Part shown: positions 1 to 64,000 of the stretch, piece after piece
How positions within the stretch are numbered: the stretch's first letter is position 1
Layout: each line of letters begins with the position of its first letter
Origin: Acephala macrosclerotiorum
Lineage: Eukaryota > Ascomycota > Leotiomycetes > Helotiales > Mollisiaceae
Direction of reading: 5' to 3'
DNA: 64,000 nt
Assembly (NCBI GenBank): GCA_014904845.1
Contig: MU119228.1
Location: 248,001-312,000, forward strand
Position numbers and translations under genes: made by a program
The notes under the pieces: model-generated
Told to the model about the DNA's origin: nothing
Databases searched by the model: none
Seen by the model: the letters and a program-made list of their open reading frames with translations, nothing else

Positions 1-534
1 CGTGCGCATGGATATGAGAACCCATGCGGAGATGATACCCCACGCGAGCAACAGCATCACGACACCTAATTTTATGAGAGTGTTGGGCGTGTATGTCTGG
101 TTTCCCATGATCTGGACGACTCCGACGATTACCAATGCCATTGCTGCAATAACGAAACCGTGGAAGTTGAGGACTTTGAACCACTCGAGCTTGGATTTGA
201 GGTTAGGGTTTCGTGCTGTGCGTCTATCGCTAACGTCAGTCATGATACGCAAAAAATAGGATGCTGCTCACGCTTCATGGAGGATACCAAGGATGGCTAG
301 GAGCAATGGCGATAGACCAATGTTGTTGAGGAGCAGGACCGTGGTCGTGTTTGTTGAATGTGTGTCCTCTTGATGAATCTGGATGATGGCTCCAACGACG
401 CGAACCGCGCAGAAGATCTGAATTGTGAGCCATCCTAGCAGTCCTTGATGCCCATGCTTCCAGACGCAGTAAGTGATGGGTTGTATGAGGATCAGGTAGA
501 TGATGAGCGTTGCGATCGGTAGAGCGGTAGACAT
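1..534 (-). CDS. Fungal integral membrane protein, 5' part (C-terminus beyond window)
   Basis: Two exons of a multi-pass membrane protein run leftward off the window. The first begins at the ATG at 534, whose context reads MSTALPIATLIIYLI, and ends before a GTGAGC donor at 271. The second resumes at about 224-230 and reads through NPNLKSKLEWFKVLNF into two further hydrophobic segments before the edge. The first exon holds about three membrane spans. The layout resembles small fungal membrane proteins of unknown function (DUF7702-like), a judgement from memory of the family. An in-frame ATG at 594 would add 20 residues, but the one at 534 sits directly before the first span. The exact acceptor is unclear because AG occurs at 230, 224 and 217. 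Confidence 0.6.
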
Positions 535-594
535 TGTGGTGGGGCTGTTGAAGGGGTAGATCGATTCGTATACTTTGAAGGCAAGAACTTTCAA

Positions 595-1522
595 ATGAAG
601 ACTTTCGAGCAGCCTTTCAATGCGGGCGGAGAGACTTGGGTAATTGAGATTGTTTTGAGCTCGACGGCTTGCTGATGGCTCAGATTATGATGTTGAGCTG
701 GGAAATTCAGCTGGATGTTTATATAACCCGAAAGCAAACATACTCGTAGATCTCAGGAACATAGTTGAAGCAAACACTCAAAGATTGATCCAATCAGAGC
801 AGAAGAAAAGGGGCGAAGCATTTGCTATCATGGGCAATGAAGCTCGAATTCCATAATTCTCAAGGGTCTGACAGGGGCAACTAGCCAGGAACAACATCCT
901 GCTTGCCTATTGAAGACAGGCGGCGCAGCCAGCTGAAAGAATCCATCCCGAGTGCGAAACGGTGATCAAAATAATGAAGGCAGAATGCGTTAGTGGGAGG
1001 GCAAGTGTGTTAGTATTTGTGATGAGAAGTTGAGAAGAAGCTCTGCGCCGCGCACGGACGAGATTAAGCTATGCTTCTCTAAGCTCGCTCTCGTTCCGAA
1101 AAAGGGAAAGCGCCAGAAGGTGCTGGCAAGTCGTTTCCGAAGTCCAAGCCACAGCGCTTTATCATTGGGTCACTTTGATATCTGCCAAGCCTTCCCTTTC
1201 GCGGAGCGAATGCGAAACAAATTTGGCAATCTTGATGCTCATCCCTAACTTCTCCTCTCAGCCTCCTCTATCAATAGTTGCATCGAGATGCCTCCTGTTC
1301 GCATCAACGCGTAAGGTTGTGCCTTCGGAAGACTGATAGCGATGAAAACCCCTACCAATAAGGGCCAGCGCGGATCCAATGATCCTGGTAGTGGGGTATA
1401 AGTACTCTGGAGCTGCCCCTCATCGTACTACCTTATATCATCCTCTCCTGTTAATTTTCTGAAGTATCAACACCTCTCTCACTCTAAAGGTGTTTCTCTT
1501 GTCGAGCTAGTGTTCAAGCACA
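595..1522. other. Intergenic region with divergent promoters
   Basis: No supported gene. It separates the leftward membrane protein from the rightward gene at 1523. A TATA-like TATAAGTA at about 1397 lies some 125 bp before that start. A 72-codon open frame at 1030-1248 has no recognisable content. Confidence 0.5.
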
Positions 1523-3382
1523 ATGGCAGATCAAATAATCTCGTTTGCTGTCAAAGGAATTGCTGGAGGCATCGGCCTTGCTTCTGAATCCATTTCAGCA
1601 CACCGAGCGAACAAGCGTGCAAAATCACAGATAAGAGAAGGAAGTAGAAGTCCAGCGCCTTTAAGTAGATCCTCCTCCCACGACGAAGAACATACTCTCG
1701 AAGAGAATGACGAAGATCAATGGGCTCTTGATGATGCGCAAGATGAACTCCTCCCGGCACACTCTCCTCCTACAACTCTAGGCTCTCCTGAGAAGCCAAT
1801 CAGAGACGTCAAGGTCCTCATCGACATTTTTATCCAAGCCCACCCTTTACTAAATTATGCCGACCTGCCGCCTCCACCTCATCTACCATTTTCAGTGGTT
1901 CTTCCCCAGCGGCGACCAAAAAATCGTTCGAGGGGCTTCATTCGAGCATACGCACCTGTGCTCATGAACGCTGGTATCGATCAAGCGACATTCCTTGACT
2001 ATCTGGAGCTCTTCGACAAAGCTAGCCAAGCATCGCCATGGCTTAATGCCATCAACCTGGCCGGATTTGCATTCTCGTTCTTACCTGCAGGCATCTCCAT
2101 GGCAATCTCAGTTGCAATCGCCATTTCCGTAAAGGTCGCCATAGAGATGCAAAGTCGTAGCCGGTAAAACAATCCCTCAAATTACTTACCACTCACAGCT
2201 TACCATGATCAGGACAAACACCTTCCTCGACCGCCTCAATACCGAATTCTTCCGTCCTCGGGGGCTGTTCTGCCTCGTATTGACATGGAACCCGCAATCC
2301 GCAGACTCCCAAAACACCGTAAACCTCACTTCGGCCATCACATCGTCTTCGCCTTCCTCCCTCTCCGCCACTCAAAAATTCAGACACAAATTCCAATCTT
2401 CATCCGGAAACGGTTTCGAGCTCGGCGAAACGGCTCCTCTGATATTCCCTGCCCTCGAACACGTCGCTGCTCAAGAAGGAGAAGAGGGCGCTAAGATGAG
2501 AGATAAATTGAAGAAGAAGGGCGAGTTCGTGGGAAACTATTGGGATAAAAGAGCACAGGCTAAATACGCTGCGAAGAATCCTGATTCTATGTTGGCAGTT
2601 GGGCCGAAACCGGAGTTCACAAGCAGGTATGCGGATCCGAATCATCCTGCCAGCAGTGGAAATTTGATCAGTCTGGTGACTGGTGGTCACATCAATCCCC
2701 CTTCGAGACGAGACATGATGATGCAGAGGGGTCAAGGTGGGTTTGGCGGGTTTGGTGGATTCGGTGGTGGAAGGATGGATGCTATCAATGCGAGGAGAGG
2801 AATGATGGGGGGTGGACTCGGAGGGTTGTGGGGAGGAAGATCTGGGATGATGGGTCATGATCCTTACCAACAGCAAGGCGTAGCAGGACGAAGACTTTCC
2901 CCAGGAGGTCAGATGGGTGGATACGGGCAGTATGATGCTAGAGGACAGATGATGAGGGGAAATTCGCCAAGGAGATCCATGGAGGAGGGGAAACCCGGCA
3001 ATATGACGACCAAGGACAAGCAGCCACTTCACCCGAGCTAAGAAAGTCCATGGACGAGAGAGAGAGATCGTCGGAGTACCTGGACCCGAATTACAACGCA
3101 TACGGAGGGCGACAGATGTATGCACCTGCTGCATACTCTCCGTATGGTGGGATGCAGGGTGGTCTTGGTCTGCCTGCTGGTCCTGACCTGTTGAAGAAAG
3201 GGGTCAAGAAGGTTTTTGGGAAAGTGAGTCGATTTTTGATGATCCGAAGCCAAGTTCTAGACTAACAATATACACAGAATGTCTTGTATCTGATGATTGT
3301 CAACATGCCATCCGACGAAGAGATGGCTGTCGCGAACCAACATGCTGATGCTGCGGAGAAGCAAGCTCAACAGCAGATGTGA
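1523..3382 (+). CDS. Conserved ascomycete protein of unknown function, with apparent frameshift near 2998
   Basis: Exons are 1523-2163, 2213 to 3223, and 3278-3382; the introns are 49 and 54 nt. The N-terminus has the GIAGGIGLASESI motif, followed by an acidic segment with QWALDDAQDEL, then the conserved RGFIRAYAPVL and TNTFLDRLN blocks and FFRPRGLFCLV. The middle is glycine/methionine rich (GGFGGFGGFGG). The end, LLKKGVKKVFGK joined to NVLYLMIVNMPS, matches what I recall of the end of this widespread but uncharacterised family. The long second exon is not in one frame: frame one stops at 3041, while the conserved C-terminus is in another frame open from 2942. No GT donor lies between, so one base appears to be missing near 2998. 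Function unknown. Confidence 0.7.
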
Positions 3383-3511
3383 GATCAATGCCTAGAATCT
3401 TCGGGGCTTTAGTTATTGGGACCTTGATCTTATCGTATACCTATGTTACAAGGGCGTATCTGTCTTTTCAGCACAATGCATTCAATTTGCCACTACCAAA
3501 TTGTTCTCACC

Positions 3512-4317
3512 TCATTCATTCTTTATCCTAAACTCCTCTGGCGTATCCTCCTGCGCCCTCCACCCTCCCTTCTCGAACGCGTCCACTTTCTTCAACTCTT
3601 CATAAATGCCCCACACAGCCTCCATCCCTTGCACATCAACACCATATCGCAACTGGACCGATCATCAATGTTAGCATTTCTCCCAAATCCACCCAACGTT
3701 ACTCTCAGGGGGAAAAGAGACAAACTCACTGCCCCCTCCACAGCAGGCGCAAGACACACATCTGCCATAGTCACCTCATCTCCAACACTGTATTTCCCTC
3801 TCCCTTCCCCGCCCTGTTCCCTCCCTTCTTTCACAAGCCGATCATAAACCTCCAACCCCGCACCCATAATTTCCTTCGCCCAAGCATTCACCACCTCATC
3901 ATTCCCGGCGGAGATCTTCTTCACGCGCCTCAAGATCCTCAAGTTCGTAGGAGGCTGCACATCACACGCCAAAATATCAACTAATTCTCTTACCCTCGCT
4001 CTCTTCACCACATCTTTCGGCAACAGCTGTTTACTCTCAGGAAAATATTCGTCTAGAAACTCCAGTATCGCCAATGACTGTCTGATGACAATTTTTGGTT
4101 GATTTGAAGAGGTGGAAGGAGGGGTGATTGTGAGTGTCGGAACTGAGGCGGAGGGGTTGATGGTTGTGTATTGGGGGGAGGATTGGTCTGCTTTCAGGAG
4201 ATGGATGTAGGAGGATTCGTATGTGAGGGATTTGAGGTGGAGGGCGGTGCGGATGCGGGCGGAGCAGGAGGAGCGGAAGTAGGTGTGCAGAAGGAGGTGT
4301 GGCTGTTCGGTTGTCAT
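3512..4317 (-). CDS. Glutathione S-transferase, zeta class / maleylacetoacetate isomerase-like
   Basis: Exon 1 is 4317-3730 and exon 2 is 3652-3512, joined over a 77-nt GTGAGT...CAG intron. The N-terminal thioredoxin-like domain carries SSCSARIRTAL, the serine/cysteine active-site motif typical of zeta-class GSTs, and the SVPTL and RQSLAILEFLDE glutathione-binding elements. The all-helical C-terminal domain ends EEFRIKNE. At about 240 residues it has the usual length. Zeta GSTs isomerise maleylacetoacetate to fumarylacetoacetate in tyrosine breakdown. None of the other tyrosine catabolic genes is adjacent, so the substrate is not certain. The start at 4317 (MTTEQPHLLL) is preferred over an upstream in-frame ATG at 4470 because the fold begins directly after it. 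Confidence 0.85.
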
Positions 4318-4947
4318 CGCGAGCTTTGAGTGAAAAGGAGAGTAACAGAGACGGAATGACAGAAGGACGAAGCTCGGAAGATGAGTGGGAGAGGGAGAGG
4401 GAAGTAACTTGAACATATAATATCGTGGAAGTCTTCTTGGGAAAGTGCTCACCATCCGTGAGGAGCTCATGCTTGGCTCTTGGAAAATGCGGGGTACAGG
4501 ACTGTTCCTGCAGTACCACCACCCCAGAACATTAGATCCTTAGCATTCCGCTCTCCTTGAAGGCTTGAGGATATCGTCGGATCACTGAACATCGAATCAA
4601 ACAATTCTATTAACAACTGTAATATACGTGACGGCATACCGGAGCTACCCCGCACTTACCTCGTTAGGAGGTCGGTGGTCGACGCGGAATTGACCCCGCA
4701 CTTGCCAAGCGGCGGGAAGTTAAGGGGACCTCAGGCTCAGGCAAGACATTGAAGACAAGTCCCTGCCTTTGAACATACGGAAAAAGTCGCAAAAGTTAAA
4801 GGAAGCGCAGGATGGTTGAAGAGTGCATTGCAAACGAGAAAAACTTTCATTCTTGAGAGCAGAGTACTTAATCTTGTCGTCCCCACCAAAAATCTCCAAG
4901 CAAAGGACAAGTCGATCGAATGAAGAGCAATACAGTAGGAATGAAAA
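4318..4947. other. Intergenic region upstream of the GST gene
   Basis: About 630 bp between the start of the leftward GST gene and the end of the leftward MOSC gene. I see no gene in it. The sequence CCCCGCACTT occurs twice, near 4650 and 4690. Confidence 0.4.
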
Positions 4948-6317
4948 TCACGTCGAAAGCCCTGGCCAATCTGTTTTCGCCGTTAGCTTCATGATCATAA
5001 TCTCGCGCCTCGAAAGGAGACTCACAAAACCTCGTCCTCTCCTCGTTCCTCCCACTAACCCGCACCTCATCCCCCACCCTCACAACTCTCCCCTCTCCTC
5101 CTTTCCCCACAAACCCATACCGTCCAAAAATAGGGCTATACTTCATTCCCGGATCAACCCTCCTATCCTTCTGCAACAGCTTCAACACCTCGCCATCTCT
5201 ACCCGTCCCACTCTTCCCTGTCTCATAATCAACGTTCAAACTCGCGCATCGTCCACAATTCCCAGTCAGAAGAATCTTCGCATCGTTTGAAAAAGAGAGC
5301 TCAGACCAATAATCTTCGGAATATGCCGGCTCAGATGTCTTTAGGACAATGTTTGAGCGGAATTTCGTAAGGTCCATGGAGATATCGGATGGAAGACGGG
5401 CTGAGACGTCTGCTACTGAGGACTCGGAGATCACCAAGTAAGGCGCGCAGTCATTGAATGCTATTTTGTCGTTGTCGTCTTCGATCATTGGACCGATGAG
5501 TGGGAGTGAAGTGAGGACTTTCGTGATTGCGTTTTGGGACTTGGGTCCTTGGTTTGCTGGTCGACCGGGGAGGTTTCCAAGGACGGGTCGCGGGTTCAGG
5601 CCCCAGAAGGCGAGGATAACTTTGAATCCGAAGCATTTCGAGAAGAAAGCGTTGTATTTTTCGCCCATGTTGTAGCCGGTTGTGGGGCTGCCGTGCATGT
5701 TGACATTTACAGTATCTAGGTGCTCAAAACTCTCAGGGTCGAGAGGGATGTCGAGGGTCTCTGCTTGAGCTTGAGTGCTGCCTGGTGCTCGGTAGGTGAT
5801 TGTCAATGTGTTGTCTTTGATGGAGGTGTGGAAGAGACACATGTTTGGGAACCTTGTCACATGCATGTTCTCAAGCTTCTGGGGAGTCTCTTCATGGTCT
5901 TTGAGGAGCATGAATCGGCGATCGAGGTAGAAGCCTTCTCGTGTCAACATCGCCGAGGAGACAGAGCAGCCTCGAATAGACTTGATCGGGTAGACCCATA
6001 ACTATTTTAGTTTGTCAATGCTGAACACTGGTCGCGGAATCTGGTGCTTGCTCACCTGAGTAATTGTCATGGATTTTGAGTCTTGCTGAAGTTGGAATCA
6101 GCGACGATTCGCCCAGTAGCTGGAACCAAATTCATACCTTGACCCCGTTTGAGGTTGATGATGAACTTCGGCCATTCATAGATTTGAATGCCTCTCTCAT
6201 AGCTTTTGCCTGCTGAGCCTTCCTCGAGGACGCTGCTGACTTTGGTCTATGGAGCCCAAGGTATGAGACTATAGCGACCAAAATGGCCAAGCCTCCCCAA
6301 AGGAAATCCATTTTCAA
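4948..6317 (-). CDS. MOSC-domain protein, membrane anchored (mARC / YcbX-like)
   Basis: Four exons: 6317-6138, a 30-nt exon 6085-6056, 6001-5026 and a 23-nt last exon 4970-4948 that completes RTRFYWPGLST. The N-terminus has one membrane segment (residues about 5-22), then the MOSC N-terminal beta-barrel starting LWVYPIKSIRGC. The MOSC domain follows, with ISESSVADVS, KFRSNIVL, EDYWSEL and the cysteine motif GNCGRCASLNVDYETG. MOSC proteins of this type bind molybdenum cofactor through a conserved cysteine and reduce N-hydroxylated compounds with cytochrome b5 and its reductase. That role is inferred from family membership. Length (about 400 residues) is normal and nothing is missing. Confidence 0.88.
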
Positions 6318-7126
6318 TTATTCTCCCCAAATCCAGATGGTTGATCAAGGTAGTTGCAACTCAACCCTTCCCTTTTGGATTGAACTTCAATAGGCTCACG
6401 TGCGGGGTACCAATTGGTTCAAGTAGAAGTTTGGACGGCTGTTGAAGTAGGAATGAGAAAGAGCTTTCTTGCAGCCGGTACAGAGAAAGAATCTGTCAAA
6501 CAAGCATATATAGCTCGTGAGCGTTTGCATGAAAAGGCTTTGATTTTCGAATATCCGTGGGATTAAGGTTGTCGCTGCCAATTCAGGCTCACGGATCCCA
6601 CTTCCCCCACCTTTGACTAATCGGTGATCGCGTCCTCAACACGCGGGCACTTGCCTTCGATAGAGCTAATACGCACAGTGGTAGCTTGATCGCGTTCCTC
6701 TGAGAGCCGAAGGCATTCTTCATTTCTCCTTGTAAGCCGATTGTGAAATTTGTTTGATGGAGCGTTTCAATCCAAATTTGATGAGATGAGAGACTTCGCA
6801 AAAGCGGCATTTCATTCAAAGCCAATGAAACTGGTTGATCTCGACAGGAACAACGCGCAAGCCTACACTTTCAGAAGGACGCCGCTTCGTGCCATCTTAT
6901 TGTCGCGATGCAAAACAAAACAGACCTACTTCTGCAAGACCACCTATCGTTATGGAAGTCTAACCAAAGTTGGCTTACAACATCACGTGGAGGGCTCGTG
7001 CGTAAAGTGGCACACATTTTCCGGCTTGAGAGTCGCACCCACCTTTTTCGCGTCGCGTCTCGATTCCAACGACTCTTCAACTCTCTCCTTTACGCCTTGA
7101 GAAGGATCGCCTTCAATACCGTTCTC
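6318..7126. other. Divergent promoter region
   Basis: About 800 bp between the leftward MOSC gene and the rightward regulator gene. It contains one CACGTG palindrome at about 6984. Several short open frames show no recognisable content. Confidence 0.4.
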
Positions 7127-8358
7127 ATGTCTGTCCTGTTTCAGAACTCACGAAAGGCGCACCACAAGCGTCGAACGGCATGTCAGCAGTGTAGAAACCG
7201 CAAGGTGAAGGTACGTCGTGGAAGAATGGTTCCGCTGTTGAAATGAGAACTACAGCGCTTTTGGCTGACAAACATCAGTGTGGGGAGGAGAGAGAATCAT
7301 GCCGAAACTGTATCAAGCGGAAGCTTGAGTGCAGCTTCATTCTCCATCCGCCAGTTATCAATGCCTCTCGACTGACGCATCTCAATTCCGACGGCACGCA
7401 TTTGCACCGCCAGCTGGTACCAGGGCAAGCTCTTTCGTCCTCCGTGGTGAACCTCGTCGATCACGAGCTTCTTCACCACTTCATTACAACAACTTGCTTG
7501 ACCTTTTCATCAAGTGTACTCATCCAAAGATTATGGCAAACGACGGTTCCTCAAATCGGTCTCTGTCACGATTTCGTTCTTCATGCTATTTTGGCAATCA
7601 GTGGGCTTCACCTCGCTCGAATAAAGCCCGAGATGAACACCTTGTACACAGTCAAGGCGATCGCTCATCATCAAGCGGCTTCAAAGGTCGCCATTCCACT
7701 CATGTCAAACATTGACGCCGAAAATACGTCGTCGTTATTTCTGTTCTCCGTCCTCACCTCATTCTTTGCACTTGCGAGTTCCCAGATCTCAGGCCAAGCT
7801 TCAGCTGCCGAGGATTTCAACTTACCGGCATGGCTGTTCCTTATGCAAGGCACTCGACGGATCTTGGAGAAGAAATTTGACGCGATAAAGTTAGGAAGTC
7901 TGGGTCCTATGCTCATTTCAGTTCAAGAAGTAAAGCTCTACAACGCACCACCTACAAAGGGAGAGGGTCTCCGATCCCTCGAAAACCTCATTACCGAAAG
8001 CGCTGCGACAGGTCTTATCGGTGCTGACGCTGCAGAGGCATGCTCGGCCGCTCTACAACAACTTGCACAGTTGTTCACTGTGGCATACGAGGACATCAGC
8101 AGCGCCGACCACTTGAGGCAAATTCTGGCCTGGACGCTGATGGTTCCAAATGCATATATCACTTTGGTCCAGAGCCAGATGCCGGAAGCGATATGCATCT
8201 TTGCATACTACTGCATCATTCTCAAGAGACTAGAAACATCCTGGCTGATGGAGGGGTGGAGTGCTCATCTCATTTCAAGCATCCACTATCTTTTAGACGA
8301 ACATTATCGACCATACATTGGGTGGCCAGCGCAAGAAATCGGATGGGCCCCAGTCTGA
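7127..8358 (+). CDS. Zn2Cys6 transcription factor, Upc2/Ecm22-like
   Basis: Exon 1 is 7127-7210 (28 codons) and exon 2 is 7279-8358. Splicing over 68 nt rebuilds a complete binuclear cluster with spacing C-x2-C-x6-C-x6-C-x2-C-x6-C (CQQCRNRKVK, then CGEERESCRNC and IKRKLEC). The remaining ~340 residues start with DHELLHHFITTTC and end with WLMEGWSAHLISSIHYLL and IGWAP. These are patterns of the short fungal regulators related to the sterol-uptake factors Upc2/Ecm22 and many pathway regulators of the same fold. A role in sterol regulation cannot be concluded from this alone. The gene looks intact. Its nearest downstream neighbour is an SDR on the same strand. Confidence 0.82.
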
Positions 8359-8709
8359 GAAACGACTCCATTACAAACTCACCGCCCATCGACAAACCAT
8401 CATGCCTCTTCCTGCAATGATCTGGCTCTCTAAAGGTTACACCCTGTCTGAAAGCATGGCACATGCCGAGGCCTGTCATGTGTCGGCCGGTTAATGCCTG
8501 GGTTGGTACAAAATTCGGATCAGGCTAGGAAGTGGGCTGGTGCTCACACCATGAACCCTGCACAAGCTATCATGCACGATTAATCAATTGGAGGAGAGTT
8601 CTTGATGGTTTTCGAGATTCCACCTATATAAGTCAACGTTGTAGGCCACCTCTCATCCGAGATATCACACTTGCTATGCCATTAAGCATCCCCAGTCTCA
8701 CACCTCAAA
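8359..8709. promoter_or_regulatory. Promoter region of the SDR gene
   Basis: About 350 bp without a gene. A TATATAAG element at about 8623 lies near 85 bp before the ATG at 8710, a usual position for a core promoter in these fungi. Confidence 0.45.
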
Positions 8710-9657
8710 ATGGCTCAAGTTGCAGGACGCAGTGTGCTAGCTATCATTGGAGCTGGTGGCAGTAAGTAACACTTCCCTTGTTTGTGCTCCTCGATTTTAT
8801 ATGTTCGAGCTCCAAAGCCGAATTTCTCCCTCTCTCTTTCCTTTCAGGAAACAACATGCTAACGAAATCACACAGTGGGCGTGTCCATCGCTCGCCGTCT
8901 CGGCAGCAGTAGAAATGTGTTCCTCGCCGACTACTCACGCACCATGCTCGACAAAGCAGAGCAGTCCCTCCGTTCCGAAGGCCACACCGTGTCCAGCATC
9001 TCAATGGACGTCTCCTCCTACGACGCAGTCCACAAAGCTGCTGAAGCAGCTGCAGCTCTTGGCCCCATCGATGCCATCGTCCACACCGCAGGCGTAGCCC
9101 CCAGTGCTTCAAACACTCGACAGATCTTCGAAATCGATCTCCTAGGAACCGCCAACGTCCTAGACGCCTTCCTTCCTGTTGTCTCTCACGGAACTTCGCT
9201 TGTCTGCATCGCTAGCATGGCAGGTAGCATGATCTCAATCTCTCCCGAGCTCGAGAAACATCTCGCAACAGCTCCCAGGGATCAGCTTCTCCAGCACAAA
9301 GACATCGATCTCAGCGGAGAAGGCGCAGCAGCAGGCCTGGCCTATGCAGTCGCGAAACGCGGGAATCAGCTCAGAGTTCAAGCTGCTGCTGTGGCTTATG
9401 GCCAGAAGGGCGCTAGAGTAAATAGTGTTAGTCCTGGCGTTATCTTGACTGGGCTTGCGCAGGCGCAGCTTGACGCGCCTGGTGGGGAGGGTATACGAGC
9501 CATGATTGCTATGAGTGCGATGAAGAGGATGGGGACGCCTGATGACATTGCGAACGCCGTGGCGTTCTTATGCAGTAGGGAGAGCAGTTTCATTTCTGGT
9601 GTTGACCTTTTGGTTGATGGCGGGGCTGTGGCGGGACGGAAGTGGGGCGGAGCATGA
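8710..9657 (+). CDS. Short-chain dehydrogenase/reductase
   Basis: Exon 1 is 8710-8761 and exon 2 is 8876-9657, with a 114-nt intron splitting an ATG codon inside the cofactor motif. The protein is 277 residues. It has the Rossmann glycine motif IGAGGMGVSIA, an Asp after the second strand (FLADYSR, which favours NAD), the structural HTAG element, and the catalytic pair in YAVAKRGNQ (Tyr and Lys four apart). The C-terminal FISGVDLLVDGG is typical of classical SDRs. The substrate is unknown. The neighbouring dienelactone-hydrolase-like gene is convergent with it. All key residues are present. Confidence 0.86.
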
Positions 9658-9861
9658 ATGTCAGGAATCCAGATGGAATGTAGGTCATGCAAAACTGGGT
9701 TCGCGTTGTTCTTGTCCTCGTTCCGAATTTCCTCGTCTTCCGAAACGCTGTCACAGCATGAGGTGTACTTTGCCAAGTGGAATCAGTGATGGTAAAGTTT
9801 GCTTTCAATGCTTTCCATCGCCATCTAATCTTCCTCACACTTAATCCTTTCCTCAGATTCT

Positions 9862-10800
9862 TCACAGCCACTCTTGAAACCACTGCACCGCACCCCTAAA
9901 CGCACTCTCCTTCGCCGCCCTCACTTCTTTCACACTCAAATCCCCTCTAACACTAAACCCATGTCCCGTCCCACTAAACACAGTACTCACCCACGTTGCT
10001 CCAGTCCTCTCCAGCACATCCTCCGTGTCCCTCCTCTTCTCCTTAGGCAAAATATCATCTGTCTCCGCCGCAAAAATCGCCAATCTCTTCCCCTCCCCGA
10101 GTTTCGCAACTTCATCCATCGTGAAAAAACTGGGATGATTGACGACTCCTACGTCGATTACTCCTACGCCCATGAGGCGCATTATGTAGCGGCCGCCGAA
10201 ACAGTAGCCTGTTCCTCCGATCTTCACCTCACTCCCGTATGTGGAACGGATCCAGGAGACGATCTTGGAGAGGATGGGGTCTGTGACTTCGGGCTCGTGA
10301 CGAAGTTTCCACTTCTCAAACTCGCCTTCAGCTTCTTCCTTCCACCATGGCGGTTTTTCGAAGCGATATGCATCTGAGGTTTCGGTGTTCTCTTTCACTG
10401 GCACCGCCAACCCGCGATTCTCAAAATTTGGATCGGATGGGTCGTCGGTCCAGGGGACGGTTGAATGAGAGGGAGGGAAGGAGGGCGTGATGTCTTTCGG
10501 GAGTCGAGCTTGGCCTGCGAATTGGTCGGGCATGATTACGGGGATGGAGAGATAGGATGCGAAGGAGTCGGCGAGGAGTTGGGCATTGGGGAGGTAGATG
10601 CCATGGCCTTCTGTTAGAAAGAGGAGGACCTTGCCAGGCTTTAGTTTGGGGTCCCGGTCCTGGTTGGAGGTTGTGTGGGAAGGTGGTTGGGCGAAGTAGG
10701 TTTCGATCCCTGAGATTGAGATGACTGTGCCTGTTGGAGTGCCTTCCCATATTGGACTTGGAGACAAAGGGTCGCAACATGGATGGAGAGGTTCGGCCAT
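9862..10800 (-). CDS. Dienelactone hydrolase family protein
   Basis: A single exon of about 312 residues from the ATG at 10800, which has a good Kozak context; an in-frame ATG at 10830 would add ten residues. The alpha/beta-hydrolase fold carries the three expected catalytic positions: Cys in GGTGYCFGGRY, Asp in FAAETDDILP and His in SGTGHGFSVRG. Cysteine as nucleophile identifies the dienelactone hydrolase family. Fungal members act on lactones or unknown esters. The coding sequence is intact, and the gene converges with the SDR to its left. Confidence 0.88.
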   Translation of the reverse strand: MAEPLHPCCDPLSPSPIWEGTPTGTVISISGIETYFAQPPSHTTSNQDRDPKLKPGKVLLFLTEGHGIYLPNAQLLADSFASYLSIPVIMPDQFAGQARLPKDITPSFPPSHSTVPWTDDPSDPNFENRGLAVPVKENTETSDAYRFEKPPWWKEEAEGEFEKWKLRHEPEVTDPILSKIVSWIRSTYGSEVKIGGTGYCFGGRYIMRLMGVGVIDVGVVNHPSFFTMDEVAKLGEGKRLAIFAAETDDILPKEKRRDTEDVLERTGATWVSTVFSGTGHGFSVRGDLSVKEVRAAKESAFRGAVQWFQEWL

Positions 10801-11010
10801 GGCTAATTCGTTCTCGGAGTTGAGATACAACTCTCATCTGTTTCTCACTCGAAATTCTCGATCATGAAGGCTATTTATATAAGTTTCAACACCACGCCTT
10901 TCCTTTGACGATTGGCACAATCTCATTCTTGCTGACCACAAAGGCGCATGATAACAGACGTGCAGGTCGCCTAGTATCGAATCAATCCTTGTTTATCTCG
11001 ATGACGCTTA
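10801..11010. other. Upstream region of dienelactone hydrolase gene
   Basis: Contains a TATATAAG-like element (about 10871-10880, serving the leftward gene) and runs to the TA target duplication of the MITE at 11009-11010. Confidence 0.4.
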
Positions 11011-11451
11011 TAGCGATATTACTAACTAGTGCGACAGACCCATTTTAGCGAGAAACTTCAAAAAGTGTAAAATCGCAAAACCTAAACCGGGCACTTACTC
11101 TTTTAAGCTCCTTTTACTTATAAAACACTTATAAAAGTAGATAATTTTAAAATTTACTTTTAAATTTTAAAAGTAAATACTTATTATTACGATGGCAAGC
11201 GAAGCGAAATATTAACTAGTTTCGCGCTATCGAACTATAAAACTTAAAATCGCTATAATAAAAGTTTTTAATTTTATTTTTTTATTACATTTTTATATAA
11301 AATAAAAAATAAAAAGTTTATTTATTTTTATTAATGTTTAAAAGTATATAAAAGATTAAAAATAAAGTGCCCGAGTTTAGATTTTGCGATTTTACACTTT
11401 TTGATGTTCCTCGGTAAAATGGGTTTGTCGCACTAGTTAATAATATCGCTG
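11011..11451. mobile_element. Tc1/mariner-type MITE, 441 bp, non-autonomous
   Basis: Terminal inverted repeats of about 87 bp lie at 11011-11097 and 11365-11451. Both begin (C/T)AGCGATATTA and share ACTAGTGCGAC, CAAAAAGTGTAAAATCGC and CGGGCACTT, with roughly nine mismatches and one indel. A TA dinucleotide flanks both sides (11009-11010 and 11452-11453), the target duplication of Tc1/mariner elements. The interior is extremely AT rich and has no open frame for a transposase. Most of the differences between the arms are C/T or G/A, as expected of RIP or deamination. Confidence 0.8.
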
Positions 11452-11821
11452 TAGCTGCTGCCTGCGTGCGAAAAGCCTCAGCCTTCGCATCCCCTCGCCA
11501 AAACGCCACTAAATCCCCCTTTCCTCGCTTCATTTGCCCATATCTCGGCAGACTCCACGATTGGTAGCTTTTCTAGGGCTCTCCAAATCCTTCCAACAGG
11601 GTCTTTTTCCTCCCCGAACGATAAACTCGACAGCCCAAGCTAAGGACTCAGACAACCGTCTGATCCGTACCCCGCACCCTCTCCTCGCGGGATTCAGGGT
11701 ACCCATGTGGGGCTTCCCCACATCCTGTCACCAGATAAGACGCTTGCCCGGACAACTTCATCTGGGTAAGGTTGAACGATCTCTCGCTTCCAAACTTATC
11801 AAAGTAGCAGAGGAGAGCAAA

Positions 11822-12764
11822 ATGCCAGGCCTCATTCAAGAATCGCTGTACAAGCACATCACGATCAAGGAGCTTGCTCCCACTTTCGTGGCTGAGATTG
11901 GAGGAGTCGACTTCTCAAGACCTGTTGAGCCGGAAGTCTTTCAGGAGATTAAAGATGCTTTAGCTAAAGTACTTTCTTTGACTGATCTTTGAGAACCAAC
12001 TTGGATGATGCGGGGAATGTGATTCCAATAGATAATCCTAGGACCCATTACAACAAAGTGAGCATCTCTTCCTCATCAACCCAGCCTGAAAATAAATCCG
12101 ATACTGACCCCCACTCTAGGGAAACGGACTCTGGCATGTAGACTCCTCCTTCCAACCCCGTCGAGCTTCCTACTCTCTCCTCCTCGCCCACACCCTCCCA
12201 CCCCCCGGCACCGGCGGCTCAACCATGTTCGCCGACACCCGTACCGCATACGAAAACCTCCCCCAAGACCTAAAAACCCAGCTTGAAGAAAACGACTACA
12301 TCTGCGCACACTCCCTCTTTCATTCCCGCAAGATGGGCTCTCCTGAATATTTTAAAGATCTCAATCCCTTAGACTACAAAATGACCCAACATAAACTCCT
12401 ACAAAAGCACGAACCCAGCGGACGAAAGAATCTCTACATAGCACGACATGCACATCATATTGAAGAAATTTCTCCTGAAAAATCGGATGAGTTGCTTGAT
12501 GAATTGATTGGGTTTGCGACGCAAGGGAAGTTTGTGTGTGAGGTAGAGTGGGAGCAAAAGGGTGATTTGATCATTTGGGATAATACGTGTGTGATGCATC
12601 GATCTACAGGTGGGAGTTTTGAGGGAGTTCATATGAGGGATATGAGAAGGACTACTGTGCATGATGGGAGCTCGACTGCTTGGGGTTTAAATGATGTTGG
12701 GGATAGGCAGTTAGGGTTTGTGGATCCGGTTGTGGCGAAGGCGGTGGATACGAAGGCTCGATGA
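11822..12764 (+). pseudogene. TauD/TfdA-family 2-oxoglutarate dioxygenase with internal deletion
   Basis: The N-terminal block is 11822-11968 (ELAPTFVAEIGGVDFSRP ... DALAK). The C-terminal part, 12120-12764, holds the iron ligands HxD in GLWHVDSSF, the distal His in CVMHRSTGGSFEG and the 2-oxoglutarate-binding Arg in MRDMRR. A GTGAGC...TAG intron lies at 12058-12119. Between 11969 and about 12000, where the family normally has around 50 residues from the YGV-FR strand to the FGELDD and LFD segments, there are only about 30 nt in the wrong frame with a stop at 11990. The frame then resumes as NLDDAGNVIPID. I found no splice that repairs this. It is probably a pseudogene or a grossly altered allele. 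Confidence 0.65.
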
Positions 12765-13047
12765 GAGCACGGATGTGACAGATGAATGGGCCAACGACCA
12801 CGGCAATGGAGATGGTCACTTGGTGAAAATTGGCAGCAGTGACAGGGCACTACGAATCTGAAGATGTGTTCTAAGTACTTTCATGCATTCATGTAGAGTT
12901 GTCTACCTGTTCTATTCTGCAATCTTGCCCCCTTCGTTACATCAACCTCGAGGAGTCACACTGTCACCATATAATCCAAACCATACCACGCCAGCCCGTC
13001 TAAGCCTTCTCGAGCGCTCTGCCAACACTGGGAGATTGAAAATTCTA

Positions 13048-15019
13048 CTACTGGGTTCGTTGAAGTGCGGCGTATCTGGGAATCTTCTTGAGGAGTTCTT
13101 CAAGGATTGGACGGCGAGCTGCAGCCACAGTAAGTGCATCAGACAATCCGCCCCAGTTCTCATAGAACTCAGTGTAGTGATTTCCATCCTCATCATAGCC
13201 ATCTTTATCGTAGCCATCCTCGTCAAAGCCGTCTTCATCGTAGAAGGAAAGGAAAAGATCTTCTCCGATACCAGGGCCTTCTGGTACTTCTAGGTCTCGC
13301 CATCCTCCTGATAAGGGTTTCTTCATATCCTCGTCCCACTTTTCGTTAATTTCATCGACAGACTTGTCGCAGAACTGGCAAGCAATTGAATGCCGTGGGT
13401 TTGCTTGCCATTGAGCGGATACCTCGCCAACTGTGTCAGAAGGATTCAGAGGCCACGAGGCTGAGCTCGATGCCCCAGAGGTCATAAAACATTCAAGACG
13501 TTTGATGGCAGAATCAGGACTGCAATCCCCGCATCTCGCAATAGCAATCTTCATCTTCTTCCATTCTTCTCCAACACGAGTCTTGAACCCCGGGGACCAT
13601 GCTTCATCATCGCCCTTGAAGTCCGGGAGGATTCTCCAATGCTCGTCAACTGCATGAATTGCCCTCAGTTCTCCCCAAGCATGAAAGGTTTCCAGTCTCA
13701 GAATTGTTCTTAGCCTTGAAAAAAGGCTCCGAACGCTGCCGAACCATAGACCTAGGTTGAACAGGTCAAGAACCCGAAGAGTGGCTGAATGCCGATCCAA
13801 GAACTCAAAGAGTCCTTGCTCACAAACTAGGAGGCCATCAACTCTGAGTTTACGAAGCTTGTGCCACGTATGATCACCGAGAATCCTCCATAATGGCACA
13901 TACCAATCAACCGGGTCATTGTCAGGCTGTCTTTGCCATCCTGATCCGTCGACAGATAGAAACGTAATAGACGCAAACCCAAAGCGGAGTGTTTCAAGAT
14001 TTGGAATTGCCTTTAAAAAACAGTCTAGCCCACTCCAAAACTTGGCATGAGGACTTGAGATAGCTTCAAAGGACAATTGGAGAGTGGTCAAGTATTGTAG
14101 AGGCTTCGCCAGGTTTGCCAAAACCTTCTCGGAACGGGCAAAAAATGTGACCGTCAATGAGTCATGATAAAGGTGCTTGATGCAGAGTGGCGTGCTTTGG
14201 ATAGCGACTAGAAGAGCCATAAAGTCTTTGGGTGCTCTCGCGAAATTCGATGGTCCAATGCCATAGATCCAAGTCTCAACCATAAGCATGCTCCTGAATG
14301 CCGTATCCTAAAGTAAGGTTACTTTATGTGGTAAAAAGAGGAAAAAGATTTGTTTGACTTACTTTCGATGTAATCTCAATCGTATCAAGCGACTTGAGCT
14401 TGGCTAAGAGAGACTTTAACCGCGCAAGATCTCGATAGTTCTGATTGGCATCGTGCCAGCGGACATTCCAGGCCGCATACTCTGTAATTGCCGCGGCCTT
14501 ATCTGCCTCGATGGCCTCTTTTGTGTATTTACTGAAAGTGATAGCTGAGGGTAGGCGATTGTCATTGACCATTTGCCGATACGCCTCGCCAAGCTGGCAT
14601 TGGGCGATGTTTAATCCGAAGAATCCAGTCTCAAAGCGAAGAGTTCTAATGCCGTCCACAAAGTTGGAGTCTCGTTGGGATATCATCTGGAAGCGCTCGA
14701 AGTCCTTCCTATCAACTTTCAAAACGAAGGTCTTGAAGAGTAATCTAGATGCGATACTCCATTGTCTCCACGCCAATCGGACATTCTTCAAGTCGTTCAC
14801 GCTCAAGTACTGGAACACGGCTTCCCAGATTTCGGTAGGAAGCTTCAGTGGCTCGTGTTCCTCAATGTCCTTTGATGCCGGGAACAATGCGGGGGCGAGA
14901 CGCGCTGCAAGTTAACATTAGCTTCTATCGATGGTTCGGCATTTGAGTAGGTCAAATTTACGTGCACGAACAGCTTCCTCACTTGCGCAACGTTTCTTTC
15001 CTCTAGGGTTCTCCATCAT
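13048..15019 (-). CDS. F-box protein, paralogue A
   Basis: Three exons: 15019-14962, 14904-14363 and 14307-13048; about 619 residues. The second exon carries the F-box (LKLPTEIWEAVFQYLSVNDL, then VRLAWRQW) and a basic/aromatic stretch. The third exon holds leucine-rich sequence without clear repeats, and near the C-terminus a run of DEDG units (FDEDGFDEDGYDKDG) before a conserved ending, EELLKKIPRYAAL. F-box proteins recruit substrates to SCF ubiquitin ligases through Skp1; the target is unknown. The closest relative is the neighbouring gene at 15831-17765, with the same exon phases and an identical 542-nt second exon. No lesion is seen. Confidence 0.82.
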
Positions 15020-15191
15020 GTTTGAGATGTTGAAGTTGCGTAGTTGCATGTTGCGCGGGGAATGTTTGCCGAGCAAGGTGCGTTTTGATAGAAGTGTAGA
15101 GCCTCGCCAAATTGGGAAAGACGTCGGATAAATTCCGCGGAAAGCGGTGAATATAACAAAGAAACTGAAAGTGAGCTCTTGCGAGCATAAG

Positions 15192-15420
15192 TATATTTTT
15201 ATTTTTATTTTTATTTTTATTTTTATNNNNNNNNNNNNNNNNNNNNNNNNNNNNNNNNNNNNNNNNNNNNNNNNNNNNNNNNNNNNTATTTTTATTTTTA
15301 TTTTTATTTTTATTTTTATAATAATAATAATTGATTTTTTTATTTGTATAATTAAAAAAGTATACGATCGATAAATATTATCGCGTTATCAATTAATTAT
15401 TATTTTTTAAGTTTTATAAT
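15192..15420. repeat. (ATTTTT)n microsatellite with a 60-base assembly gap, then AT-rich tail
   Basis: A perfect hexanucleotide ATTTTT array occupies both sides of a run of 60 N at 15227-15286. It is followed by ATA repeats and AT-rich sequence to about 15420. The true array length is unknown. An apparent open frame across it is an artefact of the repeat. Confidence 0.9.
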
Positions 15421-15830
15421 AGCAAATTTTAGTATGGCAGTTTTCGAAAATTCGTCGTAAGAGTAATATAAGGCATCTTTGGCGTTTGCAGATCTGGTTT
15501 TGGTGAAGGCGATAAGTATGAAGGGTTAATGCTGAAATTTGGCTGCAAGGAAATTGGAGGCACTATACATATTCATTGTTTGCAATGCTATTCCACTATT
15601 TCAATGTTCCAGTAGACCTAGATCAATGAGCTATAGCTTTTCTGACTTGGTTTGCGATCCCGAATTGAAAGTGTTGTCCAAGGAGCCCAGCAAATATGGT
15701 GCAACCATCCATCGCCCTCAAATAACTACAAACGTCCCTCATAGAGCCGGACTTCTACATATCCATGCAACAGAGCAAAAATATCAAGCACTCCCAACCC
15801 ACATTCACCATTTCACGAGGTAGATGTTGC
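15421..15830. other. Spacer between the F-box paralogues
   Basis: About 400 bp between the microsatellite and the stop of F-box gene B. I see no gene in it. Confidence 0.4.
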
Positions 15831-17765
15831 TCATATCTGGTGCAATGCCGCATATCTCGGAATTTCTTGCAGTAAACCTTCGAGGATCGTTCGCCGAGCC
15901 TTAGCCTCTGACATGGGGTGCGCAACTCCCTGGTAATCCTCATGAATGGTATCAAAGTGTACTCCATTCATGTCGAAGCCATTTCGATCGAAGCCATCCT
16001 CATCGAAGCCATTGGCTAGATAGAAGTCTTCGATTTCGTCTTCTCTAAAGCCCGGAGCGTCGTGAGTATTGAAGTCTTGCCAGTCGCCAAGAGGAACATT
16101 AAGGTCATCCCAATCTGCATCCACGTCCGTAATAGACAAGTAGCAGTTTTCACACAATTCGGAATGCGCTGATGGGTCGAGTACGGGCATCAGTGTTTCT
16201 GTTGGACTTAGAGGCCACGGACTTGGGCTCTTATAAAGCACGAAGGATTCGAGGCGATCGGCGATATCTAATGGAGTGGCAATGTCCATCCGCTTCCCAA
16301 TATCTGCTAAATCATCCCAAGCTCTGATGACGCAGGACTTAAGAGGATCCGACCATGTCTCTGCACTGAGATCCAAAGGCTTGAAAAGGATCCAATGGTC
16401 GCGCGCTGAATGCATAGCTCGTGCAAATCCCCAAATACTCAAGTTCTTCAGGGTCAAGGTATTCTTCATCCCTGTCAAGAGACTTTGAAAACTGCCGGAC
16501 CATAAACCAACGTTGTTGGGCTCGAGTTGTTCCAAGGTGATTTGGTGGCGTGCTAACAAGTCCATCAAACCGCCTTCGCAGAGCAATAGACCATCTAGCC
16601 TGAGCTTTCTCAATCTTTGCCAAGTATGACTGCCAAGAAGCCTCCATAGGGGAGCATACCAGACGTCCTTGACATGTTCGGCCGAGTGTCCCCAAGTAGC
16701 TGCATCTGGAACACCCACTAGAAGAGGGGCAAATCCAAAACGTAAGCTTTCCAAATTAGGGATAGAAGTGAGAAACTGGCCAAGTAGATGCCAGAACTTG
16801 GCATGAGGAGCTTCGCTGGCGTCGAAAGTGAGCCGCAGGGAAATCAAATGGCGCAAAGGAAAGGTGAGTTTCTTCAATACCTGTTCCTCGTGAACGAAAA
16901 AGCTGACTGGTAGACCGTCGTGAGAGAGACTCTTGATTACTAGCGAGCTTGAACGAAGGGCTAGTAGTAGTGTCTTAAATTCCGTGTTAACGCGCTTGGA
17001 GAATTCAGTTTCAGTTCCTTGCAACCAAGCTTCGAGGTTGAGTCTGTTCTTGAACGAAATGTTTTATGAATATGTAAGCCTCTATCCATACTAATACATT
17101 CATTTGTGATCTCACCTTTGTAGATACATCAATTTGCTCCAATGACTTAACTTCGTCCAAGATCATCTTCATCAATGCGACCGATCGATAATCTTGCTTC
17201 GCTCGATGCCAGCGGTCGTTCCACAATGCGTACTCCTTGATTGCTTCTTCTTTCTGACTCTCGAGCTCCTCACTACTGATCCGGTTAGCAGGAAGCGGCT
17301 CATCCCATTGGCGCCCATTGAATGCATGCAGATATGCAAGGCTGAGATTGTACTGCATGTAGTCTATAGGGATTATGTCAGTCTTGAATCTGAGAATTTT
17401 GATACCGGTGGCGAATCTAGCGCAATCGGAGACGATGCTGAAACGCTCGATGTCTTTCCTGTCTGGACGGAAAATGAACGTCTGGAAGAGGTACCTAGAC
17501 GCCATGTCGGCCAACGCCTTGCAGGCCAGTCGGACAGACTGAATGTCCCCGACATTCAGATACATCAAGACATTTGCCCAGAGCTCGGTTGGTAACTTTA
17601 GCATCCTCGCATTATCGCTCTTCGTCGTTAGAGTTGGCCGACTAGGGACGCGACGCGCTGTAGATGATCCGGCTTAGCTGGGAAAATTAGAATTGGAAGG
17701 GAGAACTTACCGTCAAGTGTACCTAGGCTTGCGCCAACGATATTCTTCTTCTGAGTGCATTCCAT
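15831..17765 (-). CDS. F-box protein, paralogue B
   Basis: Exons are 17765-17711, 17657-17116 and 17048-15831; about 604 residues. The F-box begins MLKLPTELWANVLMYLNVGD and continues VRLACKALADMASRYLF. The C-terminal region is leucine rich, with a NGFDEDGFDRNGFD stretch and the ending GLLQEIPRYAAL, parallel to paralogue A. Intron positions and phases match those of A, and the second exons have identical length. The upstream sequences also align (GCGTTTTGA, AGCCTCGCCAAAT and ACGTCGG in the same order), so the duplication included the promoter. Probable SCF substrate adaptor; substrate unknown. Confidence 0.82.
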
Positions 17766-18116
17766 GATGTGTTCAGTGGATGGAAGGTTGAGATTGCGTT
17801 GTTGTGTCGAGTTCAGGCGAAGTTGCTTGGAGGAAGGCGCGTTTTGACAGAAAATATCGAGAGCCTCGCCAAATCAGGAAACGACGTCGGCGCACTCACC
17901 TTCGAACCCACCAGCTAGACAACAGGATGGAAAGCAAAAGTGAACTCCAAGAAATCCATATCCGTAAATCATGTACATTGAAACACGAGTGCGGCCCGCT
18001 TCCTACTCTTCGAATGTCCCTGCCCTGCTGGAACTTTCTAAGACTCCCATTTATTCTGCCGACCTAGCACCGCTTGAGAAAGTCCAACAAAGGCGGGGAT
18101 ATTGAGAATACTTGCT
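17766..18116. promoter_or_regulatory. Promoter region of F-box paralogue B
   Basis: Shares ordered sequence blocks with 15020-15180 upstream of paralogue A, including GCGTTTTGA, GAGCCTCGCCAAAT and GACGTCGG. No gene is seen in it. Confidence 0.5.
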
Positions 18117-20114
18117 TCAACTGGCAATAGAATACAGCACATCGTTGGGAAGATAAAGTGGTATCGAATCCTCCCACATGCTATCAGTAAGAATCTGCTT
18201 ATCCGACCCATCCGCATTCATGATGAAGATCTGACCGTAAGGCTGGAACGTATTATCGTAAGTAGCAGCCTCAGCACGAAAGCCATACATCCCACTAGAC
18301 CACATGATGCGACCATCCACCGTTCACACAGCATGAGCATCGTTTGCACCGCGCGAGGTGAGGACCTGGAGATCAGTACCATCTGGCTTCATGGTGCAGA
18401 CATCGAAGTTTGTCGCATTCATCTTTTAAGTGAATAGTATGTGTTCTCCCTCTGGTGAGAAGTGCGGCAAGTTGTCGGGTTAATCGGTGAGCTCCGTCAC
18501 AGTCTTGTCTGAGATTCATGAGTCGAAGACCAACGACATCGACCTATCCTGTGCTGAAGACATCAAACACATCTTTCAAGTCCGTGTCATTGGAGTTCAT
18601 GGTGACAATAGACGAGTTGCTTCTGAGTGATGGCCAGTCTTCCTTGCAGCGAAAGTTCGGGGAAGACGTCAGTGAAACGGTAGTCCCAATCGGCATCCCA
18701 ACTGTATAACTGTTTCTCCATGGGGCGTATGGTCCATCCCGTCTTCTCGTACACCACGCTCTTCTCATCCGGCGACCATGCTGGTGAGCGAAACGCATCG
18801 CCCGAGACCGTGGTCAAGTTGGAGGTGTAGTAGAGACCCTCGGACCCAACAGGACCTTTGGCGAAGTAGCCAATCGTATTTTGATCCACATATTGTGGAT
18901 GCAAGGCCAACGTATTACCAGAAGTCTCTTTAACACGGTCAGGCCAGTGGCGAAGTCGACTAACACAATTTGGGAGGTGGTGATATTGATATCCTCGGGT
19001 CGGTGTGCATTCCAAGCGAACTCTTGTGAGATCTCGTAGTAGACAATTCGGGTACCATCTGGAGACCCTTTAGGTGACCCTGGTGGGTAGCCTGCCTTTG
19101 TCGCTAGTTGGCGAAAGCCGGTGCCGTCGGGTTTAATGACATAGACAGAGAGCTCTTGAGTATGTTCCCATCCAGTTCCATTACCATGTCCAGTCCTGAG
19201 CAATCTCAGAGTCAGCGTAATCTTTTCGTAGATTTCGGAAGTGGCGCTTCATGTCCCATTTTTACTTCGGCATGCATGAGTGTGGAGATCTCCACATCCC
19301 GAGACGTCACTTACAAGGCGAAAAAAAAAGTTATGGAAGACATTGAGACTTACCAAGTTGGTTTTTCGATCAGAAGCAAATACAAGCCATTGTCCATCGG
19401 GCGACCAGCTTGGTTTCAAATATCCGCCTGGGGTCCATGAAACACCTTTCACCGTGTTTGTGTTGGTGAGGTTAGTTGAGACTCCGGTCGTGAGATTCAT
19501 GACCCAGATGTTGTTCTTATAGCCATTCGCAGTTGACACATAGGCCGCCTTGAAAAGAAGGACAGTCAGTATTCATATTCTCGACTCTGAAAGGGGCCAT
19601 TGATGCTGTTCTAGAACGCCAAGACATACAAAAGCTGGGGTGAGCAGAAATGACAGGCAAGGTTGAAGTGTCCCTTTGAGAAGTTGACTTGCCTGTGTTC
19701 CGTTCGGAGATAGCGCCAATTCATCCTCAAACGACAATGTTGCTAGAATTTTCTCCAATCCGGTCCCGTCTGTTCGAACTCAGTAGAGATCTGAGTTTCC
19801 ATCACCGTTCTGCTCGCTCGTGAAAGTAATCCATTGTCCATCTGTGGAGAATTGTGCGTGATAATCGTACGTAGAGCTGTTCAGCGGCTGGTGTTCGTTG
19901 GTGCCATCGACATTTGCCACGTAGAGTGTTGAAGTCGAAGGGCCGATTCGGTCCATGAGAAACACACCCTTCTACCCGAAGATGGGGCTCGAGGAGAAAG
20001 AGTGTGCGGGTTTGGCACCGTAGGAAAACCTCTCTCCATTTTCTCATAGGGACATCGTGCAGCAAGTATTGGGCTCACTGTGAGCCCTAATAAGGCGACG
20101 AGAGATGAACGCAT
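18117..20114 (-). pseudogene. Secreted TolB/WD40-like beta-propeller protein, decayed
   Basis: Starting at 20114, a signal peptide (MRSSLVALLGLTVSPILAA) is followed by propeller repeats typical of TolB/PD40 proteins: TLYVANVDGTNEH, SWSPDGQWLVFASDR, YVIKPDGTGFRQL, SPDGTRIVYYE, AWSPDEKSVVYE and FIMNADGSDKQIL. The reading frame is broken repeatedly. There is a frame change near 19965, an in-frame TGA between SDLY and VRTDGTG at about 19780, a frame change near 18930, another near 18620 with a TGA at about 18545, and a TGA after DAHAV at about 18320. One intron appears to use a GC donor (about 19692). It encodes no full product now; the intact relatives are secreted proteins of unknown role. Confidence 0.8.
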
Positions 20115-21472
20115 TGTCTTTTCCTGCTCCTCGTTCGAAGTGAAAGGGAAATTGAGTTGAAAAAGATAGAAGTGAAGAGAGTGGTCTAGACCCTTTCTCG
20201 AGAATTCCCTGATGTATATGCAAACTCCCAAAGCAAAAGAAATAGACTCCTACCTTGTGCAAGACCAAGCATCTGGGTGTTCACACCCAATAGCAGACCT
20301 CGAGTGACTTCCATTTCAAAATTCCACATTGATTTGCATCTGCCAAGAAACGGGCCAAGACTACTTAGCAGGGCGGGGCTGTATGGATGTAAGAAGAAAT
20401 ATGCAAGATGTTGTGTTATGGTCCATAGAAGGAAGTTTGCTCGACTTTGTTGGTCCACTTTTGCGACCGAAGAAGGGTTTGGAGACCCTATTGATCTACA
20501 GTCTCTATTAGCTCGAACATTTCTTAGCTCAAATAGGAAGGCGCAGGACTATCCAAGTCAGGTGAAAGCTTGCAGAGGGAGGTCTTACTTAAATTTCGGG
20601 ACCGAGAGCCCGGTTAACGATCGTAGATGCTGGGACTATTTTCCAGCATTTCGGGTGTTCAAAAGTGGTGCATTCAGGAGTAAGCGCATATGCATTCAGA
20701 AATGACTCCATGATAGATGTTTGTAGTAGAAAACTGCATTCGTGCCGGCGGAAGTGAAGGACGTAGTCAGTTTTTTCGCGAAGAGTGAGGTGGGCGGTGA
20801 GAGGGCAATGTGTTTCAGATAATTGGTGCCTGGATCTTGGGGCATAAGAGAACACCATGAATTTGAAGCAAGATTGAGCTACAAAGGCAATGTCCCATTA
20901 CAAGTGAAATTGAGATTTGGAGAATAAAAATATTTATTTTTGAATTGGGAGTAGAAGTGTCGACGATCATTTGACAGTACAATTTCAGGCGTGGAAAGAA
21001 ATGAGTCTTCACCAATACCAGGAACATCCCAAACGACCCAGTCACGGTTCTTGTTAAAAGGCATCGTAAGCCCAAAGTTCCACCGACCTTCCACTTCATC
21101 CTTGCTCTTAGTGCAGCAAGAGAAAATCCGAGTGTCAGAAAGCGGATGCACGTGTGAGAGCAAACTTTACCTCAGTATCTCGTAGACTCCATTTAGTAGG
21201 ACCTATTGGCCCTCGTACATCACTATTTCTGTTTCTTTGAAATCTGGATAGTTAAGAAGGTTCTCCTACCTGATTTCATGGTTGATGAGAAGGTAGCAAG
21301 TTGTGTTCGTGTTCATGGCGTGAAACATGTGATTTTAATACATCAAAAATTTCAACCTGCCCTCGCAAGAGCGTCTGCTGTTAATTTCCTTTTGAGATTC
21401 CAGCTGTAAAAGGAGGGTTCAATGTAACCCTTACAGAGCTCATATTTTGCTACAGATTTCAAGGAGACATGG
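20115..21472. other. Gene-poor region
   Basis: About 1.36 kb without a gene I can support. A 94-codon frame on the minus strand at 20879-21163 contains NKNRDWVVWDVPGIGED, which looks protein-like, but I recognise no family and see no initiation or splice context. Confidence 0.35.
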
Positions 21473-23476
21473 TCAAGTTGATCTCCTCGTGAACACCAGC
21501 ATCAAAGGCGCAACTTCCATAGTGAACACATCTTTCGTCTTCTCTAACAAGTCCTTTCCAGTTTCTCCTAGAGCAAAGGCAATTTCGAACTCGGTGACCA
21601 ATCTCGCGGTGACAATACGAAGTTCCATTAGAGCAAGTTGCTTGCCAATGCACGAGTATGCACCTGCCACATTATCAGCCATATCCAGGGACTTCGAAGA
21701 ATTTAGAGACCAGGTGCGAACCAGATGCGAATGGTATGAAGACTCCTTTGTTGAGAATTAGTTCGGGCTCGTCTCCCCATCTTTCAGGCAAGAACTCTTC
21801 AGCACGCTTGAAACATGACTCCACTGCTTCATGTTAGCTGGTTGCGGAAAGCGCAGGGTAATCTTTGACCTACATCTTCCCATACTCCACGAAGGAGCAG
21901 AGATCGTGACGCCACCTGGGATGAATACATCTCCGACAGTGATTCCTTCGGGAGGAGTCTGTCTCAAGACCCCACTTGGTACAGGGGGATGAAGTCGAAG
22001 TGCTTCGTTGATGACTCCGTTGAGGTACTTTGCATCTTGAAGATCTCGGAGCTCCGTCTCTAAACCTGGTTTGTAGAATGTAGAGAGTTCTTCTCGAAGT
22101 TTTGAGATAATGCGAGGTTCCTTGGCGAGGTGGTAGAGGATGTGGGTCATTGCTGAGGAGGAAGTATCGCTGCCAGCTACAATGACAAGACGAGTATCTC
22201 CCCACAACCACCTCGTAGATTGTTAGCCACAGACCTTCAGATCAGAGATAGATTTATAGTACCTGGGATCGCTGACAACTGGATCTGGATTCTCATTCTC
22301 GGCTTCAATCAACCAAGTCATGATATCCGATTGCTCTGGATTATACTGCACATCGAGTGATCAGCGGTGGAGCAATGTCAGAGGATGGACTCACTTCTTT
22401 CCTAGCCAATATCTGTTTATCACAGAAGCTGATCCAGTGGTCGATTCCAGGAGGCTGAGGTAGCGCCTGGAAGATTGGAATCGCCCATGGAAAGGGCGTC
22501 GCGAGTCCAAGTGGAGCCATGCCATCTTGAAGGGCAGTTAGTCCATGATGCTGTGATATGTCAGTGAATTCAAAAATCACGAGTGGAGTTCTTACTTTCT
22601 TTCCGCTTGCGAGCATGTCAAAAGTCTTGCCAAATGCGATGTCGCCCATAACATCGAATGCATAAAAGTTCATCCACAGAGATGCATCGACAGGTTCTCC
22701 AGAACGTGCTTGAAGTTGCTTGACCAGCTGATCTGCATGTCCAGTTACGCGGCTCTCGTAGTCACGCAAGGCTACATCCTTGAATCAGCCTCGCAATTTT
22801 TCAATTTCATCATCCATTCCTTACCTTTGGAATTGAAAGCTCGATCCCATACCTTTCTTCGCTTTGCATGAATTACAGGATCCCTTTCAAGTTGAAGAGA
22901 CTTCTTCGGAAGTCCAACGACATCGTACCATGCTGTCTTGGTACACTTAGAACCAGGCCCGTATATAAGAGGAACAGCATCCGGGATGATTATGGTGACT
23001 TCATTCGGACCAACTCTGTACTTTGGAGTCAGCATTGTCTGCGTAATATGAGTAGTGCCTAGTCACCTGACGATATTGCCATATTTCTTGTGCAATCTAT
23101 CTGCCTGTAGATAGTTGTCTGACTTCTTGAGTAGTCGAAATACATGAGCAAGCTTCGTAAGTTTTGCACTCAGCGGGCCTGGAAATCCCTTCAATGGATG
23201 GAAGAATACTCGGTAAGTCAGGATGCTCGCTGTCAACGAAACCAAGTACGATAAGACTATTATTGCAGTGAGTTGCGCAGTACTCCAAGTTGCGCTCCAA
23301 GGATCGAATCTGCAAATGACTGCGAAAATCAAAAGAGGGGAAGTGAAGAGGATAACTGCAAGCCGCACTGCTTGAAGGTGATGCTCGCCATGGATGAAGT
23401 ATCCAAGATGTGAGGAAACGCCAAGCAGGGCAGAGAAGCCGATGATTGTTGGAAGAGGGGGTATATTTTTCTCCAT
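21473..23476 (-). CDS. Cytochrome P450 monooxygenase
   Basis: Eight exons: 23476-23067, 23015-22825, 22771-22596, 22550-22395, 22345-22263, 22211-21874, 21823-21722 and 21663-21473; together 548 residues. The N-terminus has three hydrophobic segments, more than the single ER anchor of most P450s, followed by the proline-rich hinge FHPLKGFPGP. The oxygen-binding I-helix reads VAGSDTSSSAM, the K-helix ExxR is NEALRLHPP, and the PERW motif is present. The heme-binding loop is FASGAYSCIGKQLA, where the last intron (GTTCGC donor) interrupts FASG. The long N-terminus recalls P450s related to fungal indole-alkaloid hydroxylases, but the substrate cannot be assigned. Confidence 0.87.
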
Positions 23477-24042
23477 TAGGTCGAAGATGTTAGACCGTGG
23501 CCGATAGCTCTCATCGCCATTTGATATGTTTGTCGGTGAATAAAGGAAGAAGCTCGATGCAGGATTACATCATCACTGCCATCTTGAAACGGCTCTCTGA
23601 CCTCAAGTGCGGCGAAACCTTCCGATTACAAATCGCCTTCACATTTTATCAAACTTGAAGAAAGGAGAACGTGATCTCCATCAAGCAGAGACTTCTCGTC
23701 TTCGTGAAGAAGGATAGACCCGAATGGCTGACGGATGATACGAGTTTTCGCCGCAGACGGTGGAATGACCTCGGCGTTCAGGGGACCATCGCTAAGCTTG
23801 GCCCCTCCCCTAGCAGCAGCTAATTTTAGCGGACAAATCAGTGAGGGAGTTCAGCTTCAGCCACCAGAATTAGCTTCATGAAGAAGACATAGTGGCTGAC
23901 AGAATTTCCTGATTAAGCATGTCTAACATGCACGACGAAAGGAATTAAGACGACGCGGGGTTAATTTAAACGCCTCCTAAGGATAAAGTGTCTACCTCAG
24001 CAACTTTGATCCTATGACTTAGAAGACTTGCAACGTCCGTTA
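23477..24042. promoter_or_regulatory. Divergent promoter region, P450 and SDR
   Basis: About 565 bp between the starts of the leftward P450 gene and the rightward SDR gene. No gene is seen. The shared upstream region could co-regulate the two. Confidence 0.4.
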
Positions 24043-25136
24043 ATGTTGAGATCACTTCAAATCAACTCTCGACTCGCCACCAAAACCAGATCAACACCGA
24101 GGCTGAACCTCGTCAGAAATCACTTCTCAACAACCGTAAACATGCCTGGAAAATACGCCCATCTTCATGGACCCGGCAACGAAAATGGCCCAGGCGACGC
24201 CCGCCCCACCGCTCTCCAAATAATTAAAGATGAAGGTCTCGAAGGAAAGATGGCCGACAAGTCTTCCTCGTTACAGGCACCTCAGCAGGAATCGGCCCAG
24301 AAACCGGACGCGCATTCGCAGCGACAGGAGGGAAAGTCTTCATGACTGTTCGAGATATGAAGAAGGGCGAAGAAGCATGCAAATCCTTCCTCGAACCTGG
24401 ACGTGTTGAGCTTCTCGAGATGGACAACAACGATTTGGAGAGTGTGAGGAAAGCTGCGAAGACGTTCTTGAGCAAGAGTGACAAGTTGAGTGTTCTTGTT
24501 TGCAATGCAGGAGTTATGGCTGCGCCGTATGAGAAGACGAAGGATGGGTTTGAGAGCCAGTTTCAGGTCAATCACTTGTCCCATTTCTTGCTCTTCAGTT
24601 TGCTCAAGGGCACGATGCTGAAATCTTCGACGCCAGACTTTCACTCGAGGGTCGTGACTGTCTCTTCGATTGGTCATGCCGCGGGTGAAGTACAATTCGG
24701 GAACTATAACTTCGGTGATGGGAAGGATTACACACCATGGGCTGGGTACGGACAGTCGAAGACAGCCAACATTTACATGACGAACGAGATTGAGAATCGC
24801 TATGGGGAGAAGGGACTTCATGGTATCTCGCTGCATCCTGGTGGAATGTGGACTGGTCTTCAAAAGTATGTGTCTCCAGAAACGTTAGCCCAGTGGAAGT
24901 CTCGACCTGGTGTAGACAAGCACGTGAAGAGTTTTGAGCAGGGTGCAGCAACCTCAGTGTATGCCGCCGTTGGGCAAGTGTTTGAAAAGAAGGGAAGATT
25001 GTATCTAGTTGATTGTGATGTTGAGCAAGAGAAAACAGACAAGAAGGATGGATACAGTCCCCACATCTATGATAAGGATAAGGAGGCAAGACTGTGGGAG
25101 GATTCGTTGAAGATGGTGGGGTTGACAGAATCATGA
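24043..25136 (+). pseudogene. Short-chain dehydrogenase (WWOX/retinol dehydrogenase-like) with one-base frameshift
   Basis: The first frame, from ATG 24043, gives an Arg/Ser-rich presequence like a mitochondrial signal, then MPGKYAHLHGPGNENG and QIIKDEGLEGKMADK. The second frame starts at once with VFLVTGTSAGIGPETGRA, the NADP-binding motif, and continues with VCNAGVM, FQVNHLSHF, the catalytic YGQSKTAN and a full C-terminus to 25136. The two frames meet at about 24260, where one base seems to be missing. There is no intron signal there, and the second frame has no ATG before 24342, downstream of the cofactor site. Either a recent null allele or a sequencing error, since everything else is intact. 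Confidence 0.75.
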
Positions 25137-25976
25137 TGATATCCGAGCTTGAGGGATAAGAGCACTGATGAGATCAACCGAAATATACTCCTTGAATTTT
25201 GAGACCCGTTTATTATGTCCGTGGGATTCGCTTGACATATTCTAACAAAGTACACTGTCCCGTTCTTGATCACGTCGTCTTCGTACCTGGGACGATCTGC
25301 TGCTGTCACACCATCATCTTCCCAAGTTTGCTAATCGTCCCTAACATAATCGCGTGGACCATCACTCAAAATTTTGTGAAGCAAACCGTTCTCTAGAATG
25401 GATTGCGAGTCCATAGCTTTGGCAGGGACGTTGGAGTCAGTGGTGAACGCGGATACACCCAATATTCGCATATCAATCAAGTAGATACAATCGGAAGCCA
25501 GTTTTTACTGAACAGCAGGGTAAGGAGAGAAACACTTCCATAGCGTGAGAGGTTACTGCCTTTGAGATCGAGGTACAAGGTTGCGGAACAGCCGTAGACG
25601 AGTTTGTTGACCAACTCGGTCATGAGCCCCTGTAGCGATCAGGAGTGTCGATGAACATCATAGAAATTCTCCCAACTGCCATTGGAAGACTAGATGAAGC
25701 TATTGCTAGAATTTTTCTTGACATTATTGATAAAACTTCTTAAGCACGGAACTTATATACTGCGCAGACAAAGAAAGACGCCATTTGCTGCGTCAAGCGT
25801 GCGCATGAGGCGGGAACGCGACATGCTTTTGGAAGGGGTAAGCTCAGTGTAGAAAATGAACCAAATTTCTAGCCCAATTTCCAGTAGCATGAAACGAAAC
25901 AAAAATGCCTACGGGGAGGTCCAGAATCTAACTGTATAGATTTAAATGCTCATGTTGATCCAACCAATCAGAAGAA
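25137..25976. other. Intergenic region upstream of the tRNA gene
   Basis: About 840 bp with no gene that I can support. Confidence 0.4.
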
Positions 25977-25989
25977 GCCCTTATAGCTC

Positions 25990-26040
25990 GTATGTCTTAT
26001 CTAATCTCACCATTCATCAACCGTAACTAACAACTCCTAG
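25990..26040 (+). other. GT-AG intron-like insertion A in the tRNA D arm (51 nt)
   Basis: Starts GTATGT, ends CTCCTAG, and has a CTAAC branch motif at 26027-26031, ten bases before the end. It lies between tRNA positions 13 and 14 and splits the internal A box. All three signals match those of mRNA introns in this window. Confidence 0.8.
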
Positions 26041-26092
26041 AATGGTAGAGCGCGTCACTTGTATCCTTCATCTGTACATGACGAGGTTGTTG

Positions 26093-26142
26093 GTAAGTCT
26101 CAAATCTCAATTTCATGGAAACACTATCTAACAATGAAACAG
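26093..26142 (+). other. GT-AG intron-like insertion B in the tRNA T stem (50 nt)
   Basis: Starts GTAAGT, ends GAAACAG, with CTAAC at 26128-26132, eleven bases before the end. It lies between tRNA positions 52 and 53. Its last G restores the first G of the B box GGTTCGATTCC, so the B box stays intact in the DNA. Confidence 0.8.
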
Positions 26143-26171
26143 GTTCGATTCCAGCTGGGGGCGTCTATTAC

Positions 26172-26187
26172 TTTTTGCTGTTTTTTT
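26172..26187 (+). terminator. Pol III T-run terminator
   Basis: Runs of five and seven T, 9 and 18 bases past the tRNA 3' end. Confidence 0.7.
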
Positions 26188-26482
26188 GTGTGAAAACTTT
26201 GTGGGCCTGCCCCGCAATTTACCCCTCCCTCGCTTGCTTCAGGGGAAGCGAAAGTCAGTTCAGGCTTTGAACGCTGTATTTTGGTACACTTTCAGGGCAT
26301 CTTACGGATTTTCAGGGCAACGTCGCTGAAAACTCAGGCTGTCAATCACTGGGACAACAGCGCATTAGAGATGCATTCCAGAAAGACCATCAAAATCAAA
26401 TCATCAGCGCCCCTGAAACCTCTCATTAATTTTTGTTTAATTCCTTTTTTATAACATCCTCTTCTGTCATCCGATCTCCAAC
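26188..26482. other. Spacer between tRNA and amidase remnant
   Basis: Just under 300 bp, no gene seen. Confidence 0.4.
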
Positions 26483-27269
26483 TCAACTAGAATATAACCT
26501 CAACCTTGTGCTCACCGGTTTCAAAATACCCACTTTCTCCAACTCCTCCATCAACCTCGCAAGCACAAAATCACACCCCCTCGCCGCCTGAATCGCAATC
26601 GTAACAGGCAAATACTCAACCTTCCCCGTAACCGTACTATTATACGGCGCCTCTCCAAGCGGGACAATCACCTCTTCCGCCCCCGCATATCCCGCAACAG
26701 CCCAATCACTGATTCCCAACAGTGGATGATTCATTACTAGAAAGTAACAATTGCGATAATCGGTAGTGCCAGCAGGCCATGGATAGATGTATAGACCTTC
26801 GGAACAAGAATCTGGGTCGGGCTGTCCGAATCCGTTAGTTGACCACTAGGTAGGCCCGACCATGAACAGCTGAGTTCCAAAGTCATCGAGGTGGACACAC
26901 GCGACTGAGTGTCGACAGAAGGCATTTCGGAGCCGTCGTAGGCTAGGGAGACTGACTGGAGAAACCGGTTTGAAAAACATCATCTGAGCCGAGAAACGTA
27001 GAAATCGTAAAGTTGAGCTCTGAAGTCGAAAAATGGCTGCTATTGGTGTGAATGACGGTCAACGGCAGGAGATCTGCTCAAATGTCAAGAAGCCTAGTGA
27101 CGATTTGGCTATTGATTCCCTGAAGAGTCGAGACAGGAACACCTCCAGCGTAGTAGGTGATGTCTCCGAGCGTGACCACTTTTCCGTTGTCGATGAGATC
27201 TCCTTTGGCCAAGACTGCCTGAAACACAAATACCAATGAGGCAGGGAGCCAATTGAGGAGAGACCTCAT
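26483..27269 (-). pseudogene. Fungal secreted amidase remnant, catalytic core deleted
   Basis: The N-terminal part from ATG 27269 has a signal peptide (MRSLLNWLPASLVFVFQAVLA), then GDITYYAGGVPVS, LPLTVIHTNSS and FLGSDDVFQTGF, which I recognise as the N-terminal extension of fungal amidase-signature proteins. The C-terminal part reads YIYPWPAGTTDYRN, GYAGAEEVIVPLG, EYLPVTIAIQAARGCD and LEKVGILKP, the usual end of that family. The Ser-Ser-Lys catalytic domain that belongs between them (some 400 residues) is absent. Frame changes occur around 26960 and 26890, with in-frame stops at about 27080 and 26850. Clearly non-functional. Confidence 0.72.
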
Positions 27270-28018
27270 GATTCCGGATGCTCTTGACGGAGAGACGAGT
27301 TGAAGAATCATGCGCGAGGAAGCCAAAAGAGACGAGGGTTATGGTCTCTTATATGCACTAAAGATTTAAGAAAGCTGTCCTTCAGACTGCTAAGGGTGGG
27401 GTCAGACTTCCGGCACAACATTAGAGTCCGTACCATCCGGCGAGATCGGAGACGTACTGGAGATAGCTTAAGGGAACCTAGCACAAAGTGAAGAATTTAA
27501 ATGCGAAAAACATGCTACTTATTTCAGCCGAAAAGAAGTACTTGACTGAAACTGGAGAAATTGAGGAAAGTCGACAAGCGTCGCTTGACATTCACGTATC
27601 CCACCCTTGGCAGAACTTCCAAACCAATGAGATAAGACGCCGCCAAATGATCGTTCACCGCATTCGCGGCTCTGATCAAGGAACGCTCTCGGATGAGCGA
27701 TTTGGTAACCTCTTAAATACGACTTTGAAAGATAAAGATGCAGGAATAAGTGCGGGGTTATGCTTTCTTCCTGCCTCCATCCCACTCACCAACATCCGTA
27801 TCCAAAGAGAATCGAATCAGACACACTTCGGCCGATAAAAGGTTTTCCTTCGAAACTCGTCCACCGTACTGGGACTTCCCAAGCTCTGGTCCCAAGTAAT
27901 GCTCGGAAATAGACCAGGTTAAGCTTAACTCGAGGAGGAAACCATATCCACACCGATACCAAGAACTGCATTAGATCGCATAGATAGACATGACGACGTA
28001 TGTTGAAGTTTTTATTTC
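27270..28018. other. Intergenic region
   Basis: About 750 bp. A 116-codon frame on the plus strand at 27488-27838 shows no family features; I see no gene. Confidence 0.4.
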
Positions 28019-29537
28019 TCACACTTGCGACTTCGGTGCCGCAATCATCTTCGCCGCTCTTTTCGAAGTGAACTGAAAGCACTCTGGAAGTCCGGTCTCA
28101 CTCCAGTCCTTGCCAAGAACCATCTTCACAACGCCCGGCGCACAGGTGAAGATACGTGCCATGCCTGCCAAATATCAGTACTTTGCCCAAGGAAGGGCAG
28201 AGAAGACTTGCCGTGACCACCAAAGCCAGCACAAACCCATTGCCCCTCCATCCCTTCTACACGCCCAACGAAGGGAACGAAGTCTCCAGTCATCCCAATA
28301 ATCCCACTCCAAGCATGGTCCAACCCCTCACCATGAACCCCACTGCCAGAAATATCAGCCTCTTCACCAGGAAACAACACCTTCCACTGCTTCAAAGCAT
28401 CCTCTAAAATCTCATCATTATACTTCCCATCATTATACGTCACAACACCCCTCCTCGTCTCGGTACTCAAGGTTGGGTTTGCTCTCGAAACACCCAGTAT
28501 CAACGTCCCATCTCCTCGTCTCTGAATCAGCGAATAGAAGTGATGCAGGCTATATCTCAGCGAAAATGTCTTCGTCAACGTGTTCTCAGCTGTGAAAGCA
28601 GGTGGTGCGACCAGAGAGTGAGTTTGTGCTCGATTGGGCGTTAGATGAGGTTCTAATTGCGGGAGAAGAAGAGATGCGTATGCGTTCGTGCAATGAATGA
28701 CTCCTGGACTTGTCACCATGCCGCGAGGGGTATGAACATCCCACAACTTCTCTCCAGTTTCCGATTTTGTGACTTTTGACACAGGACAGTGAGTGAACAA
28801 CTTCACACCCTTTTCAACACAAGAACTCAACAACCACTGCGCCAATTTCGCTGGATGGCTTGACCCCGCAGGCCATTCGTACGCAGCAATGGCATCCTTG
28901 ACGCCCGTTCTCTTCTTCGCTTCGTCACCCTCATAGAACGAGACGTGGGATACGTCTCCACCAGCTTTCTTGAAAGCTTCAAAGTTCTCTGCTTCGTAGG
29001 CTGCGAATTCGGGCGTCATGCAGACATCGAATGTGCTGCTGAGGTAGAAATCACAGGGAACGGAGTACTTTTTGACGAAGTCATCGACGCGGTCGAGGAC
29101 GAGACGTTCGTTGGCGATGATTTTCAGGGCTTGGTCGGGGCCGTGGAGGGAGGAGTAGTGTTTGAAGCCTCGGAACGCATCTTCAGATTGTCAATGCTAG
29201 ATCTCAAAGAAGTTTGAAAGAGAAGAGGACGTGGGGTCATACCTGGTCTCACGTGCCCAGCATTCCTCGAACTCGCACCACTTGCAGCTTCCCTCGCCTC
29301 AAGAATCACAATGTCTTTCCCATCGACACCATTCCCTGCCAACTCAAAAGCTGTGAGGGCGCCCGAGATGCCGGATCCGATGATCACGTATTTACTCGAT
29401 GCTGGGACAGGGGTGGATTTGTTGATATTGAGGTGAGGATAAGCTCGAGTCGTTCGCTGCCAGTAGCTCAGACATGGCTTTGGGAGAGGTGCTGATGGGG
29501 TTACCGACCCTTTAAGGTCTTCATCTAACGCGATCAT
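28019..29537 (-). CDS. FAD-dependent oxidoreductase (DAO family)
   Basis: Three exons: 29537-29243, 29180-28212 and 28164-28019. The FAD-binding Rossmann motif is YVIIGSGISGALTAFEL, followed by VILEAREAASGASSRNAGH, the conserved ribose-binding and SGAS/N-G-H element of glycine/D-amino acid oxidase-like enzymes. The C-terminus has WVCAGFGGHG, split by the second intron, and ends in MARIFTCAPG and a short basic tail. The second intron (28165-28211, 47 nt) begins GCAAGT, so it is a GC-AG intron. The family oxidises secondary or primary amines; the substrate is unknown. Coding sequence is intact. Confidence 0.85.
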
Positions 29538-30138
29538 GACTTTTGGCTATGAATTGACGAGGTTGAACGTCCTCCGGGACCGGCGAGATTTTGATCAACC
29601 TTGAAGAGAGGCGCTTGCGCTTGTCGGCTGAAAGCTTCGAGATACATAGAAGAATTTCCAACGACGCTTCAACCTTCCTCTTTCCTCGATGCTATCATTC
29701 CGACGACTCGTTGACGGTCGAGTCGATATCTGTTACCCATTTTTGTTGTCGGATGGTGGCAACACTCTCGCTGCCAAGAGTGGGATATTCTCATCCCAAC
29801 ATGTAAAGATCAACACCCACTAATGCATTGCATTGCCCGCCGGCCGACGTTCAGGCGTCGCGAAGATGTCTGTTTATCACAAACGTTTTGCTACGTTACC
29901 GCTAGTCTTATCTTGATCGTCGCAAGGGCGATGGAACGCTTTCGGTGTTTTTCCCTGCCGGGAATCTTGTTCTGCGATGAAATCTTTCAGCGTGGAGAGC
30001 CGCGGCCAAGCACGATAAGGATTTGAAATTGGGATATTTTCCGTCCTTTTTCTTCTTCTTCGTCTTGTACAGTATTGCTCTTAGAACATTACTTGAGATC
30101 AAGTCGATTACTGAGGGTAAATTGAGATAGAGGTCGAG
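29538..30138. promoter_or_regulatory. Divergent promoter region, FAD oxidoreductase and MFS transporter
   Basis: About 600 bp between two divergent starts; no gene seen. Confidence 0.4.
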
Positions 30139-32092
30139 ATGGTGTCGTGGAAAGGCTTTGGTCGCCCAGCGGTGTTGGCCAAACATGAGCGAACCCCTGC
30201 TGAGAAGAGTCTCGTGCTCCGTCTTGATATATTTTTGATGACTTTTGGCTGCATTTCTCAAGGTATGATTAACTCCTCTCGGTTTTCTTGACAAAGTGGA
30301 AGCTAATCAATGGTCTTACAGTTATCAAGTGAGGGCCATGAGTTCCGACAATGTCAAGGCACCTGACTGACCACGTGCAGATATCTTGATCAGCAGAACA
30401 TCAGCAATGCCTATGTCTCTGGCATGAAAGAAGACCTCAAGCTCTATGGGGATGAGTTGAATTAGTACTCCTCCTCCTACCTCAAAGTAGAACTTTTCTG
30501 ACGCTGTCCAGCTTCACGACATGGTTTAACGTGGCGTATTGCATCTTCCTCATCCCATCTCAGATCATCCTCACCTACGTCCGACCCAGCCTATGGCTCC
30601 CCGGACTCGAGATCGCCTGGGGCCTGATGACTGGCCTTATTGCTACAACCAAGAATGCAAAGCAAGTCTATGTTCTTCGAGCATTTCTCGGGATGTGTGA
30701 GAGTAGTGCTTGGCCTGGAATGATGACTTTGTTCAGTGAGTGATGATGCTGAAAGCAGGAACAGAGAGCTCAAAACTGACAGCCAATAGTGCATTGGTAT
30801 ACGCCCACCGAGCTGGCAAAGCGTATGGGCTTCTACCATTCCTGCCAGGCAGTCGGAGGCATGATGTCCGGCGCTCTCCAAGTCGCCATCACCAACACCC
30901 TAGATGGCACACACGGCCTTGCAGGCTGGCGGCAAGTCTACCCTCCCCTCTCGGACACCACAACTAACAACTCCTCACAGCTGGCTCTTCGTAATCAACG
31001 CCATCATAACAGTAATCTGGGGCTTTTTCGGCTTCTTCATGATCCCAGACCTCCCCAACCGTCCCAACCCACGCTCGTTCTGGTTCACGAAAGAACATGC
31101 TGCTATGGCTATGGAGAGATTAGAACGACATAACCGTGCTGAGCCTAAGAAGATGACTTGGGCTGGCGTTAAGTGTGTTTCATTTTCCTCCATGTGATCT
31201 TTGCTGATACTTTCAGGCGAACTTTCTCAAGCTGGGTGGTCTATTTCATCGCTGTGCTTTATATTGCGACCGTATTAGCCTCATACGGATACGCATACTT
31301 CAACCTATTCCTAAAGAGCCTAAAGAACCCTGATGGAACGACGAGGTGGACGACTTCTCAAGTGAACGCAATCCCAATCGGTGGAGGAGCGATCCAAGTC
31401 GTCTTTGTCTGGATATGGGCCCTCCTCTCCGATTTCTTCGGCACGAGATGGACGCTCATTATCGCTCAAGCCATTATTGGGTTGATTCCTACGATTATAA
31501 TGAGCATCTGGACACACCACCCTGCTTCTGTTGCTTTGTCGGCGGTTTATGCCAGTTATTTCATCTCGTATATTTGTTTGGGGACTGCGCCGCTTATTAT
31601 GAGCTGGCTTTCGGATATGTTCGTATATCCCCCCTTAGTCTAAATTGGAGTTCATGCTGACAGGAAGCAGTATACCGCAAGATCCAGAAGCGCGATCATT
31701 AATCGTTGGCGTGACGATTGCAGGTTATTATGCCATTGCTGCTTGGAGTCAAGTTTTGGTTTGGCCTGCTGTCCAAGCTCCTTATTGTATGCCCTCTTCC
31801 ATTGTCCCCTTTGGAATTTTTTATGTGCTGACTAGTATGAAAAGATAAATATGGCTGGCAATCGGCTCTCGCGCTCTGGGTCTTAGTCATGGTCATGACG
31901 TGCGTCTTGCGATACGTTGACGTTCGGTATATGTTGCCGAAGCGAATGGAGTACGCGAGAGAGATTCATGGTGGTGAGGTGGACAGTGAGGATGGAAGGG
32001 AGGTTGTTGGTGTGGAGAGGGAGTCTGGGGACATGGATGAGGATTCGAAGGGTGGCAAGGATGTTAGGACGAAAGTTGTTGCTGCTAGCTGA
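30139..32092 (+). CDS. MFS transporter, anion:cation symporter (Dal5/Liz1-like)
   Basis: Nine exons with introns at 30263-30321, 30329-30380, 30465-30511, 30736-30789, 30932-30980, 31173-31216, 31619-31670 and 31787-31844. Exon 2 is only 7 nt (30322-30328). The intron at 30932 starts GCAAGT, a GC-AG intron. The product has a short cytoplasmic N-terminus, [18 protein letters not shown] after the first span, [33 protein letters not shown] and about twelve spans in total. These features fit the ACS family of carboxylate, vitamin and allantoate transporters. The C-terminal tail is acidic then lysine rich. Substrate unknown; no lesion found. Confidence 0.85.
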
Positions 32093-33464
32093 GGCTGAAG
32101 GGAGGTTTGGAATTTGATAGAGCGCGAGATGATAAGGATGAGGACGCAGTGTCCTTCAGGCTCCATCTGAAACAGGCAAGAGCGAGAGGAGAAACCTAAG
32201 AGAATTGTGAAAGAACTCTATGACAAAACCTAGTGCTTTAAGAAGCAGCTTGAAATGAAACATTTGAAGCCCTCTCTTTTCTCTCACATACATACATACG
32301 AGTGAGGCTGAAGTTTCTTCTTCAATATTGACAGTTGATCACCGGAGAAATTGATAGCGCCAAGGACGCAAAATATTTCACGAAACGAGAATTCCGGGAG
32401 AACGGCGAATGAGCCTCATGACGGCTCCTAGAATCTTCCGACTTAATAAATGAAGCCATTTCCTCGAGCCTCTTCGCCATCCTTACATACCTCGGCATTC
32501 CCCCTCTCAGCCTCGTGTGATCCATCGAAAAGGGTGCGAGCGCCACCAAAAAAACAAGCGAGAAAATTCCGGGAGAACGGCTGTCGGCCCCCATCTCCCG
32601 TGCGGCCAGAAAATTGTCCCGACTTTCTGGAAAACTCCTGCAAATGATGATGTAAATAAAGTCTTTTCCATCTTCAAGTACCTCGGCATTCCCCCTCCAA
32701 TATCCTCAGCCTCGTGTCCTTCCATGTTGTCTCACTCATTTCCGCTCGCTTAATATTAGGGGTTCCACTGCCCATAAATCCACGGCCCGACTTTGACATC
32801 TATCCTTTAAATGAATTTTCTTTACGTGCGAGAGATATCGTTTGCCTACCAACCTACCAAATGCGCATACCCAAGCGGGTCAGACTCTTATCCACACGTC
32901 CCACGCCCAAATATGAGAGGCTCAAGGATGGCAGAGGTAGTTTACCTCGGCATGTTTTTGCTTGGCGGTTTGAGAGTTGAGCTGTTGGGCTGAAGTTGTG
33001 GATCGATGTTGATTGAAGAAAGCGGCGAGTCCACGCCAAAGTGGTCCCTACGCACTTTCTCACGAGTCAAAATGAGGCTCCGTCCTAGGATCGGTCACCG
33101 ATCGAACTTTGGGTTCTGGACGCAGCCGTGCACGATGTTTTGATTGAAAAGATGAGTGGGCCACTCTAGTTCTTTATCGCAAACCTCTTCCAAAAGAAGA
33201 GATGCCGAGGTTCATGTTGCTGTTTCCATGCTGCTGGGACCGTACGAGATTGGTGATGAGTGCTACGGTGCGTTTTTGATGTTGGTGGTCAAGTCTGTGG
33301 ATTGGTTTTACAGTAGGTGTGGATCTCCCGTGAAGAGCGTGGGATGATATACATACCGAAATTTCCCTTGCTTCCGCTTTTGAGGCTCTTGCTGTGTTTC
33401 CTCCATTCTCTATCTTTTCCGTTCCTTTGGCTGTGTCTCTTGTTTCTATAGCAAGGCTATCAAT
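32093..33464. other. Long intergenic region with a diverged tandem repeat
   Basis: About 1.37 kb between two rightward MFS genes. Two imperfect direct copies of a ~140-160 bp unit lie at about 32390-32525 and 32568-32726. Both start ATTCCGGGAGAACGGC and end with TACCTCGGCATTCCCCCTC and CCTCAGCCTCGTGT. A weaker echo (TTTACCTCGGCAT) is at about 32940. No gene seen. Confidence 0.6.
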
Positions 33465-35461
33465 ATGGTCGAATTCCAGGAGCCTGAGAGGGCTACCACA
33501 CCCACAAACACCAACAAACCCAACTCTCTACTCGAATCACCAGCGGAAACAGCAGTCAACACCGCCGCTCCTTCCCGAGTGCCCTCCATCCTCGCCAACG
33601 AGTCCGAAGATCTCGAAGATGGCATCACCGCCGAAAAGATTGCCTCCGCCGCCGCCGAAAAGGAGTCCAAAATCCACGGCTGCGTCGACCCCGTAACCCA
33701 TAACGTAGGTTGGGATGGCCCAGATGATCCAGAGAATCCCATGAACTTTCCTCGGAGCAAGAAATGGATCATCACAATCAGCACAGCATTCATAACGTTC
33801 TGCGTTAGTTTCTCGAGCAGTGTTTTCTCCACTGCGACGGAGATCACGGCGTATGAGTTTGATGTTAGTCTTGAGGTTATGATTTTGGGTGTTAGTTTAT
33901 ATGTTTTGGGGTTTGCTTTCGGTAAGTAGCTTCCTCTTCTCTTTATCTTCGAGGGAATAAAAACTGAATGCTAAACAGGACCTCTCTTCTGGGGCCCAAT
34001 ATCCGAGCTCTACGGCCGCACCCGCCCAATATTCATCGGCTTCTTCATCTTCTCCATCTTCCAAATCCCCGTCGCCCTCGCCCAAAACGTCTACACAATA
34101 ATGATTTGCCGTTTCCTCGCTGGTTCCTTCGGCGCCGCCCCCATCTCCATCGTCGGCGGCACCTACGTCGATTTCTGGGACGCTCTCGACCGCGGAATCG
34201 CCACCGCCGGTTTCGCAGGCGCAACATTTCTCGGACCCATCGCTGGGCCTATTGTCGGAGAATTTATAGTTAAGAATGAGAATATGGGATGGAGATGGAC
34301 TGCTTGGATTACGTTGATTATGAGTGCGTTTTTTGGAGTCATTGGACTGTTTACGTTTCCGGAGACGTATGCACCGGTGCTACTTAAGAGAAAGGCGGAG
34401 AAGATGAGGCATGAGACGAAGAATTGGGCAATTCATGCGCAGTTGGATGAGAAGCCCGTACATCTGAGGGCGTTGTTTGAGAAGTATTTTTCGAAGCCTT
34501 GGGTTATGCTTGCTCAGGAACCTATTGTGAGTATTTGCCTTAGCGAGATGGAGGAAGAAATGCTAACTAGGTTGATAGTTGATGGCGATGACCGTCCACT
34601 CTTCCTTCGTCTACTCAATCCTCTACCTAATCTTCTTCGCCTACCCCTACTCCTTCCGCCAAGTCCGTGGTTGGGCGACTGGAATCAGTGCTCTCCCATT
34701 CCTCGGTCTCTTCCTTGGCAGTAAGCATCACTTCTTCTCCGCCACATCTCTTCAACTTTCTCCTCTCCCTTAAACTGAGCAGCTTTCACCCTCACCTAGT
34801 TCTCTTTGATCAAACACTGTACTAACTTATCTTAGTCGTCGGCTGCTGCATGTACATAGCCCTCGACACAAAACTCCGCTTCAACCCCATGCTCATCAAA
34901 TCGAAGAAACCTTTCTTACCAGAAGCCCGCCTCCCACCCATGATTGTCGGCTCGATCTTGCTCCCAATCGGATTATTCTGGTTCGCATGTAAGCATCAAC
35001 CTCTCAGATCGTCACCTCTCCCCTCGTTTGCTCTGGAGTGCAGTGCTCCATCGCACTGAAGTCTGCACTCCTGAGACAAGCCTCTACACCTCCAACCCAA
35101 ACAAAACAGCAAACTAACTTCAGACAGGGACATCAAACCCTAACATCCATTGGGCACCTCAAGTCGTCTCCGGCATCTTCACCGGCTGCGGAATCTTCCT
35201 CGTCTTCCTCCCCTCCCAAATCTACGTCGTGGACTGCTACCTCCTCAACGCTAACTCAGCACTCGCAGCCATGGCATGCGCCCGCGCACTCATGGCGGCG
35301 GGATTTCCGCTTTTTGCTACTTATATGTATGAGAATCTGGGGGTTGATTGGGCGACTAGTTTGTTGGCTTTTTTGAGTGTGGGGATGGTGCCGTTTCCGG
35401 TGTTGTTTTGGAAATATGGGGAGAGGTTGAGGATGAAAGGGAAGTTTGCTTTTGCTTTATA
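33465..35461 (+). CDS. MFS transporter, DHA1 drug:H+ antiporter type
   Basis: Five exons: 33465-33921, 33979-34526, 34579-34720, 34836-34988 and 35128-35461. A long polar N-terminus ends with GWDGPDDPENPMNF, a signature of fungal DHA1 transporters of the polyamine/fluconazole-resistance type. It is followed by twelve predicted spans with ISELYGRTRPIFIGF (motif A), GFAGATFLGPIAGPIVGEF (motif C-like) and FPETYAPVLLKRKA. Such proteins export toxic compounds or metabolites. Its position beside the aspartate/homoserine gene block makes export of that pathway's product possible, but this is only an inference. All splice sites are regular. Confidence 0.87.
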
Positions 35462-35640
35462 GATATACCAGAGGGAGTAGAGGTAGAAGGTAGATGGTCG
35501 GATTGGGATTGGGATTGGGGATACCATTCGCATAAAATCGGCGTTTCAGGTAGACTTTGGTAGGCTGATACCCGATAGCATAGATAATCGTAAAGCATAG
35601 ACATATATAGAATGTGTATAGTCGTAATTCATAACTCATC

Positions 35641-37228
35641 TCAAAGCATATATCGGAATCGTGGTCCATCATTCTCTTCTCCCTCTTCTGCTTCGGCGTG
35701 TTTCCGTTTCACTACCGGGCCAAACTTTCGATCAAGCTTCTTGTTCTCCCATACTAGCAAAGTGCGCAACAATATTGCCAGAAAGCCATTGAACAGCATG
35801 AAGGCGGCACATACCCACATTCCCTTCCTGTAGTAAGGCTCCTCGCTGGCGGGGTATAATCTCGTACCGAGGAGAGGTCCGCATTGTCCGACGACATTGA
35901 TGATGGCAATTCCAGTTCCTCTCTTGCTATCACTGCCTTGGTTGTTCATCACCCAAGGAAGGATATTCCCAATGCACGGAAAGACACCCGCTGCAGCGAG
36001 AAACACACCAGCGTATCGGACTCCGGTTCTGGTTGACACTGCAAGCATGATGTACCCTGACGCTCCGAGCAGAGAGAGTAGAACAATTGTGTAGCCACGT
36101 TGAGAAGTTTTATCCGCAAACCAGCATGTAAGCAAAACCATCAGGAAAGCGAGGAAGTATGGGGGTGCAGAGAGGCCTTGCGCATTGACGTTCGAATATC
36201 CCATGGCGGCGAGGATAGTAGGAAGGAACACAGGAAGACTCGCGAATGAGACATTGCACGAAAAGTACATCAGACCATTGATCCAGGGCTAGAATAATGT
36301 CAGCAGGTACCATCTAACGGAAATCAGATGAGAGATATACCTTGTAATCAAGCAACGTGATCCCGACATCCCGCCAATTGACACCGCTGATTCTGATATT
36401 CTGATCACCTCCAACTTGACGAATAGATCTTGCTTTGGCTATGGCCTTTTCCTCCTCATTCAGAAACTTGGCTGTCTCTGCGCTGTCGGGCATAAGGAGC
36501 CATGTTGCTCCAGCGGCTACTACAGACGGTAGCCCTTCCACGAGAAATAGCAGCCGCCATGAAGATATGCCATGTGGATGTCCAGATGTAATGCCATATG
36601 CCAGTGCACCTGCGAAACAAGTTGCGAGAGGGGCCGCGCTGAGGTAGAGCCCACATCGGAAGCCAAGTTCGTTACGGAGGTAGAAGAAGGAAAGAAGGTA
36701 AGTGATACCTGAAGTGTCGAGTCAGCGCAGGCATCATTAACGCTGGGGAAGAGATCGTACCAGGAGCAAAGGAAGCTTCGAAAGCTCCAAGAAAGAACCG
36801 CACAGCCATCATTCCAGACCAATTGAACGTGGCTGCTTGTAGAGTTCCACATATTGCCCACCCTAACACACAGAACGAGCCCCAAATATGCGGTGGTATG
36901 GCTTTCCACATCAATGCCAATGGCTCGAAGACAATATAGGAGATATAGAAGATCGTCAGGAGCCATGCGTAGCTGGAGGAGTCGAGTTTGAGGGCGTCTT
37001 GCATACCGGCAATCTTCGCATTTCTGTATCCCCCAAGTCAGTCACAATTCCTTTACCAGTATGGAGTGGAAATATTTACCCAATGTTTGAGCGATCGAGG
37101 TACGCTAAGAGGTCTACAATGCCCGTCTGTCAGCCAGGGCTTTTGCCAATTCCAATGCACCACTCACAGAGGGCCATCACAAGAGGTATGAGGTGCAAGT
37201 CAATCTTTCTCACGACCTTTCTCTCCAT
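35641..37228 (-). CDS. MFS transporter, anion:cation symporter family
   Basis: Exons read from ATG 37228 through introns at 37114-37167, 37024-37079, about 36708-36760 and about 36290-36340. The product starts MERKVVRKIDLHLIPLVMAL, continues LAYLDRSNIGNAKIAGMQDAL, has FFLGAFEASFAPG, and a final hydrophobic block with PWVMNNQGSDSKRGTG, all typical of the ACS/allantoate permease-like family. Upstream, an ATG at 37372 opens an acidic N-terminal leader of the kind this family usually has, in the same frame, but a TGA at 37232-37234 separates it from the core by one codon. The core from 37228 still has all membrane segments. Substrate unknown. Confidence 0.8.
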
Positions 37229-37372
37229 CGCTCAATCGAATTGGCGGGGTTGAGGCGCTCCATCTCGCGGGGTAGATTCTGCCTGATGCTCAATTTCTTT
37301 CTCCGACAAGCCTTGATCTGCAGAAGCGGAGGGCGAACATTCCTCCTCCTCTTTCCTGCTGAGAATGCCCAT

Positions 37373-38135
37373 CTTGCTAATCTCCGGAGCTCGTCAAACT
37401 GGTGTAGGGAATCGCTCCGTGTGGTAGAAGACCTATGTCAATAGAATGCCATGAAGAGAGAGAAGAGAGGACAGAAGGAAACACCCATTCTCGCTTTCGA
37501 CAAGATTTCGAAGAGTCATCGTCACCGTGGCAGAGAAAGTTTCTCGTCTGCCATGTAGCCTACCAAGTGGGTTGAAGTGATGCAGTTGGGCGGATCTTCA
37601 AGGGACTACCTCTGAATAGTTTAGCTTCTGTGAACCTAAAAATTGCCGGTCGCACGGCGCTGCGAGGTCGGACTGCTCATTTTATCAATTGGAGGACGAG
37701 CGAAGAGAGGCCACTGAAAATTGAGAGAGTGTGCGTAGACTTCGAGAAACAGTGACGATGTTTTGGAAGGTCAAGAAAAAACGAGCGCAAGTTCGACACA
37801 GGCATGTCAGCGAGTGAGGGCAGAAAGATCAAGCGAGCTAAGGAGCAGTCTCACATATGCGCATAGCTGTACGCTCACACGCGTACAATTCAGAATAGCA
37901 CCTCGGTTCCTGAAATTTCATCCGTTCGTACCTTCAAATCCACCAAAGAACAACAATAATACCAAGAACCCTTTCGTCTCATTTATAGGTCACTACGCTC
38001 AGCAGCTACTGTACAAATCGAGGTCACCTAGGGTGCACCGCGCTCCGCCGGTCAGCCAACTTTTCCCAGACAAATCGAAGTCTGATTTTCCAACGACAAT
38101 TGCAACTCTATCAACTGGATTAAGCAGACACATTC
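37373..38135. other. Intergenic region
   Basis: About 760 bp between two leftward genes. A 250-codon plus-strand frame beginning at 37763 runs into the nitrilase gene and has no family features, so I do not call it. Confidence 0.4.
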
Positions 38136-39404
38136 TTATTCAAAAGAGACATTGGGTGTTGCTTTTGTGTTTACCGACAGTTGGCTTCGAAGTACACGTA
38201 AGAATCGTTTCACGAACGAGGATGGAGCACGTACAAGATGTCAGGTCTGCTGTAACTTCCCACAGCGTCGAAATCCATCTGGCCCAAAGTCAGCTTTCGT
38301 CTGAGCATGAAGATACTTGCCCTACCCTTGCCTCCGCCAGATCTGACAAGTTCAGTGTCGCGTATACAATATCTTCCTTGTCCCAAACAGGTTCAGCGAC
38401 GAATGTTCCAAGTGGTCCCACGATGCATGAGCCGCCATGGTTCAAGATGTCGTCCTTGGCCCAAGGTTGTCCGTCAGGATTGCGGTCATGGTTGCCAGGA
38501 CTAAACGGAGGATAGTCCGATGGGAAGTCTGATACCTTACAGAATTGGTTGACAGATATCACAAAGCATCGACCTTCTTTCGCAATGTGCTGCATTGAGG
38601 CGATCCAGGAAGGCAGATCATCTTCATGGGGAGCGATGTATATCCTGCGATCGCTTCAGAGGTGCAAAAATGGCTTGCAGAAAGAGTTCTTACTCTACAC
38701 CAAGTTGGTACAATGCAAGCCTCGCAGCTGGCATGTAGTTCTCCCAGCATATCAGACCTCCTATCTTTCCAAAGCCAGCATCGACTACTTTCAATGATTC
38801 ACCAGATCCTCTGCCCCATACGAGACGTTCCACGGCTGTTGGTACGAGCTGCTCCAGCTATCAGTGGTACGCCATTGAGAAGGCTGGGTCATGTACCTTC
38901 CTGTGTTTGCTGAGCAAGGTTCCATCCTTCCCAATCAAGATTGCAGTGCAATACAATGACGCTCCATCTTTCTCGATGATTCCAATGGAAAGATTGATAC
39001 TGTTCTCTCTTGCTGTGTTTTGAAGGATTTCAAATTCTGGCGATGGTATCGCAACTGAAGATTCGTAGTATTTTGCATACCATTTCCGACCTGTCTTTGG
39101 TTCAGTGCTTATATTCTAACGAGCGGGGCAAGTCAGCTTCGTACCTCGGGGCTCGCGCGTTCCTATCGTTGCGTCAAATGCATATCTCCAAGGATAAGCT
39201 GATAAAAAGGCTTCGCTACCGAAGTGATCAGTGACAAGTTCAGCAATATTTTGCGGTCCAAACTCACGGGAAGCAAACAAGCTCGGCTCCTTGTTTAGCA
39301 GCCTCAGCTGTCAATACCTCGACTTTCTTCAGACTCTCTTCGAGATTGAATGCGACTGGTGCAGCCTGTACAGCCGCGACTTTGACTTGCTGAGCTTGAG
39401 GCAT
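38136..39404 (-). CDS. Nitrilase (carbon-nitrogen hydrolase)
   Basis: Seven exons from ATG 39404 to a TAA at 38136. The catalytic triad of the superfamily is complete: Glu in [13 protein letters not shown], Lys in [16 protein letters not shown], and Cys in [25 protein letters not shown] and the HRKLxPT motif mark true nitrilases, which turn nitriles into acids and ammonia. The later conserved block is [18 protein letters not shown] and [16 protein letters not shown]. The last two introns (GTAGGG and GTACGT donors) lead to the ending [10 protein letters not shown]. It is divergent from the homoserine acetyltransferase gene with about 365 bp between the starts. The natural substrate is unknown. 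Confidence 0.88.
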
Positions 39405-39770
39405 AACACGTGATGCAGGTTCGACCGTTCGTCAACGAAAGAGAGGGTTATGTCTTATCGCAGTTCGTGTGTCCAGCCAAGTCCTTTTGTTCATTTGAAA
39501 TGCAAAAACTGTACTCTCGAACCATTCCCCAGCAATCCCGCTAAGATTCCCGCGTTCTTTGATCAGCAGAAGACACACTGCGGCACAGCCCGATCCCGTC
39601 CCACGACTTCCGAGCAAGTTGTTCGGGGTTTGAAGAATGATCTGATGGGGATTGCCCAATCGGAGCCATTGACAATGTTGTATATCCTATCTCAAGAAAT
39701 GAGTGTCATCGTAGTGTTGTGGAAAGACATCGTGCAGCATTCTTTACCAAACAACGCCCTAATCGTGACA
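39405..39770. promoter_or_regulatory. Shared promoter of nitrilase and homoserine acetyltransferase genes
   Basis: Head-to-head spacing of about 365 bp. A CACGTG palindrome, a Cbf1/bHLH-type site used in sulphur amino acid control, is at 39407-39412, just outside the nitrilase start. The two genes could be co-regulated. Confidence 0.45.
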
Positions 39771-41181
39771 ATGAGTACGTATGCTTCCCATGTTCAGGCT
39801 CATCACTAAGTTGAATAGTTCTCAACTATGTTCCACCACATAAGAACGAATACCACAACTTTGTCTCAAATCAACAATTCGCCTACCTTGAATCATTCGA
39901 GCTAGAGTCCGGGGAGGTTTTAGAGGGAGCTATTGTCGCGTACAAGACATGGGGAAGGTTGAACAATAACGGTGACAACTGCCTCGTTGTCTGTCACGCT
40001 TTATCCGGCAGCAGCGACATTTCAGACTGGTGGGGGCCATTACTTGGGAATGGAAGCGCATTCGATGTCTCAAGATACTTGATCTTCTGCGCTAACGTCC
40101 TCGGCTCACCTTACGGTACGACATCTTCGCTGAGCATAAATCCTCGGACTGGATGCATCTATGGCCCCGAGTTCCCTCAAACTACGATTCGAGATGATGT
40201 TCGGTTAGTATCCTTCTGATGAGTACCTTGAGGCCAAACTAATGTCCAGACAGCTTACACAAACTCGTCCTCGACGCCTTAGGAGTCTCAAGCGTCGCAG
40301 CAGTAGTCGGCGGATCCATGGGCGGAATGCTAACGCTCGAATGGCCACTTTGCACACCTGAGGGTTACGTGAAGAATATTATTCCAATCTCAACGTCCGT
40401 GGACCATGATGCTTGGGGCATTGCGTGGGCGGAGGCACAACGACAATGTATTTATGCGGATCCAGCTTTCGACGAGGGATACTACATTCCTTCTCCATCC
40501 ACACAACCTGCTGCTGGTCTTGCGGCTGCTCGTATGGTTGGAATGCTGACCTATCGATCGTCACCATCTTTCAATTCCAGATTTGGACGTGGAGAAGGAG
40601 GAAATCAAGCCAAGAAGATCAACGGGGTCGTCACAAATGGTACCCTAGTCAATGGCACTGCAAAGTGTAAGCTAGACAGGAAATCCAATAGGGCTTTGAG
40701 CACCGTCGCGAAAGACTTCAAAGCACACAGCTACCTTCGATACCAAGGCGAGAAGTTCGTCAAGCGCTTCGACGCGAACTGCTTCATCCACCTCACTCAG
40801 AAAATGGATCATCACGATGTCGTCTCGAGGCGTCTCCCGCAACTCAACATTGCCACTCTGTCTCGCAAGGAAGTACTCCAGAAAGTCTTCAGTGAAGCAC
40901 CAGGAAATGCTCTAGTCATAGGAATTGACTCAGATGTTCTATTCAGGCCCGAGCAGCAAGAAGAGATTGCGGATGCCTTGCCGAATGCGACGTTGGTGAT
41001 GATTCCTTCTGCAGAGGGACATGATGGGTTCTTGCTTGAGTTCGAGATCCTGGGTCCATTGATTGAGGCACATCTGAGGAGGCAATGTCCTTGGATTTAT
41101 GAGGGTCAGCCTATAGTTGTTGAGAACTCGACAAGTGACGTCAAGGATAGTGTCTTCGGTGAGGTTGAGTCTGGATGGTGA
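39771..41181 (+). CDS. Homoserine O-acetyltransferase (MET2/Fub5-like)
   Basis: The exons that carry the fold are 39819-40203 and 40254-41181. The alpha/beta hydrolase begins FELESGEVLEGAIVAYKTWG and has CHALSGSSDISDWWGPL and NVLGSPYGT. The nucleophile Ser is in VVGGSMGGM, the acid Asp in GIDSDVLFRPEQQ and the His in EGHDGFLLE. The family acetylates homoserine from acetyl-CoA, the committed step toward methionine or O-acetylhomoserine-derived products. The start is uncertain: the best fit is ATGA at 39771-39774 as a 4-nt first exon before a GTACGT intron, giving MILNYVPPHKNEY; an upstream in-frame ATG is possible. Confidence 0.88.
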
Positions 41182-41712
41182 TAGTTTGAGCATTGAAAAT
41201 TGCGCTACACTTTGTTCTGAAGTTTCAGCGATATTTAGATTCCTTGTTCAATTTTATTAATTCTTTATAAATCAATCCTACTGCGAGAACACGAAACTCG
41301 CTTTCGAAGCCAAGGCAATCCAAACTTTCCACTCGCCCAACTTCGGTCAGACCCACGATCTCCGTCACAGGCGACTTCCGCACACGACTCAGCACTTTAT
41401 CGGACCATTATGACAATATCTCTCCATCAAAGTCACCAGTTATCGATAGACGGCATTACCAGCAGGCGGAGCTGTCTATCTTCTTCACCGGCAATCCAAA
41501 GCCCGATCAGACGCCGATGTTCATGCTCACCACATCCTCACAACCGAGATCTCGAATCTCGAATCGCATTGTCTTGGCATCTAAAATCGTTTAGACTCCG
41601 ATTTGAGGTGTATATGACGTGTTTCTTTGTTGGAGTATGAATTTCTTATCTTTGTCCTGCTCCTCTGCTCGTTATCGGTCGAAGATCATCGACCAGTGTC
41701 AAACATCTCAAC
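41182..41712. promoter_or_regulatory. Upstream region of the aspartate kinase gene
   Basis: About 530 bp after the acetyltransferase stop; AT-rich at its start, then mixed sequence. No gene seen. Confidence 0.4.
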
Positions 41713-43556
41713 ATGCCTCTTCTCCTACCCTCAGATAACAAGACCTGGATTGTCCAGAAGTATGGCGGCACCAGCTTGGGTAAATTGTTACCACAGATCA
41801 CGGAAAATATTATCCCCTCTTACCTCGAAACCAACAAAGTAGCAGTCGTCTGCTCCGCCATCTCCGGTACCGAAAAAGCGAAAGGGACAACGAGCCTCTT
41901 GCTTAAAGCAATAGAATGCGCTATCACTCCAAGTCGACAGGTAGAACTCAACAACATCATCGATATCATTCGAGATGAGCATTTCAAAGCTATCAAAGCT
42001 TTGGGTCTTCGATCGAAAGGAGGACATGAAAAGCTATTCAACCACGCCGAAGCAGATGTGACAAAGGAGTGCGAGGAGTTGAAGAGCTTCCTCACCGCAG
42101 CGCAAACAATTGGTGAAGTATCCCCAAGATCAAAAGATAGAGTCGTCTCAACAGGCGAGAAACTCTCCTGCCTTATCGTCGTCGCCGCCCTCCGCAGCAA
42201 AGGGGTTCCCGCCCACCTCATCTCACTTTCCAACATTGTCCCACCCACCTCGACTACTCACAACCTTAACGCCAACTTCTTCACCAGCATCTCATCTCAA
42301 ATTCGCATCCTCCTTTCAACTCTACCAAAAGATGCAGTCCCAGTAATAACAGGCTTCTTCGGCCCCATCCTCCCCTCGCTTCTCCAAACCATCGGACGCG
42401 GCTACACGGACCTCACAGCAGCCCTAACAGCCACCGCCTTGTCAGCAACTGAGTTACAAATATGGAAAGAAGTAGACGGAATTTTCACCGCCGACCCGAG
42501 AAAAGTTCCTTCAGCACGGTTACTCGAAACCGTAACTTTAGAAGAAGCGTCCGAGCTGACATTCTTCGGATCCGAAGTCCTTCATCCTGCTGTTGCCGAG
42601 GTGGTTAGACGGGGCGGGGTGAGAGTTAGGGTGTTGAATGTGAAATTTCCAGATGGGAAAGGGACGGTCATATGGCCTAGTGTTGAGGGGGTGGTTGTTG
42701 AGCATGTTGGAGGAGGAAGTGGGGACACAACGAGGTCAAATTCCCCCGCGAATGGATTTATGGCGGCGAATGGTTATTATGGCGCCAGTCAATCTCGACG
42801 CGCTCCCACGGCGTTGACAAGTAAGGATGCGATTGTGCTTGTGAACATCCAGTCGAGTAGACAGACGAAGTCGCATGGCTTTCTGGCGCAGGTGTTTAAT
42901 GCGCTTGATCAGCTGAACGCGGTAGCGGATTTGATCACAAGTAGTGAGCAGAGTGTCAGTCTTGCATTGTCGAATGTCGATAATGGAGATGGAGTCGAAG
43001 CGGGTATTGAGAAGGTCGCGCAGGCTTTGGAGAAATGTGGGAAGGTGGAGGTTCAGAGAGGAATGGCGATTGTGAGTGTGATTGGACATAAAATGAGGAA
43101 TATGGTTGGCATCGCAGGTAAGTTGCCTGTACAAAGGATTGTTGCACCGACTAACAGGTCTCAAGGCCAAATCTTCTCGACGCTTGCGAGTGGTGGGGTG
43201 AACATTTATTTGATCGGACAGGGAGCTAGTGAAATCAACATCTCGTAAGTTCTGTGTTTGAGTGGGAGAATGGAAATTGACTAGTGGACTTCAGGCTGGT
43301 GATCAAGGAAGAAGATGCATTGATCGCGATGGATATCATTCACACCAATGTGCTAGGTATACCGCGAATTAAAACAACGCATACTCCTATTTTCCAAAAT
43401 AGTATGATGAAAGGTAAAGTTTCTAAGCCAAGGAGCAAGTTCGTTGCTGATCTTGAACAGGACCTTGGTTGTATTGAGAAGAGTCTAACGATGGGAATTC
43501 ATAGTGAAAGAGGATGCCCATGGAATTGCGTAGAGAGCGTATACATAAAAATCTAA
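41713..43556 (+). CDS. Aspartate kinase (HOM3/Fub3-like)
   Basis: Exons are 41713-43117, 43166-43244 and 43295-43556. The kinase domain opens with VQKYGGTSLGKL and has VCSAISGTEKAKGTTSLLL, VSTGEKLSC, GFFGP, GRGYTDLTAALTA and DGIFTADPRKV. Two ACT-type regulatory segments follow (VLVNIQSSRQTKSHGFLAQVF and the block around IGQGASEINIS). The 48-nt intron at 43118 is a multiple of three and can be mistaken for coding sequence; splicing gives MVGIAGQIFSTLASGGVNI, as expected. The enzyme phosphorylates aspartate, the first step to homoserine. After LVIKEEDALIAMDIIHTNV there is a longer than usual tail to 43556, so the last exon end may be wrong. Confidence 0.86.
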
Positions 43557-44397
43557 TAAAAGTTTGCAAAATTTCGCATCGATCAAAATTCTTGAGCTCC
43601 ATGCAGAACGCCTTTGTTTCTTTGAGAACTATCGCAAAAACTGAACCTCGAGTACGCGCCTATTGAACCCTCTGCCCAGAAGAGTGGCAAATCATTGAGT
43701 ATCAGTAAAATAGCTACGTCGAAGTCGTTTCACTCAGAGCTGCCCTCTGACAGCTCATCAAGAATGAATATCTGTCACGTGGGGTCTTCCTGCTCTCCCG
43801 AGACTCCCTGGAGACAAGTCAGCAAGATCATGTCCACTGCGGCACTGCCTCACTGCCCCACACAACAAATCTATGCCGAGAATATAAACCCCGCGGCTAA
43901 CCCCATATCTCTCAGACGACTCTCGAATTTCAAACCCCGAATCTGCAGGAAGTGGAACTGCTTATCTTTCCTCGCATTCAAACCCCAATCTCTTGTCTTT
44001 CCTCGCATAGAAACTCCAATCTCTTATCTTCCATTTTTTTCGGGTGGCGCTGGCCAGAAAGAAGGTCAGAAATGAGGTGATATCAGCGGGATCTATATTC
44101 TGTTCCGGCGTCTGAAATTTGGTTGTTCGTCGTGAGAATGGGAAGTTTGGAATTGAGGATAATTTAGGCTATGAAGGACGATGCAGACGCAGCGGGATTC
44201 CAAATTTTCAGAAAACCGAGATGAGGGATTGGAAGAAGCGAAAGGATTGCATTGAGAAGGTGAGAACTACTCCGAGGATGGTGTATAAGATGCTTCATGC
44301 ATTGATATTTGGGAAAGAAACAGCCAGATCTTGCTCAATTAAACAATACTCATTCATCCATTCGTTTCTAACGACCACTCAAACTTGAGCTTTTGAC
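43557..44397. promoter_or_regulatory. Upstream region of the O-acetylhomoserine lyase gene
   Basis: About 840 bp. Contains CACGTG at 43776-43781. The open frames at 43695-44075 and 44119-44388 have no family features, so I call no gene. Confidence 0.4.
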
Positions 44398-46051
<1,654 letters not shown>

Positions 46052-46737
46052 TGCAGCGTATCTTATTGGTTTGGCGTTTCTTATGGTATCTCGATAGATT
46101 ATTGGCATGCAAAGAATATGCATAGAACCTGAATGAAGAAATATCATTTGTGATCAAGAAGCTTTCGTGATGACAAACCCTCAAGAATTGGTGCGCTTCG
46201 GGAGAGCTTCTGCGTCCTGCACAGTCAGCCACCAGGGTCCAAATGAAACCAGATGACCATCCGCATCTCTGACATCGGGACACGCCGGACAATCGAGAAC
46301 AGAACTGTGAAAACTTGCTCGCTTCGAGGTCTTCTGTGCAATGATGAAGTGAAGCTATCCATGTTGTTGCCATCTTTCGCTTAGCAATTTCAAATCCCGA
46401 GGGGTTTGAACGTCGTCGAAGTCAGTGCTGCACGAATCAGGTCGCTTCATGCGGCGCCCAGGAAGATTCCTTCTGTTCACAAGCACTCACCGCAGCCAGT
46501 TGCCCACAAAGCCCCCCATGTCCCAGCCATGAGGCCTTTTCCTTATCACCCCAGCTCTGCCGCCTGGGACGCCTGCAGGTCATTCTCAAACGTGTGAACA
46601 CGCCACAAATCAGCACTGTATTATTGTTATGGCCAAGGGAAGGAAGATGTGAGTTAACACAGACGCGTACATATACCTGGAGCACCCGCGAACCCCAGAA
46701 AAAGCCCCTCCCAACTCTGCCAAAAAAAATTATCGCC
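46052..46737. promoter_or_regulatory. Upstream region of the cluster regulator gene
   Basis: About 690 bp between the lyase stop and the regulator start; no gene seen. Confidence 0.4.
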
Positions 46738-49403
46738 ATGATGGAATTCGAAATCCCAGCTGACACTTATCTCGACAGTACGAAGATCGCATCGTCCGTG
46801 AAACCCGAGAAGCCAATTAGGAAGAAATTCGCTGTTCCTCCAGTCAAGGTCGCGTGTTTGGAGTGGTGAGCAGATCGCCGATTGTTCCCATGTCTGCTGC
46901 TGACAGCCCTATTGTCGCGCCTCACGAACTCGATGCGACGGGAAGCCGGAATGCTCAAATGTGAGGATTGAGATCAATTGAAGATGCTTAAGAAAGAGCA
47001 ATTGAGCTGAAAGCATATTAGTGCATCAATCGGGGCAAGACATGTGTTTACACGCAGAGCAAGAGAGGAGGGTCCAGGATCCGCCGGAGGAAGCTTTCCA
47101 TGGATGAGGGGAAGCCGCCATCGACCAACAATAACGAGCTGAATGCCTGCGCGCTTTCCATCTTACCGGAACTTGATGAAGGTAATTCGACCGATTATGT
47201 TTCGCAAAACCAGAAGCACATATACTGACAGCTAAGTTGCAGCAACATTCGAGGGCCCATTGCGCCTTGTCGCCCCTGGTGGCGGATTGAAACAATTGGA
47301 CTTCTCCCTCGACGACACCGACTTTATCTTCGACTCTATATTTTCGGGACAGGGAGATAGCTTGGACAGCGGCTATGAAACTTCAGAGCATGCAGGCACG
47401 CTTTCGGAAATAGAACAGCCCAAGTCATATATTCGGGTATATCAGACGGATGAAGACATGTAAGTTCCAAGACTTGACAGAATCCCTTCTTCGACGATTT
47501 GGGGAAGCTGACAAAATGCTCAACACAGACTCAACGCGTATTATGTCTACATTCATCCTTACTTCCCTGTTCTACCCCCACCAGAACCTCATCAGGTGAT
47601 CGACAATCCAGATTTTGGTATTCGACGAGCTCCAGATGCAATTTTCAGCAGTAGAACAAATCCTGAATTTGAGCCCTCGACACCACTGAGTCTTGCGATG
47701 TCTGCGTCACTGTCCCTCATTCCTCATCCTGATGATCCGGATCCAACCTCTCGCGAATCCGTTCTGCTTAGGCGGGAGCAGGCTCAAGCATACGCCCAGT
47801 CCGCCTTCGAAAGCATCGAAATCGAGTCGGAATTGGTCGAGTCTGGTGTTGAACCAGGAGAGGCGCTGAGTACTGATCCCGCGCCGCTGACGCGAAAGCC
47901 GTTTCACCCTCAGCTCCCACTTGAGAACGAGAGTATTATTGCATTGTTGATGCTCAGTACGTATGAGTACGCGCAACGCGGGAATATCGCGAAGATGAGG
48001 AATAGAGCTGGACAGGCTGTGAATGCTGCGATGAATCTTGGACTGCACGGGAAAGGAAACGAGGATGGGTACTACGCTGAAGCGAACAGGAGAACATGGT
48101 GGATGACGGTCAGTCGGGCAACTCGTTGAGAAACCCAATACTGACGAACTTTAAGTATATTCTTGTCTGTCAAGGCGCAATTCTCAGCAACTCGGTATGC
48201 GTTTCACTTTCAGCCCTACCCGTTCGTCTCTAACTTGCTTGCAGACACCTCCTATTCTTCTTTATGATCCTCGCTTCACAACTGCGGGGCCGACATACCT
48301 TGCGGACCCCATGGTGAGACCTTCGACCCATCCTCACAGGTTTTTCTGACTCTATAGGCCTGGACTGTCTTCCTCCAATCGCAGCAAGCCATTACTTCTT
48401 CTACGCAATTCGTGATCGACCTCGACGCGACACTCAAGCAAGGCACCAACTCAACCGCAATTTGGGATCGCATGCTTGAGCTTGAATCAATTATCGAACC
48501 CCTGATCAATCAAGCCGACACTTGGACATTGTCGACAAACCCTCAGCCCGCTCTTGACCAGTCAGAGCTCGTCGTCGGCCAAGCACTTCGAGGAATGGCT
48601 CGCATCAAATTGAACAGGTCAGCTGACTCTCCTACCCGCCCCCCTTTTCACCTCGCTAACCCCTACCAGTGCTCGCATTAAACTCCACCGTTACTGCGCC
48701 TTCTCCGATGTCCCAGTCTTCTCCAAGAAGCACTGCGACCTTCGCTCCTCTTCTGAGGTCTCCTCTCCCAGCAACAGCGCTCCTCCCGCCCCTTCCTGCG
48801 GCTGTAGCAACACATTCCACAACCTCCCCACCGCCGCCGATATGTCACTCTCCAACTCACCCATGTCATCCATGTCTCCCCCAATGGGCTGCGGTATCCT
48901 CCCCTACAGCTCCCACTACTCCGCCAAAGTATGCCTTAAATCCGCATTTAACATCGCACGTTCCTTCACATCCCTTCCCATGCCTCAACCCATTCGTCCC
49001 AACGATCCTCTTTCGTTCTTCCCAGAGATGAGAATCGATGGGAAAGCGCCGAGGATGATACCAGTGTTTGCTTGCTGTGCGATGCAGAGCAGTTATGCGT
49101 TGATTATGCTGAGTTACAAGACGAAAGCGATGGGGTTCGTGGGTACGGTGAGCAATGGGGAGAAGGATAGTGCGGCGATGAAGTTGTTAGGGCAGTTAAG
49201 TGATGGGTTGCAGGCGGTTTTGGCGGCGTTGAAGAATTATTCGATTGCTTATGAGGCGTTGGGTGGGATGTCTGGTATGTTATTTCTCTTCTCGTGTGCG
49301 GTATTAGAGTTGGGGCTGACTTGATGCAGGTCAAATTGAGGCTGCTGCGCAGTCGATTAATGCCATGCCGGTGAACGGTTTGGTGGATACAAATTTCTCC
49401 TAG
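46738..49403 (+). CDS. Zn2Cys6 transcription factor with fungal-specific domain (XlnR-like layout)
   Basis: About ten exons from ATG 46738 to TAG 49403. The DNA-binding domain is spread over three exons: KVACLE plus a split Cys codon, then RASRTRCDGKPECSN, then CINRGKTCVYTQSKRGG. The middle homology region includes NAYYVYIHPYFPVLPPP, ALLMLSTYEYAQRGN, AAMNLGLHG and NRRTWWMTYILVCQG. A low-complexity Ser/Pro loop at about residues 480-530 separates it from the C-terminal helices, which end GLVDTNFS. The intron inside the zinc cluster (46866-46914) starts GTGAGC but its acceptor is TTG rather than AG in the only frame that keeps the Cys pattern. The position at the end of the block suggests a local regulator. 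Confidence 0.8.
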
Positions 49404-49697
49404 AAGCTCACGACAAGGGATACTGTACGCTTAATGGCGGAGTATGGGGAATTCTCCATAGACTACGAATTGATTACGGCCTCTCCAATCAATCAAGGAT
49501 GGGCGTTTTCTGCACCCAAAAGTTCTTTTCACTCCCGTTCCTCACTCATGCTTGACAGTACAGTATCTCCTTTCAATGGTTCGAGTCTGTACTGCTTTAT
49601 CCAAACATTTTCATACTTTCAGACAGCCAAAGACTTTCAATGTCAGCAAAATCCCAATATTGGAAGTGAGAGCATGTTTGTACCTCAAATATCTATC
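49404..49697. other. Spacer downstream of the regulator
   Basis: About 290 bp between convergent genes, no gene seen. Confidence 0.4.
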
Positions 49698-50420
49698 TCA
49701 CTCCGACTCCAGGATGATATCTCCAGACGACGGATCAGATGTCTCTTTAAGGGTTGAGAAGTAGATTGGCTCTCCACCGGTCCAATTCTCTTCCCCAGCT
49801 GCAGCTGTGAATCTCACGGGTAGGTATTGCACTTCCCAGATGTATTCCCCATTCAGCTTTCTAGAGGTCGTCCCCCTCGAAAGCCAGCTACCACCAATCC
49901 CTGCCATTGGAAGGTCGGCCGCTGTGCTGCCTGTTTTAGGCCATTCTACTTCTGAAATTGGAAGTTCTTTTGCCCCACCGAATATTGAGAACGACTTAAA
50001 CCTTTCCCCGGTAACGATCTCTATCGTGGGGTTGGAAATTGCTTTATACCCCATTATCACGTACACCTCTTTTTTTTCGAGAAACGCGTCGAGACGAGCT
50101 TTTGCAATTCCTGAGTGCTCAAGCTGAAGTAGCGATCGTACCAGTCTTGTAGTATCTGCGCAAATGATCGTTTTAACGCGTGGAGTTGTGATGTGATATC
50201 TATAGATGTATTCTCGTCTCGTCCAAAATGATCGACGAGTGAACGTATCCGTCAACACGGCCTCTTTCTTCATCTCTGGAGGAGCATATTCTGCAGGTCC
50301 AAGTTTCGCTTGATATATGAGTGTACCCAGTGGATCTCTCATGTCGCGTACGAGACTCCCAACAGCAATGTCGTCCGTTTCGTACTCTGGCAGGTTTTCG
50401 TCTATACGGTGACGAAGCAT
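49698..50420 (-). CDS. Hypothetical protein, 240 residues
   Basis: A single uninterrupted reading frame from ATG 50420. It begins MLRHRIDENLPEYETDD, has VGSLVRDMRDPLGTLIY, and in the middle EKKEVYVIMGYKAISNPTIEI, followed by GERFKSFSIFGG. No signal peptide or membrane segment is obvious. The predicted content is mixed alpha/beta. I do not recognise the family with confidence. Codon composition is normal and the frame long, so I take it as a real gene. Confidence 0.55.
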   Translation of the reverse strand: MLRHRIDENLPEYETDDIAVGSLVRDMRDPLGTLIYQAKLGPAEYAPPEMKKEAVLTDTFTRRSFWTRREYIYRYHITTPRVKTIICADTTRLVRSLLQLEHSGIAKARLDAFLEKKEVYVIMGYKAISNPTIEIVTGERFKSFSIFGGAKELPISEVEWPKTGSTAADLPMAGIGGSWLSRGTTSRKLNGEYIWEVQYLPVRFTAAAGEENWTGGEPIYFSTLKETSDPSSGDIILESE

Positions 50421-51120
50421 TTTGCATAGAGGTTAATAAATTCAATGTACAAAAATTGAGAAGACTAGGGCCTCCTATCGGACATCAGAAGCAGATGCTA
50501 GCACGGGCGGACGGATGATATAGTTTTGGTCCCAAAAATCTCAGATTTTTATGCCCCCCCCCCGCCGTTCCCCAAATGCTCCGGTTGCCCTTCGAGGCGC
50601 CAGACCATGTCCAGAAGAAACTGATGGAAAGAGTGTATCGGAATTCAAGTTCTTGGAGCGGCTGAACTGCAAGTTGATTACGTGAGCGAATCAAGTTGTT
50701 CTAAATAAGTCACAGGAGCAAGACCCAGCTGAAGTGGCGTCAAGGTTAACAAGGTCTCTGAATGGCTTGGTGGCTGAAATATGCAATGCAACATCAACAA
50801 AAGGAAAGAAAAACGACACATGCGCTGTCTCTGCTGGTGCTGCCGAAAACCATATCCTCGGCGCGTTTTGTCGAGTAAATGGCGTTTCTTCAGGATGAGA
50901 TGAGGAATCTAAACTCCGGCAGTGCCTCGATCCAGGTGAGCTTGAGTGAATGTCCCGGCAAGGCTGGTAGACTGACAGCGCAGTAGTGAACATAAATTTC
51001 TTCGACCACTCCCCAAAAAAGGTTTGAGAAGAGACGCCATCAGACATGTTCTTCATTTGAGAACGATTTAGAGCATTGATCTTTGGCTTGACTTCTACCT
51101 CACTTGCGGGAGTAATCAAG
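50421..51120. other. Divergent intergenic region
   Basis: About 700 bp. Contains a run of ten or more C at about 50553-50562. The minus-strand frame at 50691-51119 shows no family features. Confidence 0.4.
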
Positions 51121-52488
51121 ATGCCTCGCGGTCACATAATGCCGACGCAACACACGAGGCTCACTCTTACGATAGCCGCGGCTTTTTTTAACCCTACTAT
51201 GGGAATGACTTTTAGACCAAACTGTACAGCGCCTGGGAAGGAGTCAAATCTAGTCCTTTCTTCAAACATCCGTGGCACCTTCGATATACTGTGGAGCTCA
51301 CTCTTCACCCTCTTGATCTGTACCTGGACCGTTCAGCACCTCAACATCCCCACCCAGGTACCTCTCAGTCGATACAAAATCATCTCTTGGGTCCTTGACC
51401 TCCGGTACAAAGTCAAGTGGATGCTTTTGACCCTAGTCTTGCCGGAATTCTTGGTTGGAAAAGCACTACAAGACTACTCTAGGGCCAGAGCATCCATCTC
51501 CTACCTGGACGGTAAAAATGGATACGCATGGACTACCACGCACGGCTTCTACGCTGACATGGGAGGATACGTATTGAAAGCGCGCCAGTGTCTCAACATT
51601 GTTAAGACCGTTCCAGCACCCATATATCTCAACTGCAGGTCGCTCCACTTCGCTTGTACAGGGGATGCTCGAGCGGAGAGCTTGATTGACACGATCCCGA
51701 ATATAACACAGAAAGAGATCGAAGACAAGAGTAAGGGCGACTTTTTCGTGAAAGCTACGGCAGTAGTTCAAGTCTCTTGGATGATTGTGCAAACAATTGT
51801 CCGCGGAGCACGGGGCCTTGCTGTTTCCCAACTCGAGATTGCAGTCTTGGCTTATTCAGCTTGTACCATAATCACTTACATTTTGTACTTGAAGAAGCCA
51901 CAGAATGTCAAAGTGCCGACTGTCATTCTGCTCAAGAGAGAATTCGGGGGCAAGAAACTGACGACCCAACACCAGGAAGCGATTCGAGAATGCCGTCCAC
52001 ATTCCTGGTTCACGATGTCTTTGCGACTCTTCCGCTATAAAGGTATGGTCAAAGACCACAGGAATGTGTTGGATCCCATTCCAAACGACGCTCGATACGA
52101 TGACGTGAAGTCTCTTCTCTTCACCGAGAAGTCCCTCCTGACTCGTATGGACGACGGTTTCGTGATAGCAGGGCTTGTGTTTGGGAGCCTGCACTGTGCA
52201 GCTTGGAACTTCGCCTTCCCCACTCGTGCAGAGCAACTTCTCTGGAGAATATCCAGCGTCGTTACAGCAGGCGCTCTACCTTTATACTATAGCGTCCTTC
52301 TCTGCGATATCCATATCACGTGGCCGAAGTTTCGACAACTGCCATTGTCTATTATCGAGATCTTGCTTGCACTTGCGTATCTGCTGGCAAGATTGTTCCT
52401 CATGGCTGAGGTCTTTCGATCTCTGTTCTATCTTCCACCTTCCGCGTTCATCACGACTTGGTCGGCGCAGATTCCACATGTCACTTGA
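51121..52488 (+). CDS. Fungal multi-pass membrane protein of unknown function
   Basis: A single exon of about 455 residues from ATG 51121; an in-frame ATG at 51076 would add 15 residues. It opens with a hydrophobic segment, then RGTFDILWSSLFTLLICTWTVQHLN and a DLRYKVKWMLLTLVLPEF block, and ends with at least four further hydrophobic segments. This pattern matches a large lineage-expanded ascomycete family that often sits in accessory regions; its function is unknown. Intact. Confidence 0.7.
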   Translation: MPRGHIMPTQHTRLTLTIAAAFFNPTMGMTFRPNCTAPGKESNLVLSSNIRGTFDILWSSLFTLLICTWTVQHLNIPTQVPLSRYKIISWVLDLRYKVKWMLLTLVLPEFLVGKALQDYSRARASISYLDGKNGYAWTTTHGFYADMGGYVLKARQCLNIVKTVPAPIYLNCRSLHFACTGDARAESLIDTIPNITQKEIEDKSKGDFFVKATAVVQVSWMIVQTIVRGARGLAVSQLEIAVLAYSACTIITYILYLKKPQNVKVPTVILLKREFGGKKLTTQHQEAIRECRPHSWFTMSLRLFRYKGMVKDHRNVLDPIPNDARYDDVKSLLFTEKSLLTRMDDGFVIAGLVFGSLHCAAWNFAFPTRAEQLLWRISSVVTAGALPLYYSVLLCDIHITWPKFRQLPLSIIEILLALAYLLARLFLMAEVFRSLFYLPPSAFITTWSAQIPHVT

Positions 52489-52863
52489 CTGTTGTTGAGC
52501 TAGACCTAGCTATAATTCTCAAAAACATGAGAGTCCGAACCGTCAAGCGGCTCTAAACCTTGCGAAGCCATATATGGCGTGATCACTTGACATTCCTACA
52601 CTTGTTTTCGTGTTTGCTCAATGGTTTGACTCGCGCAAACCCGCTGGTATCTACGTCTCCAAAGATTCGCAGAAATTTGACAACTGGCTTCGCCCTTTTA
52701 GGAATCCGAATGAGCAAGAGTGACCTGAAGGAAGATATTCGTAAAAGTAAATAATTCGGGGGTGTTGGAATGATAAGAACGCGTGCCCGCGCTAACCTAG
52801 CCCGAGCACGGGCTTTCTCTCAGCAATTACAATATTAAAATATGCACTTAAACCTACATAGAC
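52489..52863. other. Intergenic region
   Basis: About 375 bp between two rightward genes; no gene seen. Confidence 0.4.
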
Positions 52864-54732
52864 ATGAGTCGCAGCACCTCTTTTAACGTCATGGAAGATG
52901 CGGTTCGTCCAAATGAGCAGGTGTTTAAGGCTATGTACGAGAGAGGTTATTGCACTTGGTTCAGTCTTTACGAGATGACAACTGCAGATACAAAAACCCA
53001 TCTTCCTTGGTGGGATTGTCTATTTCAGCTTGAGAATGCATTTCTCGGTCACCCTTCCTTCCCAGAAAACCTTGCGGTAAACGCGTCATTTTCGAATACT
53101 GTCATTGCAACGGGGACATCTACATGGAGAACCGCGCTGGGGGATTACGATTTACCGTCCTTTTATCAAGAATTCTTTATCCCAGTCGCGTCAGATCGTC
53201 CTACGATTCTCGCTATCTCAGATCCGCAACAGTCTACGTTCTTATTCTCGCGAAGCTTCAATGAGGACGACCATATGACTTTGCTCATACTTGCCTGGAC
53301 TTACATACTTTCTGCACGATGGGCCGAGATCATTCCCGGAGCGTCTGGACCTGAATACAGTAATTGCGAGGCCGAATGGGATGACAAAAATGTCCCACTT
53401 GAAAGGGCCCCGACTGGTTCCACAACGGCGATTATAGATTTGGGCGATATTGATGATGGCGCCGCTCGGTGGTGGGCAGCGGTCCTCGCCATGGAAGGGG
53501 GTTGGAATGCGTCTATTCCAAGCGATAAAGGCCACATCCTCTACTCACCTTGGTATACGAAACTTGTATCAGAACAACGATTTACTCTTTCACGCGGCAC
53601 GAAATCTCGCCCCCTTCCAGCTCAGCATCGTGCAGCATCATTCACCACCGCCTTGCGCTATCTTTCTAGCTACTGCGAATTCCACAGAGTGGCTGAGCAG
53701 AGCCATGCTGCTTTGGCTGCTACATTACTTCTCCCTGTGGCCAAGTTCGACAACAGAGTAGTTCAGTTACCGACCCCTCGAGTTCGCCGTAAAATAAGAC
53801 TGAACAAGAAGACGATCTGCAAGACTCCGGCGTGGAGCGAGAATCTTAAACAACTGGACAGGCTTCTCACTCTAAGTTGCAACGCAGTGGGAACCAAAGC
53901 ACTTCTAAACAGCGTCTTCTTTGAGCCTGATGTGGAATGTAATATCTGTGGAGCATGGTTGCAAGGAACCTTCGCATTTCTCGACTCAGATATCGTGAAG
54001 GACCAGCATACCCTACTACGTGTCTTGATGAAGCGGGATCCTAGCCTGGGATTTCTCTGGCTCGGTGCCTTCATCACCGGGGCCCAGACACGTTCCTTGC
54101 AAGAGGCTCGTCAGGGCTGGTGGAAAATCGACCTTAATGCGGCAGCATGGACTGGAACGCTTATGTCTTTTATACAAGAGCCTGTGTCAAAACTGCCCGC
54201 TGGGACAGAAGAAATTTCGCGTGCTGACGAATGCCGATTGATGTACTTGTCCCACGACCAATTCTACACTGTCCCCCCGCTCTTTCCCTTCGCTCCGTTC
54301 GGTTCCACAGCGATAACAGACACCAACATCGACGTTCGTCAACACGCACGATGTGAGACAAGTCACAGCCTCGAATACGAAGGTTTGACCTGGCACTGTC
54401 GTGGTGGTAAGCGCACTGCTACCACTGTTCCTAGAATTCCCTTACGCGCTAAGGGTGGGCAGCCAACCGACAGCAATATCTCCGTTACTTACGACAGTCT
54501 CGATAACGAGGATGATGACTGTTCGGAAATGGTGACCAGGAACATTTTTACTTGGTTGCGCGATGAGGACGGCTTTCCTGTCGCGGAGAGGGCCATTCGT
54601 GAACACGAGTGGATAGACAATTTGGACTCGGACGATGACTGCCCGATTACAGGCAGCGCTCAATCTACAGTGGGAGGCAATCTACATGGGTGGCTGCTGG
54701 AGGCAGTGACCAGACGGTCCAATTCGCTCTAA
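52864..54732 (+). CDS. Conserved fungal hypothetical protein, 622 residues
   Basis: A single-exon gene. It starts MSRSTSFNVMEDAVRPNEQ and has THLPWWDCLFQLENAFLGHPSF, then FPLTLLILAW-like sequence (DDHMTLLILAWTYILSARWAEI), RWWAAVLAMEGGWNA and the cysteine-containing LLNSVFFEPDVECNICGAWLQG. The C-terminal third is polar and acidic. I recognise the overall pattern as a recurring ascomycete family without known biochemical role. The frame is intact over 1.87 kb, which argues for selection. Confidence 0.7.
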   Translation: MSRSTSFNVMEDAVRPNEQVFKAMYERGYCTWFSLYEMTTADTKTHLPWWDCLFQLENAFLGHPSFPENLAVNASFSNTVIATGTSTWRTALGDYDLPSFYQEFFIPVASDRPTILAISDPQQSTFLFSRSFNEDDHMTLLILAWTYILSARWAEIIPGASGPEYSNCEAEWDDKNVPLERAPTGSTTAIIDLGDIDDGAARWWAAVLAMEGGWNASIPSDKGHILYSPWYTKLVSEQRFTLSRGTKSRPLPAQHRAASFTTALRYLSSYCEFHRVAEQSHAALAATLLLPVAKFDNRVVQLPTPRVRRKIRLNKKTICKTPAWSENLKQLDRLLTLSCNAVGTKALLNSVFFEPDVECNICGAWLQGTFAFLDSDIVKDQHTLLRVLMKRDPSLGFLWLGAFITGAQTRSLQEARQGWWKIDLNAAAWTGTLMSFIQEPVSKLPAGTEEISRADECRLMYLSHDQFYTVPPLFPFAPFGSTAITDTNIDVRQHARCETSHSLEYEGLTWHCRGGKRTATTVPRIPLRAKGGQPTDSNISVTYDSLDNEDDDCSEMVTRNIFTWLRDEDGFPVAERAIREHEWIDNLDSDDDCPITGSAQSTVGGNLHGWLLEAVTRRSNSL

Positions 54733-55118
54733 CTAGTAATAGAGGAGTGCGAGGTCGTAGTAGAAGGGGTGTTATATCCATCGTCTCATGTATTGTGACT
54801 ACTAGATTAAACATAAATATATTAGACCAGCGACAAGGCTACTCGTCTTGTTTTTATGGCAAGCGATGGAAGGGGCTGTTAGGATATGATTTAAGTGGGG
54901 AAGATCGACAGACGACCAAATGACAAAGCCAAAATAAATTTGTTTAATATGGAAAGTGCGAACTAGTTTTTATGTCGCAAAATTTCCCACAATCGTGAAC
55001 ACAAATCTGCCGCTATGATCAACCACTCTAGTCAAGCCGCAATGGCTCACTTTCCCGCGATACGAAGTAGATAATAACCTTCACTATTAAGACTGTGGAG
55101 GAGGGGAAAGATAATCCA
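54733..55118. other. Intergenic region
   Basis: About 385 bp; no gene seen. The methyltransferase fragment begins directly after it. Confidence 0.4.
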
Positions 55119-55776
55119 ACCCGCCTACCCCCCTCCGAACCTTCATTTTGAAGTTGACGATGCTGAGGACCCTTGGGTATACTCTCACAGATTCGACTAC
55201 ATCCACGGAAGAATGCTCGTCACATGTTCTCAATCTCATCTCGCGGTGTTCAAGTTTGCGTTTGACTTTCTACGTCCAGGTGGATGGATTGAATTACAGG
55301 ATGCTTCGTTTCCTTTGGCGCGGATGACGAGTGGGAAGGAAGCGCGTTCCAACGCTGGATGGCCCTCTTAATGGATGGCGCGAAAGCTATGGGAAAGGAT
55401 TGGAACCGGGTGCCTAGGTATAAAGGTTGCCTAGTTGAGGCAGGATTTCAAGACGTTGTGGAGCGAAGGTTCAATTGTTCAACTGGATCTTGGGCCAAAG
55501 GTGAGAAGAACAGGATGCTAGGTGAATGGGGCAAGGCGAATATTCTGCAAAGTCTTGGAAGCTTGAGCTTGGCTATCTTGACGAAAGGGCTTGGCATGTC
55601 GGTTGCGGAGATTGAGTTGCTTTTAGCTGATGTGAGGAATGATATTAGCAGAACTGGAGGAGATAGCAAACACCTGTATGCTCCTATGTAAGTCTCTTCA
55701 ATATCAGTCACACGGGAATCTATCGAATTCAAGCTAACATCTATCAAGGTACGTAGTATACGGCCGAAAGCCTTAA
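55119..55776 (+). pseudogene. LaeA/UMTA-type methyltransferase fragment
   Basis: A SAM-dependent methyltransferase lacking its N-terminal half. What remains reads PPNLHFEVDDAEDPWVY, FDYIHGRMLV, FDFLRPGGWIELQDASFPL, then in another frame ADDEWEGSAFQRWMALLMDGAKAMG and VPRYKGCLVEAGFQDV. After an intron it ends YVVYGRKP at 55776. The glycine-rich SAM motif I that should precede this is missing, and there is a frame change at about 55317. It resembles class I methyltransferases related to LaeA. Non-functional as seen. Confidence 0.7.
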
Positions 55777-55801
55777 AAGAGGAATACCCCATAGCCCTCC
55801 A

Positions 55802-56871
55802 TCAATCCACCCCACAAATATAACTCACCAACAAACTATCAAACTCCGCATTCCCAAAATTATCATAATACCCATCTCCAACTACAAATTGTCCATGTGG
55901 CCTAGACGTGCTACAGTCCGCTGAAGAGTATAGATAACATTCATTGGTAACGGTGAAAGTCATCGATTCGCCCTAATTCTCATACTCGAGAGGCATGTTT
56001 GTACAAGTGTTTAATGGTCTGCATGCTGGGTAGGCGTCGCCTTGAAATTCTGGCTGGGAGTAGAAGGTTACGATTGGCGATGGGCAGGATGATGGGGTTG
56101 ATGTAGCGGCGGGTTCGGCGAGCGTTGACGATGGTGGATACAGTGGGATTGACACTGGGAGAGATGGAGTAGGTAAAAATTTCTCGGCGGATTTGGCGAG
56201 AGTTGAAGATCGTAGGGAAGGTAGGCTCGAAGGTGGCCCAGACACAGCTGACGAAGACGAATCCAAACCACAAATACCCCAAGTCCCCCCACCTTGACAC
56301 CCTATTCCACAAGATCCTGCACCAGATCCACATTCATTAGATTGACTACAGCATTCTCCAGCAGGCCAGTCGAAACAGGATGTGTCATAAAATACACCGC
56401 AACGGCCATCTTTTGTTGACGGTGCCAAAGGACAGTATCCAGCATCGCGTTGACAACCCGCACCGCAAGAGTCTGGTCCATATCCACAGATTCCAGACTG
56501 GCCACAGCAAAGGCCCGTGCTAGCCTGGCAGGGGCTTTGGGAATTGCAGGTCTGGTTGAGACCAGGGGGGTCCGGCCCTTGAGGATGTGATGAAGCAATT
56601 GGCGGTACTTGGGTTGTTGTGGTGCCGAGGGTCTGGTATGGCGTTGCGAGGGTGTATGTGTTTCTGTTGAACACAATCAGTACTTTTTTATTCGTTTGAA
56701 TGGGTAATCCTACGATGATTCTAGGTGCGTCTCCGGTGGAGGCTCGTCGCCTGCCCATATCGTCACCCAGATACTCTCGCACACACCTGCGTTGCGCCGA
56801 TCCAGTCTGATGGCATCCGTCGCTGTCACAAAGCACGACAGGAACAGGACATTGAAAAGTAGATTTACCAT
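55802..56871 (-). pseudogene. Secreted chitin-binding (CBM18) protein with internal stop
   Basis: Exon 1 is 56871-56714 (signal peptide MVNLLFNVLFLSCFVTATDA); after a 50-nt intron exon 2 starts at 56663. Two cysteine-rich CBM18/hevein-like modules follow: QASTGLCCGQSGICGYGPDSC with GAGCQRDAGYC, and PAGECCSQSNECGSGAGSC with GIGCQGGG. A Ser/Pro linker leads to a C-terminal domain starting FYSQPEFQGDAYPACRPL. A TAG at 55973-55975 interrupts this domain; the frame then continues with GESMTFTVTNECYLYSSADC and FDSLLVSYICGVD to 55802. The conserved reading after the stop suggests a recent nonsense change (CAG to TAG). The chitin-binding part could still be made as a truncated protein. Confidence 0.65.
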
Positions 56872-57696
56872 TGCAGTGCGATATAGGGATCAGGAAATCC
56901 AAAGGGCGTGATGTTATAGAAGTTCTGCTTACCCCAGATTCGATTCTTGCCGATACATTCCTGACGGAGGCTGCAGGCGGGCAAAGGAATGTAGATGCAC
57001 TTCTGGGACGTCAAAGATTCGAAGCATCATCGCGAAAATATAATGCAACACCACAAAATGAAATTGCTTCGAAGATTACTAACAGAAATCAATATGGGGT
57101 TCGTGGTGGTGAGCGGTGAAGACCTTCTTCAGGCGTTCAGCACTATATTATGAGCAGTATAATTGGAATTCTAGGGGAACAGCCGCTAATCTTTCAGGCT
57201 CTTCAGCGCCGAACTTCAACACTTCGACGCAGCAGTGTGCTCGCAATACTCATCGCAATCGCACAAGTTAAGGATTGCTTTCATTGCAATCTGATAGAAG
57301 CAAATCCTTCTATTGCACTCGAGTAGTACAAATCCGTTCAGTAAACAAAAGAGGTCAATGACGAAGCAAGTTGCAAACAACACGACCCACGTGCTTCAGT
57401 GGCAGCACCTCACGGCCCACCTCAGCCAGCCACCAGACACGCCACTTGGCGCTGCAGGTACGAAAATCTAGGAACCAGGAACCTAAGAATCAGGAACGTA
57501 GATCTAGATCTCGGAAACTCAGCACAGTCTCGACTCTTTAGCAACTCACTTTCCTTCAAATCTAGCAAGTCTCTAAATCGCGTGAAATCATTTTTGGCAT
57601 TTCAAACATTATCATTGATAGCTACTAGATTGCAAATACGCACTTCTACATCCCTCGAATATCTCAAAATGGTAGCTCGGGACCGTTATTGGGGGA
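56872..57696. other. Intergenic region
   Basis: About 825 bp between two leftward genes; only short frames without features. Confidence 0.4.
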
Positions 57697-58942
57697 TTAG
57701 GTGGCGGTTGGAAGTGGTGGAATAGTACTGCAAGTTGAGATCGTAGTCCATGGCAATGTCGCCGTCGTTGGGGGATTGCTTTGAATAGTCTCTGCCTTGA
57801 CCAAGACTGGGATGACAGCTCCTGTGTTGAGACTGAATGCTTGGTGCCCAAGTACTAAGTAATTGTCAGCAAGTTGTTGCTACGAATTTTCGTCTTTCGG
57901 TGAGGACCAAGACGGAAGCTGCAAGCAAAGCAGGAACAACATACCTCTCAGAATACTAGCAATTTCTCCAGAGTGAGAAGTGATGGAGATATATGTAGAA
58001 TCGTCGCTCCCAAAAACATCATCAAGAACCTTCTTACTACGAATATCCTGATCCGCGCTCACCTCTCCCTGGAGCGGTTTCCACAACAAATCCGTCTCCG
58101 AGAATCCAGCCTCAATCTTGTACCCAGGATAAGCATCATGGATATAAGTCTTCGTTCCTCGTCGATCACAAGTATGACCACTGATCCCCTCCCTGAAGAA
58201 TTCTTTCACGGTTGGAACAAATGGTTGTCTATCTGGTAGTTCGAGACCGAAGAACGTGATGTTTGCTGTTTGAAGACAACGAGTCAATGGAGAGGTGTAG
58301 TACGTGTCCGGAACGGGAATCTTCTGAAGCTTAATGCGAGATGCCCAGAATGCGTTCGCCTTGACAGCTTGAGCTACACCGTTGGGAGTGATTCGAGCAT
58401 CGGCCCACGTGACTGTTCCGTTTCCGTCTTGGAGAGACCAGTAGCACTGTTTCAAGTCAGTTTTTGAGATCTGAATATCGGAGACGGAGACAGACGTTCC
58501 AAGCTGGAGTTCCGTAGTAAGTCTCAGCGGTGTTGTGGTATCCTTCACCGTGCCTTCCCATGTAAAGGACTTTGTATTGCACGAAGCGACCACTACCACG
58601 ATTGAGACGCCAGACATAATGCTCAAATTTCTGCCATTGAGTCCACGATGGATCGACTTCACCATCAGTCGGATATGTCCTATTCAGAAGACCGAAGTTC
58701 GTGGTTGTCTGTCATGCATCAGCATATGACTTCTAAGAGCTTTTGAGGCTGCGTACGTAATCAAAAGTCCCCGGATCAGTAGCCGCATCATCCTGAGCAA
58801 AGAACCCCGTCAACGTCGTGTAATTAATCCACTCCTCACCATTGGTCCTCGGTAACACAGCCGCGAGCGTTGGAACAGGGGCAGGTGTTGCGGTCGCTAG
58901 ACCTAGGATACCGGCTGCGACGAGGATGCTGGAGAGATGCAT
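57697..58942 (-). CDS. Secreted histidine phosphatase superfamily protein
   Basis: Four exons, with introns after FDY, after PAWN and after ILR. A signal peptide (MHLSSILVAAGILGLATA) is followed by a phosphoglycerate-mutase-like fold. The catalytic motif is LYMGRHGEGYHN, with the phospho-accepting His; a second core Arg is in YTSPLTRCLQT, an acidic residue in VKEFFREGISG, and the second His in ISITSHSGEI. The last exon gives VLGHQAFSLNTGAVIPVLVK and a Thr/Pro-rich tail. Such fungal secreted phosphatases are widespread; the substrate is not known. Intact. Confidence 0.82.
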
Positions 58943-59470
58943 CGTGAATTAAAGACAATTTCAGTTCAATTGACTTGGGAGAAACGTTTCTGCGAAAGAA
59001 GGAACGTTTAAGCTCTTATATCTCATACCTGGCGCCAAGTCGGAGGTTAATATATTGATTTTTGAGCTGCTGGAGACTCGTGAGGAGAGAGATGAAATTT
59101 GAGACCAGTTGTTGGAGCACGTGTGGACTTGGTGGTGTGTTACTCCACCTTCCTGCTTGGGTTGGAGGGTCGGGTTCTTGGCATTGTAACTCGGTGACCA
59201 ACTTCTGGCCTTATACCAACAACAGGATTGAAGTACCATAAAATAGATCACGAAAGATATCATGAAGTTGAAGATTCAGATGATCTACCCCGCATTGACG
59301 AACTGGCGGGGGTGATGTTTCAGATAACCTTATTTCAGATCCATCACGGCCCCTATCGGTACCAAACAAGTGCTCACTCCCAGAAACGCCGTACCCATCC
59401 CGCATATAGTCATGTCGCCTGCCCATATCAATTCATTTGATATCCAGTCAAACTCGAAAATCCCCACCTA
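58943..59470. other. Intergenic region
   Basis: About 530 bp between two leftward genes; no gene seen. Confidence 0.4.
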
Positions 59471-61952
59471 TCAATTTTGTCCACCAAACTCCCAGATGCG
59501 CTGCGGACGTGAATCCCATCCACGCCGTTGAATAGCGAGTATAGAACACCTCCGCCGGGAGCCGATTGATCCTTTTAAACACATTAATTGAAAGGGAACA
59601 GAAGCACAGACTGAGAATGAAGTAAACCTAGGTGTAGGAGAAGGAAGGGAAATCGCGTCGCGGGATACTGGAAGTACAGGGCAACGACTTACGAAACTCA
59701 TATCGTTCCACTCCTCGCTGAAGAAACTTGTCTCCCCCATCTGGACTTGTGGTATTTCCCTCGTTGATGATTCTTGTCTCGCCTCGTCTTCAATTCCATC
59801 TGCGTGGGTTTCTTTCCTAATTTGGCCCCATCCGTCGCTCTCCATACTCTGCGCCTGTCGTATCTTAACCACAGCCTCAGCCCTCAACTCCTCAAGCACG
59901 ATACTACATTTCTGTGCAAAACTCTCTTTCGCCATATTCGAAGAGTTCTTGATCTGTTCTTGACATTTGGAAGCTGCTTCAAAGTGTGGCATCCAGTCCG
60001 AGCAGTCAAATGTGTTAGGAGGTGGAGTCTCGGAGGACAAAACGCTCGGGCAAGGAGTACAGCGTTTGATGACGTGGACGTAGAGGGCTACTACCGCTGT
60101 GTATGCGATGTAATGGGAGAACTGGAACTCGTCAGAAAATCGCACAGTGGGTAAAGAGAAACGAAGAGTAGAGCTTACCCATGAAGCGCTGAATGTCTGC
60201 TCCATCTTATACATGGCGTCAATTATCTTGACCACGTCGAGAGCAGCATCCAGGCATGCGTGCACATTCTCTTGCAGCTTCACTCGCAGCACAGGAACAG
60301 CGATGTCGAGATGCCGATCGAAGCTATCAAGTAGGAAGGGTCGATGCAGGATGATGAGCGCTTGGGAGTATGAGAGACGCAATGCCATATTTTGGCGACT
60401 GTATAGTGGCGACAGAAGTGAGGGGTCGAGGTCAAGGAAGTGGGCAGTTTCGTTCCGCCATTTTCGAAGAGATGCATTCAGCTTCCCTGCCGCTGCAAAT
60501 CGTGTCTCAAGTGAAATCTTTTGGATCCCGTAAAACTCACGCAGGACTTTGCTGAAGATCTTGGAAAGTCTGTTGAAGGTTAGCTAGTCCATATGGCATA
60601 GAGCTATTTCCTTACTTGATTTGGAAAATTACTGCTTTCATTGGGTTTTGCGCATCCTTGCTGACGGTTTGCAGAAAGCCAGAAGACAAATTGTCATCCT
60701 CTACCAACAGAGGAAGTTGCTGATCAATATCCTCGTCACGCAACATCTGGGGGCGGCCAAGAGACGAACTGAGATATTTGTCCATGATGTATGCGGACCA
60801 GAAAACTCTTTTCTGCAACTCAAGTTCCAGCAAGTCGCTCGTACTTGAAGGTCTTCGCTCTCGGTGGAGTCCAAGAACGTAGATAAAATTGATGATCATG
60901 CCGAAGATGCTGTAGCACTGATTGATGCGTGACCTTGAAAGGAGGTACACGCATTGCAAGAGTCGAGCCTGGAGCGTAGCGAGTCGTATCTCGCCAGTCT
61001 CTTTGGATAATTGGTTCTCTGCTGCTTGGAAGTAGTAAAAGCTTTCAATAGGTCAGCTTGGGCCTTGAGAGAAACTGTGAGTATCACCTGGTGTTTGTAT
61101 GCCATTCGCCTTCCTCGTCATCCATGTACTCTTGTGTTGAGGCAAAGACCATCAGAACAACGGCGCGTTGGCTATTTTCTTCTGATCCAGTTCGCATTCC
61201 TCTGATATTACTCAGGAGTTCGCGTGCCCACCTCTCGACTGTAGGCCGATGAAGAATCCTGTTCGTGGCGGAGACGAAGTCAAAGAACCTCGTGAGGAGA
61301 GCTTGAGATATGATTTCAGAGGGGAAGATGAGAAAAGAGGTATCGATTTCTGGTAGTGGAGGGTCTCCATAAGCAGATATCAGATTCTTCTGGTGGTAGT
61401 CTCGTCGATTGAGGTGACTTTGAGTTCGCTCATAGAGAGATGTGCCTGCTGAATCGCCAGCATTGGTCCCTCCTCGAGGTGTACGGACGTGTTGCAGTTG
61501 TGAGAAAGGATTTATGGATGCTGGCTCGTGATGCTGACCAGACGTCAAAGTCGTGTGGGCTCCATCATTCTCACTTGAGTCCACATACTCGACGTCTTGT
61601 TCCTCCTCTTCCGTGTCTTCCCCATCTTGGACTGTTGCTTTTATGTGACTGGAGCTCCTTCTTGATGGCGATGGCCTCCAGACTTGCCGTCGTTTGTATC
61701 CGACTTCCTCAAGGAACTTCTCTTGCTCTTCCAATGGTGCTGATTTGATTTCTGGCACGGCTCCACGAGTGTAGGCGGCTTTGAATTCACATGTCTTGTT
61801 GTTCTTGATGCAATGAGCACATGGTTGTTTCCCCGTGCATCGGATCTTTCTCCTATTTCGATCATTAGCTCTCTCGCTTCATAACTTCTCGTCTGGACTT
61901 GGACAAACCGTTTACATGTGTCGCACGCACGTGATACTCTTTGCTTCTGCAT
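59471..61952 (-). CDS. Zn2Cys6 transcription factor with fungal-specific domain
   Basis: Starts MQKQRVSRACDTCKR at 61952; the first intron splits an Arg codon, and exon 2 completes the cluster with RKIRCTGKQPCAHC and IKNNKTCEF. A polar linker with an acidic run (DTEEEEQDVEYVDSSEND) precedes the middle homology region: FFDFVSATNRILHRPTVERW, LLQCVYLLSRSRINQCYSI, IYVLGLHRERRPSS, FWSAYIMDKYLSSSLGRP and YSQALIILHRPFLLDS. Several introns are present. Near the end, at about 59565, the frame after GSIGS changes: one frame gives an Arg-rich tail, another gives GGGVLYSLFNGVDG, which looks more natural. Target genes unknown. Confidence 0.75.
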
Positions 61953-62594
61953 AGCGAGATGTTCGGAGATGTGTTCAAATCGAGCATCAATGAAGCTCTA
62001 CCCACTGTGTTCTTCACATGTCGCAAAGATGATTCCGTACCTCAAGGAGGTATTAAAACGCATGCGCCGCATCTGAGGGGATGTGGAGATGGCATTTTGT
62101 TGAGTCTGATCGTTGAGAGAGGAGGAAGAACGGGAAAGCATTGACGGAAAAAGACTCCGAGGCGAACGGAAACTCAACATAGCTAGTAGCCAAGCTAAAG
62201 ATACCTGAGGGCAACCTCTCGCGACTTCCGCCTCTCTCACTTCTGTCAATTAACACCAAAGCCATCGATCGAGTGATATCCAGCGATAGTAGGTAGGTGT
62301 ACTTTTTCAGAGTCGAGAACAAAGAAGTTATCGCGATTCACGACCACGAAGTTCTAGGCACTCAGACAGTATATTATGAAGCGTGGAAAAGTTTCCGCGC
62401 TTTCATCGAGATATCCGTCAACCACATCCAAATGGACAAAAGTTGCACCTTCCCCAAAACTTCGCATCTTAACATTGTATTTCATTTTCTAGAACTCCTT
62501 CAAATATGTCCATCGTCACGCTGCATTTTTGAAATGTACCTTGCTATAAATGCCGCAGTCCATTCTTTCTTCTGTTGTTTGAAGTCCTGAAGTT
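61953..62594. promoter_or_regulatory. Divergent promoter region
   Basis: About 640 bp between the leftward regulator and the rightward MFS gene. Such a divergent pair is often regulator plus target, but the MFS gene is broken. No gene seen. Confidence 0.4.
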
Positions 62595-64000
62595 ATGCCG
62601 ACCCCCCCTCAGGTACCCATTGAGGCCTTTAAGCCTGGCTGGCGATTATTAGCTGCTTACTGGTCTTTGGAAATCGTCAATCTTGCTTGTTCATTGGACG
62701 CGACGACGCTTTCCGTTGCCCTCCCAGTGAGTGCCGCCTTCACAATTGCTGCATCCCCATTCTTCAAAACTGATCACTCCAACACAGGTAGTATCCGCCG
62801 CCCTCCATGGAACAGCAATTGAAGCCCTCTAGATAGGAACCTCATTCATCCTCGCCTCCACAGTCTTCCAGCCAAACTTCGTCGCATTCTCCGATGTCTT
62901 CGGTCGTCGACCAGTCCTCTTCGCTCTCACCCTCTTCACGATCGGAGCCATCATATGCGGGGCTGCGAAGAATTTCACTGTGACGCTTATTGGGCCATGC
63001 ATTCAAGGAGGAGGGGCAGGAAGAATCATGACTTTGACAGAGACCATCATCACAGATTTGATCCCGCTGCGACATCGAGGGAAGTATTCTGCTTGGGTGA
63101 GTATCATGGGGGCTGTTGGAACTGTGTCTGGTACGTCTCCCGCCTCAAATTCCATCCATAAAACTGACTTAATTTCAGGACCACTGATTGGCGGTGTCCT
63201 CGCCGACCGCGATGCCTGGAGATGGATATTCTGGCTTAACATCCCCATCGTAGCCATCGGCTTTACAGGCATAATCCTCTTCCTGAAACTCTCCCTCAAG
63301 GAACGATCCCTCATCGAAAAGCTCTTCGAAATCGACTACCTCGGCTCCTTCATCTTCATCTCCTCCCTGACATCCTTTCTCATGCCCCTCCCTCTCCTGG
63401 GGAGGAGTAATGTATCCGTGGTCCTGATGGCATATACTCGCTCCACTTCTCCTCGGTCTCTTCGGCATTTGTCTTTCATCTTCCACTAGATATACATCTC
63501 CTCGCAATCAAGGAAATTATTGCTGCCAATGAGGATGTTCACTAACAGATCAGCAGCAATCACCTTCCCGACAACCTTCCTCCACGGCGTCATCCTCTGG
63601 TCAATCGTCTACTACATGCCCCTCTACTTCATGGCGGCTCAATCATATACCCCCATCCAAGCAGGTCTCTCCGTCTTACCGCAAACGCTAACCGTCGTTC
63701 CATGCGCCGGGGTAGTCGGCATTGTCGCTTCTCGAACAGGGTATTATCGATGGTCTCTGGGCTAGATTTACCCTCACCACTTTAGGATGTGGACTGTTGT
63801 ATCTCCTCGATGTGGGAACACCAGCCGTAGAATGGGTATTCTTGATGCTGGTTTCAGGTGTGGGGTTTGGGCGGTTGTTTCCGGGTATGAATTTGAGTAT
63901 TCAAGCTAGTGTTTCGGAGCAGGATATTGGGATTGTGGCGGGACATAGTGTTGGTGTATCTATATTTGTCTCGCCTTCTCCTTCTCTCCCTCTTATTTTC
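62595..64000 (+). pseudogene. MFS transporter, DHA2 multidrug type, broken (continues beyond window)
   Basis: The start at 62595 gives a polar N-terminus and LEIVNLACSLDATTLSVALP. Further on are VFGRRPVLFALTLFTIGAI (motif A), IMTLTETIITDLIPLRHRGKY and GPLIGGVLADRDAWRWIFWLNIP (motif C and DWRW-type motif of DHA2 proteins), then FPTTFLHGVILWSIVYYMPLY. Lesions: an in-frame TAG where Trp is expected (about 62833), a frame change around 63400, a TGA shortly after (about 63425), another frame change before MRMFTNRSAAI, and one near 63760 before FTLTTLGCGLLYLL. The exons remain recognisable, so decay is recent. The end lies outside the window. Confidence 0.72.

What the first reader, a model, noticed from the sequence alone, without database searches (positions are those of the whole stretch)
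25977..26163. tRNA-Thr(UGU) gene interrupted by two spliceosomal-type GT-AG introns plus a canonical tRNA intron
Removing 25990-26040 and 26093-26142 gives a tRNA in which all four stems pair and the invariant bases are in place. Each insertion has a GTATGT or GTAAGT donor, a CTAAC branch motif 10-11 bases before a TAG or CAG acceptor, and a length of 50-51 nt, identical to mRNA introns here. They lie in the D arm and T stem, where the tRNA splicing endonuclease does not cut, and the A box is split. Known precedent: mRNA-type introns in Pol III-made fungal U6 snRNA genes. I know of none in a tRNA gene. If spliced, this tRNA would need both the spliceosome and the tRNA endonuclease.
Basis: partly seen in the sequence, partly recalled or inferred. 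Interest (0 to 1): 0.96.

Follow-up and report, generated by a model that had tools for sequence, protein, structure and literature searches.

The report
tRNA genes interrupted by messenger-type introns
In a fungus, a threonine tRNA gene and more than twenty other tRNA genes are broken up by short introns of the kind found in protein-coding genes, so the cell would likely need its messenger-RNA splicing machine to make essential tRNAs.

Summary
At 25977-26163 lies a tRNA-Thr(UGU) gene with two GT-AG introns (51 nt in the D arm, 50 nt in the T stem) and a 14-nt anticodon-loop intron. It is not a lone oddity. The genome matches Acephala macrosclerotiorum (Helotiales). Of 57 tRNA genes fitted there (76 loci examined), 24 carry 31 such introns, 49-59 nt long, outside the anticodon loop. 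30 of the 31 have a YTRAY branch motif with its A 9-16 nt before the 3' end. In five genes, removing the introns gives exactly an intron-free paralogue: Thr-AGU 71/71, Trp 71/71, Glu-CUC 77/77 three times. Four Ala-AGC genes, each with two GT-AG introns, have identical exons, while introns and flanks are close to shuffled similarity. Queries with spliced Lys-UUU, Ala-AGC, Gly-GCC and Thr-UGU found no unbroken copy. Upstream TATA-like boxes and T runs suggest Pol III. None of 31 forms the bulge-helix-bulge tested. Best reading: the spliceosome removes these introns, and the tRNA endonuclease the anticodon-loop ones. No RNA data were available, so splicing is inferred. My literature searches found no such precedent.

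The parts
25941..25947 (+). TATA-like box TTTAAAT, 36 bp before the tRNA start
   Evidence: best match to TTTAAATAAGCA (9/12) at distance 36; median distance 37 for 23 interrupted and 38 for 33 uninterrupted tRNA genes
25977..25989 (+). tRNA-Thr(UGU) exon 1 (acceptor 5' strand, positions 8-9, D stem 5' strand)
25990..26040 (+). GT-AG intron 1, 51 nt, between positions 13 and 14; splits the A box
   Evidence: same position in Thr-AGU genes L127, L151, L152 and Arg-UCG L128
26027..26031 (+). branch motif CTAAC of intron 1, A 10 nt before the intron end
26041..26063 (+). exon 2, first part: D loop to position 37; anticodon TGT at 26060-26062
26064..26077 (+). canonical-position tRNA intron, 14 nt, after position 37
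26078..26092 (+). exon 2, second part: position 38, anticodon stem 3' strand, variable region, T stem up to position 52
26093..26142 (+). GT-AG intron 2, 50 nt, between positions 52 and 53 of the T stem; its final G restores GGTTCGATTCC, so the B box stays whole in the DNA
   Evidence: same position in Thr-AGU L151/L152 and in Glu genes
26128..26132 (+). branch motif CTAAC of intron 2, A 11 nt before the intron end
26143..26163 (+). exon 3: G53, T loop, T stem 3' strand, acceptor 3' strand, discriminator G73
26172..26187 (+). T runs (TTTTT and TTTTTTT), likely Pol III terminator

Best explanation
This is a nuclear tRNA-Thr(UGU) gene, in a fungal genome matching Acephala macrosclerotiorum, that carries two ~50-nt GT-AG introns with mRNA-type splice signals in its D arm and T stem plus a 14-nt anticodon-loop intron, so its precursor would likely need both the spliceosome and the tRNA splicing endonuclease to become a tRNA. 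Shown from sequence: the introns and their boundaries, GT-AG introns of the same kind in 23 other tRNA genes, and, for five of those, an intron-free paralogue identical to the spliced form. Inferred: transcription by Pol III from the upstream TATA-like box and the B box, which stays intact in the DNA; recognition of GT, branch A and AG by the major spliceosome, as in Pol III-made fungal U6; folding into a cloverleaf only after these introns leave; then end trimming and removal of the anticodon-loop intron by the Sen endonuclease and ligase. Several isoacceptors appear to have no uninterrupted gene, so this splicing is predicted to be essential.
For: (1) Anatomy: 31 introns of 49-59 nt in 24 of 57 fitted genes; donors GTAAGC 11, GTATGT 5, GTAAGT 5, others 10; ends TAG 14, CAG 13, AAG 4; branch A 9-16 nt upstream in 30 of 31. 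(2) Same design as two annotated mRNA introns of 48 and 50 nt in the window. (3) Spliced = intron-free paralogue, discriminator left out: L127=L014 71/71, L044=L027 71/71, L149, L150 and L090 = L129 77/77. (4) Four Ala-AGC genes: exons identical in all six pairs, same-position introns 0.62-0.76 alike against shuffled 0.61+/-0.04, upstream flanks 0.53-0.69 against shuffled 0.59+/-0.03. (5) No unbroken copy rang for Lys-UUU, Ala-AGC, Gly-GCC or Thr-UGU. (6) ARAGORN: 24/24 spliced recognised, 3/24 unspliced and those with wrong identities. (7) Upstream box 9.65/12 in interrupted, 10.36/12 in uninterrupted, shuffled 7.43. (8) 0 of 31 meet the bulge-helix-bulge test. (9) Runs of four T in 2 of 31 introns against 7.35 (mononucleotide) or 5.75 (dinucleotide shuffle) expected, P 0.008 / 0.037: weak support for Pol III.
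Against: No RNA evidence at all. The parser demanded a GT-like donor, AG end and a loose branch motif for 21 of the 24 genes (three were placed by hand), so those features are partly built in; the tight branch distance was not. ARAGORN is permissive: 1267 of 4800 random deletions of equal size also gave some tRNA call (10 of 200 for the window gene), and on the spliced set it names three of 24 genes otherwise than my parse (L124, L148, L112). Pattern searches required an intact B box and a T run, so these features are partly ascertained. Whole-genome DNA searches miss split copies (one search missed four known ones), so copy counts are lower bounds and further split copies cannot be excluded. 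The assembly may lack some genes. Discriminator G73 differs from A73 of the four Thr-AGU genes. Some introns have weak donors (GTTCGT in L138, GTCAGA in L153). No runs of five T in 31 introns is not significant (P 0.11-0.19). U6 has uninterrupted copies here, so the genome does not put introns in every Pol III gene.
Confidence: 0.9

Rival explanations
1. The interrupted genes are dead copies, and intact genes make the tRNAs.
For: A review passage (PMC4090602) says D- and T-arm insertions in eukaryotic tRNA genes are mostly seen in one of many synonymous genes and taken as pseudogenes. Some families here have an intron-free member (Thr-AGU, Glu-CUC, Trp). L154 looks decayed.
Against: Exons of four interrupted Ala-AGC genes are identical while introns and flanks are close to shuffled similarity. 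Splice signals are kept. No unbroken Lys-UUU, Ala-AGC, Gly-GCC or Thr-UGU was found.
Confidence: 0.03
2. The introns are non-canonical tRNA introns cut by the tRNA endonuclease at bulge-helix-bulge motifs, as proposed for Cyanidioschyzon merolae.
For: Same kind of positions (D and T arms) and several introns per gene as described for nucleomorph and C. merolae tRNA genes (PMC4090602 passages).
Against: 0 of 31 show the tested 4-bp central helix plus outer pairing (motif model from recall). GT, AG and branch motif are kept while the rest is strongly diverged between paralogues. Lengths match mRNA introns; the nucleomorph inserts quoted for Guillardia theta are 3-24 nt.
Confidence: 0.03
3. The introns are real and spliced, but retention is a regulated switch that sets tRNA supply, so spliceosome load tunes translation.
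For: Some isodecoders have both interrupted and uninterrupted genes (Thr-AGU, Glu-CUC, Trp). The lichen rDNA-intron paper read in passages (PMC8527467) argues that spliceosomal rDNA introns slow growth.
Against: No expression data; presence and absence look like plain gain and loss.
Confidence: 0.03
4. Assembly or sequence artefact.
For: Single draft assembly in 778 contigs.
Against: 31 different introns with consistent boundaries on many contigs, with signals and paralogue relations that assembly error would not make.
Confidence: 0.01

Closest known systems
Spliceosomal introns in fungal U6 snRNA and U3 snoRNA genes
   Same: Short GT-AG introns with mRNA-type signals inside small structural RNA genes, with presence and absence differing among paralogues (U3: PMC5832005 passages; U6 recalled).
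   Different: Those are snRNA/snoRNA genes. Here they are tRNA genes, many isoacceptors, two in some genes, often beside a canonical tRNA intron.
Spliceosomal introns in lichen-fungus rDNA
   Same: Ectopic spliceosomal introns in a structural RNA gene (PMC8527467 passages).
   Different: rDNA and Pol I, not tRNA genes.
Non-canonical tRNA introns of nucleomorphs and Cyanidioschyzon merolae
   Same: Introns in D, anticodon and T arms, up to three per gene (PMC4090602 passages).
   Different: Endonuclease / bulge-helix-bulge type or unknown splicing; Guillardia nucleomorph inserts 3-24 nt; no GT-AG or branch signals reported in the passages read.
Canonical nuclear tRNA introns
   Same: The 14-nt insert after position 37 in the window gene.
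   Different: Applies only to that third intron.

Membership tests
Major (U2-type) spliceosomal intron | GT donor close to GTRNGY | tested here: met
   GTAAGC 11, GTATGT 5, GTAAGT 5, GTAC-type 5, others 5 of 31; both window introns meet it
Major (U2-type) spliceosomal intron | branch motif YTRAY a short way before the 3' end | tested here: met
   A 9-16 nt before the end in 30 of 31; window introns 10 and 11 nt
Major (U2-type) spliceosomal intron | AG 3' end and host-typical length | tested here: met
   TAG/CAG/AAG in 31 of 31, 49-59 nt (AG was required by the parser); two mRNA introns of 48 and 50 nt
Major (U2-type) spliceosomal intron | removal by the spliceosome, lariat intermediate | not testable with these tools
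   no RNA data held
Functional tRNA gene | complete cloverleaf after intron removal | tested here: met
   five other interrupted genes equal an intron-free paralogue after removal
Functional tRNA gene | Pol III transcription (TATA-like box, A/B boxes, T run) | tested here: inconclusive
   sequence signals present, A box split by intron 1; no transcript data
Bulge-helix-bulge (archaeal-type) tRNA intron | 4-bp central helix between two 3-nt bulges at the splice sites | tested here: not met
   0 of 31 introns; the model of the motif was written from recall
Canonical eukaryotic tRNA intron | position 37/38 | tested here: not met
   not met for the two GT-AG introns; met for the 14-nt insert 26064-26077

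The most novel reading that the evidence does not exclude
In Acephala macrosclerotiorum the spliceosome is an obligatory tRNA-maturation enzyme: a large share of the nuclear tRNA set, including what look like the only Lys-UUU and Thr-UGU genes and every Ala-AGC and Gly-GCC gene found, cannot be made without it. Many precursors pass through two unrelated splicing machines, and tRNA supply is coupled to mRNA splicing.
Probability: 0.8. Interest if true: 0.97.

Novelty: new variant of a known kind. Interest (0 to 1): 0.94.

Why it matters
tRNA introns are taught as the domain of a dedicated endonuclease and ligase, and spliceosomal introns as belonging to Pol II genes with a few exceptions. A genome in which two dozen or more tRNA genes carry mRNA-type introns would break that division. 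It would show that the spliceosome works on short Pol III precursors as a routine, would make a natural system for intron gain and loss (intron-free and intron-bearing identical isodecoders side by side), and would explain tRNAs missing from annotations, since the standard finders tried here miss or misname these genes unspliced.

Tried and rejected
Basidiomycete origin, my first guess: rejected by the aspartokinase match and the contig length. tRNA genes found by ARAGORN or Rfam in the unspliced window: none. A pattern with CTAAC before the B box: 15 places, fewer than the reversed-pattern control (42), so used only as a lead; one search showed the seven plus-strand places, of which three were tRNA genes (C27, C96, C313), and the later scan of both strands of those loci added no other. 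B-box patterns ending A..T (37 places against 24 control) or Y..R (145 against 28): letters were no longer available, so most of those places were not read. A crude scan for mRNA introns joining open frames in the window gave 13 candidates of 42-100 nt, too loose to use as a length control, and less tightly sized than the tRNA introns. Pseudogene and bulge-helix-bulge readings: see rivals. Intron families copied between genes (introner-like): pairwise intron identity 0.634 on average against 0.613 shuffled, maximum 0.78, so no recent common source is visible. Rows with doubts: L132 (Gly-CCC-like, one mismatch in the acceptor stem) is kept in the 24 but is the least certain; L112 is Leu-like in my parse but SeC to ARAGORN; ARAGORN calls L124 and L148 Thr where my parse gives Ala-AGC. 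L017, L028 and L031 are tRNA hits that my parser did not fit, so they are not among the 57.

Full report
What is in the sequence. Positions 25977-26163 hold, in order, 13 nt of tRNA, a 51-nt GT-AG segment, 23 nt of tRNA ending one base after the anticodon TGT, a 14-nt insert, 15 nt of tRNA, a 50-nt GT-AG segment, and 21 nt of tRNA. Without the inserts every stem is full (7, 4, 5, 5 pairs). Neither ARAGORN nor Rfam at its gathering threshold recognises the gene as it stands; ARAGORN names the spliced form tRNA-Thr(tgt) with a 14-nt canonical intron.

Where it comes from. The window lies in a 69.66-Mb assembly of 778 contigs, on contig C27 of 396,554 bases. The aspartokinase of the window is identical to that of Acephala macrosclerotiorum over 494 of 510 residues, and the 16 missing residues are one 48-nt in-frame intron; that protein's longest contig is also 396,554 bases. 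So the window is very probably A. macrosclerotiorum, an ascomycete of the Helotiales (placement recalled). The relative Phialocephala subalpina was annotated with 91 tRNA genes coding for all amino acids (PMC5148876, passages); those passages mention no such introns.

How widespread. A family search gave 37 tRNA hits, with only 63 of 2302 candidates scored. ARAGORN on the 35 stretches around them called no Lys, Glu, Asp, Phe, Cys or Tyr gene; the two stretches without any call, L045 and L046, turned out to be interrupted Lys-UUU and Glu-UUC genes. A B-box plus T-run pattern gave 88 matches against 5 for the reversed control. Of 76 loci given to a parser that allows up to two GT-AG introns and one anticodon-loop intron, 57 fit a tRNA (54 by the parser, 3 placed by hand), and 24 of the 57 carry 31 GT-AG introns: Thr-UGU, Thr-AGU x3, Ala-AGC x4, Glu-CUC x3, Glu-UUC x2, Gly-GCC x2, Arg-UCG x2, Lys-UUU, Gln-CUG, Gln-UUG, Pro-CGG, Leu, Trp and a Gly-CCC-like gene. 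By my count, 13 introns lie in the D arm or just before it, 15 in the T stem, two at the anticodon stem-loop border and one in the variable region. A wider scan of held loci added one more candidate (L092, Ala-CGC, D loop). The same scan on reversed sequences gave no fit (0 against 56).

Why these are introns of working genes. First, removing the insert from one Thr-AGU gene gives the exact sequence of an uninterrupted Thr-AGU gene (71/71); the same is true of a Trp gene (71/71) and of three Glu-CUC genes against an uninterrupted one (77/77). Second, the four Ala-AGC genes have identical exons, but their same-position introns are 0.62-0.76 alike against 0.61+/-0.04 for shuffled introns, and their upstream flanks are 0.53-0.69 alike against 0.59+/-0.03. 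Most of these values are a little above the shuffled mean, as expected of old homologues, but far from the exons. Exons held fixed while introns drift is what selection on a spliced product gives. Third, the Lys-UUU query found one place only, the interrupted one. The Ala-AGC query found no unbroken copy (it also missed the four split copies, so it speaks only about unbroken ones). The Gly-GCC query found exon 1 at four places (C114, C419, C54, C37), stopping at base 30 in each, and no unbroken copy; only C114 and a further gene, C93, were read in full. The Thr-UGU query found only its own pieces and an uninterrupted Thr-AGU gene at 75%. Fourth, the Thr-AGU gene at C276 lacks both GT-AG introns and the anticodon-loop intron that C79 and C173 have, as a copy made from mature tRNA would; this is an inference, and gain in the others is equally possible.

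Why the spliceosome. Lengths (49-59 nt), donors, a branch motif with its A 9-16 nt from the end in 30 of 31, and TAG, CAG or AAG ends match the two mRNA introns in the window that an annotated protein fixes, 48 nt (AAG) and 50 nt (CAG). A bulge-helix-bulge test failed for all 31. The parser's own demands make part of the donor, end and branch agreement circular; the branch distance and the paralogue identities are not.

Transcription. Interrupted and uninterrupted genes share an upstream TTTAAATAAGCA-like box (mean 9.65 of 12 in 23 genes and 10.36 in 33; shuffled 7.43) at a median 37 and 38 bp, and a run of four T follows within about 40 bases in 20 of 24 interrupted and 31 of 33 uninterrupted genes (some fetched stretches end early, and the pattern search had asked for a T run). 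All 15 T-stem introns leave the B box readable in the DNA because the intron's AG supplies the missing base, but the search pattern asked for that box. Runs of four T occur in 2 of 31 introns against 5.8-7.4 expected (P 0.008-0.04), a weak sign that Pol III must read through them. Intron 1 splits the A box, so promoter use in these genes is itself a question.

What is known. Ten literature searches (open-licence PMC only, so subscription papers are not covered) listed no paper that I recognised as reporting a spliceosomal intron in a nuclear tRNA gene; I saw listings and abstract starts, and passages of six papers. A tRNA-intron review, read in passages (PMC4090602), does not use the word stem 'spliceosom' in its main text, says D- and T-arm inserts in eukaryotes are mostly taken as pseudogenes, and names nucleomorphs and C. 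merolae as exceptions. PMC11782384 (passages) on intron classes mentions none either. U3 (PMC5832005, passages) and lichen rDNA (PMC8527467, passages) are the nearest cases of spliceosomal introns in structural RNA genes; fungal U6 is recalled. U6 in this genome has four full-length, uninterrupted matches.

Verdict. What is missing is RNA: splicing, its dependence on the spliceosome and its order relative to the endonuclease remain predicted.

Noticed in passing
L133, L130, L120, L155, L156, L158, L145, L131 (G000 C23, C17, C9, C98, C117, C270): tRNA-like genes with an acceptor, D and T arm but a very long anticodon region (64-83 nt in the Rfam alignments of L133, L130 and L120; L155 and L156 also score as tRNA). 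They may be tRNAs with long anticodon-loop introns or a separate Pol III RNA family.
   Followed up: partly
L138 (G000:C37:320656-321076): Arg-UCG T-stem intron with the odd donor GTTCGT, which repeats the GTTCG just after its 3' end, so the intron is flanked by a direct repeat of the B-box start.
   Followed up: no
L154 (G000:C98:23546-23806): Glu-like locus with a T-stem GT-AG intron and a D-loop insert that starts GTAAGT but seems to end in TTG instead of AG; perhaps a decaying copy or a non-AG end.
   Followed up: no
L046 (G000:C96:184513-185039): The 3' end of tRNA-Glu (T loop and acceptor strand) is repeated once more downstream of the Glu-UUC gene.
   Followed up: no
window 26163: Thr-UGU has discriminator G73 while the four Thr-AGU genes read have A73.
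   Followed up: no
window 40243-45770: Aspartokinase (41713-43415) next to ORFs that look like a homoserine acetyltransferase (by eye) and an O-acetylhomoserine sulfhydrylase similar to FUB7: a gene cluster of the fusaric-acid type by resemblance only.
   Followed up: no
G000 C37, C261, C379, C8: Four full-length uninterrupted U6 matches, so the Pol III-made U6 is not invaded here.
   Followed up: partly
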